A stretch of 64,000 bases of DNA from assembly GCF_029338515.1 (NCBI RefSeq), contig NZ_CP119988.1, forward strand, positions 2,542,001 to 2,606,000, read 5' to 3'. The notes beneath the pieces are model-generated. The model did no database searches. It was given only the letters and a program-made list of their open reading frames with translations, and was not told the origin of the DNA. Positions 1 through 64,000 of this stretch are shown here, piece after piece. Source of the stretch: Haloglomus litoreum. GTDB taxonomy: Archaea; Halobacteriota; Halobacteria; Halobacteriales; Haloarculaceae. The position numbers and the translations under genes are program-made. Numbering within the stretch: position 1 is the stretch's first letter; each line of letters opens with the position of its first letter.

Positions 1-2
1 TC

Positions 3-317
3 ATCCGGGGGTACCACGCCGACGTCGACTACGAGCGGGCGGGCTATCAGCTGTTCACGCTCATCGTCTGCACGGCACCGATTCCGGACCGCGAGGAGCT
101 GGCGGCGGCGGCGGCCGACGTCCCGGGGGTCGTGGAGGTGCAGGAGGTGATGACGGGCGAGGCGAACGTCCTGGTGCAGGCCATCGGCCTGGACGGGGAC
201 GACCTGACCCGCATCGGGGAGGAACTCGACGAACTGGGGCTGCAGGTCTCCGACGAGGACCTGATCCGGAACACGCACCGGCGCCCGTTCGCGAACTTCG
301 AGGCGGGCGAGGACTGA
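3..317 (+). CDS. Lrp/AsnC-family transcriptional regulator, C-terminal part (5' end outside window)
   Basis: The reading frame is open from the first bases and ends with TGA at 315-317, so only the C-terminal ~104 residues are present. They begin with a strand of the type 'GYHADVDYERAGYQLFT', followed by the alpha-beta RAM fold of Lrp/AsnC proteins, including 'VPGVVEVQEVMTGEANVLVQA', a typical effector-binding and oligomerisation surface. The N-terminal HTH must lie upstream of the window. Family assignment is by motif and fold reading. The target genes and the ligand cannot be inferred. The gene converges on the CNNM gene, with a GC-rich hairpin between them. Confidence 0.75.
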   Translation: MRGYHADVDYERAGYQLFTLIVCTAPIPDREELAAAAADVPGVVEVQEVMTGEANVLVQAIGLDGDDLTRIGEELDELGLQVSDEDLIRNTHRRPFANFEAGED

Positions 318-322
318 CCATC

Positions 323-340
323 CCCGGGTCGAGGCCCGGG
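323..340. terminator. GC hairpin between convergent genes
   Basis: A six-base inverted repeat CCCGGG (323-328 and 335-340) is separated by a 6-nt loop, 6 bases after the Lrp-like stop codon and before the end of the opposing CNNM gene. There is no T-tract, so a terminator role is only inferred from position. Confidence 0.3.
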
Positions 341-388
341 CTCACCGCTATGGCTGGGATGTGAAATCGCCGAGGGAGGCCGGCCCTG

Positions 389-1552
389 TCAGGCGCCGCT
401 GGCGTCGTCACCTGCCGGGCGGGTCGTGGGGTCGGCCGTGAGACCCGGCGGGGTCTCCTCGTCGAGCGGGTCCTCCAGTTCGCCGGTGATGGCCTCGAAG
501 GCGTCCGTGGCGGTGACCAGCCCGAGGACCGTCGTCTCCCCGTCCGGGTCGACCACCAGCGCGAGTTCCTGCTTCTCGTCCTGGAACCGGTCGATGAGGT
601 CCGCGACGCTGAGATCGGCCGGGACGGTCATCGGGTCGGCCGCGAGGTCCGACAGGGTGAGCTCGCCCGCTTCCAGGTCGTCCAGGTCCCGGAGAACCGC
701 CGGGACGTAGACGATGCCGCGGAAGTCGGAGACGTCCTCACCGACGAGTGGGAACCGGGTGTGTGGATGCTCGCGGATGCGCTCGACGTTCACCTCCAGC
801 GGCTCCTGTACGGAGAGGGGCGTGATGGCCTCGGCATCGACCATCACGTCCTGGACCTGGACGCGGTCGATGTAGAGGGCGTTCATCACCTCCTCGCGCC
901 GGTCCGCCGGGACCCCGAGCGCGCGCATCCGCTCGCCCATCGCGGCGCGCAGGTCCGCACGGTCGCTGGGGCGGTCGCCCCCCTCCTCGCCCTCGATCTC
1001 CTCCTCGGCCCACGCTCGGCTGATGGTGACGCCGAACGCGCCGAGCAGCTTCTTCGCGACCCAGTCCGCGAAGAGGATGACCGGGCTCATGAGCTTCGTC
1101 CAGTAGTAGAGCGGCCGGGCGCCGTGCTTCGCGACGAACTTCGAGCGCTCGACGCCCAGATAGGTCGGGGCCTGCTCCCCGATGATGACGTGGAGGATGT
1201 TGATCAGCGCCAGCGCCACGATGACCGAGATGGCGGCGTGGCTCGCCCCGCCGGCGGAGAACCCGACGGCCCGGAACAGCGGGTCGATGGCCGCGGTCAG
1301 CGCGGGCTCTGCGACCACGCCGAGTCCGACGCTGGAGACGGTGATCCCGACCTGGCAGCCCGACAGGTAGATCTCCAGGCGCTCGGTCATCTCCCAGGCC
1401 CGGTCGAGCCCTGGGTGGCCGGTGAACTCCTCGCGCGCGAACTGGCGGACCCGTGTCATCGCGAACTCGGTCGTGACGAAGAAGCCGTTGGCGAACAGGA
1501 GGACGACACCCCCGATCAGACGAAGTCCGACGAGTGCAGCGCTCGAAGCCAT
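389..1552 (-). CDS. CNNM/CBS-domain membrane protein (HlyC/CorC family)
   Basis: About 387 residues. The N-terminal half is a CNNM (DUF21) transmembrane domain. The first helix is at residues 5-27 and further helices lie at about 62-90, 103-125 and 145-165, with the family's 'GEQAPTYLGVERS' loop after the third helix. A CBS pair follows at about 230-350 ('VMVDAEAITPLSVQEPL', 'DLAADPMTVPADLSVADLI'). The family is linked to magnesium or other cation efflux; the bacterial 'hemolysin' label is historical. The usual C-terminal CorC/HlyC domain is absent. The frame stays open upstream to 1633, but the ATG at 1552 puts the first hydrophobic helix at the N terminus as in homologues. It is transcribed away from the thioredoxin gene's 3' end. 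Confidence 0.85.
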   Translation of the reverse strand: MASSAALVGLRLIGGVVLLFANGFFVTTEFAMTRVRQFAREEFTGHPGLDRAWEMTERLEIYLSGCQVGITVSSVGLGVVAEPALTAAIDPLFRAVGFSAGGASHAAISVIVALALINILHVIIGEQAPTYLGVERSKFVAKHGARPLYYWTKLMSPVILFADWVAKKLLGAFGVTISRAWAEEEIEGEEGGDRPSDRADLRAAMGERMRALGVPADRREEVMNALYIDRVQVQDVMVDAEAITPLSVQEPLEVNVERIREHPHTRFPLVGEDVSDFRGIVYVPAVLRDLDDLEAGELTLSDLAADPMTVPADLSVADLIDRFQDEKQELALVVDPDGETTVLGLVTATDAFEAITGELEDPLDEETPPGLTADPTTRPAGDDASGA

Positions 1553-1636
1553 CGATACTGGCGCTTCTGTCGCGCGACAAAAAGGGGTTCTGGCACGGCG
1601 GCACCGTGAGACGCCGTACCGGGCCGTCAGCAACCT

Positions 1637-2068
1637 CTACGCCGCCCGGATGGCGTTCACGTAGGTCGCCTTGTCCTTGACGCCGACCCACTCGCCCGCG
1701 GGCTCGCCAGCACGGAACAGGTGGACCGTCGGGACACCGCGGACACCGAACTGCTGTGCGAGCGGCTGGTTCGCGTCGATGTCGATCTTCACGACGGCGG
1801 CGTCCTCCTCGGCGGCGATCTCCTCGATGGTCGGCGCGAGCATCTTGCACGGACCGCACCAGTCGGCGTAGAAGTCCGCCAGCACGACATCGTGCTCGGC
1901 GAGGACCGACTCGAGGTGGTCGGCGCCGTCGATGTGGATCGGTTCGGTGGGGCCACCGTCGGCCGCGGTCCCCTGCTGGCCCTCCTCGGCGGTCGAGAGC
2001 AACTCCTCACGCTTCTGCTCGCGGATGGCTTCGATCTCCTCGTCCTCCGTATCGCTCGGCTCACTCAT
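1637..2068 (-). CDS. trxA: Thioredoxin
   Basis: 143 residues: a ~45-residue acidic N-terminal extension, then a complete thioredoxin fold. The redox motif is W70-C71-G-P-C74-K in 'DFYADWCGPCKMLAP', and the cis-proline is P115 in 'GVRGVPTVHLF'. It would reduce protein disulfides in the cytoplasm, using reductant from a thioredoxin reductase such as the one at 62402-63463. The acidic extension is not part of the catalytic fold and is common in halophilic thioredoxins. A TTCTTAATC stretch about 30 nt before the ATG suggests a leaderless promoter. Confidence 0.93.
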   Translation of the reverse strand: MSEPSDTEDEEIEAIREQKREELLSTAEEGQQGTAADGGPTEPIHIDGADHLESVLAEHDVVLADFYADWCGPCKMLAPTIEEIAAEEDAAVVKIDIDANQPLAQQFGVRGVPTVHLFRAGEPAGEWVGVKDKATYVNAIRAA

Positions 2069-2269
2069 ATGTCGGCATAGGGACCTCCAGAGATTAAGAA
2101 CCCCGGGGTCGTGTCCGGATTCCGCATTCGCGCCCTCGCCGCGACACAGGAATCCGGCTGCCCGTCGACCGCCGTGGGCGGACCCGTGTCGCGATGTCGT
2201 CGGACCCCGGACAGACGGGCGTCAGACGCGCGGGGAAGCTTGATAATCGGTGACCGCAACGGCCCGTCC

Positions 2270-2575
2270 ATGACCGAGGAACCACAGGAGATCACGACGC
2301 TGGTCGGTCGGGAGGTCTACTCGAACAACGGCGTCTTCGTCGGCCAGGTTGAGGACCTGCGACTCGATGTGGACGCACGCGGCGTGACGGGGCTGGCGCT
2401 GACCCAGCTCAACCACGACCTCTTCGACGAGCGAGCCAGCGGGAGCCGCGGCGTCATCATCCCGTACCGCTGGGTCCGGTCGGTCGGCGACATCATCCTG
2501 GTGAACAGCATCGTCGAGCGGATGCACGGCACCAACGAGGAGGAGGAGGCGCTGGCGGCGGCCTCCTCGGCCTGA
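2270..2575 (+). CDS. PRC-barrel domain protein
   Basis: 101 residues forming a single PRC-barrel, starting 'LVGREVYSNNGVFVGQVED' and continuing through 'GVIIPYRWVRSVGDIILV'. PRC-barrels occur in photosynthetic reaction-centre H subunits, RimM and small archaeal proteins that probably bind RNA or proteins; no specific role can be assigned. The ATG at 2270 is chosen over earlier in-frame starts because it begins the domain and lies about 26 nt after a CTTGATAATC box, the usual haloarchaeal leaderless spacing. It converges on the DHH gene. Confidence 0.85.
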   Translation: MTEEPQEITTLVGREVYSNNGVFVGQVEDLRLDVDARGVTGLALTQLNHDLFDERASGSRGVIIPYRWVRSVGDIILVNSIVERMHGTNEEEEALAAASSA

Positions 2576-2583
2576 CAGGTCCG

Positions 2584-2599
2584 CGCCCGCCAGCGGGCG
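2584..2599. terminator. GC hairpin between convergent PRC and DHH genes
   Basis: CGCCCG (2584-2589) and CGGGCG (2594-2599) pair around a 4-nt loop in the 36-bp gap between two converging genes. It could serve both strands. There is no obvious U-run on either side. Confidence 0.35.
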
Positions 2600-2611
2600 A
2601 CGGGACGGCGC

Positions 2612-4081
2612 TCAGGAGCCGTTCGCCGGCTCGCCGCCGCTCCCGCCCTCGACCTCCACGTCGACGCCCATCGCCTCGAAGAGCTTCGACTTCACCGCCT
2701 GCTCGGTCAGGCTCAGCAGCGTCTCCCGGTTCCCGCCGTTCCCCTCCAGTCCCGTGAAGATGCCGAGCGGGATCTCCGCGGTCGCGTCCGTCGAGTGGCC
2801 GCGGGCCTCGCCGATGGCCCCGAAGGCGTCCTCGAGGACCGCACCGATGTTCATCCGGATGTCCTTCGAGCGCGCCGCGAGGTGGATGGTGTCGTCCGTG
2901 ACCGCGAAGACGGCCGTGGTGGTGATGCCCTCCAGGTTGAGGAGCTGCTGTGCGGCCTGCGAGACGGCGGTCTTGTCGCGGATGAACCCCGCGTTGGAGA
3001 CCAGATGCGAGCCCTGGACGTCCCGGTTCCGGATGGCCTCGGCGAGCACGTCCAGCGTCTCCGGCGACAGCGAGGGTGACTCGACCTGCTCCAGCGTGTC
3101 GTGGTTGGCGAACGGGTAGAGGTACGCCGCTGCGGTGAGGTCCGCGGGCGTGGTGTCGCGCTTGAAGTCGAGCGTCTCCTCGCGGATGCCGTACAGCAGC
3201 GCGGTCGCGACCTCCTCGCTCAGGTTGAGATCGAACTCCTGGATGTACTTCGTCAGGATGGTCGAGGTCGAGGAGACGTTGGGCCGGATGTCCGCGAACT
3301 CGGCCTCGTACTCGAGCTCGGGCTCGAAGTGGTCGATCAGGATGTCCGGCTGCCGGTCGAGGTCGTACTCGGTGACGCGGGCGTAGTCGACCAGCGCGAG
3401 TGTGTCGTACGAGGAGAGGTCGTCGCGGTCGAGCGGCGCGAGTTCGATCCCGAGCAGGTTGACGAACGCGCGGTTCTCCTGGTGGCCGATCTCGCCCTCG
3501 TAGCGGATGTCGGCCTCCACGCCCAGCGACTCGGCGATGGCCTTCAGCGCGACGGCGCTGGCGATCGAATCGGGGTCCGGCGAGCGATGCGCGAGGATGG
3601 CGAGCCGCTCGCCCCGGCTCAGCACCTCGGCGAGCCGCTCGGCGCGGTGCTCCAGTTCACCCGTTTCGAGCGCCCGGAGCGCCGAGTCGGCGATGACCTC
3701 GGAAGGGTTGATGACCACGTCCACGCCGAGTTCCGTGAGTTCGTCCGCCGTGACGGGGTCCGAGGCCCGGACGACGATGAACTGGTCGTCGCCGCGGCTC
3801 CGGATGTTCTCGACGGCCGCCTTGTTCGCGGCCACGTCCGAGGACATGATGAGGATGACGTCGCGGTCGCCGATGGCGTCGGCGACGTCCGGTTCGGCGA
3901 TGTCGGCGGTCCGTGCGTCGAGGTCCTGGTCGCGCAGCGCCTCCACCCTGCCCTCGTCGTGGTCGAGGATGAGGACGTCCTTCCCCTCGGACTCCAGTTC
4001 CTCGGCCACGGCGTGGCCCACGCTCCCACAGCCGAGGATCGCGTAGGTCGACATCGAGGCCATCGAGACGGCGCTGCTCAT
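2612..4081 (-). CDS. NAD-binding (TrkA-N) / DHH-family phosphoesterase fusion
   Basis: 489 residues. Residues ~10-130 form a Rossmann TrkA-N/RCK-N domain ('YAILGCGSVGHAVAEEL'). Residues ~155-450 are a DHH/DHHA1 phosphoesterase with metal motif 'AHRSPDPDSIAS', aspartate 'LALVDYARV' and a C-terminal 'GGNRETLLSL' DHHA1 segment. The family hydrolyses short oligonucleotides or cyclic dinucleotides. The N-terminal domain suggests nucleotide sensing, with potassium or c-di-AMP signalling as one possibility; that is inference. The motif that gives the family its name reads DHF ('ILIDHFEPE') rather than DHH. The ATG at 4081 lies ~27 nt from a TTTTTGTAG box; an alternative ATG at 4054 starts exactly at the Rossmann strand. 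Confidence 0.85.
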   Translation of the reverse strand: MSSAVSMASMSTYAILGCGSVGHAVAEELESEGKDVLILDHDEGRVEALRDQDLDARTADIAEPDVADAIGDRDVILIMSSDVAANKAAVENIRSRGDDQFIVVRASDPVTADELTELGVDVVINPSEVIADSALRALETGELEHRAERLAEVLSRGERLAILAHRSPDPDSIASAVALKAIAESLGVEADIRYEGEIGHQENRAFVNLLGIELAPLDRDDLSSYDTLALVDYARVTEYDLDRQPDILIDHFEPELEYEAEFADIRPNVSSTSTILTKYIQEFDLNLSEEVATALLYGIREETLDFKRDTTPADLTAAAYLYPFANHDTLEQVESPSLSPETLDVLAEAIRNRDVQGSHLVSNAGFIRDKTAVSQAAQQLLNLEGITTTAVFAVTDDTIHLAARSKDIRMNIGAVLEDAFGAIGEARGHSTDATAEIPLGIFTGLEGNGGNRETLLSLTEQAVKSKLFEAMGVDVEVEGGSGGEPANGS

Positions 4082-4218
4082 GTTGGCGGTTCTTGCGGCG
4101 GCGGGCTACAAAAACCCCGTCCTCCGACGCGACCGGGGCGCCGCGTGACCCCGTGACACACGGGTCAGAGCGGGGGAAACGCAACCCTTTAGCATCGCAC
4201 CTCGCTACCCGGGAGTGA

Positions 4219-4292
4219 GGGCTGATAGCTCAGCCAGGCAGAGCGTCTGGCTCTTAACCAGACGGTCGAGGGTTCAAATCCCTCTCAGCCCG
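4219..4292 (+). tRNA. tRNA-Lys (anticodon CTT)
   Basis: A 74-nt cloverleaf. The acceptor GGGCTGA (4219-4225) pairs with TCAGCCC (4285-4291), with discriminator G. The anticodon stem TCTGG/CCAGA encloses loop CTCTTAA, so the anticodon is CTT (4253-4255), reading AAG. The T-arm has GGTTCAAATCC. CCA is not encoded. An AACCCTTTAGC stretch ~28 nt upstream may be the promoter. Confidence 0.96.
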
Positions 4293-4333
4293 TGTTCTGA
4301 CGACCACCACCATCCCAGCGACGGCGTTAGCGG

Positions 4334-4768
4334 TCAGTTCGCGCTCGACACCTCCTCCCTGAGCGTGTCGACCACGGCGATCCCCGTCCCGGCGAGGGCG
4401 CCGCCCGCGGCCGCGATACCGACGAGACAGGCGGCGAACAGGAGGGTCAGGCCGAACTCCTGCCAGGGGGCGAGCAGTTCGGGGGCGGCGGTGTTGATGC
4501 CGACGTGGACCCCGTTCCGGTGGTAGCCGATGGGGGCGAACGCGCCCGCGCTGGCGAGGTAGACCAGGCCAGCCCACGGCAGCGCGCCGACCAGGCCGGC
4601 CGTCGCGCCCGCGATGCTGCCGTCGAGGGGGCGCTCGCAGCCGTGGCCGGCGAGCCAGCCCCCGAACGCGGCCCCGATGCCGGTCGGGAGGGTGAGCAGG
4701 ACGACGATACCGCCAAGCAGCGTCTTGCCGGCTCGCGTCGCGAACCGGTGGAGGGCATCTCGGGTCAT
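4334..4768 (-). CDS. Small haloarchaeal membrane protein (DUF5518-like)
   Basis: 144 residues with four probable transmembrane segments: ~18-38, a glycine-rich 50-72, an interrupted stretch ~58-82, and 105-132. The pattern of Gly/Ala-rich helices around an 'AGATAGLVGALPWAGL' segment resembles the haloarchaeal DUF5518 family; that assignment is tentative. No catalytic residues are visible. It is transcribed divergently from the HTH gene at 4891, and the shared upstream region contains a perfect 25-bp inverted repeat. Confidence 0.65.
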   Translation of the reverse strand: MTRDALHRFATRAGKTLLGGIVVLLTLPTGIGAAFGGWLAGHGCERPLDGSIAGATAGLVGALPWAGLVYLASAGAFAPIGYHRNGVHVGINTAAPELLAPWQEFGLTLLFAACLVGIAAAGGALAGTGIAVVDTLREEVSSAN

Positions 4769-4809
4769 TCGCGTTCGATACGAGAGGGGCCAGGGTAGAG
4801 GGCCTGTCC

Positions 4810-4834
4810 CCTGGCTTCAGCGCCTGAAGCCAGG
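4810..4834. repeat. Perfect 25-bp inverted repeat (11-bp arms)
   Basis: CCTGGCTTCAG (4810-4820) and its exact complement CTGAAGCCAGG (4824-4834) flank CGC. It lies between two divergent genes, ~25 bp upstream of the TATA-like box of the HTH gene. It could be an operator, a transcribed hairpin or a remnant end of a mobile element; no transposase is nearby. Confidence 0.7.
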
Positions 4835-4858
4835 CACAACTCCGACACCGACCGAACA

Positions 4859-4866
4859 GTTATACG
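4859..4866 (+). promoter_or_regulatory. TATA-like box for HTH gene
   Basis: GTTATACG is centred ~28 nt before the GTG at 4891, which fits a leaderless transcript and supports that start codon. Confidence 0.5.
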
Positions 4867-4890
4867 GGTCCGTGGAGTCGCTTCAGGACC

Positions 4891-5232
4891 GTGTCGGGGG
4901 AGCCGGACGCCGGCGAGGTCGCGGACCTGCTCGCGGACGACTGCGCGCGACAGATACTCGTCGAGACGAAGGCGGCGGCCCGCTCGGCCGCCGAGCTGAG
5001 CGACCGGACGGGTGTCTCGGAGCCGACGGTGTACCGACGGCTCGAACGCCTCCGGGAACACGACCTCGTCAGCGAGGAGCTGCGGCCGGTCCCCGACGGC
5101 AGGAACTACCGCGTCTACCGGGCCGAACTCGACGGCATCGAGTTCGACCTCGACACGGACGGGTTCTCGGTCGCGGTCGCACGCAGCGAGCGGATGGCCG
5201 ACCGGTTCACGCGGTTCGTCGAGGAGATGTGA
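4891..5232 (+). CDS. Winged-helix HTH regulator (ArsR-like)
   Basis: 113 residues from a GTG start. A compact winged helix occupies residues ~8-75: 'LADDCARQILVETKAA', then recognition helix 'VSEPTVYRRLERLREHDLV', then a wing ending in 'GRNYRVYRAEL'. No metal- or ligand-binding cluster is evident. It is followed after 2 nt by a small membrane protein, and the same two-gene arrangement recurs at 41811-41088, so the pair is probably a functional unit, perhaps a regulator controlled by or controlling the membrane partner. The GTG is favoured by the TATA-like box 28 nt upstream. Confidence 0.85.
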   Translation: MSGEPDAGEVADLLADDCARQILVETKAAARSAAELSDRTGVSEPTVYRRLERLREHDLVSEELRPVPDGRNYRVYRAELDGIEFDLDTDGFSVAVARSERMADRFTRFVEEM

Positions 5233-5234
5233 CG

Positions 5235-5552
5235 ATGTACGCACTACCACTCCAGTCGTTCGACCTCGAGACGCTCGCTCTGGTTCGGCAGGCCAGCGAG
5301 GCACTCTCGGTACTGCTCGGGCTCGCCATCGCCTACATCGCCTACCGTGGGTACCGGCGGAACGGGAGCCGTCCGATGCTGTTCGTCGCCGCCGGGTTCG
5401 CACTCGTCCTCGGCGTCCCGGCGCTGCTCACCGTGGCGCTCTACGTGCTGCTGTCGGTCCCGCTCCCGGTCGTGAACGCCCTCGCGCAGGCCTGCGAGCT
5501 GCTGGGCCTGGGGGCCATCCTCTACGGACTCTGGACGCCGGGCGCGTCCTGA
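5235..5552 (+). CDS. Small three-helix membrane protein, partner of the HTH gene (DUF7521-like)
   Basis: 105 residues with three transmembrane helices at about 22-42, 50-75 and 80-102, and a positively charged loop 'YRGYRRNGSRP' after helix 1. It begins 2 nt after the HTH stop, so the two are surely cotranscribed. The arrangement resembles a small haloarchaeal family often adjacent to ArsR-like regulators (I believe DUF7521). A paralogue lies at 41088-41381. Function unknown; membrane location is read from hydropathy. Confidence 0.75.
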   Translation: MYALPLQSFDLETLALVRQASEALSVLLGLAIAYIAYRGYRRNGSRPMLFVAAGFALVLGVPALLTVALYVLLSVPLPVVNALAQACELLGLGAILYGLWTPGAS

Positions 5553-5590
5553 GACACCGTGCTCCGGCGTTCACTGGTCGTCGAGGCCCG

Positions 5591-5779
5591 TCAGTCGCTC
5601 GCGCGCAACTCGACGATGCGGCCCGCCGGTTCGGACTCCTCGTCCTGCGGCGGCAGCGGGACGGTCACCACCTCGTGGTCGGCGTGTGCCTCGAAGAACC
5701 GCGCACGGTCGGCCACGGTGTCGGCGACGCACTCCTCGGGGCAGGTCCGGCACACACAGTGGAACAGGTCGTCGGACAT
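5591..5779 (-). CDS. Small cysteine-containing haloarchaeal protein
   Basis: 62 residues with a C-x-C-x2-C-x3-C cluster near the N terminus ('HCVCRTCPEECV'), followed by a helix and a short beta-type tail. The cysteine spacing suggests a small zinc-binding protein; this is inference. It converges on the membrane protein gene at 5552. Its codon bias and GC3 match its neighbours, which supports a real gene. No function is recognised. Confidence 0.6.
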   Translation of the reverse strand: MSDDLFHCVCRTCPEECVADTVADRARFFEAHADHEVVTVPLPPQDEESEPAGRIVELRASD

Positions 5780-5953
5780 ACACGTCCGATGGCGGGTACC
5801 GGGTATGAAAGTGGGTATCAGTCACACGGCCTGAACGGGCGTTCGAACGTCGGATAGGCCGGTTCTCGGTGGCTCTGCCCGGGATGGCGACACGAGACCA
5901 GGGGGTCGCGGCGCTGGGGCCCGGCCCCGTTCCGGTCGGATTCATCCGGCGGT

Positions 5954-6382
5954 TTATACGGCATCCTCCTGGTACTGCTCGACGTTCCCGCTCCCGACGG
6001 CCACCTCGACGAGTGCGCCACCCTCCTCGGTGTCGGCGTCGTCGTAGTCGGGCCCGTAGTACTTCTCGAAGAGGGCGTTCCGGGCGGCCCGGACGGTCTC
6101 CGGGTCCTCGACGACGCGGGCCGTGCCGCGGAGCACGACGCGCCACTCGACCGCGGCCTCGTCGGCACGCTCGATGGCGAGCGCGACGCGGGGGTTCTCC
6201 CGGACGTTCCGCAGCTTGCGGCCGCCGGTCAGGAGCGAGACCACGTCCCCGTCGTCGGCCGCCTCGTACGTGTACCAGACGGGAGCGACGTGTGGCCGGT
6301 CGTCCACGCTCGTCGCGAGGAAGGCGCTCAACGTCGCGTCGGCGACCTCCTCGCGGACGAAGGCTCGAGTGTCTGCATCCAT
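5954..6382 (-). CDS. Pyridoxamine 5'-phosphate oxidase-family FMN-binding protein
   Basis: 142 residues with a split-barrel fold: 'ATLSAFLATSVDDRPHVAPV', 'VWYTYEAADDGDVVSLLTGG', 'KLRNVRENPRVALAIE' and a C-terminal 'LFEKYYGP' helix. This pattern is typical of PNPOx-like proteins that bind FMN or F420. The true substrate is unknown; it is not the vitamin B6 enzyme itself. The ATG at 6382 begins at the natural N terminus; the upstream open frame is low-complexity. The neighbouring surface protein gene ends 50 bp beyond the start. Confidence 0.82.
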   Translation of the reverse strand: MDADTRAFVREEVADATLSAFLATSVDDRPHVAPVWYTYEAADDGDVVSLLTGGRKLRNVRENPRVALAIERADEAAVEWRVVLRGTARVVEDPETVRAARNALFEKYYGPDYDDADTEEGGALVEVAVGSGNVEQYQEDAV

Positions 6383-6432
6383 GGAGGACGGACGTGCGGG
6401 CCGGCAAAGAAGGGCGCGGCCGCACCTCCCCC

Positions 6433-7965
6433 TCAGGCTGCGCGGCGGGCCAGCCAGCACGCGGCCACGAGCAGCGCGGCCAGCATCGGCAGGACGCCGA
6501 AGCCGGGCCCGCCAGCCCCGGTTGGCTCCGTCGCGGGACCGCTCCCCTCGTCCGTGGGCGACGCGTCGGCGGGCGTCGTGGGCTCGGTCGGCGTCCCTCC
6601 GGACACCGTCACCGTCCCCACGGGTGCATCCCCGACCGCGAGCGTGTACTCGCCGGGCGCGTCGAACCGGTGGGTCAGCGTCGTCTCGGCGCGGCCACCC
6701 GCCGGGACGGTGACGGTCCGACCCGAGACGGCCGTACCGTCGACGTGGAGAACGAGCGTGGTCTCGACCGACTCCGCCGTCGGGTTCTCGACGACGACGG
6801 TGACGGCGCCGAGTCCACCCGTCGCGACGGCCTCGGTGAGCAGGGTCGACTCCGTGATCCGGACCTCGTCGGGCGGCCGCGTCGCGAGGGCGAACGTCGA
6901 CAGCCCGGGCGAGACCACCTCGTAGACGACCACGTCGCCGTCCTCGCGGACCGACGTGACCCGCGTCGTCTCCCAGCGACCGTCGTGATGGCGGTAGAGC
7001 GTCACCGAAGCCGGGTCACGGTCGAGCGCGTCCAGTCGGGCGCGGGAGACGCGGAACGCGAACCCGACCGAGGAGATGTCGCTGTCCGGAACCGAGTGGT
7101 CGACCTGGACGTACCCCAGCGGCGCGTCGGCCCCCGCTACGTCGAACGGTGGGGCGCCATCGGGCGGCGCCGCGCTGGTGGATACGTCCAGCGTGAACGG
7201 CGCACCGCTCCGGGTCGTGACCGAGAGCCCGTCGAGCGTGACACCGTCGTCGTCCGGGCCACGACCGACCGGCACCTCGACCGGGTCGCCCGGGCGGGCA
7301 CCAGAGACCCTCACCCGGACGCGCCCGTCCTCGTCCCGCGAGACATCGACCGTGGGCCGCGACGCGGGCGCGTCGGCGCCGGGCGTCGGCGGCACGTCCG
7401 TCCGTGGCCCACCCGGCGTGCCCGGCGCTGTCGGGGCGCCGCCACCGTTCCTCCTGCCGTTGCCGCCATCACCGTTCCCGGGGGCCGGAGCGGGCGTCGC
7501 GGTTGGCGTGGGCGTGGGTGTCGGTGCGGGCGTCGGCGTGGGTGTGTCGGGTGGCTCCGGTGTCGGCGTCGGGTCGTCACCGCCCGAGGAGGCGGCGAGG
7601 TCGACCTGGCGCACGTCGGCCGAGCGCCACGTCGTCGTGCCGGCGCGTCGGCCATCGACGTAGAGGACGACGGCCGCGCCCTCGTCCTCACTGGTCCCGT
7701 CGACCTGGAGCTTGGGGTCGAACGCGCCCGGACCGCCGTAGGTGCCGCGTTGCTCGGTGACGAGGCGTCCGCGCTGCTCGCCGTCGAGGCGGGCGGTGAC
7801 GACGGTGCCCGCCGGAGCGGGGTTGCCGTCGATCGTCAGGCTGCCGTAGTACGCTGCCGGTGGTGGTGGCGGGGTGGCCACGACGGTCGGCGCGAACGAC
7901 GCGCACAGGACCGCCACGACGACGACCAGCAAGACGGCCCTCGCGAGGCGGGTACGCCGACTCAC
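6433..7965 (-). CDS. PGF-CTERM surface protein with CARDB-like domain
   Basis: 510 residues. It has an N-terminal Sec-type signal peptide (~1-30), then a beta domain, a threonine/proline-rich linker (~115-145, repeated PTPTP), a PGF-pre-PGF module (~270-350, with 'SVGFAFRVSRARLDAL') and a CARDB-like Ig domain (~355-440). A C-terminal PGF motif precedes a hydrophobic helix and Arg-Arg, as processed by archaeosortase A with lipid attachment. The protein would be anchored outside the cell. It overlaps the preceding beta-helix gene by 4 nt (ATGA), so the pair is translationally coupled; it may anchor or display the beta-helix protein. Low-complexity linkers suggest heavy O-glycosylation. Confidence 0.85.
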   Translation of the reverse strand: MSRRTRLARAVLLVVVVAVLCASFAPTVVATPPPPPAAYYGSLTIDGNPAPAGTVVTARLDGEQRGRLVTEQRGTYGGPGAFDPKLQVDGTSEDEGAAVVLYVDGRRAGTTTWRSADVRQVDLAASSGGDDPTPTPEPPDTPTPTPAPTPTPTPTATPAPAPGNGDGGNGRRNGGGAPTAPGTPGGPRTDVPPTPGADAPASRPTVDVSRDEDGRVRVRVSGARPGDPVEVPVGRGPDDDGVTLDGLSVTTRSGAPFTLDVSTSAAPPDGAPPFDVAGADAPLGYVQVDHSVPDSDISSVGFAFRVSRARLDALDRDPASVTLYRHHDGRWETTRVTSVREDGDVVVYEVVSPGLSTFALATRPPDEVRITESTLLTEAVATGGLGAVTVVVENPTAESVETTLVLHVDGTAVSGRTVTVPAGGRAETTLTHRFDAPGEYTLAVGDAPVGTVTVSGGTPTEPTTPADASPTDEGSGPATEPTGAGGPGFGVLPMLAALLVAACWLARRAA

Positions 7966-10577
7966 GTCTCATCCTCCGCCGCCGGGAGGAGCCTCAGGAA
8001 GTCCTCGAGGCCGACACCCGACGGAACCACACCGGGGATGGTGCCGGGCTCCGTGACGTAGACGAAGTAGCCACCGAACGCCGAGATGCGTGGCGAGGTG
8101 GTTGTCGCCGGCTCCTCGCAGTAGAAGTCACAGGAGCCGGCCGACCCCGTCTCCTCGACGAACTGGTAGTGGATGAAGCGGTCACCGGGGTCGCCGTACA
8201 GGCTCTCGGGCTCGCCGAACACCGAGAGCAGGTCGGTCGCCGCGATGGTATCCGAGGAGAGCGCGTCCTCGGCGTCGGCGGTGTATCGCGGCGCGACGAA
8301 GTTCCATCCCGGCGAGAGCGAGCGCGTGGTCGCGCGGGCTGGCGTGCTGTCCTCGAAGTCGACGACGGCACGCGCGTCTGAGGTCGGGACCACGACGACG
8401 GCCTCCATCGGCCCCAGCACCTCCGAGCCGTCCGCGATGGTCCAGGACTGCGTCGATTCGTCGAAGGTGTAGACGACACCGTCGAAGTCGCCGAACGTCT
8501 CGGTCAGGTTGGTCTCCAGCGGCGCGGGCGTGCCGAAGGCGTAGACGCTCCCGGCCGGGAACTCCAGATCGACCGCGAACGCCTGCACCTCGAGCAGTTC
8601 CTCGAAGGTCCCCTCGTCGAGCACCGAGGCCGGCGGCTCGGTCAGGAACGGGTCGGTGTTGACACGGCCGGCAGTCCGGTCCGCGGTCGGCCCGTCCGGG
8701 CCCCAGTAGCTGGCGAACGCGTCCGACTCCAGCGCGGGGTTGCGGTTGTCGACCGCGAGCGTGGTCGCCGAGAAGTCGTTGCCGCTGTGGACGTAGGAGT
8801 TCGGGTCCGAATCCGGCGCGAACCGGATGCCGGTCTCCGTCTCGAGCGTCGAGAGGACGACCGCCACGATGGCGCCCGTCCCGACGTCGGCGGTCACGCT
8901 GCCGGGGACGGGAGCCCCGTTCGCGTCCGTCGGCGCCCGGACCGTCGAGGAGAAGACGTAGGATTCGGCGCCCGACTGGACGGTGACGCCCGTCGTCGCC
9001 AGGACCGTCACGTTCAGCAGCGTCGCGTTCGATTCGTTGGCGGCGCGGACACCGTCCGGTGCGGAGAGCGTCGACTCCCGGAGCACCGCGGTCGAACCCG
9101 TCTCGGTCGCCATCCCGTAGGACGTGCCGTCGACCGTCAGGTTCCGGGCGTCGAACCGGGTCTCGTTCTCGACCACCACGCCGTAGGTCGGCTCGCCACC
9201 GGACGTGACGACCTCGTGGCCGACGGTGGTGTCGTACACCTCGACCGACCCGCCCATGGCCTGCAGGCCGGCCCGAGCAGCGCGGCCGGACCCGAGGAGG
9301 GTCCCGTTCTCGACGACCGTGATGGTCGCGTTCCTGACGACGATGGCCGTCGGATTGTTCTCGAACCCGTAGCGCGCACGGACACCGGACTGGCCCCGGA
9401 GTTCGACGTCGGCGACGGTCGCGTCGGCCACCCCCATCGCCAGCACGGGCGAGAACCCGAACAGCCCGTCACCGTTGATGCCGTTGTCGCCGACGATGGA
9501 GCTGTTCCGGACGGTCAGAGTGCCGGTGTCGGTGGCCCTGATGCCCGTGGTTCCGCCCACGATGGTCGAATCCCGGAGGGTCACGGCGTCCCCGTCACTG
9601 ACGGTGATGGCCGTCGTCCGCACCGACAGGTCGAGGTCCGACAGCGTGACCGTCCCGACATCCTGCAGTCCGAGCCCGACCTCGGCATCGCTGACGGTGA
9701 GCCCGTCGATGTCCACGGGTGGCGTCGTGGGCGTCGACGACGACGAGTGCACCTCCCAGACGGCGTAGGACGTGGTCCCCTCGATGGACACGTCCTGCAA
9801 CGTCAGCGGTGAGCGGTACACGTTCACTCCGTACACGGGCGGAGCCGAGGGGTCGACCGGAACCACGGAGACGTTCCTGAGCGTCACCGGGCCGAAGGCA
9901 CCGTAGAGGCCGGCCCCGTTCTCCGGGGCCTGCACCTCCAGATCCTCGATGGTGATGCCACCTTCCCCCGATCGCATCGTGGAGGCACCGGGCAGTCCCT
10001 CGACGGTCGTCGCGCCCACGCCCGCACCGACGATGGCGAGCGTCTTCGCGCCGATGTCCACGTTCTCCGTGTAGTCACCGATGGCCAGCTGGATGGTCGT
10101 CCCGTTGGCGGCCACGTCGACCGCGTCCTGGATGCTGTCGCCGGCCGGCACCGACAGCGGTCGCGGGTGGACCGAGACCGGCCCGCTCTCGGCGAAGACG
10201 CTCCCGTCCGCGGGGTCACGCACGACGACCGAGTCCCGCGCGACGGTGTGGCTCGGGGGTGTGATGACGACGTCGACCGTCCCCGTGCGCACGGGGGAGA
10301 AGGTCACCGTCGTTCCGAAGTTGGCCTGCTGGCCGTCGACGACGAGCGTCGTTCCGGCCGGGGCGCCGGCCCACGGGTCGACGGTGAGTTCGTCGAGGTC
10401 GGTCACGTCGAGCGAGAGGACGATGCTGTCCCCGGGGGCGACGTACTCCGACGGCGCGCTGGCGACGGTCACCGTTCCCGTTGCCCCGGCAGGGACGGCG
10501 AGGAAGGGCACCACCATCGCGAGGACGGCGACGGTGGCGAGCGAGACGGCTAGCTGTGGGTGGGTGCGGCGGCTCAT
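7962..10577 (-). CDS. Secreted right-handed parallel beta-helix protein
   Basis: 871 residues with an N-terminal signal peptide (~1-33, ending near 'AVPAGATGT'). An Ig-like region (~35-135) is followed by a long series of ~20-residue beta-helix coils (~145-560) rich in patterns such as 'VRNSSIVGDNGINGDG', as in NosD/pectate-lyase-like surface proteins, then a C-terminal ~250-residue domain with paired cysteines ('GSCDFYCEEP'). There is no C-terminal hydrophobic anchor or PGF motif, unlike the cotranscribed downstream protein. Carbohydrate binding or cleavage is possible, but no catalytic residues can be assigned by reading. It is first in the two-gene operon. Confidence 0.82.
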   Translation of the reverse strand: MSRRTHPQLAVSLATVAVLAMVVPFLAVPAGATGTVTVASAPSEYVAPGDSIVLSLDVTDLDELTVDPWAGAPAGTTLVVDGQQANFGTTVTFSPVRTGTVDVVITPPSHTVARDSVVVRDPADGSVFAESGPVSVHPRPLSVPAGDSIQDAVDVAANGTTIQLAIGDYTENVDIGAKTLAIVGAGVGATTVEGLPGASTMRSGEGGITIEDLEVQAPENGAGLYGAFGPVTLRNVSVVPVDPSAPPVYGVNVYRSPLTLQDVSIEGTTSYAVWEVHSSSSTPTTPPVDIDGLTVSDAEVGLGLQDVGTVTLSDLDLSVRTTAITVSDGDAVTLRDSTIVGGTTGIRATDTGTLTVRNSSIVGDNGINGDGLFGFSPVLAMGVADATVADVELRGQSGVRARYGFENNPTAIVVRNATITVVENGTLLGSGRAARAGLQAMGGSVEVYDTTVGHEVVTSGGEPTYGVVVENETRFDARNLTVDGTSYGMATETGSTAVLRESTLSAPDGVRAANESNATLLNVTVLATTGVTVQSGAESYVFSSTVRAPTDANGAPVPGSVTADVGTGAIVAVVLSTLETETGIRFAPDSDPNSYVHSGNDFSATTLAVDNRNPALESDAFASYWGPDGPTADRTAGRVNTDPFLTEPPASVLDEGTFEELLEVQAFAVDLEFPAGSVYAFGTPAPLETNLTETFGDFDGVVYTFDESTQSWTIADGSEVLGPMEAVVVVPTSDARAVVDFEDSTPARATTRSLSPGWNFVAPRYTADAEDALSSDTIAATDLLSVFGEPESLYGDPGDRFIHYQFVEETGSAGSCDFYCEEPATTTSPRISAFGGYFVYVTEPGTIPGVVPSGVGLEDFLRLLPAAEDET

Positions 10578-10713
10578 GAATGACCTCTCGGAAGCGCGGC
10601 ACGGTTCGGTTGCCCCCCCGAGTATTACTTCTCCTCCGGGTGAGCCGGTAATAACCGTTGCTGCCCACGGTGTGAACGCTGTTCAGGGCGTGAACGTCGG
10701 CCGGCACGGAGCG

Positions 10714-11532
10714 TCACTCTTCGATGCCAAACCGAGCCGGGTCGATCGGTTCGGCCTCGCGCCACCGGCGCTCGAAGGTGTCGACCGCCCACTCGCGGAC
10801 GGCGGGCGCGTCGGTATCGACCAGCGCGCGCGTGACGCCGTCACCGTCGATGATGCCCACGCCGATGCCGACCCCCGGGTCGTGGATGCCCAGCACGATG
10901 TCGATGTCGGTGGCGGTGCGGAACGCGGCGGCGTCGGACGCGAGGAGGTCGGCGAACCGTTTCCGGGTCTCGGGGGCGGCCGCCGTCACCGCCAGCATCG
11001 ACGGGCCCACCACCGCCTCCAGCCGGAGGTCCCCACCGGTCACGCCGTCGTGCATCGCGTCCAGCACGCCCGGCGCGAGCGCGTCCGTCACGACGCGCTG
11101 GCGGCTGGTCTCGCGGGTGTGGCGCTCGGCCCGCCGGAGCGGCGCCGCCGGGTCACCCCGTTCGGGTCGCACGACCTCGGCGTCCCGCAGCGCCCGCAAC
11201 GGCAGGCCCTCGGGGAGCCACTCCGCCAGCCCACGCAGGCGGCTGGTGGCCCGGAGCGTCGCCAGGAGGTCCGAGAACGCGTCGTGCGCCCACGCCCCCG
11301 TCGGCGTCAGCGCGTAGCCGTCGGCCGTCTCGCGGGCCCACTCGCGCTCGACGAGGTCATCCAGCACCCGCCCCAGCGTGACCCGCTCGACCCCGGCCTC
11401 CTCACCGAGCGCCCGCCGCGGCGTCGGCTCCTCGGCAAGCGCGCCGAGGACGGCCAGCCGGTTCGGTGACCGAGCGAGGAAGGCCGCATCGTCGAACGCC
11501 GCCGCGGCTGTCGTATCGTCGCCCGGTTGCAC
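10714..11532 (-). CDS. HTH transcriptional regulator with FilR1-type domain
   Basis: 272 residues from a GTG start. A winged helix spans ~15-80 ('SPNRLAVLGALAEEPTPRRA', 'RVLDDLVEREWARETADGY'). The C-terminal ~130 residues resemble the FilR1/methanogenesis-regulator middle domain ('EAVVGPSMLAVTAAAPETR', 'TDIDIVLGIHDPGVGIGVG'). Such proteins are DNA-binding sensors with unknown small-molecule ligands. It lies upstream of the beta-helix operon in the same orientation and may control it, but no operator can be identified. The first in-frame ATG lies too far downstream to keep the HTH intact. Confidence 0.8.
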   Translation of the reverse strand: MQPGDDTTAAAAFDDAAFLARSPNRLAVLGALAEEPTPRRALGEEAGVERVTLGRVLDDLVEREWARETADGYALTPTGAWAHDAFSDLLATLRATSRLRGLAEWLPEGLPLRALRDAEVVRPERGDPAAPLRRAERHTRETSRQRVVTDALAPGVLDAMHDGVTGGDLRLEAVVGPSMLAVTAAAPETRKRFADLLASDAAAFRTATDIDIVLGIHDPGVGIGVGIIDGDGVTRALVDTDAPAVREWAVDTFERRWREAEPIDPARFGIEE

Positions 11533-11677
11533 AGCGGGCCTTCGGAAACCGGATGCAAGAGCGTTCCGGGGGCCACGATTCCAGCGAGAACCACGAGATT
11601 ACCGAGTTACATCGTGTATTTGTCGTTAGATTCCAGAATTATCGAAGCGAACCGTCAGTTCGTCGCCGAGGCAGGCT

Positions 11678-13165
11678 TCACTCGTTCTGCGGGGAGTAGT
11701 TCGGCGCCTCGTCCGTGATCATCACGTCGTGGGGGTGGCCCTCGGTCTGGCCGGCCGAGGAGACGCGGACGAACTCGGCGCCCTCCTTGAACCCCGGAAT
11801 CGTCTCGGCCCCGACGTAGCCCATCCCGGACTGCATCCCGCCGACGAGCTGGTGGAGCTCGTCGGCCAGCGGGCCCTTGTACGGGGTGGCGGCCTCGACG
11901 CCCTCGGGGACGTACTCCTCGTCCTCGTCGTCCTCCTTGAGGTAGCGGTCGCCGCCGCCGGACTGCATCGCGCCGACGCTGCCCATCCCGCGGTACTGCT
12001 TGTACCGCTTGCCGTTCATCGTGATGACGCGGCCGGGCGCCTCGTCGGTGCCCGCGAAGTACGAGCCCAGCATCACGGCGTCGGCGCCCGCGGCGATGGC
12101 CTTGATGGCGTCGCCGGAGTAGCGGATGCCCCCGTCGGCGATGACCGGGACGCCCGCAGGTCCGGCCACGTCGGCCACCTCGGCGACCGCGGTCATCTGC
12201 GGCATCCCGGCGCCCGTGACGACACGCGTCGTGCAGATGGAACCGGGACCGATGCCGACCTTGACGCCGTCGGCGAAGTCGACGACGGCCTCGGCCGCCT
12301 CGTGCGTGCCGATATTCCCGACGACGACATCGGCCGCGACCTCGTTCTTGATGGAGCGGGCGCTGTCGATGACGTTCGCGTTGTGGGCGTGGGCACAATC
12401 GATGAACAGCACGTCCGCGCCAGCCTCGTCGGCCGCGGTAGCGCGGTCGGTCTCGAACGGCCCGACGGCGACGCCGACCCGCAGGCCGCCGTCCTCGTCG
12501 TGGACGGCGTCGTCGTACTCGCGGCGGGCGAGGATGCCCTGCATGGTGACGAGGCCCGTCAGGCGGTCGTCCTCGTCGACGACGGGGACCCGCTCGATCT
12601 TGTGTTCGTACATGAGCTCGAGCGCCTCGCGCGCGGTGACGCCCTCGGGAGCGGTGATGACCTCGTCGGTCATCGCCTCGCTGACGGCGTCGGTCTCGCC
12701 GACCTCGAGGAACGGCCGGATGTCGGTCGCCGAGATGATACCCAGGACGCGGTCGTCCTCGTCGACGACCGGCGCCCCGGAGACGCCCTCGCGGCCCATC
12801 ATCGCGTCCACCTCGCTGACGGTCATGTCCGGCTCGGCCGTCACGACATCACGGATGACCAGCTCGTCGGCACGCTTGACCCGCTCGACGTGCTCGACGG
12901 TCTCCTCGATGTCCATGTTGCGGTGGAGGACACCCATCCCGCCCTGCCGGGCCATCTCGATGGCCAGATCGGCCTCGGTGACGGTGTCCATCGCGGCCGA
13001 GAGGACGGGGATGTTCAGGTCGACCGACTTCGAGACGCTCGTCCGCGTGTCGGCCTCGTCTGGCTCGACACGGCTCTCCTTCGGACGGAGGAGGACGTCG
13101 TCGAAGGTCAGCGCCTCCGGTACACGAAGCTTCTCCGAGAACGGCTGTGGAGCGTCGTTCGCCAT
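11678..13165 (-). CDS. guaB: Inosine-5'-monophosphate dehydrogenase
   Basis: 495 residues. It oxidises IMP to XMP with NAD+, the committed step of GMP synthesis. The (beta/alpha)8 barrel is split by a CBS pair at ~95-215 ('[17 protein letters not shown]', '[17 protein letters not shown]'). The catalytic cysteine is in '[15 protein letters not shown]', with the IMP-binding '[10 protein letters not shown]' and flap '[10 protein letters not shown]' present. Length and motif order match the family. The ATG at 13165 is used because the longer upstream frame adds a non-conserved segment. An acidic insertion (~415-430) is typical of haloarchaeal orthologues. Confidence 0.97.
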
Positions 13166-13277
13166 GTCAACGGTGCGGAGTGCCCGCCCAAAAACGTTGT
13201 GCGACCCGTCGCGCCACGGGAGAGATAGACACACCACGGCCGCGGCGAGCCTCCGTGCCAGGCGCCCGGCCGGTCGC

Positions 13278-14183
13278 TCAGCCCGACACCGCGATCCCCT
13301 CGGCCGTCACCTCCACCGAACACTCGCCGCGGGTCTCGAGGTGGCGGGCGTACTCGTACGCGACCATCGAGAGGAAGCCGACGGCCGCCCCCTCCGCACC
13401 GAGTACCTCGCTCGCGAACTCCCGGGCGAAGAAGGAGTCGCGCTCGTCGAGCCAGTCCAGCAGCCGTGACTCCGTCCGCTCGGCCTTCCGGAGGCAATCC
13501 TCGATGCGCTCCTGGGGGTGCTCCATCGGCGGCCCGTGCATCGGCACCAGTCGGTCCGCCTCCAGCGCCCGCAACCGGCGCAGCGACTCCTTGTACTCGC
13601 CGATATCGCAGTGCAGCGGCGCGTACATGAAGTGGCCGTTCTCGGAGACGATGTCACCCGGCAGGCAGGTGCCGGAGGGCTCGTGCCAGAACGCGGCGTG
13701 CTGGCCGGAGTGACCCGGGGTCGAGACCACGTCCAGTTCGTACGACCCCAGTCGGACCGTCCCGCCGTCCTGCAGGACGCGCTCGAACTCGATGCGGTCC
13801 TCGTGGTACTCCCGGTCGACCGGGAAGTAGTCGTCCCACATCGCCTCGGTGGCTCCCAGCCCCGCGCACAGTCGCGTCATGTCCGCGCGGGCCTCCAGCA
13901 GGTACTCGCGGTAGTCGTGGACGATGAACGGGACGCCCTCGATGGCGACGTGGGGCAGGTCGGCGAGTTCGCCGACGACCTGCGTCCCGCCGACGTGGTC
14001 GATGTGTGGGTGCGTGAGGACGACGCGTTCGACGCCACCGAGACGGTCGGGGTCGGCGAGCGCCTCGCGGAGCGCGTCTGCCGAGCGGACGTGGCCGGTG
14101 TCGACGAGCGTGTCGCCGATGCGGAGGACGTTCACGCTCGGGCCCCAGGTCGGCTGTGGGAACTCGAACCGCTGGAACTCCAT
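13278..14183 (-). CDS. MBL-fold metallo-hydrolase
   Basis: 301 residues. The metallo-beta-lactamase signature H-x-H-x-D-H is '[10 protein letters not shown]', with further metal ligands at '[12 protein letters not shown]' and '[11 protein letters not shown]'. A C-terminal helical extension (~225-300) resembles the LACTB2/glyoxalase-II-like branch, where it forms part of the substrate pocket. Likely a thioesterase or nucleic-acid-associated hydrolase, but the substrate cannot be read. The ATG at 14183 directly precedes the first beta strand. It is transcribed divergently from the small protein at 14263. Confidence 0.87.
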
Positions 14184-14262
14184 GGCCACACCTGACGCGG
14201 GGGGGACTAATCGCTTGCCGTGAGCAGGGCCGGCACCGGACCCGCCGTCGGACCCCTCCATC

Positions 14263-14607
14263 ATGACCGACGAGGTGCGCGAGCGGTACGGCGAGCACAA
14301 CTACTTCGAGATGCTCCGGGTGTTCGTCGAGGAGTACTCCGGGTTCACCAGCCACCCCGATTCGCCGGGCCGGGGCCACATCGTCGACCGTTACGAGGAA
14401 CGGACGGGCCGGGCGTACGAACACGACGAGTTCTATCGCGCGCTCGGCACGCTCAAACTGGGCGTCATCACGGAGGGGTTCTTCAGGGCCCACCTCGACG
14501 ACGCTCCGAACGCGAAGCCGACCTACCCGGTGATGCGGATGGTCCCGTTCGTGCTGGCCGAGCAGGGCCGACAGATCCTGGACGGCGAGGTGCCGCTGCG
14601 GGGGTGA
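14263..14607 (+). CDS. Small haloarchaeal protein of unknown function
   Basis: 114 residues, mostly helical, with no signal peptide or membrane segment. The composition is acidic with several tyrosines and histidines ('ERYGEHNYFEMLRVFVEEY', 'YEHDEFYRALGTLKLGVI'). It could be a small winged-helix-like or helical-bundle protein, but no known motif is recognised. Codon use fits the neighbours. It converges on the gene ending at 14617, with only 9 bp between them. Confidence 0.65.
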   Translation: MTDEVRERYGEHNYFEMLRVFVEEYSGFTSHPDSPGRGHIVDRYEERTGRAYEHDEFYRALGTLKLGVITEGFFRAHLDDAPNAKPTYPVMRMVPFVLAEQGRQILDGEVPLRG

Positions 14608-14616
14608 GGGACCGCG

Positions 14617-15000
14617 CTAGGACTCCAGCAGCGCCCCCGCGGCGGCCGCGACCTCGTCGAAGTCCCGGAGCGTGAGGCCGTCGGTCGTCAGGAAGACCCC
14701 CTCCGACCGGTTCGTCACCCGGACCAGGAAGCCGTGCTCGAACACCCGGATTGTGTACTCGTACTCGCCGAGTTCCGACCCACGGTACGCGGTGTGGGCA
14801 TCGAGCCCGAGGGATTCGTGCTCGACGAACCCCGCCAGGTCGGCGTCGGACTCCAGGTCGGACCTGAGGTACAGCTGTGCGAACTCGTCCCGCGTGAAGT
14901 AGGTCAGCGAGCGGAGCTGGTCCCCGATGGTGGTCCGGCAGGCACTCACCAGCTCGGACGCGCGGGCCTCGTCGATGGGGGCGTCGGCGTGGGCGGACAT
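14617..15000 (-). CDS. Small haloarchaeal alpha/beta protein (probably DUF7522)
   Basis: 127 residues. Pattern: N-terminal helix 'SELVSACRTTIGDQLRSLTY', then 'FTRDEFAQLYLRSDLESDA', then a beta sheet 'YEYTIRVFEHGFLVRVT'. It resembles a widespread uncharacterised haloarchaeal family that I believe is DUF7522; the name should be verified. Nothing catalytic is visible. The ATG at 15000 is chosen because the longer frame to 15117 would add residues lacking the domain pattern. Confidence 0.7.
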   Translation of the reverse strand: MSAHADAPIDEARASELVSACRTTIGDQLRSLTYFTRDEFAQLYLRSDLESDADLAGFVEHESLGLDAHTAYRGSELGEYEYTIRVFEHGFLVRVTNRSEGVFLTTDGLTLRDFDEVAAAAGALLES

Positions 15001-15164
15001 CGTTCTGTCACCGAAGCTTGGTACGTGTCGGCACACCATAGAACTGCCCCCGGGCAGACCCACCGGGAGCCGCCCAGCGACTGTCCTGTCGTGGGCGGAC
15101 AGGGCTCGATGTCCCACGCACCCGTCCGGATGCGGGCCGGCCGACCGCTGCTAGCGTCCGCGCC

Positions 15165-15965
15165 TCAGACACCCTCGTCGCCCGAGGGCCCGCCAGCGAC
15201 GAGCGTCCCCGGCGACTCGCCGGTGAGGAAGGCGTCGAGGCCATCGAGATCGAACACCGAGGCCGGCGCGTCGAGATCGAGCAGCGTCCGGACCTTCGCG
15301 GCCATCCCGCCGGTGACATCGGTGGCGTCGCTACCGCCAAGCGCGTCGGCCACCTCGTCGATGGCCGTGACCCGGTCGACCACCTCGCCCTCGGTGTCCA
15401 GCACGCCGGGAACATCCGAACAGAGCCCCACGCGGTCGGCGTCGAGTCCCGTCGCGAGTTCGGTCACGAGTTCGTCGCCCGAGACCACCGTGACGCCCTC
15501 GCCCGCCGTCGCCACCACGTCGCCGTGGAGTACGGGGACGAACCCCTCGGCGAGGAGCGCGGCGACGGCGTCGGCCGGCTGGTGGAACGCCCCACCGACC
15601 CTGAAGCCCGTCGACAGCGGCGCGACCGGAACCGCCGGCACGCCCGCATCGGCGAGCGCACCCACGACCGCACGGTTCAGTTCCCGCATCGCGCCGTGTA
15701 TCTCGCGGACCGCCGTCGCGTCGTGCGACCCCGCGCTGGTGGTGACGCCGTGTCGCTCGGCGTTCGGGTGCCCGAACGACCCGCCGCCGTGGACGACGAC
15801 CAGCTCCGCCGGTGCGGGGACGGCATCGGCAGCGTCGTCGGGAGCCTCGCGGCCGTGGACGGCCCCCACGGCCGCAGCCGCCCGGGCCAGCCGCTCGGTG
15901 TCGACCGTCTCGACCGCGTCCTTCCGGGTGACGACGCTGCCGCCCAGTTTCAGGACCGTCGTCAC
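15165..15965 (-). CDS. ipk: Isopentenyl phosphate kinase
   Basis: 266 residues from a GTG that lies 2 nt after the mevalonate kinase stop. Amino-acid-kinase fold: 'VLKLGGSVVT' (phosphate-binding lysine), 'VVHGGGSFGHPNAERHG' with the catalytic His of IPK, 'VLHGDVVAT', 'DATDVTGGMAAKV'. It phosphorylates isopentenyl phosphate to IPP in the modified archaeal mevalonate pathway. Direct coupling to mevalonate kinase gives strong operon support. The usual downstream partners (RNase J, prenyl synthase) are not next to it here. Confidence 0.93.
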   Translation of the reverse strand: MTTVLKLGGSVVTRKDAVETVDTERLARAAAAVGAVHGREAPDDAADAVPAPAELVVVHGGGSFGHPNAERHGVTTSAGSHDATAVREIHGAMRELNRAVVGALADAGVPAVPVAPLSTGFRVGGAFHQPADAVAALLAEGFVPVLHGDVVATAGEGVTVVSGDELVTELATGLDADRVGLCSDVPGVLDTEGEVVDRVTAIDEVADALGGSDATDVTGGMAAKVRTLLDLDAPASVFDLDGLDAFLTGESPGTLVAGGPSGDEGV

Positions 15966-15967
15966 CG

Positions 15968-16963
15968 TTACGACTCCCTCCGGACGCCGTCCGTGTCGAG
16001 TTCGGCGCGGAACGCCTCCTCGCAGCCGGGCGTGTAGTCGAGTGCGGTCTTCGAGCCCTCGGAGTCGTCGAGGGCGACGATGCAGCCACCGCCACCCGCA
16101 CCGGTCAGCTTCGCGCCGTAGGCCCCCGACTCGCGCGCGGCCCAGACCATCGAGTCCAGGGAGCGTGCCGAGACGCCGAGCGCCGACAGCAGCCCGTGGT
16201 TGAAGTTCATCAGCCCGCCGAGTTCGTCGAGCGGCGTGTCCTCGCCACGGAGGAGCGTCTCGCCCTCCCGGACGAGGTCGCCGATGGCCTCGACGGTGTC
16301 GGCTGCGAAGACGTGCCGGTCGCGCAGGTCGCGCACCCCGGCGACGAGTTCGCCGGTGTCGCCCGCGCCGCCGTCGTAGCCGACGACGAACGGGAGGCTC
16401 CCCACGTCGTCGATGCGGCGACGGTCCTCCCCCTGGACGCGGACGGCCCCTCCCATCGTCGAACAGAAGGTGTCGGCCGGCGAGGCCTGGCCGTCCTGTA
16501 CCTCGTGTTCCACCTGGAAGGCACGCTCGGCGAGGGCCTCGTCGGCGATGGCGGCGCCGAGTTCGCGCGTCGCGGCGTCGATGCCCGCCACGACCACCGC
16601 GGCCGAGGAGCCCAGCCCCGCGCCGAGCGGGATGTCGGACTCGACGGTGATGTCCAGGCCCGCGTCGGGCGCGTCCGCGGCGTCGCGCGCCTGGGCGACC
16701 GCCCCGTCGATGTAGCCCATCGCCGCCTCCAGGAGGTTCGTCGGCACGTCCAGTTCGGGGGCGTCGTCGCCCTCGCCACCCCACGCGACAGTGAACCCGT
16801 CCAGGGAGAGGTCGTCGGCGTTCACCCGGACGCGGTCATCGTCGCGGCGCTCGACGGTCACGCGGGCGCGCCGCTCGATGGCACAGGGAACGGCCGGTTC
16901 GCCGTAGACGACGGCGTGCTCCCCGAACAGGTACACCTTCCCGGGGGCCGAGGAGACTGTCAT
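15968..16963 (-). CDS. mvk: Mevalonate kinase
   Basis: 331 residues, GHMP kinase fold. N-terminal 'SSAPGKVYLFGEHAVVYGEP', ATP-binding 'PLGAGLGSSAAVVVAG' and C-terminal 'KLTGAGGGGCIVAL' motifs are all present. It phosphorylates mevalonate at O5 in archaeal isoprenoid (ether lipid) synthesis. It is immediately followed by isopentenyl phosphate kinase. In many haloarchaea S2 is directly upstream; here two plus-strand genes separate them. The ATG at 16963 starts at the conserved first strand. Confidence 0.95.
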   Translation of the reverse strand: MTVSSAPGKVYLFGEHAVVYGEPAVPCAIERRARVTVERRDDDRVRVNADDLSLDGFTVAWGGEGDDAPELDVPTNLLEAAMGYIDGAVAQARDAADAPDAGLDITVESDIPLGAGLGSSAAVVVAGIDAATRELGAAIADEALAERAFQVEHEVQDGQASPADTFCSTMGGAVRVQGEDRRRIDDVGSLPFVVGYDGGAGDTGELVAGVRDLRDRHVFAADTVEAIGDLVREGETLLRGEDTPLDELGGLMNFNHGLLSALGVSARSLDSMVWAARESGAYGAKLTGAGGGGCIVALDDSEGSKTALDYTPGCEEAFRAELDTDGVRRES

Positions 16964-17101
16964 ACCCCGGCGTCGGCGTGGCGGGCACTTGACTCTGACC
17001 ACACGACCGGGGCGTCGGCATCCGGCTGCGTGCCCGCCTGCCCGCTCGCCGGCCCTCGGGGAGCCGACACGCCCTTGCCGCCGGGCCACGTGCGTCGTCG
17101 T

Positions 17102-17650
17102 GTGTACCGCACGGGCGCCGCCGACCGACTCCGCCGGCACGTCCAGGCGCTCCTGAGCGACCTGGCCGCCGAGCACGGCGAACTCGATGTCGTCCGTCGC
17201 GGCTGGGACTGCGACGCCGCCTCCTACGACGCGCTCGCGGAGACCTTCCAGGCGTTCGACGTGGTCGGGGGGGCCACCGCTCGCGTCCGGGACACCGATG
17301 GCCGCCTCCTGCTGGTCCGCCACGGCGAGGACTGGGCCGACCCCGGCGACGCCCGGCGCCCGGGCGAGAACTACCGCGAGTGCGCACAGCGCGCCGTGGC
17401 AGAGGCGGCCGGCGTCGAGGTCCGCCTCGACGCCCTCTCGGAGGTGCAGATCCACGTCGCCCGCGACCCGTTCGACCGCCCGCCGCTGCCGGACCCGGCG
17501 CTCGTCTTCGAAGCGTCGCCCAGGCGAGGCGACACCCCGGAGCCGACACCGGGCGACGGGGTCGCCGAGGTCGCGTGGTTCGCGACCGACGAGTTGCCCG
17601 ACGAGTTGCTGTACGAGGACCTGCGGCCGACGGCGGCGGACGTGCAGTGA
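17102..17650 (+). CDS. Nudix-fold protein with degenerate Nudix box
   Basis: About 182 residues, starting at a GTG (an in-frame GTG at 17090 is an alternative). The fold is Nudix-like: 'VVGGATARVRDTDGRLLLV', then the box region 'GDARRPGENYRECAQRAVAE', then 'AWFATDELPDELLYEDL'. The catalytic segment reads RAVAEAAGV where active enzymes carry REUXEEXGU, so two of the metal-binding glutamates are alanine. The protein may bind nucleotides without hydrolysing them, or be inactive; this is inferred from motif loss only. It diverges from mevalonate kinase. Confidence 0.72.
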   Translation: MYRTGAADRLRRHVQALLSDLAAEHGELDVVRRGWDCDAASYDALAETFQAFDVVGGATARVRDTDGRLLLVRHGEDWADPGDARRPGENYRECAQRAVAEAAGVEVRLDALSEVQIHVARDPFDRPPLPDPALVFEASPRRGDTPEPTPGDGVAEVAWFATDELPDELLYEDLRPTAADVQ

Positions 17651-17754
17651 GGGCCAGCGGCAGTTGGCACGCCGCGCTCACCCATCTCCCCCGCCCCGAC
17701 GACACGACACCGACCCGAACTACTACAACCGCGACACGCATCGCCGAGGACAGG

Positions 17755-18249
17755 ATGGGAGAACGGCAGCTCTCGGAGGTCGAGTCGACCATCGACGATG
17801 ACGTTGCCAGGCAGATCGAGCAGCTCCACGACGCGTACGAAGCGGTGGAGGCGGCTGCCGAGGATGCGGGCCAGCTCGACCGCCTCGAGTCCTACCTCGC
17901 CGTCGACATCGTCCACATCGTCGAGCACCTCAAGCGAGCCCGGCAGTGGGAACACCAGCTCGAGGCCCATCAGCGCGGGCTGTTCGACCACGCACAGGTC
18001 CTCGACAGGGTGGGTGACGACGTGTTCACCATCCGAGCGCAGGTGAACAGAACCGAACGGGACCTCGCGGACTTCGTGGAGACGCTCGAGACCACGCGTG
18101 CGAGTCTGGACGACGGGCGCCTGACAGCGCGCCTCGACGACCTGCTCGATGGGCTGGAGCACCAGCGACAGCAGCTGGCGGCGCTACTCGAGACATTAGA
18201 GGCCGTCGATACGGACCTGCAGAACGCGGGCTTCACCTGGATCGACTGA
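17755..18249 (+). CDS. Coiled-coil protein of unknown function
   Basis: 164 residues, almost entirely helical with heptad-like spacing of hydrophobics ('RQIEQLHDAYEAVEAAAEDA', 'QHRGL'-type turns, 'LLDGLEHQRQQLAALLETLE'). There are no transmembrane segments and no cysteines. It probably dimerises or bundles. It follows the Nudix-like gene by ~100 bp on the same strand and converges on rpsB; no function is recognised. Confidence 0.68.
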   Translation: MGERQLSEVESTIDDDVARQIEQLHDAYEAVEAAAEDAGQLDRLESYLAVDIVHIVEHLKRARQWEHQLEAHQRGLFDHAQVLDRVGDDVFTIRAQVNRTERDLADFVETLETTRASLDDGRLTARLDDLLDGLEHQRQQLAALLETLEAVDTDLQNAGFTWID

Positions 18250-18251
18250 CG

Positions 18252-18267
18252 CCCACGCCGGAGTGGG
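18252..18267. terminator. Hairpin between convergent genes
   Basis: CCCAC (18252-18256) pairs with GTGGG (18263-18267), 3 bp after the coiled-coil stop codon and ~105 bp past the rpsB end. The stem is short; a terminator role is positional only. Confidence 0.25.
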
Positions 18268-18372
18268 TCGCCGACCGGGCCGCAGACACGTCGCCAGCCA
18301 CTCACCGGCGGACACTCGGCAGTCTACTCGGCCAGTTGACGGGCGCGCCGGAGAACGAAAGTCGTCGCGCGT

Positions 18373-19167
18373 CTACAGTTCCGTCTCGAAGTCCTCGAGG
18401 GCGTAGGACGGCTCCGCGCCGCGGTTGTCGAGCGTCTCGTTGGCCAGCAACCAGTAGACGACCGACAGGGCCTTGCGCCCCTTGTTGTTGGTCGGGACGA
18501 CCAGGTCCACGTTGGACGTGGTGTTGTTGGAGTCGCACATCGCCACGACCGGGATGCCGACGGTGATGGCCTCCTTGACGGCCTGGCTGTCACCGATGGG
18601 GTCGGTGACGACCACGACGTCGGGCTCGATGTAGCCGTCGTACTTCGGGTTCGTCAGCGTGCCCGGGATGAACCGGCCGGTCCGGGCGCGGGCGCCGACG
18701 GCCTCGGCGAACTTCTCGGCCGGGAAGCGGCCGTACTGGCGCGAGGACGCGACCAGGATCTGCTCGGGGGCGTAGTTCGAGAGGAACGACGCCGCCGTGC
18801 GGATGCGCTGGTCGGTCTGGGAGACGTCCAGAACGTACAGGCCGTCCGTGCGGACGCGATGGATGAACCGCTCCATCGACTTCGTCTTCTGCTGGGTCCC
18901 GATGTGGACCCCGCTCTGGAGGTACTCCTCGACCGGGATGAGGAGGTCGGCCTCCTCGTCCGGCATGACGTTCTCGTCGAGGACGGGCGTCTCCTCGGCG
19001 TCGGCCTCGGCCTCCTCGGCGTCGGCGTCGCCGCCGGAGTCCTCGGCTGTCTCCTCGGCCGCCTCCTCGGCGGCGGGCGGTGCTTCGTCGTCGTCGACCT
19101 CGGCGGCCTCGGCCGGCGCCTCCTCGGCGTCGGCCTCGGCCTCGAGGCCTTCCTCGTTGTCGCTCAT
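18373..19167 (-). CDS. rpsB: 30S ribosomal protein S2
   Basis: 264 residues. A ~70-residue Asp/Glu/Ala-rich N-terminal extension precedes the S2 fold, which starts near '[20 protein letters not shown]' and includes '[17 protein letters not shown]' and '[20 protein letters not shown]'. It is part of the small ribosomal subunit. The ATG overlaps the enolase stop by 4 nt. Last gene of the ribosomal/RNA polymerase cluster. The extension's acidity is a halophile adaptation. Confidence 0.97.
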
Positions 19168-20363
19168 GCGGATTCCTCGATTCTGATGAGTTCGTTCAGC
19201 TTGGCGGTGCGCTCGCCACCGACCGCGCCCGTCTTGATGAACGGGGCCGCGGTCGCGACGGCGAGGTGTGCGATGGTCGTGTCCTCGGTCTCGCCCGACC
19301 GGTGCGAGACGACGGCGTCGTAGCCCGCACGGTGTGCGGTCTCGACGGCGTCGAACGCGTCCGAGAGCGTGCCGATCTGGTTGGGCTTGACGAGGATGCT
19401 GTTGGCGGCACCCTGGTCGATACCCTCCTGCAGGCGCGCGACGTTCGTGACGAACAGGTCGTCGCCACAGATCAGGCAGTCGTCGACCCGCTCGGTCAGG
19501 TCGGCAAAGCCGGCGTAGTCGTCCTCGTCCAGCGGATCCTCCACGTAGACGAGGTCGTACTCGTCGACCAGGTCGGCGATGTAGTCGCGCTGTTCGGCGG
19601 GCGAGCGCTCGCGGTCGCCGTAGACGTACGCGTCGGCGTCGCCATCGTACAGCTCGGCGCCGGCGACGTCGAGCCCCATGCGGATCTCGAAGCCGACGGC
19701 GTCCTCGACCTGCTCGATGGCCTCGTCGACGATCTCGAACGCCTCGGCGTCGTCGATGCTGGGGGCCCAGGCGCCCTCGTCACCCTTCGCGGCCGGGACG
19801 TCCCGGTCCTCGAGGATGTCGTGCACGGCGGCGTGGACCTCGGCGTTCGCGAACACGGCGTCCGCGACCGAGGGTGCGCCGACCGGCGCGGCGAGGAACT
19901 CCTGGATGTGCGTGGCGTCGGCGGCGTGCTCGCCGCCCCCCACGACGTTGCCCAGCGGCGTCGGGAACTCGTTGCCCCGGAAGGCGCCACCGAGATGCTG
20001 GTACAGCGGCGCGCCGAGCACGTCGGCCGCCGCCTTCGCCGCGGCCATCGAGATGGCGACGGCGGAGTTGGCGCCGATCTCCGAGAAGTCCTCGGTGCCG
20101 TCGGCGGCCCGAAGCGCGGCGTCCACCGAGCGCTGGTCGCCGGCGTACACCTGCCCCTCGATGCGCGGCACGGCGAGTTCGCGGGCGGCGGCGATGGCCT
20201 CGCCCGCGGGTCGCTCGACGGCCTCGTACTCGCCGGTCGACGCGCCCGACGGCGCGGCCGCGCGGCCGTGGCCGCCGGATTCGGTGCGCACCTCGGCCTC
20301 GACCGTGGGCGAGCCTCGAGAGTCGAGGATGCGCCGGAGCCGAACCTCGGTGACGAGCGTCAT
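19164..20363 (-). CDS. eno: Enolase (2-phosphoglycerate dehydratase)
   Basis: 399 residues. The N-terminal cap ('[19 protein letters not shown]') and barrel with '[13 protein letters not shown]', 'CGDDLFVTN', catalytic Lys in '[14 protein letters not shown]', and '[19 protein letters not shown]' are all present. It converts 2-phosphoglycerate to phosphoenolpyruvate. It overlaps both rpsB and the upstream rpoK end by 4 nt, so translation is coupled along the cluster. Placement of enolase between RpoK and S2 is standard in archaea. Confidence 0.97.
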
Positions 20364-20560
20364 TCGGCCTCCTCCGCCCCGGGCTTGTCGCTCCGGCGAA
20401 CCGTGAACGGCAGGACGCCGGCGTCGTACTCCTCGGCCGCGATGAGGATGGGTTCGGTCTGTTCCGTGTCGATGAGCACGGGCGCCCCGAAGGACACCTG
20501 CAGCGCTCGCGCGCCGATGATGCGTGCCTTCTCGTAGCGGTTGTCCGGCCCCGCCATCAT
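20360..20560 (-). CDS. rpoK: DNA-directed RNA polymerase subunit K (Rpo6)
   Basis: 66 residues. Conserved core '[20 protein letters not shown]' then '[19 protein letters not shown]', the omega/Rpb6-like assembly domain. The first ATG (20560) overlaps the rpoN stop in an ATGA arrangement; a second ATG immediately follows (20557), so the first residue is uncertain by one. The subunit stabilises the polymerase and sits between rpoN and enolase. Confidence 0.95.
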
Positions 20561-20751
20561 TGATAGGGTGCCACCACGTCGACCAGGTCCTTGTGCGAGA
20601 CGAGCATCCGGCGACAGCAGTGCCGCTCGACGCCGAGCTCGTCGAGCACCTGTTCGGGGTCGTCGTCCCCCTCGCGGGTGCGGGACTTGAACTCCTCCCA
20701 GTGCTCGCCGACGACCTTGCCGCACGTGAAGCAGCGGACGGGTACCATCAT
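20557..20751 (-). CDS. rpoN: DNA-directed RNA polymerase subunit N (Rpo10)
   Basis: 64 residues with the zinc-binding arrangement of this subunit: 'CFTCGKVVG' at the N terminus and '[10 protein letters not shown]' near the middle. It starts [11 protein letters not shown] like most archaeal orthologues. It anchors RpoD/RpoL on the polymerase. It lies 37 bp downstream of rpsI and is coupled to rpoK. Confidence 0.97.
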
Positions 20752-20788
20752 TGGTGTATCACCTTGTGTGTTGAGTGTGGGCGTGCGG

Positions 20789-21187
20789 TTAGCGGTACGA
20801 CTTCTGGTAGCGGGCCCGTGCGCCGGGGCCGCCCCACTTCTTCGGCTCGGACTGGCGCACGTCGTTGACCAGCAGCGAGCGGTCGAAGCTCATGTACGCC
20901 TCGCGCAGCTCGGCGTCGTTGGAGTGCTGGACCAGGCCGCGCGCGATGGCGGTCCGGGCGGCGTCGGCCTGCCCGGAGAACCCGCCACCCTGCACGGTGA
21001 CGTCGATGTCGACGCCCTCGCGCAGCTCGTCCTCGGCGATGCGGAACGGCTCCGTCATCTTGAGGCGGGCGAGTTCCGGCTCGACCAGCTCGACCGGCTG
21101 GGAGTTGATACGTACCTTGCCGCTCCCGTCCGTGACGGTGGCGCGGGCGACGGCGGTCTTCTTCTTGCCTGAGGTGTTCGTGACCAT
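20789..21187 (-). CDS. rpsI: 30S ribosomal protein S9
   Basis: 132 residues. Typical archaeal/eukaryal-type S9: '[20 protein letters not shown]', then '[20 protein letters not shown]', ending 'RARYQKSYR', the basic tail that enters the decoding centre. It begins 5 bp after rpl13 ends, in the conserved L18e-L13-S9 order. Confidence 0.97.
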
Positions 21188-21192
21188 ACTGG

Positions 21193-21633
21193 TTACCAGG
21201 TGACGTTGGCACCGAGTTCCTCGCTGATGTCGCCCAGCGAGGTGAAGCGGATGTTCGACAGCCGGTCCAGCGAGGTACCCTCGATGACCTCGGCCTCCCC
21301 GTCGTCGTAGGGGTCGCCGACGTAGACCCGGACACGCTCGAACGCCTCGCGCCCGCGGGTCGTCTTGTACGGGACCATGCCGCGGACGGCCCGCTTGAAG
21401 ATGCCGTCGGGGCGCTTCGGGTAGTACGGCCCGCGGTCGGAGCCGACCCGTGCGCGCTCGCGGTAGGTCTCCATCGTGTCCTCCTCGCGGCCGGTGATGA
21501 CCGCGTCCTCGGCGTTGACGATGGCGACGCGCTCGCCGTCGAGCGCGCGCTCGGCGACGTTGCTCGCGACGCGACCCAGGATGCAGTCCCGTGCGTCGAC
21601 GACGATGTCGGCGTCGTACTCGGCGTAGCTCAT
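21193..21633 (-). CDS. rplM: 50S ribosomal protein L13
   Basis: 146 residues. It contains '[20 protein letters not shown]' and '[20 protein letters not shown]', then '[20 protein letters not shown]', the archaeal L13 pattern. The ATG overlaps the L18e stop (ATGA). It precedes rpsI by 5 bp. Confidence 0.97.
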
Positions 21634-21986
21634 CGGATCACCCGGACGTCTGCGCCCTCGTGGTTGCGGTCCAGTGCCTCTTCTAGCGTGATTGCCTCGC
21701 CAGCTGCCTCGATCTTCGTCTCGGCGGTGCCGGAGAAGTTCACGGCCGCCACCGTGACGTCCGTGCGGAGTGCGCCGGAGCCGAGCACCTTGCCCGGCAC
21801 GACGACGGTCTCCTCGGGCTGGGCGTAGCGGTCGATGCGGCCCAGGTTGACCTCCGCGTGGGTGCGGCGCGGCTTCTCCAGCCGCTCCGCGATGTCGCCC
21901 CACACGTCGCCGCCGCCGTTGCGGGCGGCGGACTTGAGGTCGGCGATGAGGCTGGCGAGCCTCGGATTCGTCTTGTTACTGCTCAT
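21630..21986 (-). CDS. rpl18e: 50S ribosomal protein L18e
   Basis: 118 residues, archaeal/eukaryal L18e (L15 superfamily). Characteristic segments: '[20 protein letters not shown]', '[20 protein letters not shown]', and '[20 protein letters not shown]'. First gene of the L18e-L13-S9-RpoN-RpoK-Eno-S2 run; the tRNA-Leu gene lies just upstream on the same strand and may share the transcript. Confidence 0.97.
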
Positions 21987-22015
21987 TGTTGTGAGAGTTC
22001 CGCAGAAGGGTGGAG

Positions 22016-22100
22016 TGCAGGGAGCAGGATTTGAACCTGCGGACCCCTACGGGACAGCGCCCTGAACGCTGCGCCGTTGGCCAGACTTGGCTATCCCTGC
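22016..22100 (-). tRNA. tRNA-Leu (anticodon CAG)
   Basis: 85-nt class II tRNA on the minus strand: acceptor GCAGGGA/TCCCTGC with discriminator A; the anticodon loop TTCAGGG gives CAG, reading CUG; a long variable arm; T-arm GGTTCAAATCC. CCA is not encoded. It lies ~30 bp upstream of rpl18e in the cluster. Confidence 0.96.
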
Positions 22101-22203
22101 GCGCATCCACCCGTTCGTCGCTTCCCTTCAAACCGCTTTCGGTCCCGTGGTCGGGGGCAGCACGGGCCACGTGGTCCCGCCGCTCGTCGGCCCGTGTCCC
22201 CGC

Positions 22204-22220
22204 CGACGGCGAAGCCGTCG
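22204..22220. terminator. Hairpin downstream of rpoD
   Basis: CGACGGC (22204-22210) and GCCGTCG (22214-22220) form a 7-bp stem with a GAA loop in the 219-bp gap between the rpoD stop (22320) and the tRNA-Leu gene. It could end the S13-S4-S11-RpoD transcript. Apart from this hairpin the gap holds nothing recognisable. Confidence 0.3.
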
Positions 22221-22319
22221 CGGGCGTCGGGCCCCATGCGAGCGAGCGTGTGCCGGGCAGGGTGGTGCCGGCGTGTCGTGGGGTCACGGTTGTCGGGTTC
22301 ATTGCTCGTTCGTCGTGCG

Positions 22320-23081
22320 TTACAGCTGGACGGCCTGTTCGAGTTCGTCGGCGCGGCCGGCGATGGTGTCGACGGCGTTCAGGACGAGGTCCTCGACCGA
22401 GAGCGAACCGTCGCTCTCGATGCTGAACACGAACGCGTTCGGCACGTCGTGGACCTCGACCTCCTTGCCGGGGTAGCGCTTCGCGAGGTCGTGGTCGAAC
22501 TCCTCCGTGGGGACGAGTTCGCCGTCGTCCTCGATGACGCCGCGCAGGACGTTCGGTTCGCCCGCCTCGAACTCCTCGACGTCGCCGACGACCTCCACCC
22601 GCTGGAGGTGCCGGTAGCCGACGGCCACGCCGCCCTGGTGTTTGGCGTGGGCCTTCCCGCGGTCCATCACGGCCTCCGCCTCGACCTCGAGGCGCTGGGG
22701 CGAATCGGCCCCTTCGGGGTACTTGAGGTCGATGATGGGGATGTTCTCGTCTGCGGGCTGGACCTGGTCGTCGGCCGAGACGAGGTCGCCCGAGTACGCG
22801 GTGTCGGGCCCCTCGACGTCGAGCGCGAGCGTGACCGTGTCGCCCTCCTCGTAGTCGTCGGGCGTCGTCAGCGGGACGAGCCCGAGGCGGAGCGAGATCT
22901 GCTCGTCGAACATCACCGACGAGTTCTCGATGACACGGACGGTGTCGATGCTCAGCGTCGGCACGTCCGCGACGATGGCCCGCCGGATGCCGTTGGCGAA
23001 GGCGGGCGTGATGTTGCGGACGACGAACCGGGCGTCGCGTTCGTCCCGGTCGATGAACTCCACCTCGTAGTCCTCGCTCAT
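22320..23081 (-). CDS. rpoD: DNA-directed RNA polymerase subunit D (Rpo3)
   Basis: 253 residues. Alpha-like dimerisation domain ('[20 protein letters not shown]', '[12 protein letters not shown]') with an inserted acidic domain and C-terminal '[20 protein letters not shown]'. It nucleates polymerase assembly with RpoL. There are no cysteines in the protein, so it lacks the Fe-S cluster found in some archaeal Rpo3 proteins. It starts just after S11 ends. Confidence 0.97.
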
Positions 23082-23082
23082 G

Positions 23083-23481
23083 TCAGAACCCGCTGTTCTT
23101 GGGTGCCCGCGTCCCGTCGTGCGGGATGGGCGTCACGTCCTCGATGCGGCCGATCTCGAGACCGGCGCGTGCGAGTGCGCGGATGGTGGCCTGTGCGCCC
23201 GGGCCGGGGCTCTTCTGCAGGTTACCGCCGGGGCCACGCACCTTCACGTGCAGGCCCTCCAGGCCCGCGGCCTGGACCTCCTCGGCGACGACCTCGGCCA
23301 TCTGCATGGCCGCGTACGGGGACGCCTCGTCCCGGTTCTGCTTCACGACCGTCCCACCGGAGGACTTCGCGATGGTCTCGGCGCCGGTCAGGTCCGTCAC
23401 GGTGATGACGGTGTTGTTGAACGACGCGTAGACGTGGGCGACTCCCCACCGGTCCTGTGGTACGTCTTCCTCGGAGCTCAT
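23083..23481 (-). CDS. rpsK: 30S ribosomal protein S11
   Basis: 132 residues: '[20 protein letters not shown]', then '[20 protein letters not shown]', ending '[14 protein letters not shown]', the conserved basic tail. The ATG overlaps the S4 stop region by 4 nt; RpoD follows after 1 bp. Archaeal S13-S4-S11-RpoD order. Confidence 0.97.
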
Positions 23482-24002
23482 TCCTGCTCACCTGCGCGTT
23501 CCGGGTGGAGGTCGTCGGCCAGCGGACTGTTCTCGTCGAAGTCGATGTGGTCCTCCTCGGCCACCTCGACGGTGTAGCCCGGCCGGGTGACGCGGGCGCC
23601 GCGCACCGTGACGTGCCCGTGGACGATGAACTGTCGTGCCTGGTCGGCGGTGTTGCCCAGCCCCTGGCGGTAGGCCACGGTCTGGAGGCGCCGTTCGAGG
23701 ACGTCGGTGACGTCCAGCGCCAGCACGTCGCCCAGGCCGTCGTCGTCGCCGAGGACGCCGATGCGGCGCAGGCGTGCGAGGAACTGGTCCCGGGCACGCT
23801 GGGAGGCCTCGTCGGCCTCCGTCTGGCCCAGCAGCGAGCGGGCCTCGCGCCGGAACGAGCGCAGCGTCGACTGGGTGCGCCACAGCTCCTCCTTGTTCTT
23901 CAGGCCGTACCGGTCGAGCAGTCCCGCCTCCTCGTCGATGCGCTCGCCCTGGTACGGGTGGTTCGGCGTCTCGTAGAACTTGGTGTTGCTACCGAGTGCC
24001 AT
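23478..24002 (-). CDS. rpsD: 30S ribosomal protein S4
   Basis: 174 residues, archaeal S4/eukaryal S9e type. The S4 RNA-binding domain at ~105-150 shows '[20 protein letters not shown]' and '[18 protein letters not shown]'. The ATG overlaps the S13 stop by 1 nt (TAATG) and S11 by 4 nt. Confidence 0.97.
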
Positions 24003-24538
24003 TATTCGTCCTCACCCGCGGCCTCTTCGGCCGCCTGCTCTTCCTTGATCGCCTCGACGTTGACGCCGATGGTGCCCTCCGTCCGGCCCGTCGACTTGGT
24101 CCGCTGCCCGCGGACCTTCTGGCCCCGCTCGTGGCGGGTGCCCTTGTACGAGTCGATCATCTTCATGCGGTTGATGTCCTGACGACGCGTCATCTCGAGC
24201 TCGTTGCCGATCTCGTGCGTCGTGGACCCGCTGAAGTAGTCGTTCTGGTGGTTGTTCATCCAGTCGGGCACCTCGTCGGCGTACCCCTCGACCAGCTCGA
24301 CGACGCTGTCGATGACGTCGTCGTCGAGCTTGCCGAAGACGGCGCGCCGGTCGACGCCTGCCTTCTCGGCGATGAGGCGGGCGGCCCGGTGCCCGATGCC
24401 GTTCATCTCGGTCAGCGACCGCTCGACGGACTTGGTGCCGTCGAGGTCGGTCTGTCCAATGCGGACGAAGTACCGGATGTCCTCCTCTTCCTCCTCGGAG
24501 GCCTCCGACTCGTCCGCGTCTGGGTCTTCTGCACTCAT
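24002..24538 (-). CDS. rpsM: 30S ribosomal protein S13
   Basis: 178 residues. An acidic N-terminal extension (~1-20) precedes 'IRYFVRIGQTDLDGTKSVER' and the conserved 'NGIGHRAARLIAEKAGVDRR'; the C-terminal 'GTRHERGQKVRGQRTKSTGR' is the basic tail of S13. First protein of the cluster; the ATG at 24538 is the first codon of the natural extension. tRNA-Ser is 22 bp upstream. Confidence 0.97.
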   Translation of the reverse strand: MSAEDPDADESEASEEEEEDIRYFVRIGQTDLDGTKSVERSLTEMNGIGHRAARLIAEKAGVDRRAVFGKLDDDVIDSVVELVEGYADEVPDWMNNHQNDYFSGSTTHEIGNELEMTRRQDINRMKMIDSYKGTRHERGQKVRGQRTKSTGRTEGTIGVNVEAIKEEQAAEEAAGEDE

Positions 24539-24559
24539 ATCTTGTTGTGGTGTGGCTAG

Positions 24560-24641
24560 CGCGACGGCGGGGATTCGAACCCCGGAGGCTTGCGCCACAG
24601 AGTTAGCAACCCTGCGCCTTAGACCACTCGGCCACCGTCGC
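24560..24641 (-). tRNA. tRNA-Ser (anticodon GCT)
   Basis: 82-nt class II tRNA on the minus strand. Acceptor GCGACGG/CCGTCGC, discriminator G; the anticodon loop TTGCTAA gives GCT, reading AGC/AGU; the T-arm has GGTTCGAATCC and there is a long variable arm. CCA is not encoded. A TTTTTATGC stretch lies ~100 nt upstream. It heads the rps13-rps4-rps11-rpoD group. Confidence 0.96.
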
Positions 24642-24812
24642 TCAGCCGTTCTGCGTGCTATGGTCGCTCCGAGCGAGCCGGAACTCGCGGGTGCCGGACA
24701 CCCGCTACAGTGTTTGCACTCGCCCGTACCGGACAGGTGCATAAAAACGTAGTGATGCCGCCCGCGTGTGCGAGGCCGTCTCCCGGCGGTAGCGTCGCTC
24801 TGGCACCGGGCG

Positions 24813-25082
24813 TCACTTCCCGTCCCGGTCCCGCTCTAGCGTCCCGCGCTCGGTCACGCGGAGGATGGTGCGCATGTTCCGGTAGATGGACTCCGGGTCT
24901 GTCTCCTCGTCCGGGTCGTAGAGGTCCGACACCCGGAACAGGATGGCCGCGACGCGCTCTGCCTCGTCGCTGTCGTCCCGGACCTCCCGGGCCACCTCAC
25001 GGAGCATGGCTGCTCGCTCGGGGTCGTCGGCCGGTTGGCCGCCGCCGGCCCGCTCGTCGGTCCCGGTGCCGTCGTCGTTCAC
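24813..25082 (-). CDS. Small haloarchaeal protein coupled to apbC
   Basis: 89 residues, acidic and helical: 'ERAAMLREVAREVRDDSDEA', 'RVAAILFRVSDLYDPDEETD'. No motif is recognised. It overlaps the end of the upstream ApbC gene by 4 nt (ATGA), so it is cotranslated and may act with the Fe-S carrier; this is inferred only from coupling. Confidence 0.7.
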   Translation of the reverse strand: MNDDGTGTDERAGGGQPADDPERAAMLREVAREVRDDSDEAERVAAILFRVSDLYDPDEETDPESIYRNMRTILRVTERGTLERDRDGK

Positions 25083-26137
25083 TGCTCCGGGGTGCCGGCC
25101 CGCTGCTGGTGTCGTCGCCGGTGGACGATGCCCTGCATATCCGCGGTCGTGCGGACGAAGTCACGGAACGACGCGCCGGTCTCGCTGTCGTCGTCGAGGA
25201 CGACCGGCCTGCCCGAGTCGCCACCCTCACGCACGGACGTATCGAGCGGAATCGACCCGAGGAACGGCATATCGTTCTCCTCGGCGAAGCGCTCGCCGCC
25301 GCCGGCACCGAAGATGTCGTGCGTGCTGCCACAGTCCGGACAGCGGAAGCCGGCCATGTTCTCGACGATGCCGAGGACGGGCGTGTCGTGCTTGCCGAAC
25401 ATGCGGAGCCCCTTGCGTGCGTCGTCGAGGGCGACCTCCTGCGGGGTCGTGACGATGACCGCCCCCGAGACGGGCACGGACTGGAGCATCGTCAGCTGCG
25501 TGTCGCCCGTCCCCGGCGGCAGGTCGACGACCATGTAGTCCAGGGCGCCCCACTCGACGTCCTCCCAGAGCTGCGTGATGACCTTGTGGACCATGGGCCC
25601 CCGCCAGATGACGGGGTCGTCCTCCCCGAGCAGGAAGTCCATCGACATGAGCTTCATGCCGAACTTCTCGGGCGGTATCATCGTCTCGTCCTGGGTCGCC
25701 TTCGGCGCCTCGCCCGCATCCAGCATCCGCGGGACGTTCGGACCGTACACGTCGGCGTCGAACAGGCCCACACGGGCCCCGCGGTCGGCAAGGCCGGCCG
25801 CGAGGTTCACGGCGACGGTCGACTTGCCGACGCCGCCCTTCCCGGAGGCGACGGCGATGATGTTCTTCACGCCCGGGAGGATCTGGTCCTCGGCCGCGAC
25901 GCCGCGGTCGACGCTGGCCGAGAGTTCGACCGACAGGCCGAACTCCGAGAGGGCCGTCCGCACCTCCTCGGCGATGCCGGTCTCGGTCGGCGAGTACGGG
26001 GCCCCCAGCGCGAGGTCGACCTCGATGGCGTCCCCCACGGTCACGTCGTTGACGAGTCCCAGCGATACGATGTCGTCCCCGAGGTCCGGGTCCGTCACGG
26101 ATCGCAGCGCGTCGAGAACCTCGTTGCGGTCTACCAT
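25079..26137 (-). CDS. apbC: Mrp/NBP35-family Fe-S cluster carrier ATPase
   Basis: 352 residues. An N-terminal MIP18/DUF59 domain (~1-90) is followed by a P-loop NTPase with 'ASGKGGVGKSTVAVNLAAGL' and 'YMVVDLPPGTGDTQLTMLQ', and a C-terminal CPDC pair ('FRCPDCGSTHDIFG') for Fe-S binding. Role: Fe-S cluster assembly and transfer. It is transcribed divergently from psmB with 232 bp between, and is followed by a translationally coupled small gene. Confidence 0.93.
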   Translation of the reverse strand: MVDRNEVLDALRSVTDPDLGDDIVSLGLVNDVTVGDAIEVDLALGAPYSPTETGIAEEVRTALSEFGLSVELSASVDRGVAAEDQILPGVKNIIAVASGKGGVGKSTVAVNLAAGLADRGARVGLFDADVYGPNVPRMLDAGEAPKATQDETMIPPEKFGMKLMSMDFLLGEDDPVIWRGPMVHKVITQLWEDVEWGALDYMVVDLPPGTGDTQLTMLQSVPVSGAVIVTTPQEVALDDARKGLRMFGKHDTPVLGIVENMAGFRCPDCGSTHDIFGAGGGERFAEENDMPFLGSIPLDTSVREGGDSGRPVVLDDDSETGASFRDFVRTTADMQGIVHRRRHQQRAGTPEQ

Positions 26138-26324
26138 TACCGGCGATAGGCCCCGTGCGGGCGATAAGGATTGTGACGGCGGGCCGCAACGAGCGCGGGT
26201 GGACGGCCACCGACGGCGGGGAGGTGCCGAGAGAATGTATCAGGCAGAATCGATACACAGGTGACGAAACTGAGATTCCCGCCCCAAACACCCGGACTTA
26301 TCGAGCAACCAGCGGCTAAAGGAA

Positions 26325-26342
26325 ATTTTAGCGAGAACGTAT
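26325..26342. promoter_or_regulatory. Palindrome in the psmB promoter
   Basis: GCTAAA (26325-26330) and TTTAGC (26337-26342) flank GGAAAT, 28-45 nt before the psmB ATG, overlapping an AAATTTTA TATA-like element. It could be the promoter core, an operator, or both. Confidence 0.4.
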
Positions 26343-26369
26343 CCCTCCGACGGCCCTCACGTCAGGTGC

Positions 26370-27131
26370 ATGACCCCCGACGACCGCCCGAGTCTCGACC
26401 TGGACGGGTCTCTCGACCCGTTCGGGACGAACGCGGGCACGCACAGCGCCCTCCCCGGCGGCCACGAGTCCGCCGAGGGGGGCGTCGAGTACAGTACCGG
26501 AACGACGACGGTGGGTATCGTCGCCGCCGACGGCGTCGTCCTGGCGACCGACCGGCGGGCGTCCCTGGGCGGCCAGTTCGTCTCCAACAAGAGCGTCGTG
26601 AAGGTCGAGCAGGTCCACCCGACCGCCGCGGTCACCATAGCCGGCACCGTCGGGGCCGCGCAGGCCTACCTGAAGCAGCTCCGCGCCGAGGCGGACCTGT
26701 ACGAGAACCGGCGCGGCAGCCGGATGAGCATGGAGGCGCTCTCGACCGTCGGGAGCGCCATCCTTCGCGGGCTCCCGGTCAGTCCGCTCCTGGGTGGCGT
26801 CGACCCCACCGGTGCCGACGAGAACGGTGCCGGCGAGCCCCACCTCTACCAGCTCGACGGCGCGGGCGGTCGCATCGAGGAGTCGGCCTACGCCGCGACC
26901 GGGAGCGGGATGACGGTCGCGACGGGCGCGCTCGAACGCGAGTACGACCCCGACGCCGACGTCGAGGTAGCCGTCCCGACAGCCGTCGACGCCGTGCTGG
27001 CGGCCAGCGAGCGCGACACGGCCTCCGGGAACGGGGTCGTGGTCGCGCGGGTGACCGGCGACGGCGTGGAGACGGAGCTACGTGACGCGACCGGTGCCCA
27101 TATGGGTGGGGCGGCCGGAGGTGTCCGATAA
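26370..27131 (+). CDS. psmB: Proteasome subunit beta
   Basis: 253 residues. A propeptide of 44 residues ends at Gly44; the catalytic threonine is T45 in 'STGTTTVGIVAADG', with Asp at mature position 17 ('LATDRRASLG') and the structural lysine in 'SNKSVVKVEQ'. It forms the proteolytic inner rings of the 20S proteasome. The stop overlaps the psmA ATG by 1 nt (TAATG), so beta and alpha are translated together. Length and mature N terminus match active beta subunits. Confidence 0.95.
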   Translation: MTPDDRPSLDLDGSLDPFGTNAGTHSALPGGHESAEGGVEYSTGTTTVGIVAADGVVLATDRRASLGGQFVSNKSVVKVEQVHPTAAVTIAGTVGAAQAYLKQLRAEADLYENRRGSRMSMEALSTVGSAILRGLPVSPLLGGVDPTGADENGAGEPHLYQLDGAGGRIEESAYAATGSGMTVATGALEREYDPDADVEVAVPTAVDAVLAASERDTASGNGVVVARVTGDGVETELRDATGAHMGGAAGGVR

Positions 27132-36584: not shown

Positions 36585-37034
36585 TCAGGGCGTCGGCTGC
36601 GCGCCGAGTTCCTCGAACGCCCACTGGACGATACGGGCCTCCACGAGCGCCCGCTCGGAGTGCAGCGAATCGGCGTCGTCGAACTCCGCGACCACCCGGT
36701 CGGCCTCGGCCAGCATCTCCCGCTCCAGCGGCGCCTGGTCCGGTTCCTCCCGCACGTCGTTCAGCAGGGCCTCGAAATCCTCCCGGAGGACGAAGTCCGC
36801 GCGGGCCGCATTACACCGGGGGAGCGGCGTCATCCCGGCGTCCAGCACGAGGTCACGGACCGTCTCCCAGTCGGATTCGCAGAAGTGGAGGGAGACGTCA
36901 CCCTCGATGTCACGCCAGGCGATGGGACCCGAGTTCTCCAGCAGCTGGACCGCCCGCGGTGGGATGTCGATGCGGACGTCCGTCTCCTCGCGCCCGCAGA
37001 GACAGCACGGCTGCTGGGTCTTCCCGGTGTACAT
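36585..37034 (-). CDS. Small zinc-ribbon-like haloarchaeal protein
   Basis: 149 residues. N-terminal C-C-x2-C ('PCCLCGREETDVRIDIP') and a later 'HFCESDW' make a plausible zinc site, then a helical C-terminal half ('LVEARIVQWAFEEL'). No known function. The ATG at 37034 places the cysteine pair at the N terminus as in a treble-clef/ribbon protein; the longer upstream frame is unrelated. It follows the cysteine synthase gene, reading the same way with 114 bp between. Confidence 0.7.
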   Translation of the reverse strand: MYTGKTQQPCCLCGREETDVRIDIPPRAVQLLENSGPIAWRDIEGDVSLHFCESDWETVRDLVLDAGMTPLPRCNAARADFVLREDFEALLNDVREEPDQAPLEREMLAEADRVVAEFDDADSLHSERALVEARIVQWAFEELGAQPTP

Positions 37035-37148
37035 AACGATACCGAGGGCTGGCAGGGACAAAGATGCCGCGCTGCCGGCGGCGACCGCCCGTTCCAAAAT
37101 CGCCATCCGGGGCCGGGAAGAGGGGTGACTGAAACGGGGAAATTCGGG

Positions 37149-38165
37149 TCACTCCTCGTGGTCGAACAGCCCGGTCGAGACGTAGCGCTCCCCCGAGTCC
37201 CAGAACACCGTGACGACGAGCGGGCAGTCCTCGGGGATGTGGGTGCCGGCCGTCTCGCCGCTGATGGGTGTCGGCCGGTCCTCCAGGACGTGCGTCTCGT
37301 TGTCGGGCACGGGGCAGTCCTCGTCGGCCACCGTGTCCGCGTCGGCGAGGTCGCGGGCGACACGCTTCGCCGCCAGGTTCGACGCAGCCGAGGACTGGCC
37401 CACGAGGATGCCCTCCTCGCGGGCCAGACGACGGACCTCCGCCTCGGCGCTGTCGATGTCGACCGTCTCGACGGCGTCGAGCAGGTCGGTGTCGAGGTTG
37501 GGACTGACGAACCCGGGCCCCATCCCCTGGAAGTCGTCGTCGCTCGGCTCCCCACCCGACAGGACCGCATTCTCGGCCGGCTCGACGCCCACGATGTCCA
37601 TCTCGGGGAACTCCTCGCGGAGCCGGCGCCCGATACCGGTGATGGTGCCCCCCGTCCCGATGCCGGCGACGAGCGCATCGACCTCGGCGTCGCCGACCTG
37701 GTCGAGGATCTCGGGGCCGGTCGTCCGGTAGTGGGCCTCCGGGTTGGCGGGGTTCTCGAACTGTCGGAGCTGGACCGCGCCCTCCTCGGCCTCGATCTCG
37801 TCGGCGCGCTCCTTCGCCGCGGAGATGTCCCCCTCGACGAGTTCGATGTCAGCGCCGTAGGCCTGCATGACGTTGCGGCGCTCGGGCGACTTCGAGCCGG
37901 GCATCACGAGCGTCGCATCGTACCCCTTCGCGGCGGCGACGAGTGCGATACCGATGCCCGTGTTGCCGGACGTGGGCTCGACGATGCGGTCGCCCGGCTC
38001 CAGCTCGCCGTCGCGTTCGGCGGCCTCGACCATCGCCACGGCCGGGCGGTCCTTCGCACTCCCGCCCGGGTTCTTCGACTCTACCTTCGCGGCGATGACG
38101 CTCCCGGGGGGCGACTGGACCTGGACCAGCGGCGACCCGAGCGTGTCGAGGATTCCGCGCTTCAT
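37149..38165 (-). CDS. cysK: PLP-dependent cysteine synthase-family protein
   Basis: 338 residues, beta-family (fold type II). PLP lysine K38 in 'KNPGGSAKDR', substrate loop 'PTSGNTGIG', and glycine-rich 'GIGTGGTITGIGRRL' are all present, so catalysis should be intact. It likely makes cysteine from O-acetylserine or O-phosphoserine and sulfide, or a related beta-replacement. A C-terminal ~45-residue stretch ('HVLEDRPTPISGETAG') precedes the last strand. No neighbour identifies the sulfur donor. Confidence 0.88.
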   Translation of the reverse strand: MKRGILDTLGSPLVQVQSPPGSVIAAKVESKNPGGSAKDRPAVAMVEAAERDGELEPGDRIVEPTSGNTGIGIALVAAAKGYDATLVMPGSKSPERRNVMQAYGADIELVEGDISAAKERADEIEAEEGAVQLRQFENPANPEAHYRTTGPEILDQVGDAEVDALVAGIGTGGTITGIGRRLREEFPEMDIVGVEPAENAVLSGGEPSDDDFQGMGPGFVSPNLDTDLLDAVETVDIDSAEAEVRRLAREEGILVGQSSAASNLAAKRVARDLADADTVADEDCPVPDNETHVLEDRPTPISGETAGTHIPEDCPLVVTVFWDSGERYVSTGLFDHEE

Positions 38166-38244
38166 GGTGGGCCGCCGCTTCGGGACCGGGGGGTTTGAAC
38201 CCGACGGAGGCGTGGGCGGTGGATGGTGACCCCTGCCGAGGCCG

Positions 38245-39540
38245 TCACTCGGCGCGCTGGAACTCGAAGACGAAGGCGGCGCCACCGAGGTCCGCATCCT
38301 CGACACGGACGTTCCCGCCGTACTGCTGCATCATCCTGTCCACGAAGAAGAGGCCGAAACCGCCGTCCCCGCTGGACTCGCCGCGGTGGAAGACCTGGCT
38401 CTTGCGCTCGTCGGGGATACCCTGCCCGTCGTCGGCGATGCTGACCGTCACGGTCTCCTCGTCGGCCGCCACGCGCACCTCGACGGTCGGGTCGTCGCCG
38501 CCGTGGTGGACGACGGCGTTCGTGAGGACGTTGCCGAGGACATCCGGGAGGACCTGATTGGCGAGGACGCTCGGCCCGCCATCGCCGTCGGCCACGCGCT
38601 CGAGTCCCTCGACGCGGGCCTCGACATCGAACGAGTCGCGGAGCGTCGCCACCTGCGACTCGATGGCGGCGCCCAGGTCCGTCGGCTGCAGATCGGGGTC
38701 CTCGTCGGTGATTGTCTCGATGACCGCGCCCGTCCGCTCGACCTCGCGCTCGATCTCCTCGGCCTGGGCGACGATGGTGTCGAGGAACTCGCCGGCCCGG
38801 TCGTCGACCGCCCCGGTCGTGGCTGCGTCCTCGAGGTCGTCACCGAGAAACTCCGCGCGCGACTCGATGACCATGATGCTGTTCTTGATGTCGTGGCGGA
38901 GGACGCGGTTGATGAGGCGGAGGTCGTCCTTCGTCTGGCGCGCCTCCTCGAGCAGGCGTTCGGTCTCGGCCTGGGCCGCCTCCAGCTGCCGCTGGTTCTC
39001 CTCGGCGTCCCTCCGGGCCCGCTCGGCGCGCTCCCTGGCCTGCTCGGCCTCGGCACGCGCGAACTCGGCGACCCGGGCGTCGCGACGCGCCCGGGCGTAC
39101 AGCCCGCCGACGAGGCTGCCCGCGATACCGCCCCCGCCGGCCGCCGTGAACAGCACGAACGGCGCCTCCGCGATGGCTCGGCCCTCCGCAACCCGGATGA
39201 GCATCGTCAGGAGGATGATCCCCGTGAAGACGGCCCCTCCGGCGACCGTCACCCGTGCGACGAGCCACCGCTCGTCGGAGTCGAGGTCCGACCGGGCCAG
39301 CCAGACGCCGGCGTACAGGAGCCCCACCGACAGCGAGAGCCCGATGCCGGCGGCGGCCAGTGGGGGAAGGTCGACCGAGAGCGTCTGCTGTTCACGGAGG
39401 AAGTTCCACGTCGTCATTGTCAACAGCCCGAGACCGAAGGCGATGACGATCAGCGATGGGGACCGCGCCCGGATCGTCCGGACGGGGCCCTCGGGGTCGA
39501 TATCGTCGGGTGACGTGCCCGTCTCGACGCCGGTACCCAT
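38245..39540 (-). CDS. Membrane sensor histidine kinase
   Basis: 431 residues. Four hydrophobic helices occur at ~28-47, 58-80, 95-120 and 125-150, then a long coiled-coil linker rich in Ala/Glu/Arg (~150-205). HisKA has H216 in 'VLRHDIKNSI'; the HATPase includes 'NVLTNAVVHHGG', 'IADDGQGIP' and 'GDGGFGLFFVDRMM'. The start is the ATG at 39540; a GTG 9 codons earlier is possible. It may sense membrane or intracellular cues; the cognate regulator is not adjacent. Confidence 0.88.
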   Translation of the reverse strand: MGTGVETGTSPDDIDPEGPVRTIRARSPSLIVIAFGLGLLTMTTWNFLREQQTLSVDLPPLAAAGIGLSLSVGLLYAGVWLARSDLDSDERWLVARVTVAGGAVFTGIILLTMLIRVAEGRAIAEAPFVLFTAAGGGGIAGSLVGGLYARARRDARVAEFARAEAEQARERAERARRDAEENQRQLEAAQAETERLLEEARQTKDDLRLINRVLRHDIKNSIMVIESRAEFLGDDLEDAATTGAVDDRAGEFLDTIVAQAEEIEREVERTGAVIETITDEDPDLQPTDLGAAIESQVATLRDSFDVEARVEGLERVADGDGGPSVLANQVLPDVLGNVLTNAVVHHGGDDPTVEVRVAADEETVTVSIADDGQGIPDERKSQVFHRGESSGDGGFGLFFVDRMMQQYGGNVRVEDADLGGAAFVFEFQRAE

Positions 39541-39647
39541 TCTATCGACTGCAGGCTCGGACGACACTTCAGGCCTGTGGCCGTGTATGCGAAGGGTACA
39601 CGGCCGTCAACCGACGGCTCGGTGGTACACTGTCTCCCAGTCGCGAC

Positions 39648-40565
39648 TCAGTAGTGCCAGGGGAACGCGTCGAAGTCCGGGTCCCGGCCCTCGTTGAACG
39701 CGTCCCGGCCCTCGGCGGCCTCCTCGGTCATGTACCCCAGTCGCGTCGCCTCGCCGGCGAACACCTGCTGGCCCACCAGCCCGTCGGTGTCCATGTTGAA
39801 CGCGTACTTCAGCATCCGCATCGCCATCGGCGACTTGCTCGTCATCTCGGCGGCCCACTCCAGCGCCACGTCCTCCAGTTCGTCGTGTGGGACCGCGGCG
39901 TTGGCCATCCCCATGTCGACGGCCTCCTCTGCCGAGTAGGTCCTCCCGAGGAAGAAGACCTCCCGGGCGCGCTTGTGGCCCACCTGGTTGGCGAGGTACG
40001 CCGACCCGAAGCCGGCATCGAAGCTCGCCACGTCCGGGTCCGTCTGGAGGAACTTCGCGTGCTCCTCGGAGGCGAGCGTCATGTCACAGACGACGTGCAG
40101 CGAGTGGCCGCCGCCGACGGCCCACCCCGGAACCACGCAGAGGACGGGCTTCGGGATGTGGCGGATGAGTCGCTGCACCTCGAGGATGTGGAGGCGCGGG
40201 GCCTGCTGCTGGCCCTCGGCGGGGGCGCCACTCGCGTCGGGGTCCTCGCCGGCGGTGTACTCGTACCCCGCGTCGCCCCGGATGGCCTGGTCGCCGCCGG
40301 AGCAGAACGACCGACCGCCGTCCTTCGGGGAGGGACCGTTCCCCGTGAGGATGACACAGCCGATATCGGTCTGGCGCTTCGCGTGGTCGAGCGCGGTGTA
40401 GAGCTCGTCGACGGTCTCGGGGCGGAAGGCGTTGCGCTTCGCCGGGCGGTCGAATGCGATCCGGACGGCCGGCACGTCCGTCCCGCGGTGGTAGGTCAGG
40501 TCGCGGAAGTCGAAGCCCGGGACGGGCTCCCATCGGTCGGCGTCGAACGTCTCGGAGACTGGCAT
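39648..40565 (-). CDS. menB: 1,4-dihydroxy-2-naphthoyl-CoA synthase
   Basis: 305 residues, crotonase fold. 'RNAFRPETVDELYTALDHAK', oxyanion-hole 'FCSGGDQAIRG' and 'VPGWAVGGGHSLHVVCDMTL', plus 'DVASFDAGFGSAYLANQVG' are diagnostic for MenB. It closes the naphthoate ring in menaquinone synthesis, the haloarchaeal respiratory quinone. A small membrane protein gene lies 63 bp upstream on the same strand. The remaining men genes are outside the window. Confidence 0.93.
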   Translation of the reverse strand: MPVSETFDADRWEPVPGFDFRDLTYHRGTDVPAVRIAFDRPAKRNAFRPETVDELYTALDHAKRQTDIGCVILTGNGPSPKDGGRSFCSGGDQAIRGDAGYEYTAGEDPDASGAPAEGQQQAPRLHILEVQRLIRHIPKPVLCVVPGWAVGGGHSLHVVCDMTLASEEHAKFLQTDPDVASFDAGFGSAYLANQVGHKRAREVFFLGRTYSAEEAVDMGMANAAVPHDELEDVALEWAAEMTSKSPMAMRMLKYAFNMDTDGLVGQQVFAGEATRLGYMTEEAAEGRDAFNEGRDPDFDAFPWHY

Positions 40566-40628
40566 ACAGAGGGTCGCGCCGGGACGGACCAAAAGCACCC
40601 GGACGGCGGCGATTCGGGCCGGGGTCGC

Positions 40629-40823
40629 TCAGAGATGCGGTCCGTCGGGGTCGGGAAGCCCCCGCTGCGCTATCGAGGGCCCCACGAGCCAGGCGGCCAG
40701 CAGCGACCCGACGAGCACCGCCACCAGGGGCCGTGCCGCCGCCAGCCAGTACGCGGACGTGAGCCCACCGACGGCGACACCCGCGGCCCAGCGGTCGTCC
40801 ACCCCGACGCCGGTGACGCTCAT
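40629..40823 (-). CDS. Small hydrophobic protein upstream of menB
   Basis: 64 residues from the ATG at 40823 (the frame stays open to 40883). Two hydrophobic segments are visible ('AAGVAVGGLTSAYWLAAARP', 'VLVGSLLAAWLVGP'). It probably spans the membrane twice. Its position ahead of menB suggests cotranscription. No family is recognised; low confidence as a gene. Confidence 0.4.
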   Translation of the reverse strand: MSVTGVGVDDRWAAGVAVGGLTSAYWLAAARPLVAVLVGSLLAAWLVGPSIAQRGLPDPDGPHL

Positions 40824-40883
40824 CACTCCCGGATGCAGCAGGCCGGCGCAAAGCCCTGCTGCCGAAGGCCCCCGGCGGTTCAT

Positions 40884-41087
40884 CCCACCATCGCGACGAG
40901 CCGTAGCGGCCGCTGGGGGCCGCGCCAGCAGCCCACGCTCCGATTACAGCTATGCCAGACCTCTACAGAATATTTGGCACATTATCTGTGAATACTCCAT
41001 TTAATTATATAATCCAGCCATTATCTCGTTAACACAGCCATCAGAGAACAGGAGGGTTCCGGCGGTGCCGCCTTCGGTCGGTGGCTC
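40884..41087. other. AT-rich intergenic region without a recognised gene
   Basis: A 204-bp gap between the membrane protein at 41088 and the small gene at 40823/40883. It contains the most AT-rich noncoding stretch outside the pil loci, AATATTTGG through TTTAATTATATAATCC (~40966-41013). Possibly promoter elements of the 40823 gene or a degraded insertion; no inverted repeats or open frame seen. Confidence 0.5.
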
Positions 41088-41381
41088 TCACCGATAGAGC
41101 GACAGGTAGATCATCGCGAAGCCGACGATGAAGGGGACCGTCTCGGCGATCTGGAGGGTGACGAGTTCGTTCCCCGCGGCGGCGCCCGTGGTGCCGATCT
41201 GCGTCGTGAGGTTGGTGACGGCGACGCCCATGCTGATGAAGGCGAACCCGATGAAGGCGTACTGCAGGCGCTGGGACTGGCGGCGCTGATACGACTGGAA
41301 GCTGATGACGGTCAACCCGAGCGAGAGGCCGAAGAGTATCAGCCGCATCAGTATCAACACGGCACTGAAGACGTTGACCAT
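41088..41381 (-). CDS. Small membrane protein, second copy of the HTH partner (DUF7521-like)
   Basis: 97 residues with three helices at ~8-28, 40-60 and 75-95 and a basic loop 'YQRRQSQRLQYA', the same layout as the protein at 5235-5552. It lies 73 bp downstream of an HTH gene and has its own TATA-like GATACTTTTTTAG element at ~41412-41424, unlike the first copy, which is 2 nt from its HTH. Function unknown; paralogy is judged by topology and context, not alignment. Confidence 0.75.
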   Translation of the reverse strand: MVNVFSAVLILMRLILFGLSLGLTVISFQSYQRRQSQRLQYAFIGFAFISMGVAVTNLTTQIGTTGAAAGNELVTLQIAETVPFIVGFAMIYLSLYR

Positions 41382-41454
41382 CCTTGCGTTGTAGGCGCCC
41401 CAGCGGGCTAAAAAAGTATCCGGTCGGCTGCGCGACCTGAAATCGCCGCTTCGG

Positions 41455-41811
41455 TCACTCCGCGTCCGAGCCGAGCTCGTCCCAGAGCGCCCCGAACCGG
41501 TCCGGGAGGTTCTCCTTCCGGTAGATGCGCACCTTGTACTCCTCGTCCTTGAGCGCGATGACGGTCGAGTCGAAGTTGCACTCGTAGATGTTGTAGTGGT
41601 TCCCGTCTTCCGCGACCGCCGTCCGCTCGGTGATGAGGTCGTGTTCCTGGAGGAGTTCGAGCCGACGGTAGATGGTCGGCAGCGAGAGGTCGCATTCGTC
41701 CGCGAGTTCCTTCGCCGACCGGGGGCTCCGGCTGATGGCCGCGAGGACCGTTCTCGCGTGCTCGTCGCCGATGGTGTTCAGGATCTCCTCGATGCTGCGG
41801 TCTTCGTCCAC
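41455..41811 (-). CDS. Winged-helix HTH regulator, second copy
   Basis: 118 residues from the GTG at 41811. Winged helix at ~5-80: 'ILNTIGDEHARTVLAAISRS', 'LSLPTIYRRLELLQEHDLIT', 'NHYNIYECNF'. It resembles the HTH at 4891-5232 ('PTVYRRLERLREHDLV'). The downstream membrane protein completes the second HTH/membrane pair. It diverges from the UspA gene at 41920. Expected to bind DNA; targets unknown. Confidence 0.83.
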   Translation of the reverse strand: MDEDRSIEEILNTIGDEHARTVLAAISRSPRSAKELADECDLSLPTIYRRLELLQEHDLITERTAVAEDGNHYNIYECNFDSTVIALKDEEYKVRIYRKENLPDRFGALWDELGSDAE

Positions 41812-41919
41812 GCAGAGAGGTCGGGCGTGCCGTGACAAAGGCTTTTCTCCCACCCGTCCCGGAACCGCCCGCCGTCGGTGGGAGACGGTTTCAAGTGTGA
41901 CCCCGGCCTCGAGGCGCCC

Positions 41920-42339
41920 ATGTACGACGATATCCTGTTCGCGACCGATGGCAGCGACGCCGCCGCCACCGCCCTCGACCACGCCATCACCGCCGCCGAC
42001 GCACACGGCGCGACGCTCCACGTCCTCTCCGTGGCCGACGAGCGCCTCGCGCTCGCGGCCGACGACACCGAGGCGACCCGCGAGGAACTCCGCGAACGCG
42101 CCCAGACGGCCGTGGACGAGGCCGCCGACGCGGCCAGCGGTGCCGGCGTCCACGTCGAGACGGCCGTCCGGAACGGGGTGCCGTTCCGCGAGATTCTCGC
42201 GTATGCCGAGGCCGAGGACGTGGGACTGGTCGTCGTGGGGACGCACGGCCGCGAAGGGCGCGAGAAGCGGGTGAACATGGGCTCGACCGCGGAGCGGGTC
42301 GTCAATCAGGCCGAGCGGCCCGTGCTGGTGGTGCGGTAG
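41920..42339 (+). CDS. Universal stress protein (UspA family)
   Basis: 139 residues. N-terminal 'YDDILFATDGSDAAATALDH', then the nucleotide-binding loop 'GTHGREGREKRVNMGS', then 'RVVNQAERPVLVVR'. The spacing in the loop has one residue more than the canonical G-x2-G-x9-G-[ST], so ATP binding should be tested. Small stress-responsive regulator of unknown target. The ATG at 41920 matches homologues; it converges on the large pilin gene with 6 bp between stops. Confidence 0.88.
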   Translation: MYDDILFATDGSDAAATALDHAITAADAHGATLHVLSVADERLALAADDTEATREELRERAQTAVDEAADAASGAGVHVETAVRNGVPFREILAYAEAEDVGLVVVGTHGREGREKRVNMGSTAERVVNQAERPVLVVR

Positions 42340-42345
42340 GGGAGC

Positions 42346-44496
42346 TCAGTTGACGTTGAAGCTCACCGTCTCCGACCCGCCGATACTCCACTCGAAGTCG
42401 ATACCGCTGACGGTCGCCGCCGACGACTGCGTCCTGACGCCCTGGAGCTGGATCGTCACCCGCTGGTTGTTCCCGGTGGACAGTCCGCCGGAACCGACCG
42501 TGTAGGTGATGGTCGCGTCGTCATCGCTGGCCGAGATACTCGCGGTTCCACCCCGGAGCGTCGACCCGCCGGTGTTCACGCTCGCCGACCGGTAGTCGAC
42601 CGGGTTCGGCTGACCCCCGTTGAGCCCCTGGGCGGTGTCCAGGTCGATGGTGACGGTCTGGCCCGGGTCCATCTCGTAGTTCGACTGGAAGGTGAACGTC
42701 TGGGTCGTCGCGGTCTGGCCGCGCTGGACGTTGCTCGCGCTGGTCTGGGAGAACGGGTCGATCCCCAGGCCGTCGGAGATGAAGAACGTCTGGGTGATCC
42801 CGTCGAGCGCCTGGCCCGGATTGGCCGGGTCGGGCGTGACGACCCGCGCGGTGAACACGAAGAACGCGTCGAAGTTCCCGCTCCCGCCGGACTGTTCGAG
42901 CGTGTCGTCGAAGTCGAACCGGACGGTTCTGGTCCCATCTGCCGGAACCGTGATGGGGCCGATGTCCTTGAGTTCGGTCCCGATGAGGAGCTGTCCGTAG
43001 TTCGTCCCGGTCGGGCTGCTGAGCGTCGCGAAGTCCGGGTTCCCGCTGGCCAGGACGAACGGGATTCGGCCCGTCTGGAACTGCTTCTCGGTCGTCTCGT
43101 TCGTGTTCCGGAACGTGACGACTATCGTATCGCTCCCGTCAAGCGTGGCCGACTCGATGAAGACGTCCTCATCGCGGGAGTTGATGTCCTGGAGTCGGTC
43201 CGGGCGGCCGCCCTCGCCGTCGTCGTCGTCGTCGGTGATGGTCGCCGACGAAACGGAGACGTCGAAGGTGACACGCTCGTAGTCGTCACGGTTGGAGTTG
43301 GCGTCGCCGAGGTCCACGTCCCCGGCCTCGATCTCCGCATCGCCGGTTCCGGTGGGTTCGAACACGACGCTCGCCTGCCCGTCCTCGTCGGTGGTCACCG
43401 TCGCGCTTCCGCTGCCCGAGATCTCGAACTCGCCGTCGGTCGTCGAGAACGGAACCTCGACGCCGCTGACGGGGTTGTTGTACCGGTCGCGGACCTCGAC
43501 GGTCAGTCGCTGCGTCTGGGTCTCCAGGATGCTGCTGTCGTCGCCCTCGACGCTGGTCAGGTACTGGGGGGGTTCCTCGTCGAAGCCGCTCCCGAGGCCG
43601 ACCTTGGCCATCCGGAGGTTGTACGTGCCAGGCTCGAAGGTGATCACGAGTTCGCCGTTGCAGGGCTCGGAGTCGGCCGCACCGCTCGTACACTCGATGT
43701 CACTGACGTAGCGGTCGTCCTGGTTCCCGGCCTGGTCGTACTCGGAGCCGAGGATGTCCTCCTTCCAGGTGTTCTCCGAGAGGGCGGTCTCGACCCGGAT
43801 GGTGGCACCACCCGTGGTCGTGACGCCGATCGGACGGGTCGCGGAACTCACGGGGACGGCATCCAGCGACAGCTCGTCGACCTGCTGGGTCGCGAGCCCG
43901 CCCGTCAGCGTGGTGATGGTGATGCGGCGACCGCTCACGAGCGCGCCACGGTCGACGACGACCTGCTGCTGGTCGTCCTCGGCGAACCGCTTGTACAGCA
44001 CGCCGTTCTCGTAACCGATCTGTGGCTCCGCGCTGTACTCGTTGTAGTCCGCGCTGTAGTTCAGCGCCCTGGACTCGAAGACTGGCAGGTTCCCTTGGAG
44101 GTACTCGCGTGCCTCGGGATCGACCGCCTGGAAGCCGGACACCCTGACCGCGCTCGCCCGCGTGCTGATGTCACCGCTCACCGGCGGCGGGTTCAGCAGG
44201 AACAGCCGCGGCGGATAGCGTGTCCCGAGTTCGAGGGGCGTGGTCTCGCGGGCACCGCCGGTCGCAGCCCCCTCGATGGCCTCGTCCAGTTGCTGGAAGT
44301 CACCCTCGATCCGCTGACTGTGCTCGAACTCGATCTGCTGGTTCGCGGCTGGCACGGCGCTCAGTTGTACCAGTGCCAGTACTGCCAGCACGAGGCCGAA
44401 CACGAGAATCGCGCCAAGCACCTCCGATACACCACGATCGCCGCCCTCGCCGCTATCGCGCCCCTGGTTGCCAGGTGGAGAATTCATGCGTTCCAT
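42346..44496 (-). CDS. Giant pilin-like protein with Ig-like domain (cassette 1)
   Basis: 716 residues. The N terminus has a type IV-pilin (class III) signal: a basic/Gly region ending 'GDRG' before 'VSEVLGAILVFGLVLAVL', the hydrophobic alpha1 helix cut by prepilin peptidase. A large ectodomain follows: 'LFLLNPPPVSGD' motif, then a bacterial Big_1-type Ig domain at ~320-400 ('VEVRDRYNNPVSGVEV', 'TTDEDGQASVVFEP'), then further beta-rich domains. Most pilins are far smaller. It is the third gene of a PilB-PilC-pilin cassette and has its own AT-rich upstream region. Expected on the cell surface as part of an adhesive pilus or as a minor pilin. Confidence 0.85.
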   Translation of the reverse strand: MERMNSPPGNQGRDSGEGGDRGVSEVLGAILVFGLVLAVLALVQLSAVPAANQQIEFEHSQRIEGDFQQLDEAIEGAATGGARETTPLELGTRYPPRLFLLNPPPVSGDISTRASAVRVSGFQAVDPEAREYLQGNLPVFESRALNYSADYNEYSAEPQIGYENGVLYKRFAEDDQQQVVVDRGALVSGRRITITTLTGGLATQQVDELSLDAVPVSSATRPIGVTTTGGATIRVETALSENTWKEDILGSEYDQAGNQDDRYVSDIECTSGAADSEPCNGELVITFEPGTYNLRMAKVGLGSGFDEEPPQYLTSVEGDDSSILETQTQRLTVEVRDRYNNPVSGVEVPFSTTDGEFEISGSGSATVTTDEDGQASVVFEPTGTGDAEIEAGDVDLGDANSNRDDYERVTFDVSVSSATITDDDDDGEGGRPDRLQDINSRDEDVFIESATLDGSDTIVVTFRNTNETTEKQFQTGRIPFVLASGNPDFATLSSPTGTNYGQLLIGTELKDIGPITVPADGTRTVRFDFDDTLEQSGGSGNFDAFFVFTARVVTPDPANPGQALDGITQTFFISDGLGIDPFSQTSASNVQRGQTATTQTFTFQSNYEMDPGQTVTIDLDTAQGLNGGQPNPVDYRSASVNTGGSTLRGGTASISASDDDATITYTVGSGGLSTGNNQRVTIQLQGVRTQSSAATVSGIDFEWSIGGSETVSFNVN

Positions 44497-44592
44497 ATGT
44501 TATCTGAATGAATATCGTTTGCTATTGGTTTCAACGGCCGCGACGGTCGTGCACCCGGGACCGGCCCACGGTGGTATCGCTCCCCGGCCATC

Positions 44593-46638
44593 TCAGAGCA
44601 CCAGGAAGACCACCGTCGTCAGGACGACGAGCGCGATGGCGTACTTGAGCCCGGCGAGGCTGTCGTTCTCTGCCAGCTTCCCCGCCAGGAGGCCGCTCCC
44701 GATGGCCTGGATGAGGGCCGAGTGGAAGAACAGCATCCGGTAGAGGCTGACCGGCACGTCGGCGAACGACAGCGGCAGGTCACGGCCCTCGCCCGCCCCC
44801 GTCCCCGGGTCGAGCTCGGAGATCGGTTGCAGGAAGCTGGCGTCCAGCATCACGATGACCAGCAGGTAGACGAGGAACCCGATGACGACCACCGCGATGT
44901 ACGCGGTGAGTTCGCGGCGCCTCGCACGCTCGATCTTCGCCCGGTCGCGTGCGTCCTCGGCGGCGATGCTGAGGACCCGCGCGAGGTCACCCGAAGAGCG
45001 CAGCCCGTCCGAGAGCAGCTTCATGCTCCGCGAGAGCTGTGGCGTCTTGAGCCGGGCACCGAACGAGAGCAGCGCCCGGCTCACGTCGAAGTTCCAGGCG
45101 ATGTCGTTCTTGACCGTCCGGAGCTCCTGGGCGACGGGCCCGGTCTGGTAGCGCGAGATGAGTTCGAGCGCGTCCGGCAGCGCGATACCCATCTTGTTCG
45201 CGGAGGCGAGGATGTTCAGCGTGTCCGGGAACCGCTCGGTGATGGCACGCTGGCGGGCCGCACGGAGTTCGACGAACACCGACAGCGGGACCGCCACGAT
45301 GAAGAACGGTACGACGACGAACCAGGTGGTCGTCGCGACCGGCGCGTCCGTGAAGGCAGCCACGGAGGGCTCGGCGAGACCGTAGAGGATGGACGCGACG
45401 AGCACCAGCACGGCGGTCGGGACCGTCAGCGCGAGGGTGTAGAGCGGGTTGTCGTGGAACACCTCGAGCGGATCGTTGAGCAGTCCCCGGATTCGGACGA
45501 CCCGGGCCGTCGACTCGTAGCGCTCGTACCGGTCGTCACCCTCGAGTTCCGACTCGTCGAACGGCAGTTCCTCGACGGGCCTGGTCACGCTCGTCGTGCC
45601 CGGCGTCTCGAACGGCGACGACAGCACGTCGATGAGCACCAGGAACGCCACCATCCCGACCGGGAGGACCAGGTAGATGAGCGAGGTCATCGCTTGAATG
45701 GTGCTCCCGCCGATGAGGCTGATGACGACCAGCGTGACGACGAGGAACAGCGGCGCGGCGACGAAGCCGACCACGAACACCTCGGCCATGATGGCCAGCG
45801 TCTCCAGGAAGTCGGCCTGCTCCTCCTCGGCCTCGCGGAGGTAGTTCGCCGCCTCGTTCTCGAAGAAGGTGGTCACGTCACCGCCAGCGTCCAGCACGCC
45901 GAGCATGTCGTCGAGGAACCCCTCGAACCGGTCGGAGGGCGTGAGGTTCCGGGCGCTCTGGAGCGCGCTGTACATGTCGCTGCCGAACAGGTCGATGTCG
46001 TTGACGACCATCTCGAACTCGTTGGCCACCTCGCCGTACGTCTCCTCGGCGTCCGCGATGTCACGGAGGACGCCGAGCAGGTCCTGCCCGCCGTACGACA
46101 GCGCGTACATGTAGACGATGGCGTGAGGCAGGGTCACGTCGATGGCCTGGCGGCGCGACGAGACGACGGTCGACGGGTAGTAGTACCGGCCGAGCCATAT
46201 GAGGCCGCCGAGCACCGACGTCACGATCAGCGTGATCGCAGCGCCCGCGAGGAGCGTGCGGTTGGCCTCGATGTACCGGGCGAGGTCACCGCTGAACTCG
46301 ATGGGACTCTGGAGGTCGGCCAGCAAGCCCGTCTCGATGAGGAGCCCGGTGAGCGCGATTCCGAGCCCCGCACCGAGCAGCCCACCGGCGATGGCGTACC
46401 AGAGGCTCCGCGCCAGGTACGAGTCGTAGGTGGCACCGATACGGGCCTGGTTGAGCGACCGCTGGATGCCCGCGAACCGTCCGGGGCGGAGCTTGAAGTA
46501 CGTCCGCACACGGCCGTACTCCTTGCGCATCCGGCGCTTCTCCTCGTCGGAGACCGGGCGGTCCGCCGGCCGGATGTCGAGGCCCATCTCGCTGATCCCG
46601 GTATCGTCGATGTCGTCGCGGTTGAACTCCGAGCTCAT
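44593..46638 (-). CDS. pilC: PilC-like type IV pilus membrane platform protein (cassette 1)
   Basis: 681 residues, the TadC/T2SSF-type integral membrane protein that supports pilin assembly. An N-terminal soluble part (~1-70) precedes two T2SSF domains with transmembrane segments at ~80-105, 125-155, 305-360, 405-450 and near the C terminus; 'FPDTLNILASANKMGIALPD' marks the second one. The ATG overlaps pilB by 4 nt. It is complete and in frame, unlike the homologue at 50665-53080. Partner ATPase is PilB upstream. Confidence 0.93.
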   Translation of the reverse strand: MSSEFNRDDIDDTGISEMGLDIRPADRPVSDEEKRRMRKEYGRVRTYFKLRPGRFAGIQRSLNQARIGATYDSYLARSLWYAIAGGLLGAGLGIALTGLLIETGLLADLQSPIEFSGDLARYIEANRTLLAGAAITLIVTSVLGGLIWLGRYYYPSTVVSSRRQAIDVTLPHAIVYMYALSYGGQDLLGVLRDIADAEETYGEVANEFEMVVNDIDLFGSDMYSALQSARNLTPSDRFEGFLDDMLGVLDAGGDVTTFFENEAANYLREAEEEQADFLETLAIMAEVFVVGFVAAPLFLVVTLVVISLIGGSTIQAMTSLIYLVLPVGMVAFLVLIDVLSSPFETPGTTSVTRPVEELPFDESELEGDDRYERYESTARVVRIRGLLNDPLEVFHDNPLYTLALTVPTAVLVLVASILYGLAEPSVAAFTDAPVATTTWFVVVPFFIVAVPLSVFVELRAARQRAITERFPDTLNILASANKMGIALPDALELISRYQTGPVAQELRTVKNDIAWNFDVSRALLSFGARLKTPQLSRSMKLLSDGLRSSGDLARVLSIAAEDARDRAKIERARRRELTAYIAVVVIGFLVYLLVIVMLDASFLQPISELDPGTGAGEGRDLPLSFADVPVSLYRMLFFHSALIQAIGSGLLAGKLAENDSLAGLKYAIALVVLTTVVFLVL

Positions 46639-48701
46639 CGGTCGCCCTCGACGCGCTCGTCCGCGTTGCTGTCATCCTCGGTGTTCCCGCCGTCGGCCGC
46701 CTCGGTGAGACCGCCCGCCGGTCGTTCGTCGCCGAGCTCCTCGAGGTCGGCGTCGGCTGTCTCGGCCGCGGCCGCGAGGACCTCCTCGTACGTAGCGGCA
46801 TCCAGCTCGGGTGGGAGTCCCGTCCCGCGCGGTGCCACATCGTCCGCCGCGATAGCGTCGTGGACGGCCGTTCGGTTGTCCTCGGCCCGCGCCGAGTCGA
46901 ACTCGGCGGGGTCGAACGTTCCGGCCTCGATGGCTTCGAGCACCTCGTCGGGGTTCCGGGCGTACGCCTGGATGGCCGTGGCGACATCGTTGTACCCGTG
47001 GATGTTCTCCTCGACCAGGTACTCGAGAACGCGCTGGCGGGCCTGGAACTCGCCGGCGAGCTGTTCGTCGGTCCAGCCGCGTTCGCGGGCGATCTGCAGG
47101 AGGACGTCCGACTCGCCGACCCGCTCGTGCGTGTCGGTCTCGGGGTCCCACTCGAAGATGTCCGTCCAGTCGACCCGGTCGGGCTGGGTCTCGTCACCGC
47201 TCAGTTCCGCGACGGTCGCGTTCCGGCGGACACGGCGGTCGCCGAGGAACGTCTGGCGCTGGATGCTGATGACGTCGAGGTCCTGCAGCATCTGGGTCGG
47301 AATCGAGAGCGGTGGGTTCTGCAGCCGCGAGAGTGCCGTCTCGACGCTGTCGGCGTGGATGGTCGTGTAGGCAGTGTGACCGGTTCCCATCGCCTGGAAG
47401 AAGGTCAGCGCGACGTTCTGCTCGGTCCGGATCTCGCCGACGAGCAGGTACTCGGGACGCTGGCGGAGCGCGGCCTGCAGGAGGTTGTACATCGTCACCT
47501 CGCCGCGCCCCTCACCGCTGGCCGAGGAGCGCGTGACCGACTGGACCCAGTTCTCGTGCGGCAGGTCGATCTCGCGGGTGTCCTCGATGGTGACGACCTT
47601 CGAGTGCTGCGGGATGAAGAAGGACACCGCGTTCATGCTGGTCGTCTTCCCCGACCCCGTGCCGCCGGCGAAGATGAGGGACTTGTTGTTCTCGATGGCG
47701 AGCCAGAAGTACGCCATCTGCTCGACGCTGAAGGTGTTCCACTCGATGAGGTCGACCGGCGTGTACGGCACGTCCGCGAACTTCCGGATGGTGAAGTTCG
47801 CGCCCCGGGTGGAGATGTCGCCGCCGAGCGTGAGCTGGATACGACTTCCGTCCGGGAGCGAGGCGTCGACCAGCGGGCTGGCGATGCTCACGGAGCGCCC
47901 GGCGCGCTGGGCGAGCTGGACCACGAACGAGTTGAGCTTGCGCTCGCTGAACGAGACGTTCGACGGCAGGTCGCGGTACTCGCGGTGGTAGACGTACACC
48001 GGAACCTCCGTACCGTCACAGGAGATGTCCTCGATAGCGGAGTCCCGCATGATCGGGTCGATGGGACCGAAGCCGAGGAAGTCACGCCGGAGGTAGTAGA
48101 CCACCTTGTGGAGCGTCCCCGGATCGACCGTGGCCGCGTGCTCGTCGACGAGGTCACGGGCCTGGGCCATGAACGCGCCCTCGCGGTTCCCCGGCTCGAA
48201 GTCCATGTAGATGAGCTCGTTGCGCAGGAGCGTGATGAGGTCGGCCCGCACGTACTGCTCGAACAGGTCCAGCGTCGGCTCGACGACGCGATACTGGTAC
48301 TCGTTGCGCTCGGCGTCGTACAGGATGGAGATGAAGGCGAACGGCTCGTTCACCCACCGGCGGTCGACCTCCTCGTACCGCTCGAGATAGGAGAAATCGA
48401 AGAACGACTCCTCGACGAACTCGTCGTCGGGCGCGCCGAAGGGGTCCCCACCACCAGCCCTGAAGTACTCGCGGACATCCTCGAGGACCGCCTCCACCGT
48501 GGGATGGACGGGCTCGGTGGCCGGCTCCGGTTCCGGCTCGACCACGTCCTCATCCCCCCCGACACGCCGGATCGCCTGGCGTGGGGCTGGCTCCGCGTCG
48601 GCCGCCTCTTCGTCTGTCATGGCGGTTGACTCTGCGCCACCGGTGTTATAATTACCCCCGCCGTCACCGTTCGGCTCCATCTCCTCGGGCCGGCCGGTCA
48701 T
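46635..48701 (-). CDS. pilB: PilB-like type IV pilus assembly ATPase (cassette 1)
   Basis: 688 residues. GspE/TadA-type secretion ATPase: Walker A 'GGTGSGKTTSMNAV' (~345), Asp box 'IEDTREIDLP', Walker B-like 'LLVGEIRTEQ' (~415) and His box 'GTGHTAYTTIHADS'. It powers pilin polymerisation. The N-terminal ~90 residues and C-terminal tail are acidic low-complexity. The ATG at 48701 is supported by a Shine-Dalgarno GGAGG (48709-48713, 7-nt spacing) and a TATA box at 48782-48790. Confidence 0.95.
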   Translation of the reverse strand: MTGRPEEMEPNGDGGGNYNTGGAESTAMTDEEAADAEPAPRQAIRRVGGDEDVVEPEPEPATEPVHPTVEAVLEDVREYFRAGGGDPFGAPDDEFVEESFFDFSYLERYEEVDRRWVNEPFAFISILYDAERNEYQYRVVEPTLDLFEQYVRADLITLLRNELIYMDFEPGNREGAFMAQARDLVDEHAATVDPGTLHKVVYYLRRDFLGFGPIDPIMRDSAIEDISCDGTEVPVYVYHREYRDLPSNVSFSERKLNSFVVQLAQRAGRSVSIASPLVDASLPDGSRIQLTLGGDISTRGANFTIRKFADVPYTPVDLIEWNTFSVEQMAYFWLAIENNKSLIFAGGTGSGKTTSMNAVSFFIPQHSKVVTIEDTREIDLPHENWVQSVTRSSASGEGRGEVTMYNLLQAALRQRPEYLLVGEIRTEQNVALTFFQAMGTGHTAYTTIHADSVETALSRLQNPPLSIPTQMLQDLDVISIQRQTFLGDRRVRRNATVAELSGDETQPDRVDWTDIFEWDPETDTHERVGESDVLLQIARERGWTDEQLAGEFQARQRVLEYLVEENIHGYNDVATAIQAYARNPDEVLEAIEAGTFDPAEFDSARAEDNRTAVHDAIAADDVAPRGTGLPPELDAATYEEVLAAAAETADADLEELGDERPAGGLTEAADGGNTEDDSNADERVEGDR

Positions 48702-48781
48702 CGCTCGTCCTCCCCGACGACAGAGAGGCTCGTCCCCTCGAGGTTCCCGGTCGAGAGAAGATAATTTCTGGATATCATTAC

Positions 48782-48790
48782 TATATAAAC
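48782..48790 (-). promoter_or_regulatory. Promoter of cassette 1 (TATA box) with RBS
   Basis: TTTATATAG on the minus strand lies ~85 nt before the pilB ATG, predicting a start near 48759 and a leader of ~55 nt that includes GGAGG at 48709-48713. A leadered, RBS-bearing transcript contrasts with the leaderless genes elsewhere in the window. Confidence 0.55.
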
Positions 48791-48896
48791 AGCGGAACAG
48801 GTAGTAAATATTTCGCCCAGAACTGGGATGTGGAACCCGCTGAGAACGCGCTTCGGGAACCGTCGCGGGGAGCTACATCGGGGAGCAACCGTCGCC

Positions 48897-50639
48897 TCAG
48901 TCCTGTGGTGCCACGAGGTACGAGGAGGTACTCCCGTCACTGAACCGCAGCGTGAGGACGTAGAAATCCCCCTCGACGACGTTGTACTGCTGGTCGGAGA
49001 CGCCGAACGTCGAGTCGGTGACGTCGAACTCGAACCGGTAGGTGTGGGTTCCGTAGGGGGCCGCCGTGTCGGCCGGGACGGACAGCGGCGACGACAACGT
49101 CAGTCCCCCCTCCGCGAAATCCTGGTCCGCCGACCCCTGGAACGACCACTCGTCCGGGCGGGGCCGGGGGAGCGGCTTCCCCTGTGATCCGCCACCACCG
49201 CCACCGCCGCCACCGCCCGGATTCGGGTTCGGAATCGGGTACGCCTGCCCCGCGCTGTAGACGTTGACACGGACGGCGGTGATCGTCCGGGCCCGGCCGC
49301 GGTTCTCGAAGGTGACGTCGACACGGCAGTTCGAATCGGTCAACACCACCGTCCGCTGGCTAGTATCGGGCGGGGTACAGTTCACGATGGACGCCGTACT
49401 GAGCGTGAAGGCGTCGCTCCCGCCGGGGTTCAGTTCGCCGCCGCTTCCCTCCGTATCCTCGCCCGTCCCGGGCAGGCTGGCGGTCAGGTCGTACACCACG
49501 CTCAATGGGTCGCCGTCGGTGCCGGTGCCGGCCCCGGCGACGGCCGTGACCTCGACCGGACCGGCCACCGACGGCGTGTACGAGAGGGTCGCCTCGCCCT
49601 CGCCGCCGGTCGTGACCGTCTCGGTCGTGGGGGCGCCCCTGCCGTCGTCGACGGTGAACGTCACGTCCTCGCCCGCGACGGGCCCGTTGTACGCGTCACG
49701 GACCTGCACGGTCAGGTCCGACGGCTCGCCGACCGTGACCGACTGCGTGGTCGGATCGCTGGTGGTGACGTACGCTGGCGCCGCATCGTACGGCGCCGAC
49801 CCGACTGCCACGCGTGCGAGTTCGAGCTCGTAGGTGATCCCCTCCTCGAGCACCACCTCGACGGTGCCCGGATCGTCCCCTGCCACCACGTCCTCGACGT
49901 GGCCGTCGGTCATCTCGTCCTCGAGGAAGTCCCTCCACTCGGCGGGCGTCGCCGCCGTCCGAAGGGTGAGGCGGATGTTCTCGTTCCCGGCGCCACTGAC
50001 GCGGACGGTCTCCGTCGGCGCGGCCTGTGCCGTGACCGGCACCGAGACGGCGCCGACCCGGGACTCGTTTCGCCGGCCGGCGAGCGCCGTCAGTTCGATG
50101 GAGCGGCCGTCGATGAACCCGCCGGCATCGATGCGACGGGTCGGCCCGTCGTCGAAGCGGTCGTAGACGACGCCGTGTGAGAGCACGGTCTCCGGGGCCT
50201 CCTCGTAGACGTTGTAGTCGACACGGTAGACCAGTCGTCGGGACTCGTACGGGTCCGTGGGGTCGCCGTCCCAGTAGTCGTCCGTCTCCGTGTCACCGAC
50301 CGCGACGGCGTTGTCGATGCTGAACCGAGAGGTCTCCGCCGTGAGACTGCCGGAGACGGGCGGTGGGTTCCGGAACAGGAACCGGGACGGGTAGTCGGTC
50401 CCGATGGTGACGACGGCGGTGCCACCGTTGCCGCTGGCGGCGGCGTCGTTCAACTCCGCGTCGAGTCCCAGCAGATCCGTCTGGGCCTCCTGGTTGTGGT
50501 CGAACTCGACCTCCTCGTTCGACGCCGGGACCGCCGTCGTCTGGAACAGCGCCAGGGAGATGACCACCAGCCCGAAGACGAGTATCGCACCGATTATCTC
50601 CGAAACGCACCGATTGTCCGAGTAGATTCGGTTTTCCAT
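48897..50639 (-). CDS. Giant pilin-like protein with Ig-like domain (cassette 2)
   Basis: 580 residues. Class III signal: 'NRCVSEIIGAILVFGLVVI', so the residue just before the predicted cleavage is Cys, where Gly/Ala/Ser is normal. Next, 'YPSRFLFRNPPPVSGSL' parallels cassette 1, then a Big_1-type Ig domain (~305-385, 'VQVRDAYNGPVAGEDVTFTV'), a 10-Gly linker (~490) and a C-terminal beta domain. A GGTGA about 10 nt before the ATG is a probable RBS. It follows the broken pilC by 25 bp and would be displayed by the cassette 2 machinery, if functional. Confidence 0.82.
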   Translation of the reverse strand: MENRIYSDNRCVSEIIGAILVFGLVVISLALFQTTAVPASNEEVEFDHNQEAQTDLLGLDAELNDAAASGNGGTAVVTIGTDYPSRFLFRNPPPVSGSLTAETSRFSIDNAVAVGDTETDDYWDGDPTDPYESRRLVYRVDYNVYEEAPETVLSHGVVYDRFDDGPTRRIDAGGFIDGRSIELTALAGRRNESRVGAVSVPVTAQAAPTETVRVSGAGNENIRLTLRTAATPAEWRDFLEDEMTDGHVEDVVAGDDPGTVEVVLEEGITYELELARVAVGSAPYDAAPAYVTTSDPTTQSVTVGEPSDLTVQVRDAYNGPVAGEDVTFTVDDGRGAPTTETVTTGGEGEATLSYTPSVAGPVEVTAVAGAGTGTDGDPLSVVYDLTASLPGTGEDTEGSGGELNPGGSDAFTLSTASIVNCTPPDTSQRTVVLTDSNCRVDVTFENRGRARTITAVRVNVYSAGQAYPIPNPNPGGGGGGGGGGSQGKPLPRPRPDEWSFQGSADQDFAEGGLTLSSPLSVPADTAAPYGTHTYRFEFDVTDSTFGVSDQQYNVVEGDFYVLTLRFSDGSTSSYLVAPQD

Positions 50640-50664
50640 TGATATATTCACCTTTGGATGATTG

Positions 50665-53080
50665 TCAGAGAAGCGCGAACACGACCACCGCCAGCGCGAC
50701 GAGGCCGAGCCCGTACTTGAGCCCGCTGCGGATGCTGTTGTCGGCCAGCTTCCCGGCGAGGATGCCGCTCCCGAACCCCTGGATGACCGCCGAGTGGAAG
50801 AACAGGAGCTGGTACTCCTCGATGGGGACGTCGCTGAACGAGATGGGCGCCCGCTGTTCACCGACGTACTCGGCCTGCTCGCCCGCGGTCTGGGTGACCG
50901 GCTGGAGGTAGCTGGCGTCCAGCGCCACGATGACCAGCAGGAACACGAGGTAGCCGATGACGACGATGGCGATGTAGGAGACCATCTCGCGCTTGCGGTC
51001 CCGCTCGAGTCGGTAGCGGCCGCGGGCGTCCTCGGCGGCCACCGAGAGGACCCGCGAGAGGTCGCCGGAGGAACGCAGCCCCTCGGCCAGCAGCCGGGTC
51101 GTCCGCGCCAGTTGCGGCACCTCCAGCCGGGAGCCGAAGGCCAGCAGCGCCTCGCCGGTCGAGGCGTTCCAGATGATGTCGTTGCGGACCTTCCGCAGTT
51201 CCTCGGCGACCAGCCCCGACGAGGAACGGACGACGAGGCCGAGCCCCTCGGTGAGGCCGATGCCCATCTTGTTGGCCGAGGCGAGGATGTTCAGCGTGTC
51301 CGGGAACCGCTCGGCGAGTTTGCGCTCGCGACGGGTCTTGCGCTCGTGGTAGTAGGTCAGCGGCAGCGTCGCGACGAACAGCGGCAGCACCACCAGCCCG
51401 GTCGTCGTCAGGACCGGCGCCTCCAGCAGCGCCGCGTAGCTCGGCTCGACGATGCCCGTCACGACGAGGGCCACCGTTCGGGTCGCCGCCCGATGGCGAC
51501 GCGTCGGCGGCCGGCATCGCCGGGGCCGAGCCGTCGTCGCCCTCCGCGTTCACCGCCGTCGCGGTCCGTTCCAGCAGTGACGGCTCCTGGGTCGCCGGCT
51601 GGTCGGGGGCCGTCCGGTCGAGCCGCTCGGTGTCCGCGGTTGCGGTGGCCCGCTTCCCGGAGAACGGCCCGTGGTGCGGACCGGTCCCATCGCCCCAGGC
51701 GGCGACGCCGGTCGGCCGGAAGTCGCCGGCCGGGCCCCCGTCTCCGAACTCGCTCCGGTCGGGCGCCTCGACGTGGCCGGTCTGGACGAACGGCGAGGAG
51801 AGCACGTCGATAAGGACGATGAACGACACCATCCCGACCGGGATGACCAGGTAGACCAGCGACGCCACCTGTAACAGCGTCTGCCCGCCGACGAGGCTGA
51901 TGACGACGAGGATGACGATGAGGAACAGCGGCGCGGCGACGAACGCGACGATGAACACCTCGCTGAGGATGGCCAGCGTCTCCAGGAAGTCCGCCTGCTC
52001 GTTGCGGGCCTCCTCCAGGTAGTCCTCGGCGGCGTCCTCGAGGAAGACCGTCACGTCGCCGCCGGATTCGAGCACCCCGAGCAGGTCGTCGAGGAACTCC
52101 TCGAGCCCGTCGCTCGGGGTGCTGTTGCGGAGGTTCTGGAGCGCGGTGAACGTGTCGTTGCCGAACAGCTCCAGTTCACGCATCACGGTGTCGAACTCCG
52201 CCGCGAGCTCGCCGTAGGTGTCCTCGGCCTCGGCCACCGCCCGCAGGATCTCGGTCAGGTTCATCCCCCCGTACGAGAGCGCGTACATGAACACGATGGC
52301 CTGCGGGAGGGTGATCTCGATCTCCTGTTTCCGGCCGGAGACGGTCAGCACGGGGTAGTAGTAGAGGCTCGCGTACGTCCCCACGGCGAGGAGCCCGGCG
52401 AGGACGGTCCCGAGACCCGCGGCCGCGAAGACGAGGCGGTTCGCCCCGACGAAGCTACCGACGCCGCCCCCGACGCCGGTCGTGACGCCGTCGAGGACCC
52501 CGGCCCGCGCCAGCAGGAACGCCAGCGCCACGCCGAGCAGCGCGCCCACCAGGCCGGCGGCCAGCGAGAACAGGGTGGCCCGCGTGAGGTACTCGTCGTA
52601 CGACCGTGCGATCTGCGCCTGGTTGAGGAGGCGCTGGTAGTCGCTGTACGCCGTGCGCCGGGCCCGGAAGTACGTCTCCAGGTAGCCGATGTCGGCGCGG
52701 TAGCGCTCCTGGAAGGACCTGTCGATAGTCTCCTGTCCGGGCAACCCCTCGATGATGGTCTCCGGGTTGTCCTCGTCAGCGTCGGAGGCGACCGACTCCG
52801 TGTCAGGGCCGACTCGCTCGGTCCCGGGTCCGGACTCGTCCTCTGTATCCGCCCCGCTCCCACCCGGGAGCCTGCTGCCCGCACTCGCGTCACGGGAGGT
52901 CACCGCCTCGGGGTCGCCGGGGGAGGGGTCGGCGGTCGGCGCTCCGGGTCGGTCGTCGACGGGCTCGTCGGGGGCGGGGGACGCCTCCTCCTCGGGGGCA
53001 GCGGCACCGCCGGAGTGGTCGGTCCCGTCCGGCCCGTCGGCTGCGCGGTCGCCGTCGCCGTTGTCGTGGTCGTCGGCCAT
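50665..53080 (-). pseudogene. pilC: PilC-like protein, frame-disrupted (cassette 2)
   Basis: The N-terminal part (53080 down to ~51490) reads in one frame: an acidic soluble region, 'RRTAYSDYQRLLNQAQIARS', then the first T2SSF domain ending 'VSFIVLIDVLSSPF' and a long polar linker. The C-terminal part (51474-50665) reads in a frame shifted by one nucleotide and starts inside a transmembrane helix ('LVVTGIVEPSYAAL', 'FPDTLNILASANKMGIGL'). Cassette 1's PilC has 'LYTLALTVPTAVLVLVASIL' there, so half of that helix appears to be missing as well. A deletion plus frame change or an assembly artefact is more likely than programmed shifting. The ATG at 53080 overlaps the pilB2 stop. Confidence 0.85.
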
Positions 53081-54933
53081 CAGGAGACCTCGTAGCCCCG
53101 CTCCCGGACCTGCTGGAGGACGTACTCCGGGTCCTTCTGGTAGAGGTGCGTGACCGATGCCACGTCGCGGTAGTCGGTGATGTCCTCCTCGATGAGGAAG
53201 CCGAGGACGGCCTCCCGCCGGGCGATCTCCCGGTCGAGCTCGGCCTGCGACCAGCCCCGCTCGTCGGCCACCTGCGCCAGGACGTCGGACTCGCCGACCC
53301 GCTCGTGGGTGTCGCTCGCAGCGTCCCAGTCGTAGACGTCACGGGTCTGCACCCGCGACGGGTCGTCCTGTCGGTCGACGACCTCGATGATGCCCTGGTT
53401 GCGCCGGACGCGCTGGTCGCCGAGGAACGACTGCTTCTGGATGCTCACGATGTCGAGGTCCTGGATCATCGCCGTCGGGACCGACAGCGGCGGGTTCTGG
53501 AGCCGATTGAGCACCGTCTCGATGCTGTCGGCGTGCATCGTCGTGTAGGCGGTGTGGCCGGTGCCCATCGCCTGGAAGAAGGTCAGCGCGACCCGCTCCT
53601 GGGTCCGTATCTCGCCGACGAGCAGGTACTCGGGGCGCTGGCGGAGCGCCGCCTGCAGCAGGTCGTACATCGTCACCTGCCCACGGCCCTCGCGGGTGGT
53701 CGAGTCCCGCGTGACCGACTGGATCCAGTTCGAGTGGGGCAGGTCCACCTCGCGGGTGTCCTCGATGGAGATGACCTTGCTGTTCGGCGGGATGAAGAAG
53801 GAGATGGCGTTCATCGAGCTGGTCTTGCCGGAGCCGGTGCCGCCGGCGAAGATGAGCGACTTGTTGTTCTCGATGGCCAGCCAGAAGTAGACCATCTGCT
53901 CCAGCGAGAAGGTGTTCCAGTTGATCATGTCGACCGGCGAGAACGGCACGTCGGAGAACTTCCGGATGGTGAAGTTCGCCCCCCGGGTCGCCACCTCGCC
54001 GCCGAGTGTGAGCTGTAGTCGAGAGCCGTCGGGGAGCGTCGCGTCCACGAGCGGGTCGCTGACGCTGATGGTCTTGCCCGCGCGCTGGGCCAGCCGGACC
54101 GTGTACGAGGAGAGCCGCCGGGGCTCGAAGACCACGTTCGTGTCCAGGTCGCGGAACGCCCGGTGGTAGACGAACACGGGGACGTTGGCCCCATCACAGG
54201 AGACGTCCTCGATGGCCGGGTCGCGCATGATGGGGTCGATGGGGCCGAACTCCAGGAAGTCACGCCGGAGGTAGTAGAGCAGTTTCCGCCGGGTCAGCCG
54301 CGAGACGCTTCGCGCCCGGTCGGCCACGATGTCGGCCACCTCGGACTCGAACACCTCGCGGCGCTCGGACACCGACTCCACGTCCCGGTACAGCAGCGTG
54401 TTCCGGAGGTACTCGACGAGGTCCGTCCGGACGTAGCTCTCGAACTCGTCCAGCGCGGGTTCGGTCACCCGGTAGCGGTACTCCCGCCCCTCCGGGTCGT
54501 AGACGACGGAGACGTAGGCGTACGGCTCGTTCACCCACCGGCGCTCGATCTCCTCGTACCGGTCCAGGTAGGAGAAGTCGAAGAACTCCGAGACGTCCAG
54601 CGTCTCCGCATCGAACGCCTCCCGTTCGAGCAGCGACTCGCGGACATCGGCGAGGACCTCCCCGCGGACCGCCTCGCGGTCGGTGTCCAGCGAGTCCGGC
54701 TCGTCGGGGCCCTCGTCACCGAGGACGCGTGCCGCACGCTGGCCGCCGATCGGTGCGTCCTCGTCGGCTTCTTCGTCGCCCAGCGAGGCGTCCGCCACGC
54801 CCGGCATCGGTTCCTCCCCGGCCGTCGCCCCGCCGTCGCCGTCGGCGAGGACATCGCCGAGCGAGCCGGCTTCCTCGGTCCCGTCAGGGTCACTCGACGA
54901 ACCTGCCGGGGGCGTCGGGTCCTCGTCGCTCAT
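53080..54933 (-). CDS. pilB: PilB-like type IV pilus assembly ATPase (cassette 2)
   Basis: 617 residues. Walker A 'GGTGSGKTSSMNAI' (~361), 'IEDTREVDLP', 'LLVGEIRTQE' and 'GTGHTAYTTMHADS' are all intact, so the ATPase looks functional although its PilC partner is broken. It closely parallels the cassette 1 ATPase ('FDFSYLERYEEVDRRWVNEP' there, 'FDFSYLDRYEEIERRWVNEP' here), showing the cassettes derive from duplication or parallel acquisition. A ~100-residue acidic N-terminus precedes the core. The ATG at 54933 is used; it lies 27 nt inside the longest frame. Confidence 0.93.
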   Translation of the reverse strand: MSDEDPTPPAGSSSDPDGTEEAGSLGDVLADGDGGATAGEEPMPGVADASLGDEEADEDAPIGGQRAARVLGDEGPDEPDSLDTDREAVRGEVLADVRESLLEREAFDAETLDVSEFFDFSYLDRYEEIERRWVNEPYAYVSVVYDPEGREYRYRVTEPALDEFESYVRTDLVEYLRNTLLYRDVESVSERREVFESEVADIVADRARSVSRLTRRKLLYYLRRDFLEFGPIDPIMRDPAIEDVSCDGANVPVFVYHRAFRDLDTNVVFEPRRLSSYTVRLAQRAGKTISVSDPLVDATLPDGSRLQLTLGGEVATRGANFTIRKFSDVPFSPVDMINWNTFSLEQMVYFWLAIENNKSLIFAGGTGSGKTSSMNAISFFIPPNSKVISIEDTREVDLPHSNWIQSVTRDSTTREGRGQVTMYDLLQAALRQRPEYLLVGEIRTQERVALTFFQAMGTGHTAYTTMHADSIETVLNRLQNPPLSVPTAMIQDLDIVSIQKQSFLGDQRVRRNQGIIEVVDRQDDPSRVQTRDVYDWDAASDTHERVGESDVLAQVADERGWSQAELDREIARREAVLGFLIEEDITDYRDVASVTHLYQKDPEYVLQQVRERGYEVS

Positions 54934-55076
54934 TACTGGCATCCGAGCGGGTTCGCCCATAAACGTGTTCCCCCCCGTTCCACCCGGGCGTGCCCGCTTC
55001 CCCGGTTCCGGTGATACGGCAACCGCCGGCCGCGCCGTGTCCGCGCTGCCCCTCGCGGAGCCCGTCGCCGAACCGA

Positions 55077-55802
55077 TTACTCGCGCTCGCCGACCGTGTT
55101 CCGCAGCGTCCCGATACCCTCGTACCGGATCTCGATCTCGTCGCCCGGTTCGACGAGTCCGGGGTTGGCGGGCGAGCCGAAGGAGATGACGTCGCCCGGC
55201 TTCAGGGTGAACCGCTCGGACATGAACGCGACCACCTCGCGGGGCTTGACGAACATGTTCTCGGTGTTGTCGTGCTGGCGGCGCTCCCCGTTGATGTGGG
55301 TCTCCATCTCCAGGCCGACCGGGTCGACGTCCGTGTCGACGACGGGCCCGAGCGGGCCGCTCGCGTCGAACGCCTTCCGCGCGGTCCGGCGCTCCTGGTC
55401 GAGGCAGTCCAGGTCGTTCAGGACCGTGTAGCCCTCCACCACGTCGTCGACCTCGTCCTCGCTCACGTGCTTGCAGCGCTCGCCGATGACGGCGGCCAGC
55501 TCGCCGGCGTAGGTCAGCTCCGAGGAGAACGACGGGTACGGGATGGGCTGTTCGGGCGGGTGGAGCGAGACGGGCGGCTTGATGAAGAAGTCCGGCTCGT
55601 CGGGAATCTCGTAGTCCATCTGGTCGACCTTCTCGCCGAAGTTCCGGCCGACACAGTAGAAGATGGACGGCTCGCAGGGCGCGAGCAGCGTCGCCTCGTC
55701 GGTCGTCGTGTCGTACGTCCCGGAGTCGACCGTGACGACGCCGTCCTCGTACTCGCCGCGCTCGACACCCGCGTCGGTTGCAATCCGCGCCAGCTTGGGC
55801 AT
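55077..55802 (-). CDS. Fumarylacetoacetate hydrolase-family protein
   Basis: 241 residues, FAH fold. 'FYCVGRNFGEKVDQMDYEIP', 'EPDFFIKPPVSL', 'ELTYAGELAAVIG' and 'GDVISFGSPANPG' mark the family (acylpyruvate hydrolase / hydratase-decarboxylase group). In the metal-binding E-x-E segment the first position reads Ala ('YAGEL'), so the usual three-carboxylate site may be altered. Substrate unknown; aromatic-acid catabolism is the common role. A 36-bp tandem repeat lies just upstream. Confidence 0.85.
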   Translation of the reverse strand: MPKLARIATDAGVERGEYEDGVVTVDSGTYDTTTDEATLLAPCEPSIFYCVGRNFGEKVDQMDYEIPDEPDFFIKPPVSLHPPEQPIPYPSFSSELTYAGELAAVIGERCKHVSEDEVDDVVEGYTVLNDLDCLDQERRTARKAFDASGPLGPVVDTDVDPVGLEMETHINGERRQHDNTENMFVKPREVVAFMSERFTLKPGDVISFGSPANPGLVEPGDEIEIRYEGIGTLRNTVGERE

Positions 55803-55872
55803 TGTCGGGTGGCCGGCCGACGCGGGCAGGAATCTGTCGGTTTCCGGCGGCGGTCCCCAGGACCCGGGCCCC

Positions 55873-55993
55873 GCTCGGCGCGGCGTGACCAGGGCCGGCA
55901 GGCGTCCCGCTCGGCGCGGCGTGACCAGGGCCGGCAGGCGTCCCGCTCGGCGCGGCGTGACCAGGGCCGGCAGGCGTCCCGCTCGGCGCGGCG
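55873..55993. repeat. Tandem repeat, 36-bp unit, 3.4 copies
   Basis: Three identical 36-bp units start at 55873, 55909 and 55945, each beginning GCTCGGCGCGGCGTGACCAG, followed by a 13-bp partial fourth copy (55981-55993). The units are exact, without spacers, in the gap between tpiA and the FAH gene. A length divisible by 3 keeps a frame open, but no gene reads through it. Confidence 0.9.
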
Positions 55994-56009
55994 CCAGCCG
56001 TGACCCGCG

Positions 56010-56666
56010 TCAGAGCGGGTCTACCAGGTCAGCCAGCGCCGCCCGCGGGTCGTCGGCCTTCGCGACCCCGGAGGCCAGCAGCACGCCCTCCGCCCCCAGG
56101 TCACGGGCGGCGACCACGTCCTCGCCGGTGGAGATGCCGGCGCCACAGAAGACGGAGACGTCCTCGTCCACGGCCTCGACGGCCGCCACCGCGTCCTCGA
56201 CGATGTCGGGGTCGGCCGCGGAGACGGGCGTCCCGGTCCCGATGAGCGCCGGCGGCTCGACCGCGACGGCGTCCGGTCCCAGCGCCGCCGCGGCGGCCAC
56301 CTGCTCGGGCGTGTTGCCACAGACCACGGTCTCGATACCGACGCGTTCGGCGGCGTCGAGGGCGCCGTCGATGCGGTCCAGCCGGAGCCGGCGCTCGGAG
56401 TGGTTGCAGAGCGTCCCGACGGCCCCCGCGTCCGCCACGGTCTCGGCCAGCGTGTGGCCGGTGTTGCTCCCCGGCTCGACCGGGTCGACGTGCTGGGCGA
56501 ACGCCTCGGCGTCGCTCCCGTCCAGTACCCCGGCGACCCGTCGGAGGTCGGCCGCCTCGGGCGCGACCGCCACGCGGGCGTCGGTGTCGGCAGCCACGTC
56601 CGCGGCGGCCTCCGCGACGGCCACGGGGTCACACGGGTACGTCTTCAGGTTGATGAGGACGAACAT
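56010..56666 (-). CDS. tpiA: Triosephosphate isomerase
   Basis: 218 residues, the short archaeal form. Active-site residues: N6/K8 in 'LINLKTY', His in '[11 protein letters not shown]', and Glu in '[16 protein letters not shown]'; the phosphate loop '[12 protein letters not shown]' is also present. It interconverts DHAP and glyceraldehyde-3-phosphate. The ATG at 56666 starts at the first strand as in homologues; the longer upstream frame is spurious. Confidence 0.96.
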
Positions 56667-56746
56667 ACCGGCGGGGCGGCCGCTCGGCGCAAGTAGGTAC
56701 CGCTTCCGGCCCGGCAGCCGGGCGTCCGGCGCCGACCGGGTGGTGG

Positions 56747-56995
56747 TTACCGCATCTCGGTCGGCTCCAGACAGTCGTCCGCGTCGACGGTGATCCACGT
56801 GGACATCCGCTCCACACTGCTCATGTCCGGCGGATACACCGTCACCTGATCCGGCTGACCGTCGTACCGGACGAGGGTGCTCGCGAGCTGAGGCGGGTCG
56901 TCGGGCGCCGTCTCCTCGAGCGTCCCCCCTGCAGCTGCGACGCGACCGTCGTTCGTCGGCTGTTCACCCGTCTCGTCCTGTTCGTTCATCGACAT
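56747..56995 (-). CDS. Small DUF7511-like protein (paralogue A)
   Basis: 82 residues. The C-terminal half ('[20 protein letters not shown]', '[18 protein letters not shown]') matches a haloarchaeal small-protein family, probably DUF7511. The N-terminal ~35 residues are polar. The protein at 57338-57538 has the same core. Function unknown. ATGs at 56995 and 56989 are both possible. Confidence 0.7.
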
Positions 56996-57124
56996 GCGTC
57001 CCGAGTCCCTTCCCCCGCGGTCGGCTGGGGTCGTCCCTCGCACGACCGCGAGTTGGTGTGGAGTTCGAGCCGCCGGGTAAGGCGTTGGCGCTTGATATTT
57101 ACGGGTCGGGGACAATGCCCGTCC

Positions 57125-57310
57125 ATGTCCGACCTCGACGGCGCGCGGGTCGCGGTGACGCTCGACGGGGAGCGGCGGACCGGTGAGGTGGTCCGAACGA
57201 CGTACACGACGAAGTACGGCCAGCCGCTCGTCGCGGTGGCGCTCGACGAGCCGCTGCCGGACGGGCGCGACCGGTACCTCGCCAGGGCGGATGCCGTCGA
57301 GCGCGTGTGA
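57125..57310 (+). CDS. Small beta-rich protein between the DUF7511-like genes
   Basis: 61 residues: 'DLDGARVAVTLDGERRTGEV', 'YGQPLVAVALDEPLPDG'. It looks like a small beta-barrel or SH3-like domain. TTGATATTTACGG at ~57090-57102 is centred ~27 nt before the ATG, supporting a leaderless start. No function is recognised; it is flanked by two DUF7511-like genes on the opposite strand. Confidence 0.65.
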   Translation: MSDLDGARVAVTLDGERRTGEVVRTTYTTKYGQPLVAVALDEPLPDGRDRYLARADAVERV

Positions 57311-57337
57311 GCGACCGAAACGAGTGCCGCTCGGCGC

Positions 57338-57538
57338 CTACCGCATGGAGTCGAGGTCGACGAACGCGCCCGCGTCGGCGGTGAGCCAGGTCGACATCCG
57401 GGCGACGCTGTTCGTCCCCGGCGGGTAGATGGTCCGGCGGTCGGGACGGTCGGTGTACGCGACGAGCGTGGCGGCGAGGGCCGGGGAAGGTTCGGAGCCG
57501 GTCGGCCGCTCGCCCTCCGTTCGGCGGGACGCTGGCAT
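57338..57538 (-). CDS. Small DUF7511-like protein (paralogue B)
   Basis: 66 residues. Core 'LVAYTDRPDRRTIYPPGTNS', 'VARMSTWLTADAGAFVDLDS' parallels paralogue A. The polar N-terminus is shorter. These tiny proteins are common in haloarchaea, often in multiple copies, with unknown function. Confidence 0.7.
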   Translation of the reverse strand: MPASRRTEGERPTGSEPSPALAATLVAYTDRPDRRTIYPPGTNSVARMSTWLTADAGAFVDLDSMR

Positions 57539-57621
57539 CGAGAGGAACTGCCGAGGGAGGGTCCATAAGCGCTGCTAGGAGGGGTATTGACCGCTCGGTA
57601 GGCGAAGAGATGTCGGGGCGG

Positions 57622-58161
57622 TCAGTCCTTGCGCTTGACCACGTCGCCGAGGGTGGTCGTCCCGGCCGAGGAACTCCCCTCCCACTCCGTCTCCCCGTCG
57701 TCGCCGCCCTCGGTCAGCGTGATGTCGAGGGCGCGCTCCAGTTTCTTCTGGACGGAGTCGCTGGGGAGGACGTCCCCTCGCTCGAGTTTCCGGATGAGGC
57801 TGGCCTTCTCGTTGAGCTGCTTCGCCAGCTCCTCCTGGCTCAGCCCGCGGGACTCGCGGGCCGACCGGATGCGCTGGTCGTAGTCCTGGGCCACCTCGTC
57901 CATGTCGTCGAACATGTCGCGGCGGCGGCTCGAGGAGCCCCCGCCGGAACTCGACGAGCCGGTCGAACTCGACCCTCCGCCGGAACTCGACGAGGAGGAC
58001 GATGACGACGTGGAGTACTTCGTCGACGTGCTGGAACTGCTCTCGGTGCGGACCTCCGTGCCGAAGTCGGCACAGTCGGAACACACATCGAGTTCGGCTC
58101 CCTCGACCTTCACCGTCTTCGGAGCCGCGGTCTCGGTCCCGCACATCTCACACTGGACCAT
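57622..58161 (-). CDS. MBF1-like HTH protein
   Basis: 179 residues. An N-terminal zinc ribbon 'CEMCGTETAAP' with 'CSDCADFGTEV' is followed by a Ser/Gly-only linker (~40-78) and a Cro/C1-type HTH at ~95-150 ('RIRSARESRGLSQEELAKQL', 'EKASLIRKLERGDVLPSDSV'). This is the archaeal multiprotein-bridging-factor 1 architecture, a transcription or stress/ribosome-associated factor. The ATG at 58161 starts at the zinc ribbon. Confidence 0.92.
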   Translation of the reverse strand: MVQCEMCGTETAAPKTVKVEGAELDVCSDCADFGTEVRTESSSSTSTKYSTSSSSSSSSSGGGSSSTGSSSSGGGSSSRRRDMFDDMDEVAQDYDQRIRSARESRGLSQEELAKQLNEKASLIRKLERGDVLPSDSVQKKLERALDITLTEGGDDGETEWEGSSSAGTTTLGDVVKRKD

Positions 58162-58368
58162 ACCACGGGCTTCGCCGCGCCCACGCATAAAACGTGTGCC
58201 GCAGGATGGGGCGACCCCGTTCGACGCCACGGGGCGGAGCGCTCCCAGGACGGGCCGTCACCGCCGGCAGACGGGCGTCAGACATAAACCCCCGTTCGAA
58301 TCCGGCCCGTCTCCCCGACCCTGGCGATACGGCCACGGTACATCAACCAGAGACACCTGTCACCGGAC

Positions 58369-59976
58369 ATGTCATCCAGCGCAACCGGATCGACACGAGC
58401 GGATGCGGGGGACGGTGAGGGAGCCGCTGCGGCCGAACTGGAACGGACCGTCGAGCGGTTGAACCAGGGTATCGTGGTCACCTACGAACTCCGGTCCGAG
58501 GCGGAGGATGCCGTCGCGGTCGACCTGCAGCAGTCCCTCCCGCCGGAGCTCGCGGTTGCGGATGTGGGCTTCAGGACCGACGCGGCCCCGGCCGAGTGGT
58601 CCGTCGAGGAGGACACCGTCCGCGGGAGCGGGACCGTCCCCGATGAGGGGAGCGTGGAGTACGTCCTCGGGCTGAAGCTCCCCGAGGCACCGGACGAGCT
58701 GCCGACGTTCCCGGAGCCGGATCTGACCGACGGGACCGCCGGGGAGAGCGAGGGGACGGCAGACGAGCGGACTGGCGACGACGGCGCGAGCGACGGACCG
58801 ACGCCCGACGAGGGGGCGGGAGACGACGCGACGACCGACGACGGTGCGGGCGATGACGGGGAGACGATGGACCCGCCCGAGATCGAACTGGCGGGGACGG
58901 GGGAGCCGGACCTCGGCGGTGCCGGGGACGAGTCGAGCGATGCGGATGCCTCGACGGACGGCCCGTCACTGGTCGGGAACACGGACGGCGCGCTGGCCGA
59001 GTCCGTCAGGGAGGTCATCGGCGGGTCGGCAGCCGACGAGGGGCCGGGCGACACCGGGGAGCCGAGCGCGTCCGGGGCGGACGACACCTCGACCGGCGCC
59101 ACGGCGACGGACGGCGGCCCAGAGGCCGGCGGCGCCGCGGCCGACCTCGAGCAGGGGCCGGAGCCCCGGCAGAACCCGACGACGAGCGACGGACTGGAGG
59201 CCGCCGTGGCCGCCGTGGAGCCGGAACTCGAGAACGGCGAAGGGGGCTCGCAGGAGGGTGACGAGGCGTCGACCGACGAGCCGCCCGAGCTCGACCTGTC
59301 CGTTCCAGAGGTCGGGGACGGGATGGCGGAGACGGGTGGGACCGAGACGGACACGGACGGGACCGGGACGGACCGCGACGCGGGCACGCCGGGCGGCGAG
59401 TCGGGCAGGGCGCCGGCGAGGTCCGGGGAGGGTGGCGAACCGACCACGGGGGTCCCGACCGAAACCGCGGCTCCGGCACCCGACATCGAGAGCCTCGCCG
59501 ACCGGCTGGCGGCCGCCGACGAGGCCGACCGGCGCACGGTGCGGGAGGCACTCGGGGTCGACGATGTCGGGGGCGACGGGGCCTCCGGCACGGTCACGGT
59601 CCGGCTCGAGAAGCTCGAATCGCGGCTCTCCGCGTTCGAGGCCTACGAGGACGCCCTCGCGGCGTTCATCGACGAGACGGGCACCGTCGAGGAGATCGAG
59701 GCGACCGCGACGGAGGCTGCCGAGGCCGCCACCGACCTCCGGACGGATGTGACGGCGCTCCGGGAGGAGGTCGAGGCGGCGCGGGAGGCGGCGGCCGCCG
59801 CCGAGCGCGAGCGCACGGCGCTCCGCGAGGACCTGGACGCGCTCCGCCAGGACGTCGACGAGGCGCTTGGACTCCGCGAGCAGCTCCTCGGGGCGCTCCA
59901 GAGCGCCGGCGGGGCAGCCGGCACCCGGGCGACCACGCCCGGCGGCGGGGACCAGTCGCCCGACACCCCGGAGTAG
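58369..59976 (+). CDS. Acidic protein with beta N-domain and C-terminal coiled coil
   Basis: 535 residues. Residues ~25-110 are a beta-rich domain ('VERLNQGIVVTYELRSEAED'); ~115-370 is a Gly/Asp/Thr/Glu-rich disordered linker with repeats such as 'DDGAGDDG'; ~375-520 is helical with heptads ('RTDVTALREEVEAAREAAA', 'ALREDLDALRQDVDEAL'). No signal peptide or membrane segment. It may be a scaffold or a chromosome/cell-shape associated protein; nothing specific is recognised. birA follows after 106 bp on the same strand. Confidence 0.72.
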   Translation: MSSSATGSTRADAGDGEGAAAAELERTVERLNQGIVVTYELRSEAEDAVAVDLQQSLPPELAVADVGFRTDAAPAEWSVEEDTVRGSGTVPDEGSVEYVLGLKLPEAPDELPTFPEPDLTDGTAGESEGTADERTGDDGASDGPTPDEGAGDDATTDDGAGDDGETMDPPEIELAGTGEPDLGGAGDESSDADASTDGPSLVGNTDGALAESVREVIGGSAADEGPGDTGEPSASGADDTSTGATATDGGPEAGGAAADLEQGPEPRQNPTTSDGLEAAVAAVEPELENGEGGSQEGDEASTDEPPELDLSVPEVGDGMAETGGTETDTDGTGTDRDAGTPGGESGRAPARSGEGGEPTTGVPTETAAPAPDIESLADRLAAADEADRRTVREALGVDDVGGDGASGTVTVRLEKLESRLSAFEAYEDALAAFIDETGTVEEIEATATEAAEAATDLRTDVTALREEVEAAREAAAAAERERTALREDLDALRQDVDEALGLREQLLGALQSAGGAAGTRATTPGGGDQSPDTPE

Positions 59977-60082
59977 GCATCGAGCGGACGGTCCTCCGCT
60001 TCGGCCCTCCATCCGGCGCTCCCCTCGGTTCCCGGCCCCGGCGGGTCCCACGCTTACAACCCATCCCGGCGTAGCGACGATC

Positions 60083-61063
60083 ATGCAGGAGACACGACGC
60101 CGTGTACTGGACGCGCTGGCCGAGGGACCGGTGACGGGCCCCGAACTCGCCGAGCGGCTGGGCGTCTCGCGGGCGGCCGTCTGGAAGCACGTCGAGGCAC
60201 TCCGGGAGGCCGACTTCGAGGTCGAGGGCACCGACGAGGGGTACGTCCTCCGCTCGGTCCCGGAGTACGGCGGACCCGCCATCGAGTACGGGCTCGAGGC
60301 GCCGTTCGCTGTGGAGTTCCACGACTCGCTGGGGTCGACGAACGAGCGTGCCCGCGAACTGGCCGCCGACGGGCCCGAGGACACGGTCGTCGTCGCGGCC
60401 GAGCAGACCGGCGGCCGCGGCCGCCTCGACCGGGAATGGTCCTCGCCGGCGGGCGGCGTCTGGCTCTCGGTCGTCTGCCGGCCTGACCTCCCGCCCGCGC
60501 AGGTGCCCGTCTACACGCTCGCGGCGGCGGTGGCCGTCACGCGGGCCTGCCGCGAGGCCGGCGTCGAGGCGCGCATCAAGTGGCCCAACGACGTGCTCGT
60601 CGCGGTCGGAGCGGGCGACGACCTCGAGGAGCGGAAGCTCTGTGGCATCCTCACGGAGATGGAGGGTGAGGCCGACCGCGTCTCCTGGGTCGTCGTCGGC
60701 ATCGGCGTGAACGTCAATCTCGACGAGGCCGACCTGCCCCCGGAGGCGAACGGGACAACGCTCCGCGCCTGCCGGGAGCGCGCGGGCCACACCGGCGACG
60801 ACGCCGACGTCCCGCGGCGACTGTTCGTCCAGCGGCTGCTGGAGGCGTTCGACGAGCTACGCGGCGACCCCGAGGCCGTTCTGCCGGCGTGGCGCGAGTA
60901 CGCCAGCACGCTCGGCCGGCGCGTCCGCGTCGAGACGCCAGGCGGCGAGGTGGTCGGGGAGGCCGTCGACATCGAGTTCCCGGGGACGCTCGTGGTCGAG
61001 ACCGACGAGGGGACCCGGCGCGTCTCCGCGGGCGACTGCGAGCACCTGCGCCCCGCGGAGTGA
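60083..61063 (+). CDS. birA: Biotin--[acetyl-CoA-carboxylase] ligase / repressor-like
   Basis: 326 residues. An N-terminal winged helix (~1-60, 'VTGPELAERLGVSRAAVWKH') is followed by the biotin protein ligase core with 'GGRGRLDREWSSPAGG', 'KWPNDVLV' and 'CGILTEMEGEADRVSWVVVG', and an SH3-like C-terminal domain. It attaches biotin to carboxylase carrier domains; the HTH suggests it also regulates biotin genes. The ATG at 60083 gives the standard length. Confidence 0.94.
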   Translation: MQETRRRVLDALAEGPVTGPELAERLGVSRAAVWKHVEALREADFEVEGTDEGYVLRSVPEYGGPAIEYGLEAPFAVEFHDSLGSTNERARELAADGPEDTVVVAAEQTGGRGRLDREWSSPAGGVWLSVVCRPDLPPAQVPVYTLAAAVAVTRACREAGVEARIKWPNDVLVAVGAGDDLEERKLCGILTEMEGEADRVSWVVVGIGVNVNLDEADLPPEANGTTLRACRERAGHTGDDADVPRRLFVQRLLEAFDELRGDPEAVLPAWREYASTLGRRVRVETPGGEVVGEAVDIEFPGTLVVETDEGTRRVSAGDCEHLRPAE

Positions 61064-61066
61064 GCA

Positions 61067-61081
61067 GGCCACTGGGTGGCC
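61067..61081. terminator. Hairpin after birA
   Basis: GGCCAC (61067-61072) and GTGGCC (61076-61081) pair with a 3-nt loop in the 43-bp gap between birA and the convergent lipoprotein gene. Confidence 0.35.
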
Positions 61082-61106
61082 AACCGCAGGTCGCCGCGCG
61101 ACCGGG

Positions 61107-61775
61107 TCAGGTCGGCCGGTCGCGGTCGCCGGGCGTCCCGCTCCCGGTGACCGTTCCCGGCTCGGAGAACGCGCCGCTGGCCTCTTCGGTCTCCGCCTCC
61201 ACCAGCAGCTCCCCGTCGAGGTCGATGCCCGCCTCGATGCCCCGGACCCCGGCGTGGGCCCGGATGCCGAGGGCCCGTCGCTGGTCGGCAGCCTCGACGG
61301 TGACGCGGTAGTCGCCCTGCGCGGCGACGACGCCTTCGGCGACCGCGAACTCGGGACCGGAGACGACGGTGCCACCGTCCGCCTCGAAGTACAGCGAGAC
61401 GGTCATCCCCGAGTACGACCCGTCGTCGCCGGTGTCGATGCCGGGCGCGCGGAGCGTCCCCTCGTAGACCGACTCGCCGGTCGCGTCGCAGGCCGAGCCG
61501 TCCGCCGTCGGGCGCGACCCGCAGGAGACCCGCTCGATAGTGACGGCGAACGTCGCCGTGGTGTCGGGCCGGCCGTTGATGGCGTGGACCCAGAGCGGTC
61601 CCTCCCAGAACCCCTCGCCCGGCGAGTAGGTCGACGTCCCGGTCCGCGTGGGGGAGCCCTCCAACTCGTCGGCGTATCGGAGCGTCCGGCCGCAGCCGGC
61701 GGTCAGGGCCGTCGCACCGGCCGCGAGGAGGGCGCGCCGAGGAATCGGCCGGCCGTGTGGAGGGGGGTCGCTCAC
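61107..61775 (-). CDS. Tat lipoprotein of unknown function
   Basis: 222 residues. A Tat-like 'PRRALLAAG' and lipobox 'LTAGC' (C28) are followed by a single beta-rich domain with two more cysteines ('SCGSRPTADGSAC') that may form a disulfide. No catalytic motif. Its ATG overlaps the UspA stop by 4 nt, so it is translated with the stress protein. Confidence 0.75.
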   Translation of the reverse strand: MSDPPPHGRPIPRRALLAAGATALTAGCGRTLRYADELEGSPTRTGTSTYSPGEGFWEGPLWVHAINGRPDTTATFAVTIERVSCGSRPTADGSACDATGESVYEGTLRAPGIDTGDDGSYSGMTVSLYFEADGGTVVSGPEFAVAEGVVAAQGDYRVTVEAADQRRALGIRAHAGVRGIEAGIDLDGELLVEAETEEASGAFSEPGTVTGSGTPGDRDRPT

Positions 61776-62233
61776 TCGGCGGACTCGTCGGGTACCTCGC
61801 CGACCCGGACCGTGAGTACCGGGACCGGCGACTTCCGCACGACCCGCTCGGCGACGCTCCCGAGGAGGAGGCGGTTGATGCCGCCGCGGCCGTGGGTCCC
61901 CATCGTGATGACGTCGCAGCCCGCGTCCGTGGCGTACTCGACGATCTCGCGGGCCGGTGAACCCTCGCGGAACGCGCGCTCGACCGTCAGGCCGGGGGCG
62001 ATCCGCTCGATGGTCGACTCGGCGTCGGCCAGCGCGGTCTCGCCCTCCTGCTCCAGCATGGACGCGATACCCTCGTAGGAGGACTCCATGGGCAGGTCCG
62101 CGAACGAGGCCGTGTTGATTACGTACAGCAGGTGGAGGGTCGCGCCGTGCTCGTCGGCCAGTGCCGCCGCGTGCTCCACGACGCGTTCGGTGCCCGGGGA
62201 GCCATCGGTCGGGACCAGGATGTCGGCGTACAT
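61772..62233 (-). CDS. Universal stress protein (UspA family)
   Basis: 153 residues. 'ADILVPTDGSPGTERVVEH' at the N terminus; the ATP-binding loop 'GTHGRGGINRLLLGS' has the canonical spacing, unlike the UspA at 41920. A GACTAAAACC box ~32 nt upstream gives a leaderless-type promoter. It diverges from trxB and overlaps the lipoprotein gene. Confidence 0.93.
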   Translation of the reverse strand: MYADILVPTDGSPGTERVVEHAAALADEHGATLHLLYVINTASFADLPMESSYEGIASMLEQEGETALADAESTIERIAPGLTVERAFREGSPAREIVEYATDAGCDVITMGTHGRGGINRLLLGSVAERVVRKSPVPVLTVRVGEVPDESAE

Positions 62234-62370
62234 GCGTCTAGGCTGGCGTAGCACGGGCGGGGTTTTAGTCGTGTGCCACGCCCCCATTTCCCCCACCATC
62301 CCCTGCTACAGCCGTCACAGAAGCGATTTCGCTACCTCGCCTGTGCGGCGGGAGAGCCGGAGGGGCGTGA

Positions 62371-62377
62371 TTTATTA
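62371..62377 (+). promoter_or_regulatory. TATA-like box for trxB
   Basis: TTTATTA is centred 28 nt before the trxB ATG, supporting a leaderless transcript and the chosen start. Confidence 0.5.
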
Positions 62378-62401
62378 CGGCTTCGTGGCCTACCGGCGGG
62401 C

Positions 62402-63463
62402 ATGAGCGAAGACGACATCGAGCACCGGCGCCTCATCGTCGCCGGCACCGGGATGGCAGGACTGACGGCGGCGATCTACGCCGGGCGGTCGAACAACGAG
62501 CCGCTGGTGCTGGAGGGCGACGAACCCGGCGGCCAGCTCACGCTGACGACCGACGTGGCCAACTACACCGGCTTCCCCGAGGGCATCTCCGGGCCGGACC
62601 TCATCAACAACGCGAAGGAGCAGGCGAAGCAGTTCGGCGCGACGGTCGACCACGGCATCGTCACGAACGTCGAGAAGCGCGACGACGGCGCGTTCCGTGT
62701 CGAACTGAAGGACGGCACCGTCTACACGACGGACGCGTTCATCGTCGCCTCGGGTGCCTCCGCGCGGACCCTCGGCGTCCCGGGCGAGGAGACGATGATG
62801 GGCTACGGGCTCTCGACGTGTGCGACCTGTGACGGCGCGTTCTTCCGCGACGAGGACATGCTGGTCGTGGGCGGCGGCGACGCCGCAATGGAGGAGGCCC
62901 ACTTCCTCACCAAGTTCGCCGACACCGTCTACCTGGCCCACCGCCGCGAGGAGTTCCGCGCCGAGGACTACTGGATCGACCGCGTGATGGAGAAGGTCGA
63001 CGCCGGCGAGATCGAGATCATGCGGAACACGGAGCTGCTGGAGATCCACGGCACCCAGGCGGAGGGCGTCGACCACGTCACGCTCGCGCGCAACGAGACC
63101 GGTCACCCCAAGGAGAACCTCGACGACCCCGACACCGAGCAGTTCGACATGGATGTCGGCGCCGTCTTCTACGCCATCGGCCACACGCCGAACACCGACT
63201 ACCTCGAGGGGACCGGCGTCGAGATGGACGACGAGGGCTACCTGGAGACGCAGGGCGGCGACGGCGGCGGGCAGACCGCCACCGCCGTCGAGGGGCTGTT
63301 CGGTGCCGGCGACGTGGTCGACTACCACTACCAGCAGGCCGTGACAGCGGCGGGGATGGGCTGCAAGGCCGCCATCGACGCCGACGGCTACCTGGAGGAC
63401 CGCGAACGCGCGGGCGAACTCGGCGTGCGGGACGCCGAACCGGAGGCGGCCGCCGACGACTGA
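62402..63463 (+). CDS. trxB: Thioredoxin reductase
   Basis: 353 residues. FAD-binding 'IVAGTGMAGLTAAIYAG', redox pair C140-A-T-C143 in 'GLSTCATCDGAFFR', and the NADPH domain 'VVGGGDAAMEEAHF' with 'HRREEFRAEDY', the Arg-rich signature expected for NADPH; C-terminal 'GLFGAGDVVDYHYQQAVTAA'. It would reduce the thioredoxin at 1637-2068. A polar C-terminal tail follows. The ATG at 62402 is 28 nt from the TATA-like box. Confidence 0.94.
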   Translation: MSEDDIEHRRLIVAGTGMAGLTAAIYAGRSNNEPLVLEGDEPGGQLTLTTDVANYTGFPEGISGPDLINNAKEQAKQFGATVDHGIVTNVEKRDDGAFRVELKDGTVYTTDAFIVASGASARTLGVPGEETMMGYGLSTCATCDGAFFRDEDMLVVGGGDAAMEEAHFLTKFADTVYLAHRREEFRAEDYWIDRVMEKVDAGEIEIMRNTELLEIHGTQAEGVDHVTLARNETGHPKENLDDPDTEQFDMDVGAVFYAIGHTPNTDYLEGTGVEMDDEGYLETQGGDGGGQTATAVEGLFGAGDVVDYHYQQAVTAAGMGCKAAIDADGYLEDRERAGELGVRDAEPEAAADD

Positions 63464-63618
63464 TCGGCGCGGTTCTCACGCCCGGGGTCGCTGGGCTTCT
63501 GCCTCTGATGAACCGCTCACCGTCTGAGAGCCATCCATTTCGGGCCTTCTACGTTATCGAGATAGATCCAACGCGTGAGAGTGGAGGTACGGTGGCATAC
63601 AGCGGTGAGTGGTGGTCG

Positions 63619-64000
63619 TGACGTTCTTGGGATTCGAACCTGTTCGCCACTCTGTGCGCGATTCCGCCCTCTCGCTGACGCTGTGTGTGCTTCTCGTCCT
63701 CTCGGGCTGTAGCCTGTTCGGAGGAGCGGGTACCCCGACCGCGACGGACGGACCAGCATCGCCGACCGGCACACCGACGCCGACGTTCGGGCCGGCGGTG
63801 TACGACGCGGCCGACGCCGCGGCCTCGACCGATCGCCTCCGCGAGGCCGGGTCGTGGAACGCGACGCTCACGACCCGGTACGAGTCCAACCGGTCGCGGC
63901 CTGACCTCGACGAGTACCCCATCGAACTGGCACTCCGGGCGAACGCCTCGGTGGGCCACCTGCAGGTCACGGAGCGCCGCGCGGACGGCCGCGTCGAGAC
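63619..64000 (+). CDS. Lipoprotein, 5' part (runs off the window)
   Basis: An open frame from GTG 63619 (or 63613) to the end of the window. It has a hydrophobic signal ('LTLCVLLVLSGC') with a lipobox, the lipidated Cys at residue 31, then a Thr/Pro linker. No twin arginine is seen, so a Sec-type lipoprotein is likely. The remaining domain is not available; the first residues after the linker ('YDAADAAASTDRLREAGSW') are helical. Confidence 0.65.

Follow-up and report, generated by a model that had tools for sequence, protein, structure and literature searches.

What do two adjacent sets of type IV pilus genes, each ending in a large pilin-like gene of its own, build at the surface of one haloarchaeal strain? 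Several PilB-PilC pairs are encoded per haloarchaeal genome, most of them with no assigned substrate, and a large pilin that stays with its own machine could help to match pairs with substrates. The window analyzed here is a stretch of 64,000 nucleotides (C1:2542001-2606000) from a single-contig genome of 4.70 Mb.

Gene content of the two cassettes

Between positions 42346 and 54933, the minus strand carries six genes in the order PilB, PilC, pilin and again PilB, PilC, pilin; we refer to the upstream set as cassette A and to the downstream set as cassette B (Table 1). This tandem layout, proposed in an earlier note on the same DNA, matches the Pfam domains: T2SSE with PilB3_N/PilB3_C in both PilBs and T2SSF in both PilCs. 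A PilB-type secretion ATPase therefore lies beside a TadC/PilC platform protein in both cassettes (with PilC broken in cassette A), and no small pilin gene was found inside any of the cassettes examined. The assignment of both loci to type IV pilus assembly is supported, as is that of one large Ig-domain pilin to each. The start of PilB-A at 54933 is plausible, as the earlier note had it, because a TTTATGG box lies ~27 nt upstream of this ATG. Likewise, the TATA-like TTTATATA between cassettes A and B makes a separate promoter for cassette B probable.

Table 1. Features of the two cassettes and of the adjoining genes in the window
Feature	Position	Strand	Evidence and remarks
PilB of cassette A (assembly ATPase), 617 aa from ATG 54933	53080..54933	-	T2SSE E 1.4e-31, PilB3_N/PilB3_C; clade A in PilB tree
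PilC-A, upstream part, in frame	51475..53080	-	T2SSF E 1.4e-16; homology stops near 51508 (tblastn and blastn with relatives' PilC)
PilC-A, deletion of ~200 nt and frameshift relative to G047 and G048	51471..51508	-	GC3 by frame, tblastn, blastn
PilC-A, downstream part, different frame	50665..51474	-	72% identity to same-genus PilC in second frame
Pilin A, 580 aa	48897..50639	-	Class III start, Cys at -1; helix 10-69; beta-module 73-279; Ig 287-391; C-terminal head
TATA-like TTTATATA, inter-cassette gap	48782..48789	-	Sequence inspection
PilB of cassette B, 688 aa	46635..48701	-	T2SSE E 3.9e-35; clade B in PilB tree
PilC of cassette B, 681 aa, intact	44593..46638	-	T2SSF E 2.8e-27; 79% identity to same-genus PilC-B
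Pilin B, 716 aa	42346..44496	-	Helix 21-80; beta-module 84-301; Ig 312-416; head 445-574; low-confidence tail
UspA-type gene, facing the cassette	41902..42330	+	PF00582 E 1.3e-31; same position in G047 and G048
Winged-helix regulator (HTH_20), just downstream	41455..41808	-	E 1.1e-11; same place in several genera
Small DUF7521 membrane protein, adjoining the regulator	41088..41381	-	E 6.6e-9

Translations and Pfam also agree with the earlier description of the two pilins (716 and 580 aa), which share a class III N terminus, the motif NPPPVSG and a Big_1 domain (E 3.7e-10 and 5.5e-11). The start R-x↓VSE(V/I)(L/I)GAILVFG can be read directly in both translations. Of the three elements of a class III signal (a charged N terminus, G, A or S at the cleavage site, and a hydrophobic helix), pilin B has all, and pilin A departs from them by a Cys at -1. 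Pilin_N (PF07790), which describes PilA-type major pilins, scored 17.4 bits against pilin A (cut-off 25.2) and was not listed for pilin B. An N-terminal DUF7289 segment exceeds the cut-off in both pilins. The match, however, is limited to positions 1-67 of the 238-position domain (PF23960), and profile comparison aligns the helix alone (61 profile columns), which led us to reject DUF7289 as a whole-length family of these pilins. What both pilins have in common with DUF7289 is the N-terminal helix segment, with no convincing match past it. DUF7289 proper is encoded in another locus of this genome, the probable PilB4-like L051. No paper naming DUF7289 was found in a literature search of incomplete coverage.

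AlphaFold models of the two pilins (mean pLDDT 79 and 78) each predict an N-terminal helix of 60 residues followed by a confidently modeled beta-module, an Ig domain and, at the C terminus, a further beta domain. Modeling of the Ig-like domains, which the earlier note had advised, recovered an Ig fold that aligns with invasin and complement macroglobulin domains (Z ~12). Whole-chain fold searches returned low-TM matches only, to multi-Ig proteins, leaving the Ig domain as the informative part. In the comparison of the first beta-module with solved structures no pilin was clearly matched, a result that says nothing of fold novelty.

PilC of cassette A is probably broken

The PilC of cassette A had been taken as intact (50858-53080), but its correct reading ends at ~51508 and the rest lies in another frame. 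GC3 by frame changes at ~51480, and intact PilCs from four relatives match the window in two frames (tblastn). We used two same-genus relatives, G047 and G048, as the reference. Relative to G048, homology ends at 51508 and restarts at 51471, and G048 has ~240 nt between these points; relative to G047, the net loss is 200 nt. The missing stretch includes a segment ending ...NPLGLFRKRPNATLLVSVPAA, which is kept in the intact same-genus proteins, and the frame past the break encodes an arginine-rich sequence. Because of this arginine-rich tail, a split yet working PilC-A looks unlikely.

The reading frames of PilB-A and pilin A are still open. The Cys at -1 of the class III site of pilin A occupies a position that is G, A or S in 83 of the 83 relatives scored. 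Given the deletion and frameshift in PilC-A and this Cys, the sequence suggests that cassette A is decaying in this strain, where it is probably broken at PilC. We consider it quite unlikely that the damage is instead an assembly or sequencing error and that both cassettes are intact. Such an error would fit the reliance on a single assembly and the open frames of pilin A and PilB-A, but the loss amounts to ~200 nt rather than to a 1-nt slip, the genome is a single contig, and the Cys of pilin A fits decay of the cassette. Of the earlier suggestion that the locus could make two distinct surface structures or one heteropolymer, the part that stands is the presence of two cassettes, each with its own pilin; two working systems are doubtful in this strain, because PilC-A carries a deletion and a frameshift.

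Large pilins behind PilB and PilC are common in the family

A large pilin as the last gene of a pil operon had been called unusual. On the contrary, this arrangement is common in the family, lengths of 580 and 716 aa are ordinary, and the kind has already been published. Homologues of pilin B are present in 129 of the family's 146 genomes and, in a scan of named contigs with a 7-row alignment, also in Halorubrum, Halogeometricum, Halogranum, Halobellus, Halorussus and Halococcus. A plasmid search returned only four partial matches. When PilB/PilC/pilin triplets were sought across haloarchaeal genomes, as the earlier note had proposed, 36 of 72 distinct pilin-like genes outside the source genome were found directly behind PilC and PilB; these 72 genes come from fetched regions chosen mostly by match quality and are a biased sample. 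The triplet pilins (n = 36) measure 503-698 aa (median, 552 aa), with the exception of one 171-aa truncated frame, and the other pilin-like genes, which have no PilB/PilC neighbors, reach 1710 aa.

The source genome itself contains four PilB-PilC-pilin triplets, one PilB-PilC pair that lacks a pilin (L047), the locus L051 with DUF7287/7288/7261/7266/7289 pilin-like genes, orphan pilin-like genes of up to 2581 aa, and at least 25 small Pilin_N genes. Small PilA-type pilins are encoded elsewhere in all 22 triplet genomes tested (5-18 per genome) and also in Haloferax volcanii, which served as a control.

Tandem double cassettes also occur in G047, G048, G083, G065 (Halorarius halobius) and G143. 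In a PilB tree (a quick search with SH-aLRT supports and without bootstraps), the A copies form one clade (support 100) and the B copies another (96). Because each of these clades spans the same four genera, one old duplication appears to be the best explanation of the tandem pair. In the pilin tree, pilin A sequences form a clade (96), and pilin B sequences do not.

Constant N-terminal module and variable head

The two pilins diverge mainly in their C-terminal parts, as had been noted earlier. Among 185 pairs of pilins with related N-modules (interdependent pairs, many of them from one genus), median identity is 85% in the helix and beta-module, 58% in the Ig domain and 48% in the C-terminal part. 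The pilin of locus L148 is 87-91% identical to 13 relatives in its N-terminal part and 32-38% identical in its C-terminal part. Pilin A of the source strain, compared with G047 and G048, has 77-81% identity in the beta-module and 15-24% in the head, and the same head is 40-43% identical to heads from three other genera. The pattern in these alignments is one of modular variation: the helix and first beta-module are conserved, and the Ig and C-terminal regions have either diverged or given way to other sequence. Fast-evolving tails could partly account for the variation of the heads, but L148 and the same-genus A pilins look like cases of replacement rather than of fast tails.

Cassette B provides a further example. 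Relative to same-genus genomes, identity is 78% for PilB, 79% for PilC and 92-93% for the downstream HTH gene, but only 35% for pilin B. DNA similarity to a same-genus relative is unbroken to 44605, continues in short patches (chiefly in the helix region) and is back at 42339, and the pilin B gene thus looks as if it had been replaced between conserved flanks. Pilin genes, then, can be replaced behind a conserved machine, and we see the main interest of the locus in modular variation rather than in pilin size or operon order.

What the cassettes may assemble

In archaeal type IV pili, Sec exports the prepilin, PibD cleaves it, and PilB and PilC carry out assembly. Gene order, protein families, signal type, duplication age, head variation and the damage to PilC-A are all read from sequence. 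We propose that each cassette amounts to a minimal haloarchaeal type IV pilus machine dedicated to a single large prepilin, which consists of a constant stalk and a variable head for adhesion or contact. We favor this reading with some confidence. Its steps of export, cleavage, assembly and adhesion are predicted ones: the pilin would be exported by Sec and cut by PibD after the R-G/A site, the hydrophobic helix would hold the cleaved pilin in the membrane, and PilB and PilC would pull it out and assemble it at the surface. In this view, assembly involves the conserved helix and first beta-module, which would act as the constant stalk; the Ig domain would be a spacer, and strains would exchange the exposed head formed by the C-terminal domain. 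Such exposure and exchange make adhesion, or contact with other cells or partners, the head's probable job, under diversifying pressure. With PilC-A probably broken, assembly of pilin A would fall to a different PilB-PilC, perhaps that of cassette B, or would not take place.

The dedicated-machine reading is in keeping with the domain hits, the 36 triplets among 72 pilin-like genes, the G, A or S at the cleavage site of every relative scored, the lack of a small pilin in the cassettes examined, the helix-then-beta models, the high conservation of the N-module and the PilB clades A and B. Against it stand the first beta-module, for which no solved pilin gave a clear match, and the roughly half of examined family members that have no adjacent PilB/PilC and reach 1000-2600 aa, from which it follows that the N-module can function with no machine of its own. 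A third point against it is that every triplet genome tested has small PilA-type pilins, and the large protein may accordingly be a minor component, not the filament. Three arrangements remain: a short filament of its own, a tip or minor subunit on PilA pili, or a bindosome-like pseudopilus.

That the large proteins serve as minor or tip subunits of filaments built from small PilA-type pilins, with the cassette PilB/PilC as a paralogous machine acting on shared pilins, is a possibility that we take seriously while leaning against it. The many Pilin_N genes of the source genome and of the 22 triplet genomes would supply such filaments, but the control H. volcanii has PilA-type pilins too, which makes their co-occurrence uninformative. 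Makarova 2016 (PMC4858521) rates the Ig-like arCOG02911 pilins as minor, with ATPase/TadC pairs proposed to share pilin sets, and PilB3-C3 can substitute for PilB1-C1 in H. volcanii (PMC6491452). On the other hand, the separate pair L047, which has no pilin, would suit PilA, and the triplet cassettes examined contain no small pilin gene.

We regard as unlikely that the pilins form short ligand-binding surface assemblies, in the manner of a bindosome-like pseudopilus, rather than long filaments. The Sulfolobus bindosome combines a PilB/PilC-like pair (BasEF) with large class III-signal substrate-binding proteins, and it thus resembles the cassettes in that an assembly ATPase and a platform protein display large class III-signal proteins. 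It has been called pseudopilus-like (PMC4419858), and the bead-like multi-domain models and variable heads of our pilins would suit such an assembly. However, the cassette pilins have no detected substrate-binding-protein domain and instead carry Ig domains and heads that are small beta domains, and their PilB/PilC fall far below the curated BasE/BasF models (PilB, 195-204 bits against a cut-off of 1000; PilC, 28-32 against 1300).

It is very improbable that the large proteins are S-layer or other non-pilus proteins merely adjoining pil genes, since, although they are large, Ig-rich and acidic like surface proteins and their Ig profile matches the S-layer protein domain 8s83 (E 4.4e-5), the class III start is invariant, the position directly behind PilC is conserved, and by inspection the translations (ending ...SETVSFNVN and ...SSYLVAPQD) have no C-terminal hydrophobic anchor. 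The earlier note would have given up the pilus reading for small pilins elsewhere together with unprocessed or S-layer large proteins; the former were found in 22 of 22 triplet genomes, but the large proteins look like prepilins.

Relation to known systems

Large pilins with archaeal PilB/PilC are a known kind. The cassettes resemble the euryarchaeal clade 2 type IV pili (H. volcanii PilB3-C3 type) in PilB3_N/PilB3_C, the single TadC-like PilC and class III pilins, but the H. volcanii PilB3 locus has no pilin, whereas the cassettes carry one large pilin each and are duplicated in tandem. Pilins of arCOG02911, common to clade 2 systems, are described as duplication-prone, ~250-550 aa long, Ig-like, FlaFind-positive and probably minor (PMC4858521). 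Compared by this description, our pilins share the FlaFind-type start, the all-beta Ig-like build, variable length, proneness to duplication and location in pil loci, but exceed the described lengths and add a Big_1 domain and a head. Two relatively large pilins are co-regulated with PilB4-C4 of H. volcanii (Pohlschroder & Esquivel 2015, PMC4371748), a system that is similar in encoding large pilins with its own PilB-PilC; the probable PilB4-like locus here, however, is L051, whose PilB falls on a deep branch separate from the PilBs of the two cassettes.

The system had been put forward as a candidate for an undescribed one. This does not hold for large pilins with PilB/PilC or for Ig-like minor pilins, both published, but a literature search of incomplete coverage found no description of the conserved tandem pair or of head replacement, and no paper joining Natrinema with pilin cryo-EM. 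We tentatively conjecture, while holding it to be less than probable, that the locus belongs to a widespread, unrecognized haloarchaeal system in which a constant pilin stalk with its own PilB-PilC carries modular heads that strains swap by recombination; with viruses or partner recognition as the driving force, it would be the archaeal equivalent of variable adhesins in bacteria. In this family the sequence separates a constant from a variable part, which opens two questions to experiment: which pilin is served by which PilB-PilC, and what the heads bind, with surfaces, mating partners and viruses as candidates.

The small genes found repeatedly downstream of cassettes were tested as possible small pilins and rejected: they encode an HTH regulator, a DUF7521 membrane protein, Usp, a HalX response regulator and DUF7504. 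The HTH_20 gene next to cassette B is a possible regulator.

Variation among pilin genes

The pilin B sequences of two loci from same-genus genomes (L063 and L064) are nearly identical (98.7%), whereas their PilB-B sequences are only 89.3% and their pilin A sequences 62.5% identical. This disparity in sequence identity suggests that the pilin B gene was transferred recently. In one same-genus trio of pilins (L173, L174, and L175), L174 departs from the other two chiefly in its Ig domain (36 to 38% identity). Its N and C parts remain similar to theirs (94% and 75 to 79% identity, respectively), and with this pattern the middle domain of L174 looks like it has been exchanged.

The Haloglomus litoreum genome (G000) also carries the same three small PilA-type pilin genes at two sites ~42 kb apart. 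Both copies of the set score identically, which suggests a recent duplication.

Orphan proteins and downstream genes

Class III-type orphan proteins with the N-module of the cassette pilins are encoded at L048. One has 2,581 aa and DUF11 repeats, and a second has 1,195 aa; PilB and PilC are absent from this neighborhood. The homologue search also matched frames of 2,582 and 2,757 aa in the same-genus genomes G048 and G047.

A winged-helix gene and a small DUF7521-type membrane protein gene form a recurrent pair in several genera, and the winged-helix gene also recurs at L063 to L065. The pair may regulate the neighboring cassettes.

Locations of the features
Feature	Location	Position relative to cassettes
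Winged-helix and DUF7521-type pair	window 41088-41808; L056, L057, L058, L062	just downstream
PilA-type set, first copy	G000:C1:3237518-3238846	
PilA-type set, second copy	G000:C1:3279900-3281228	
Orphan proteins (L048)	G000:C1:1085500-1105000
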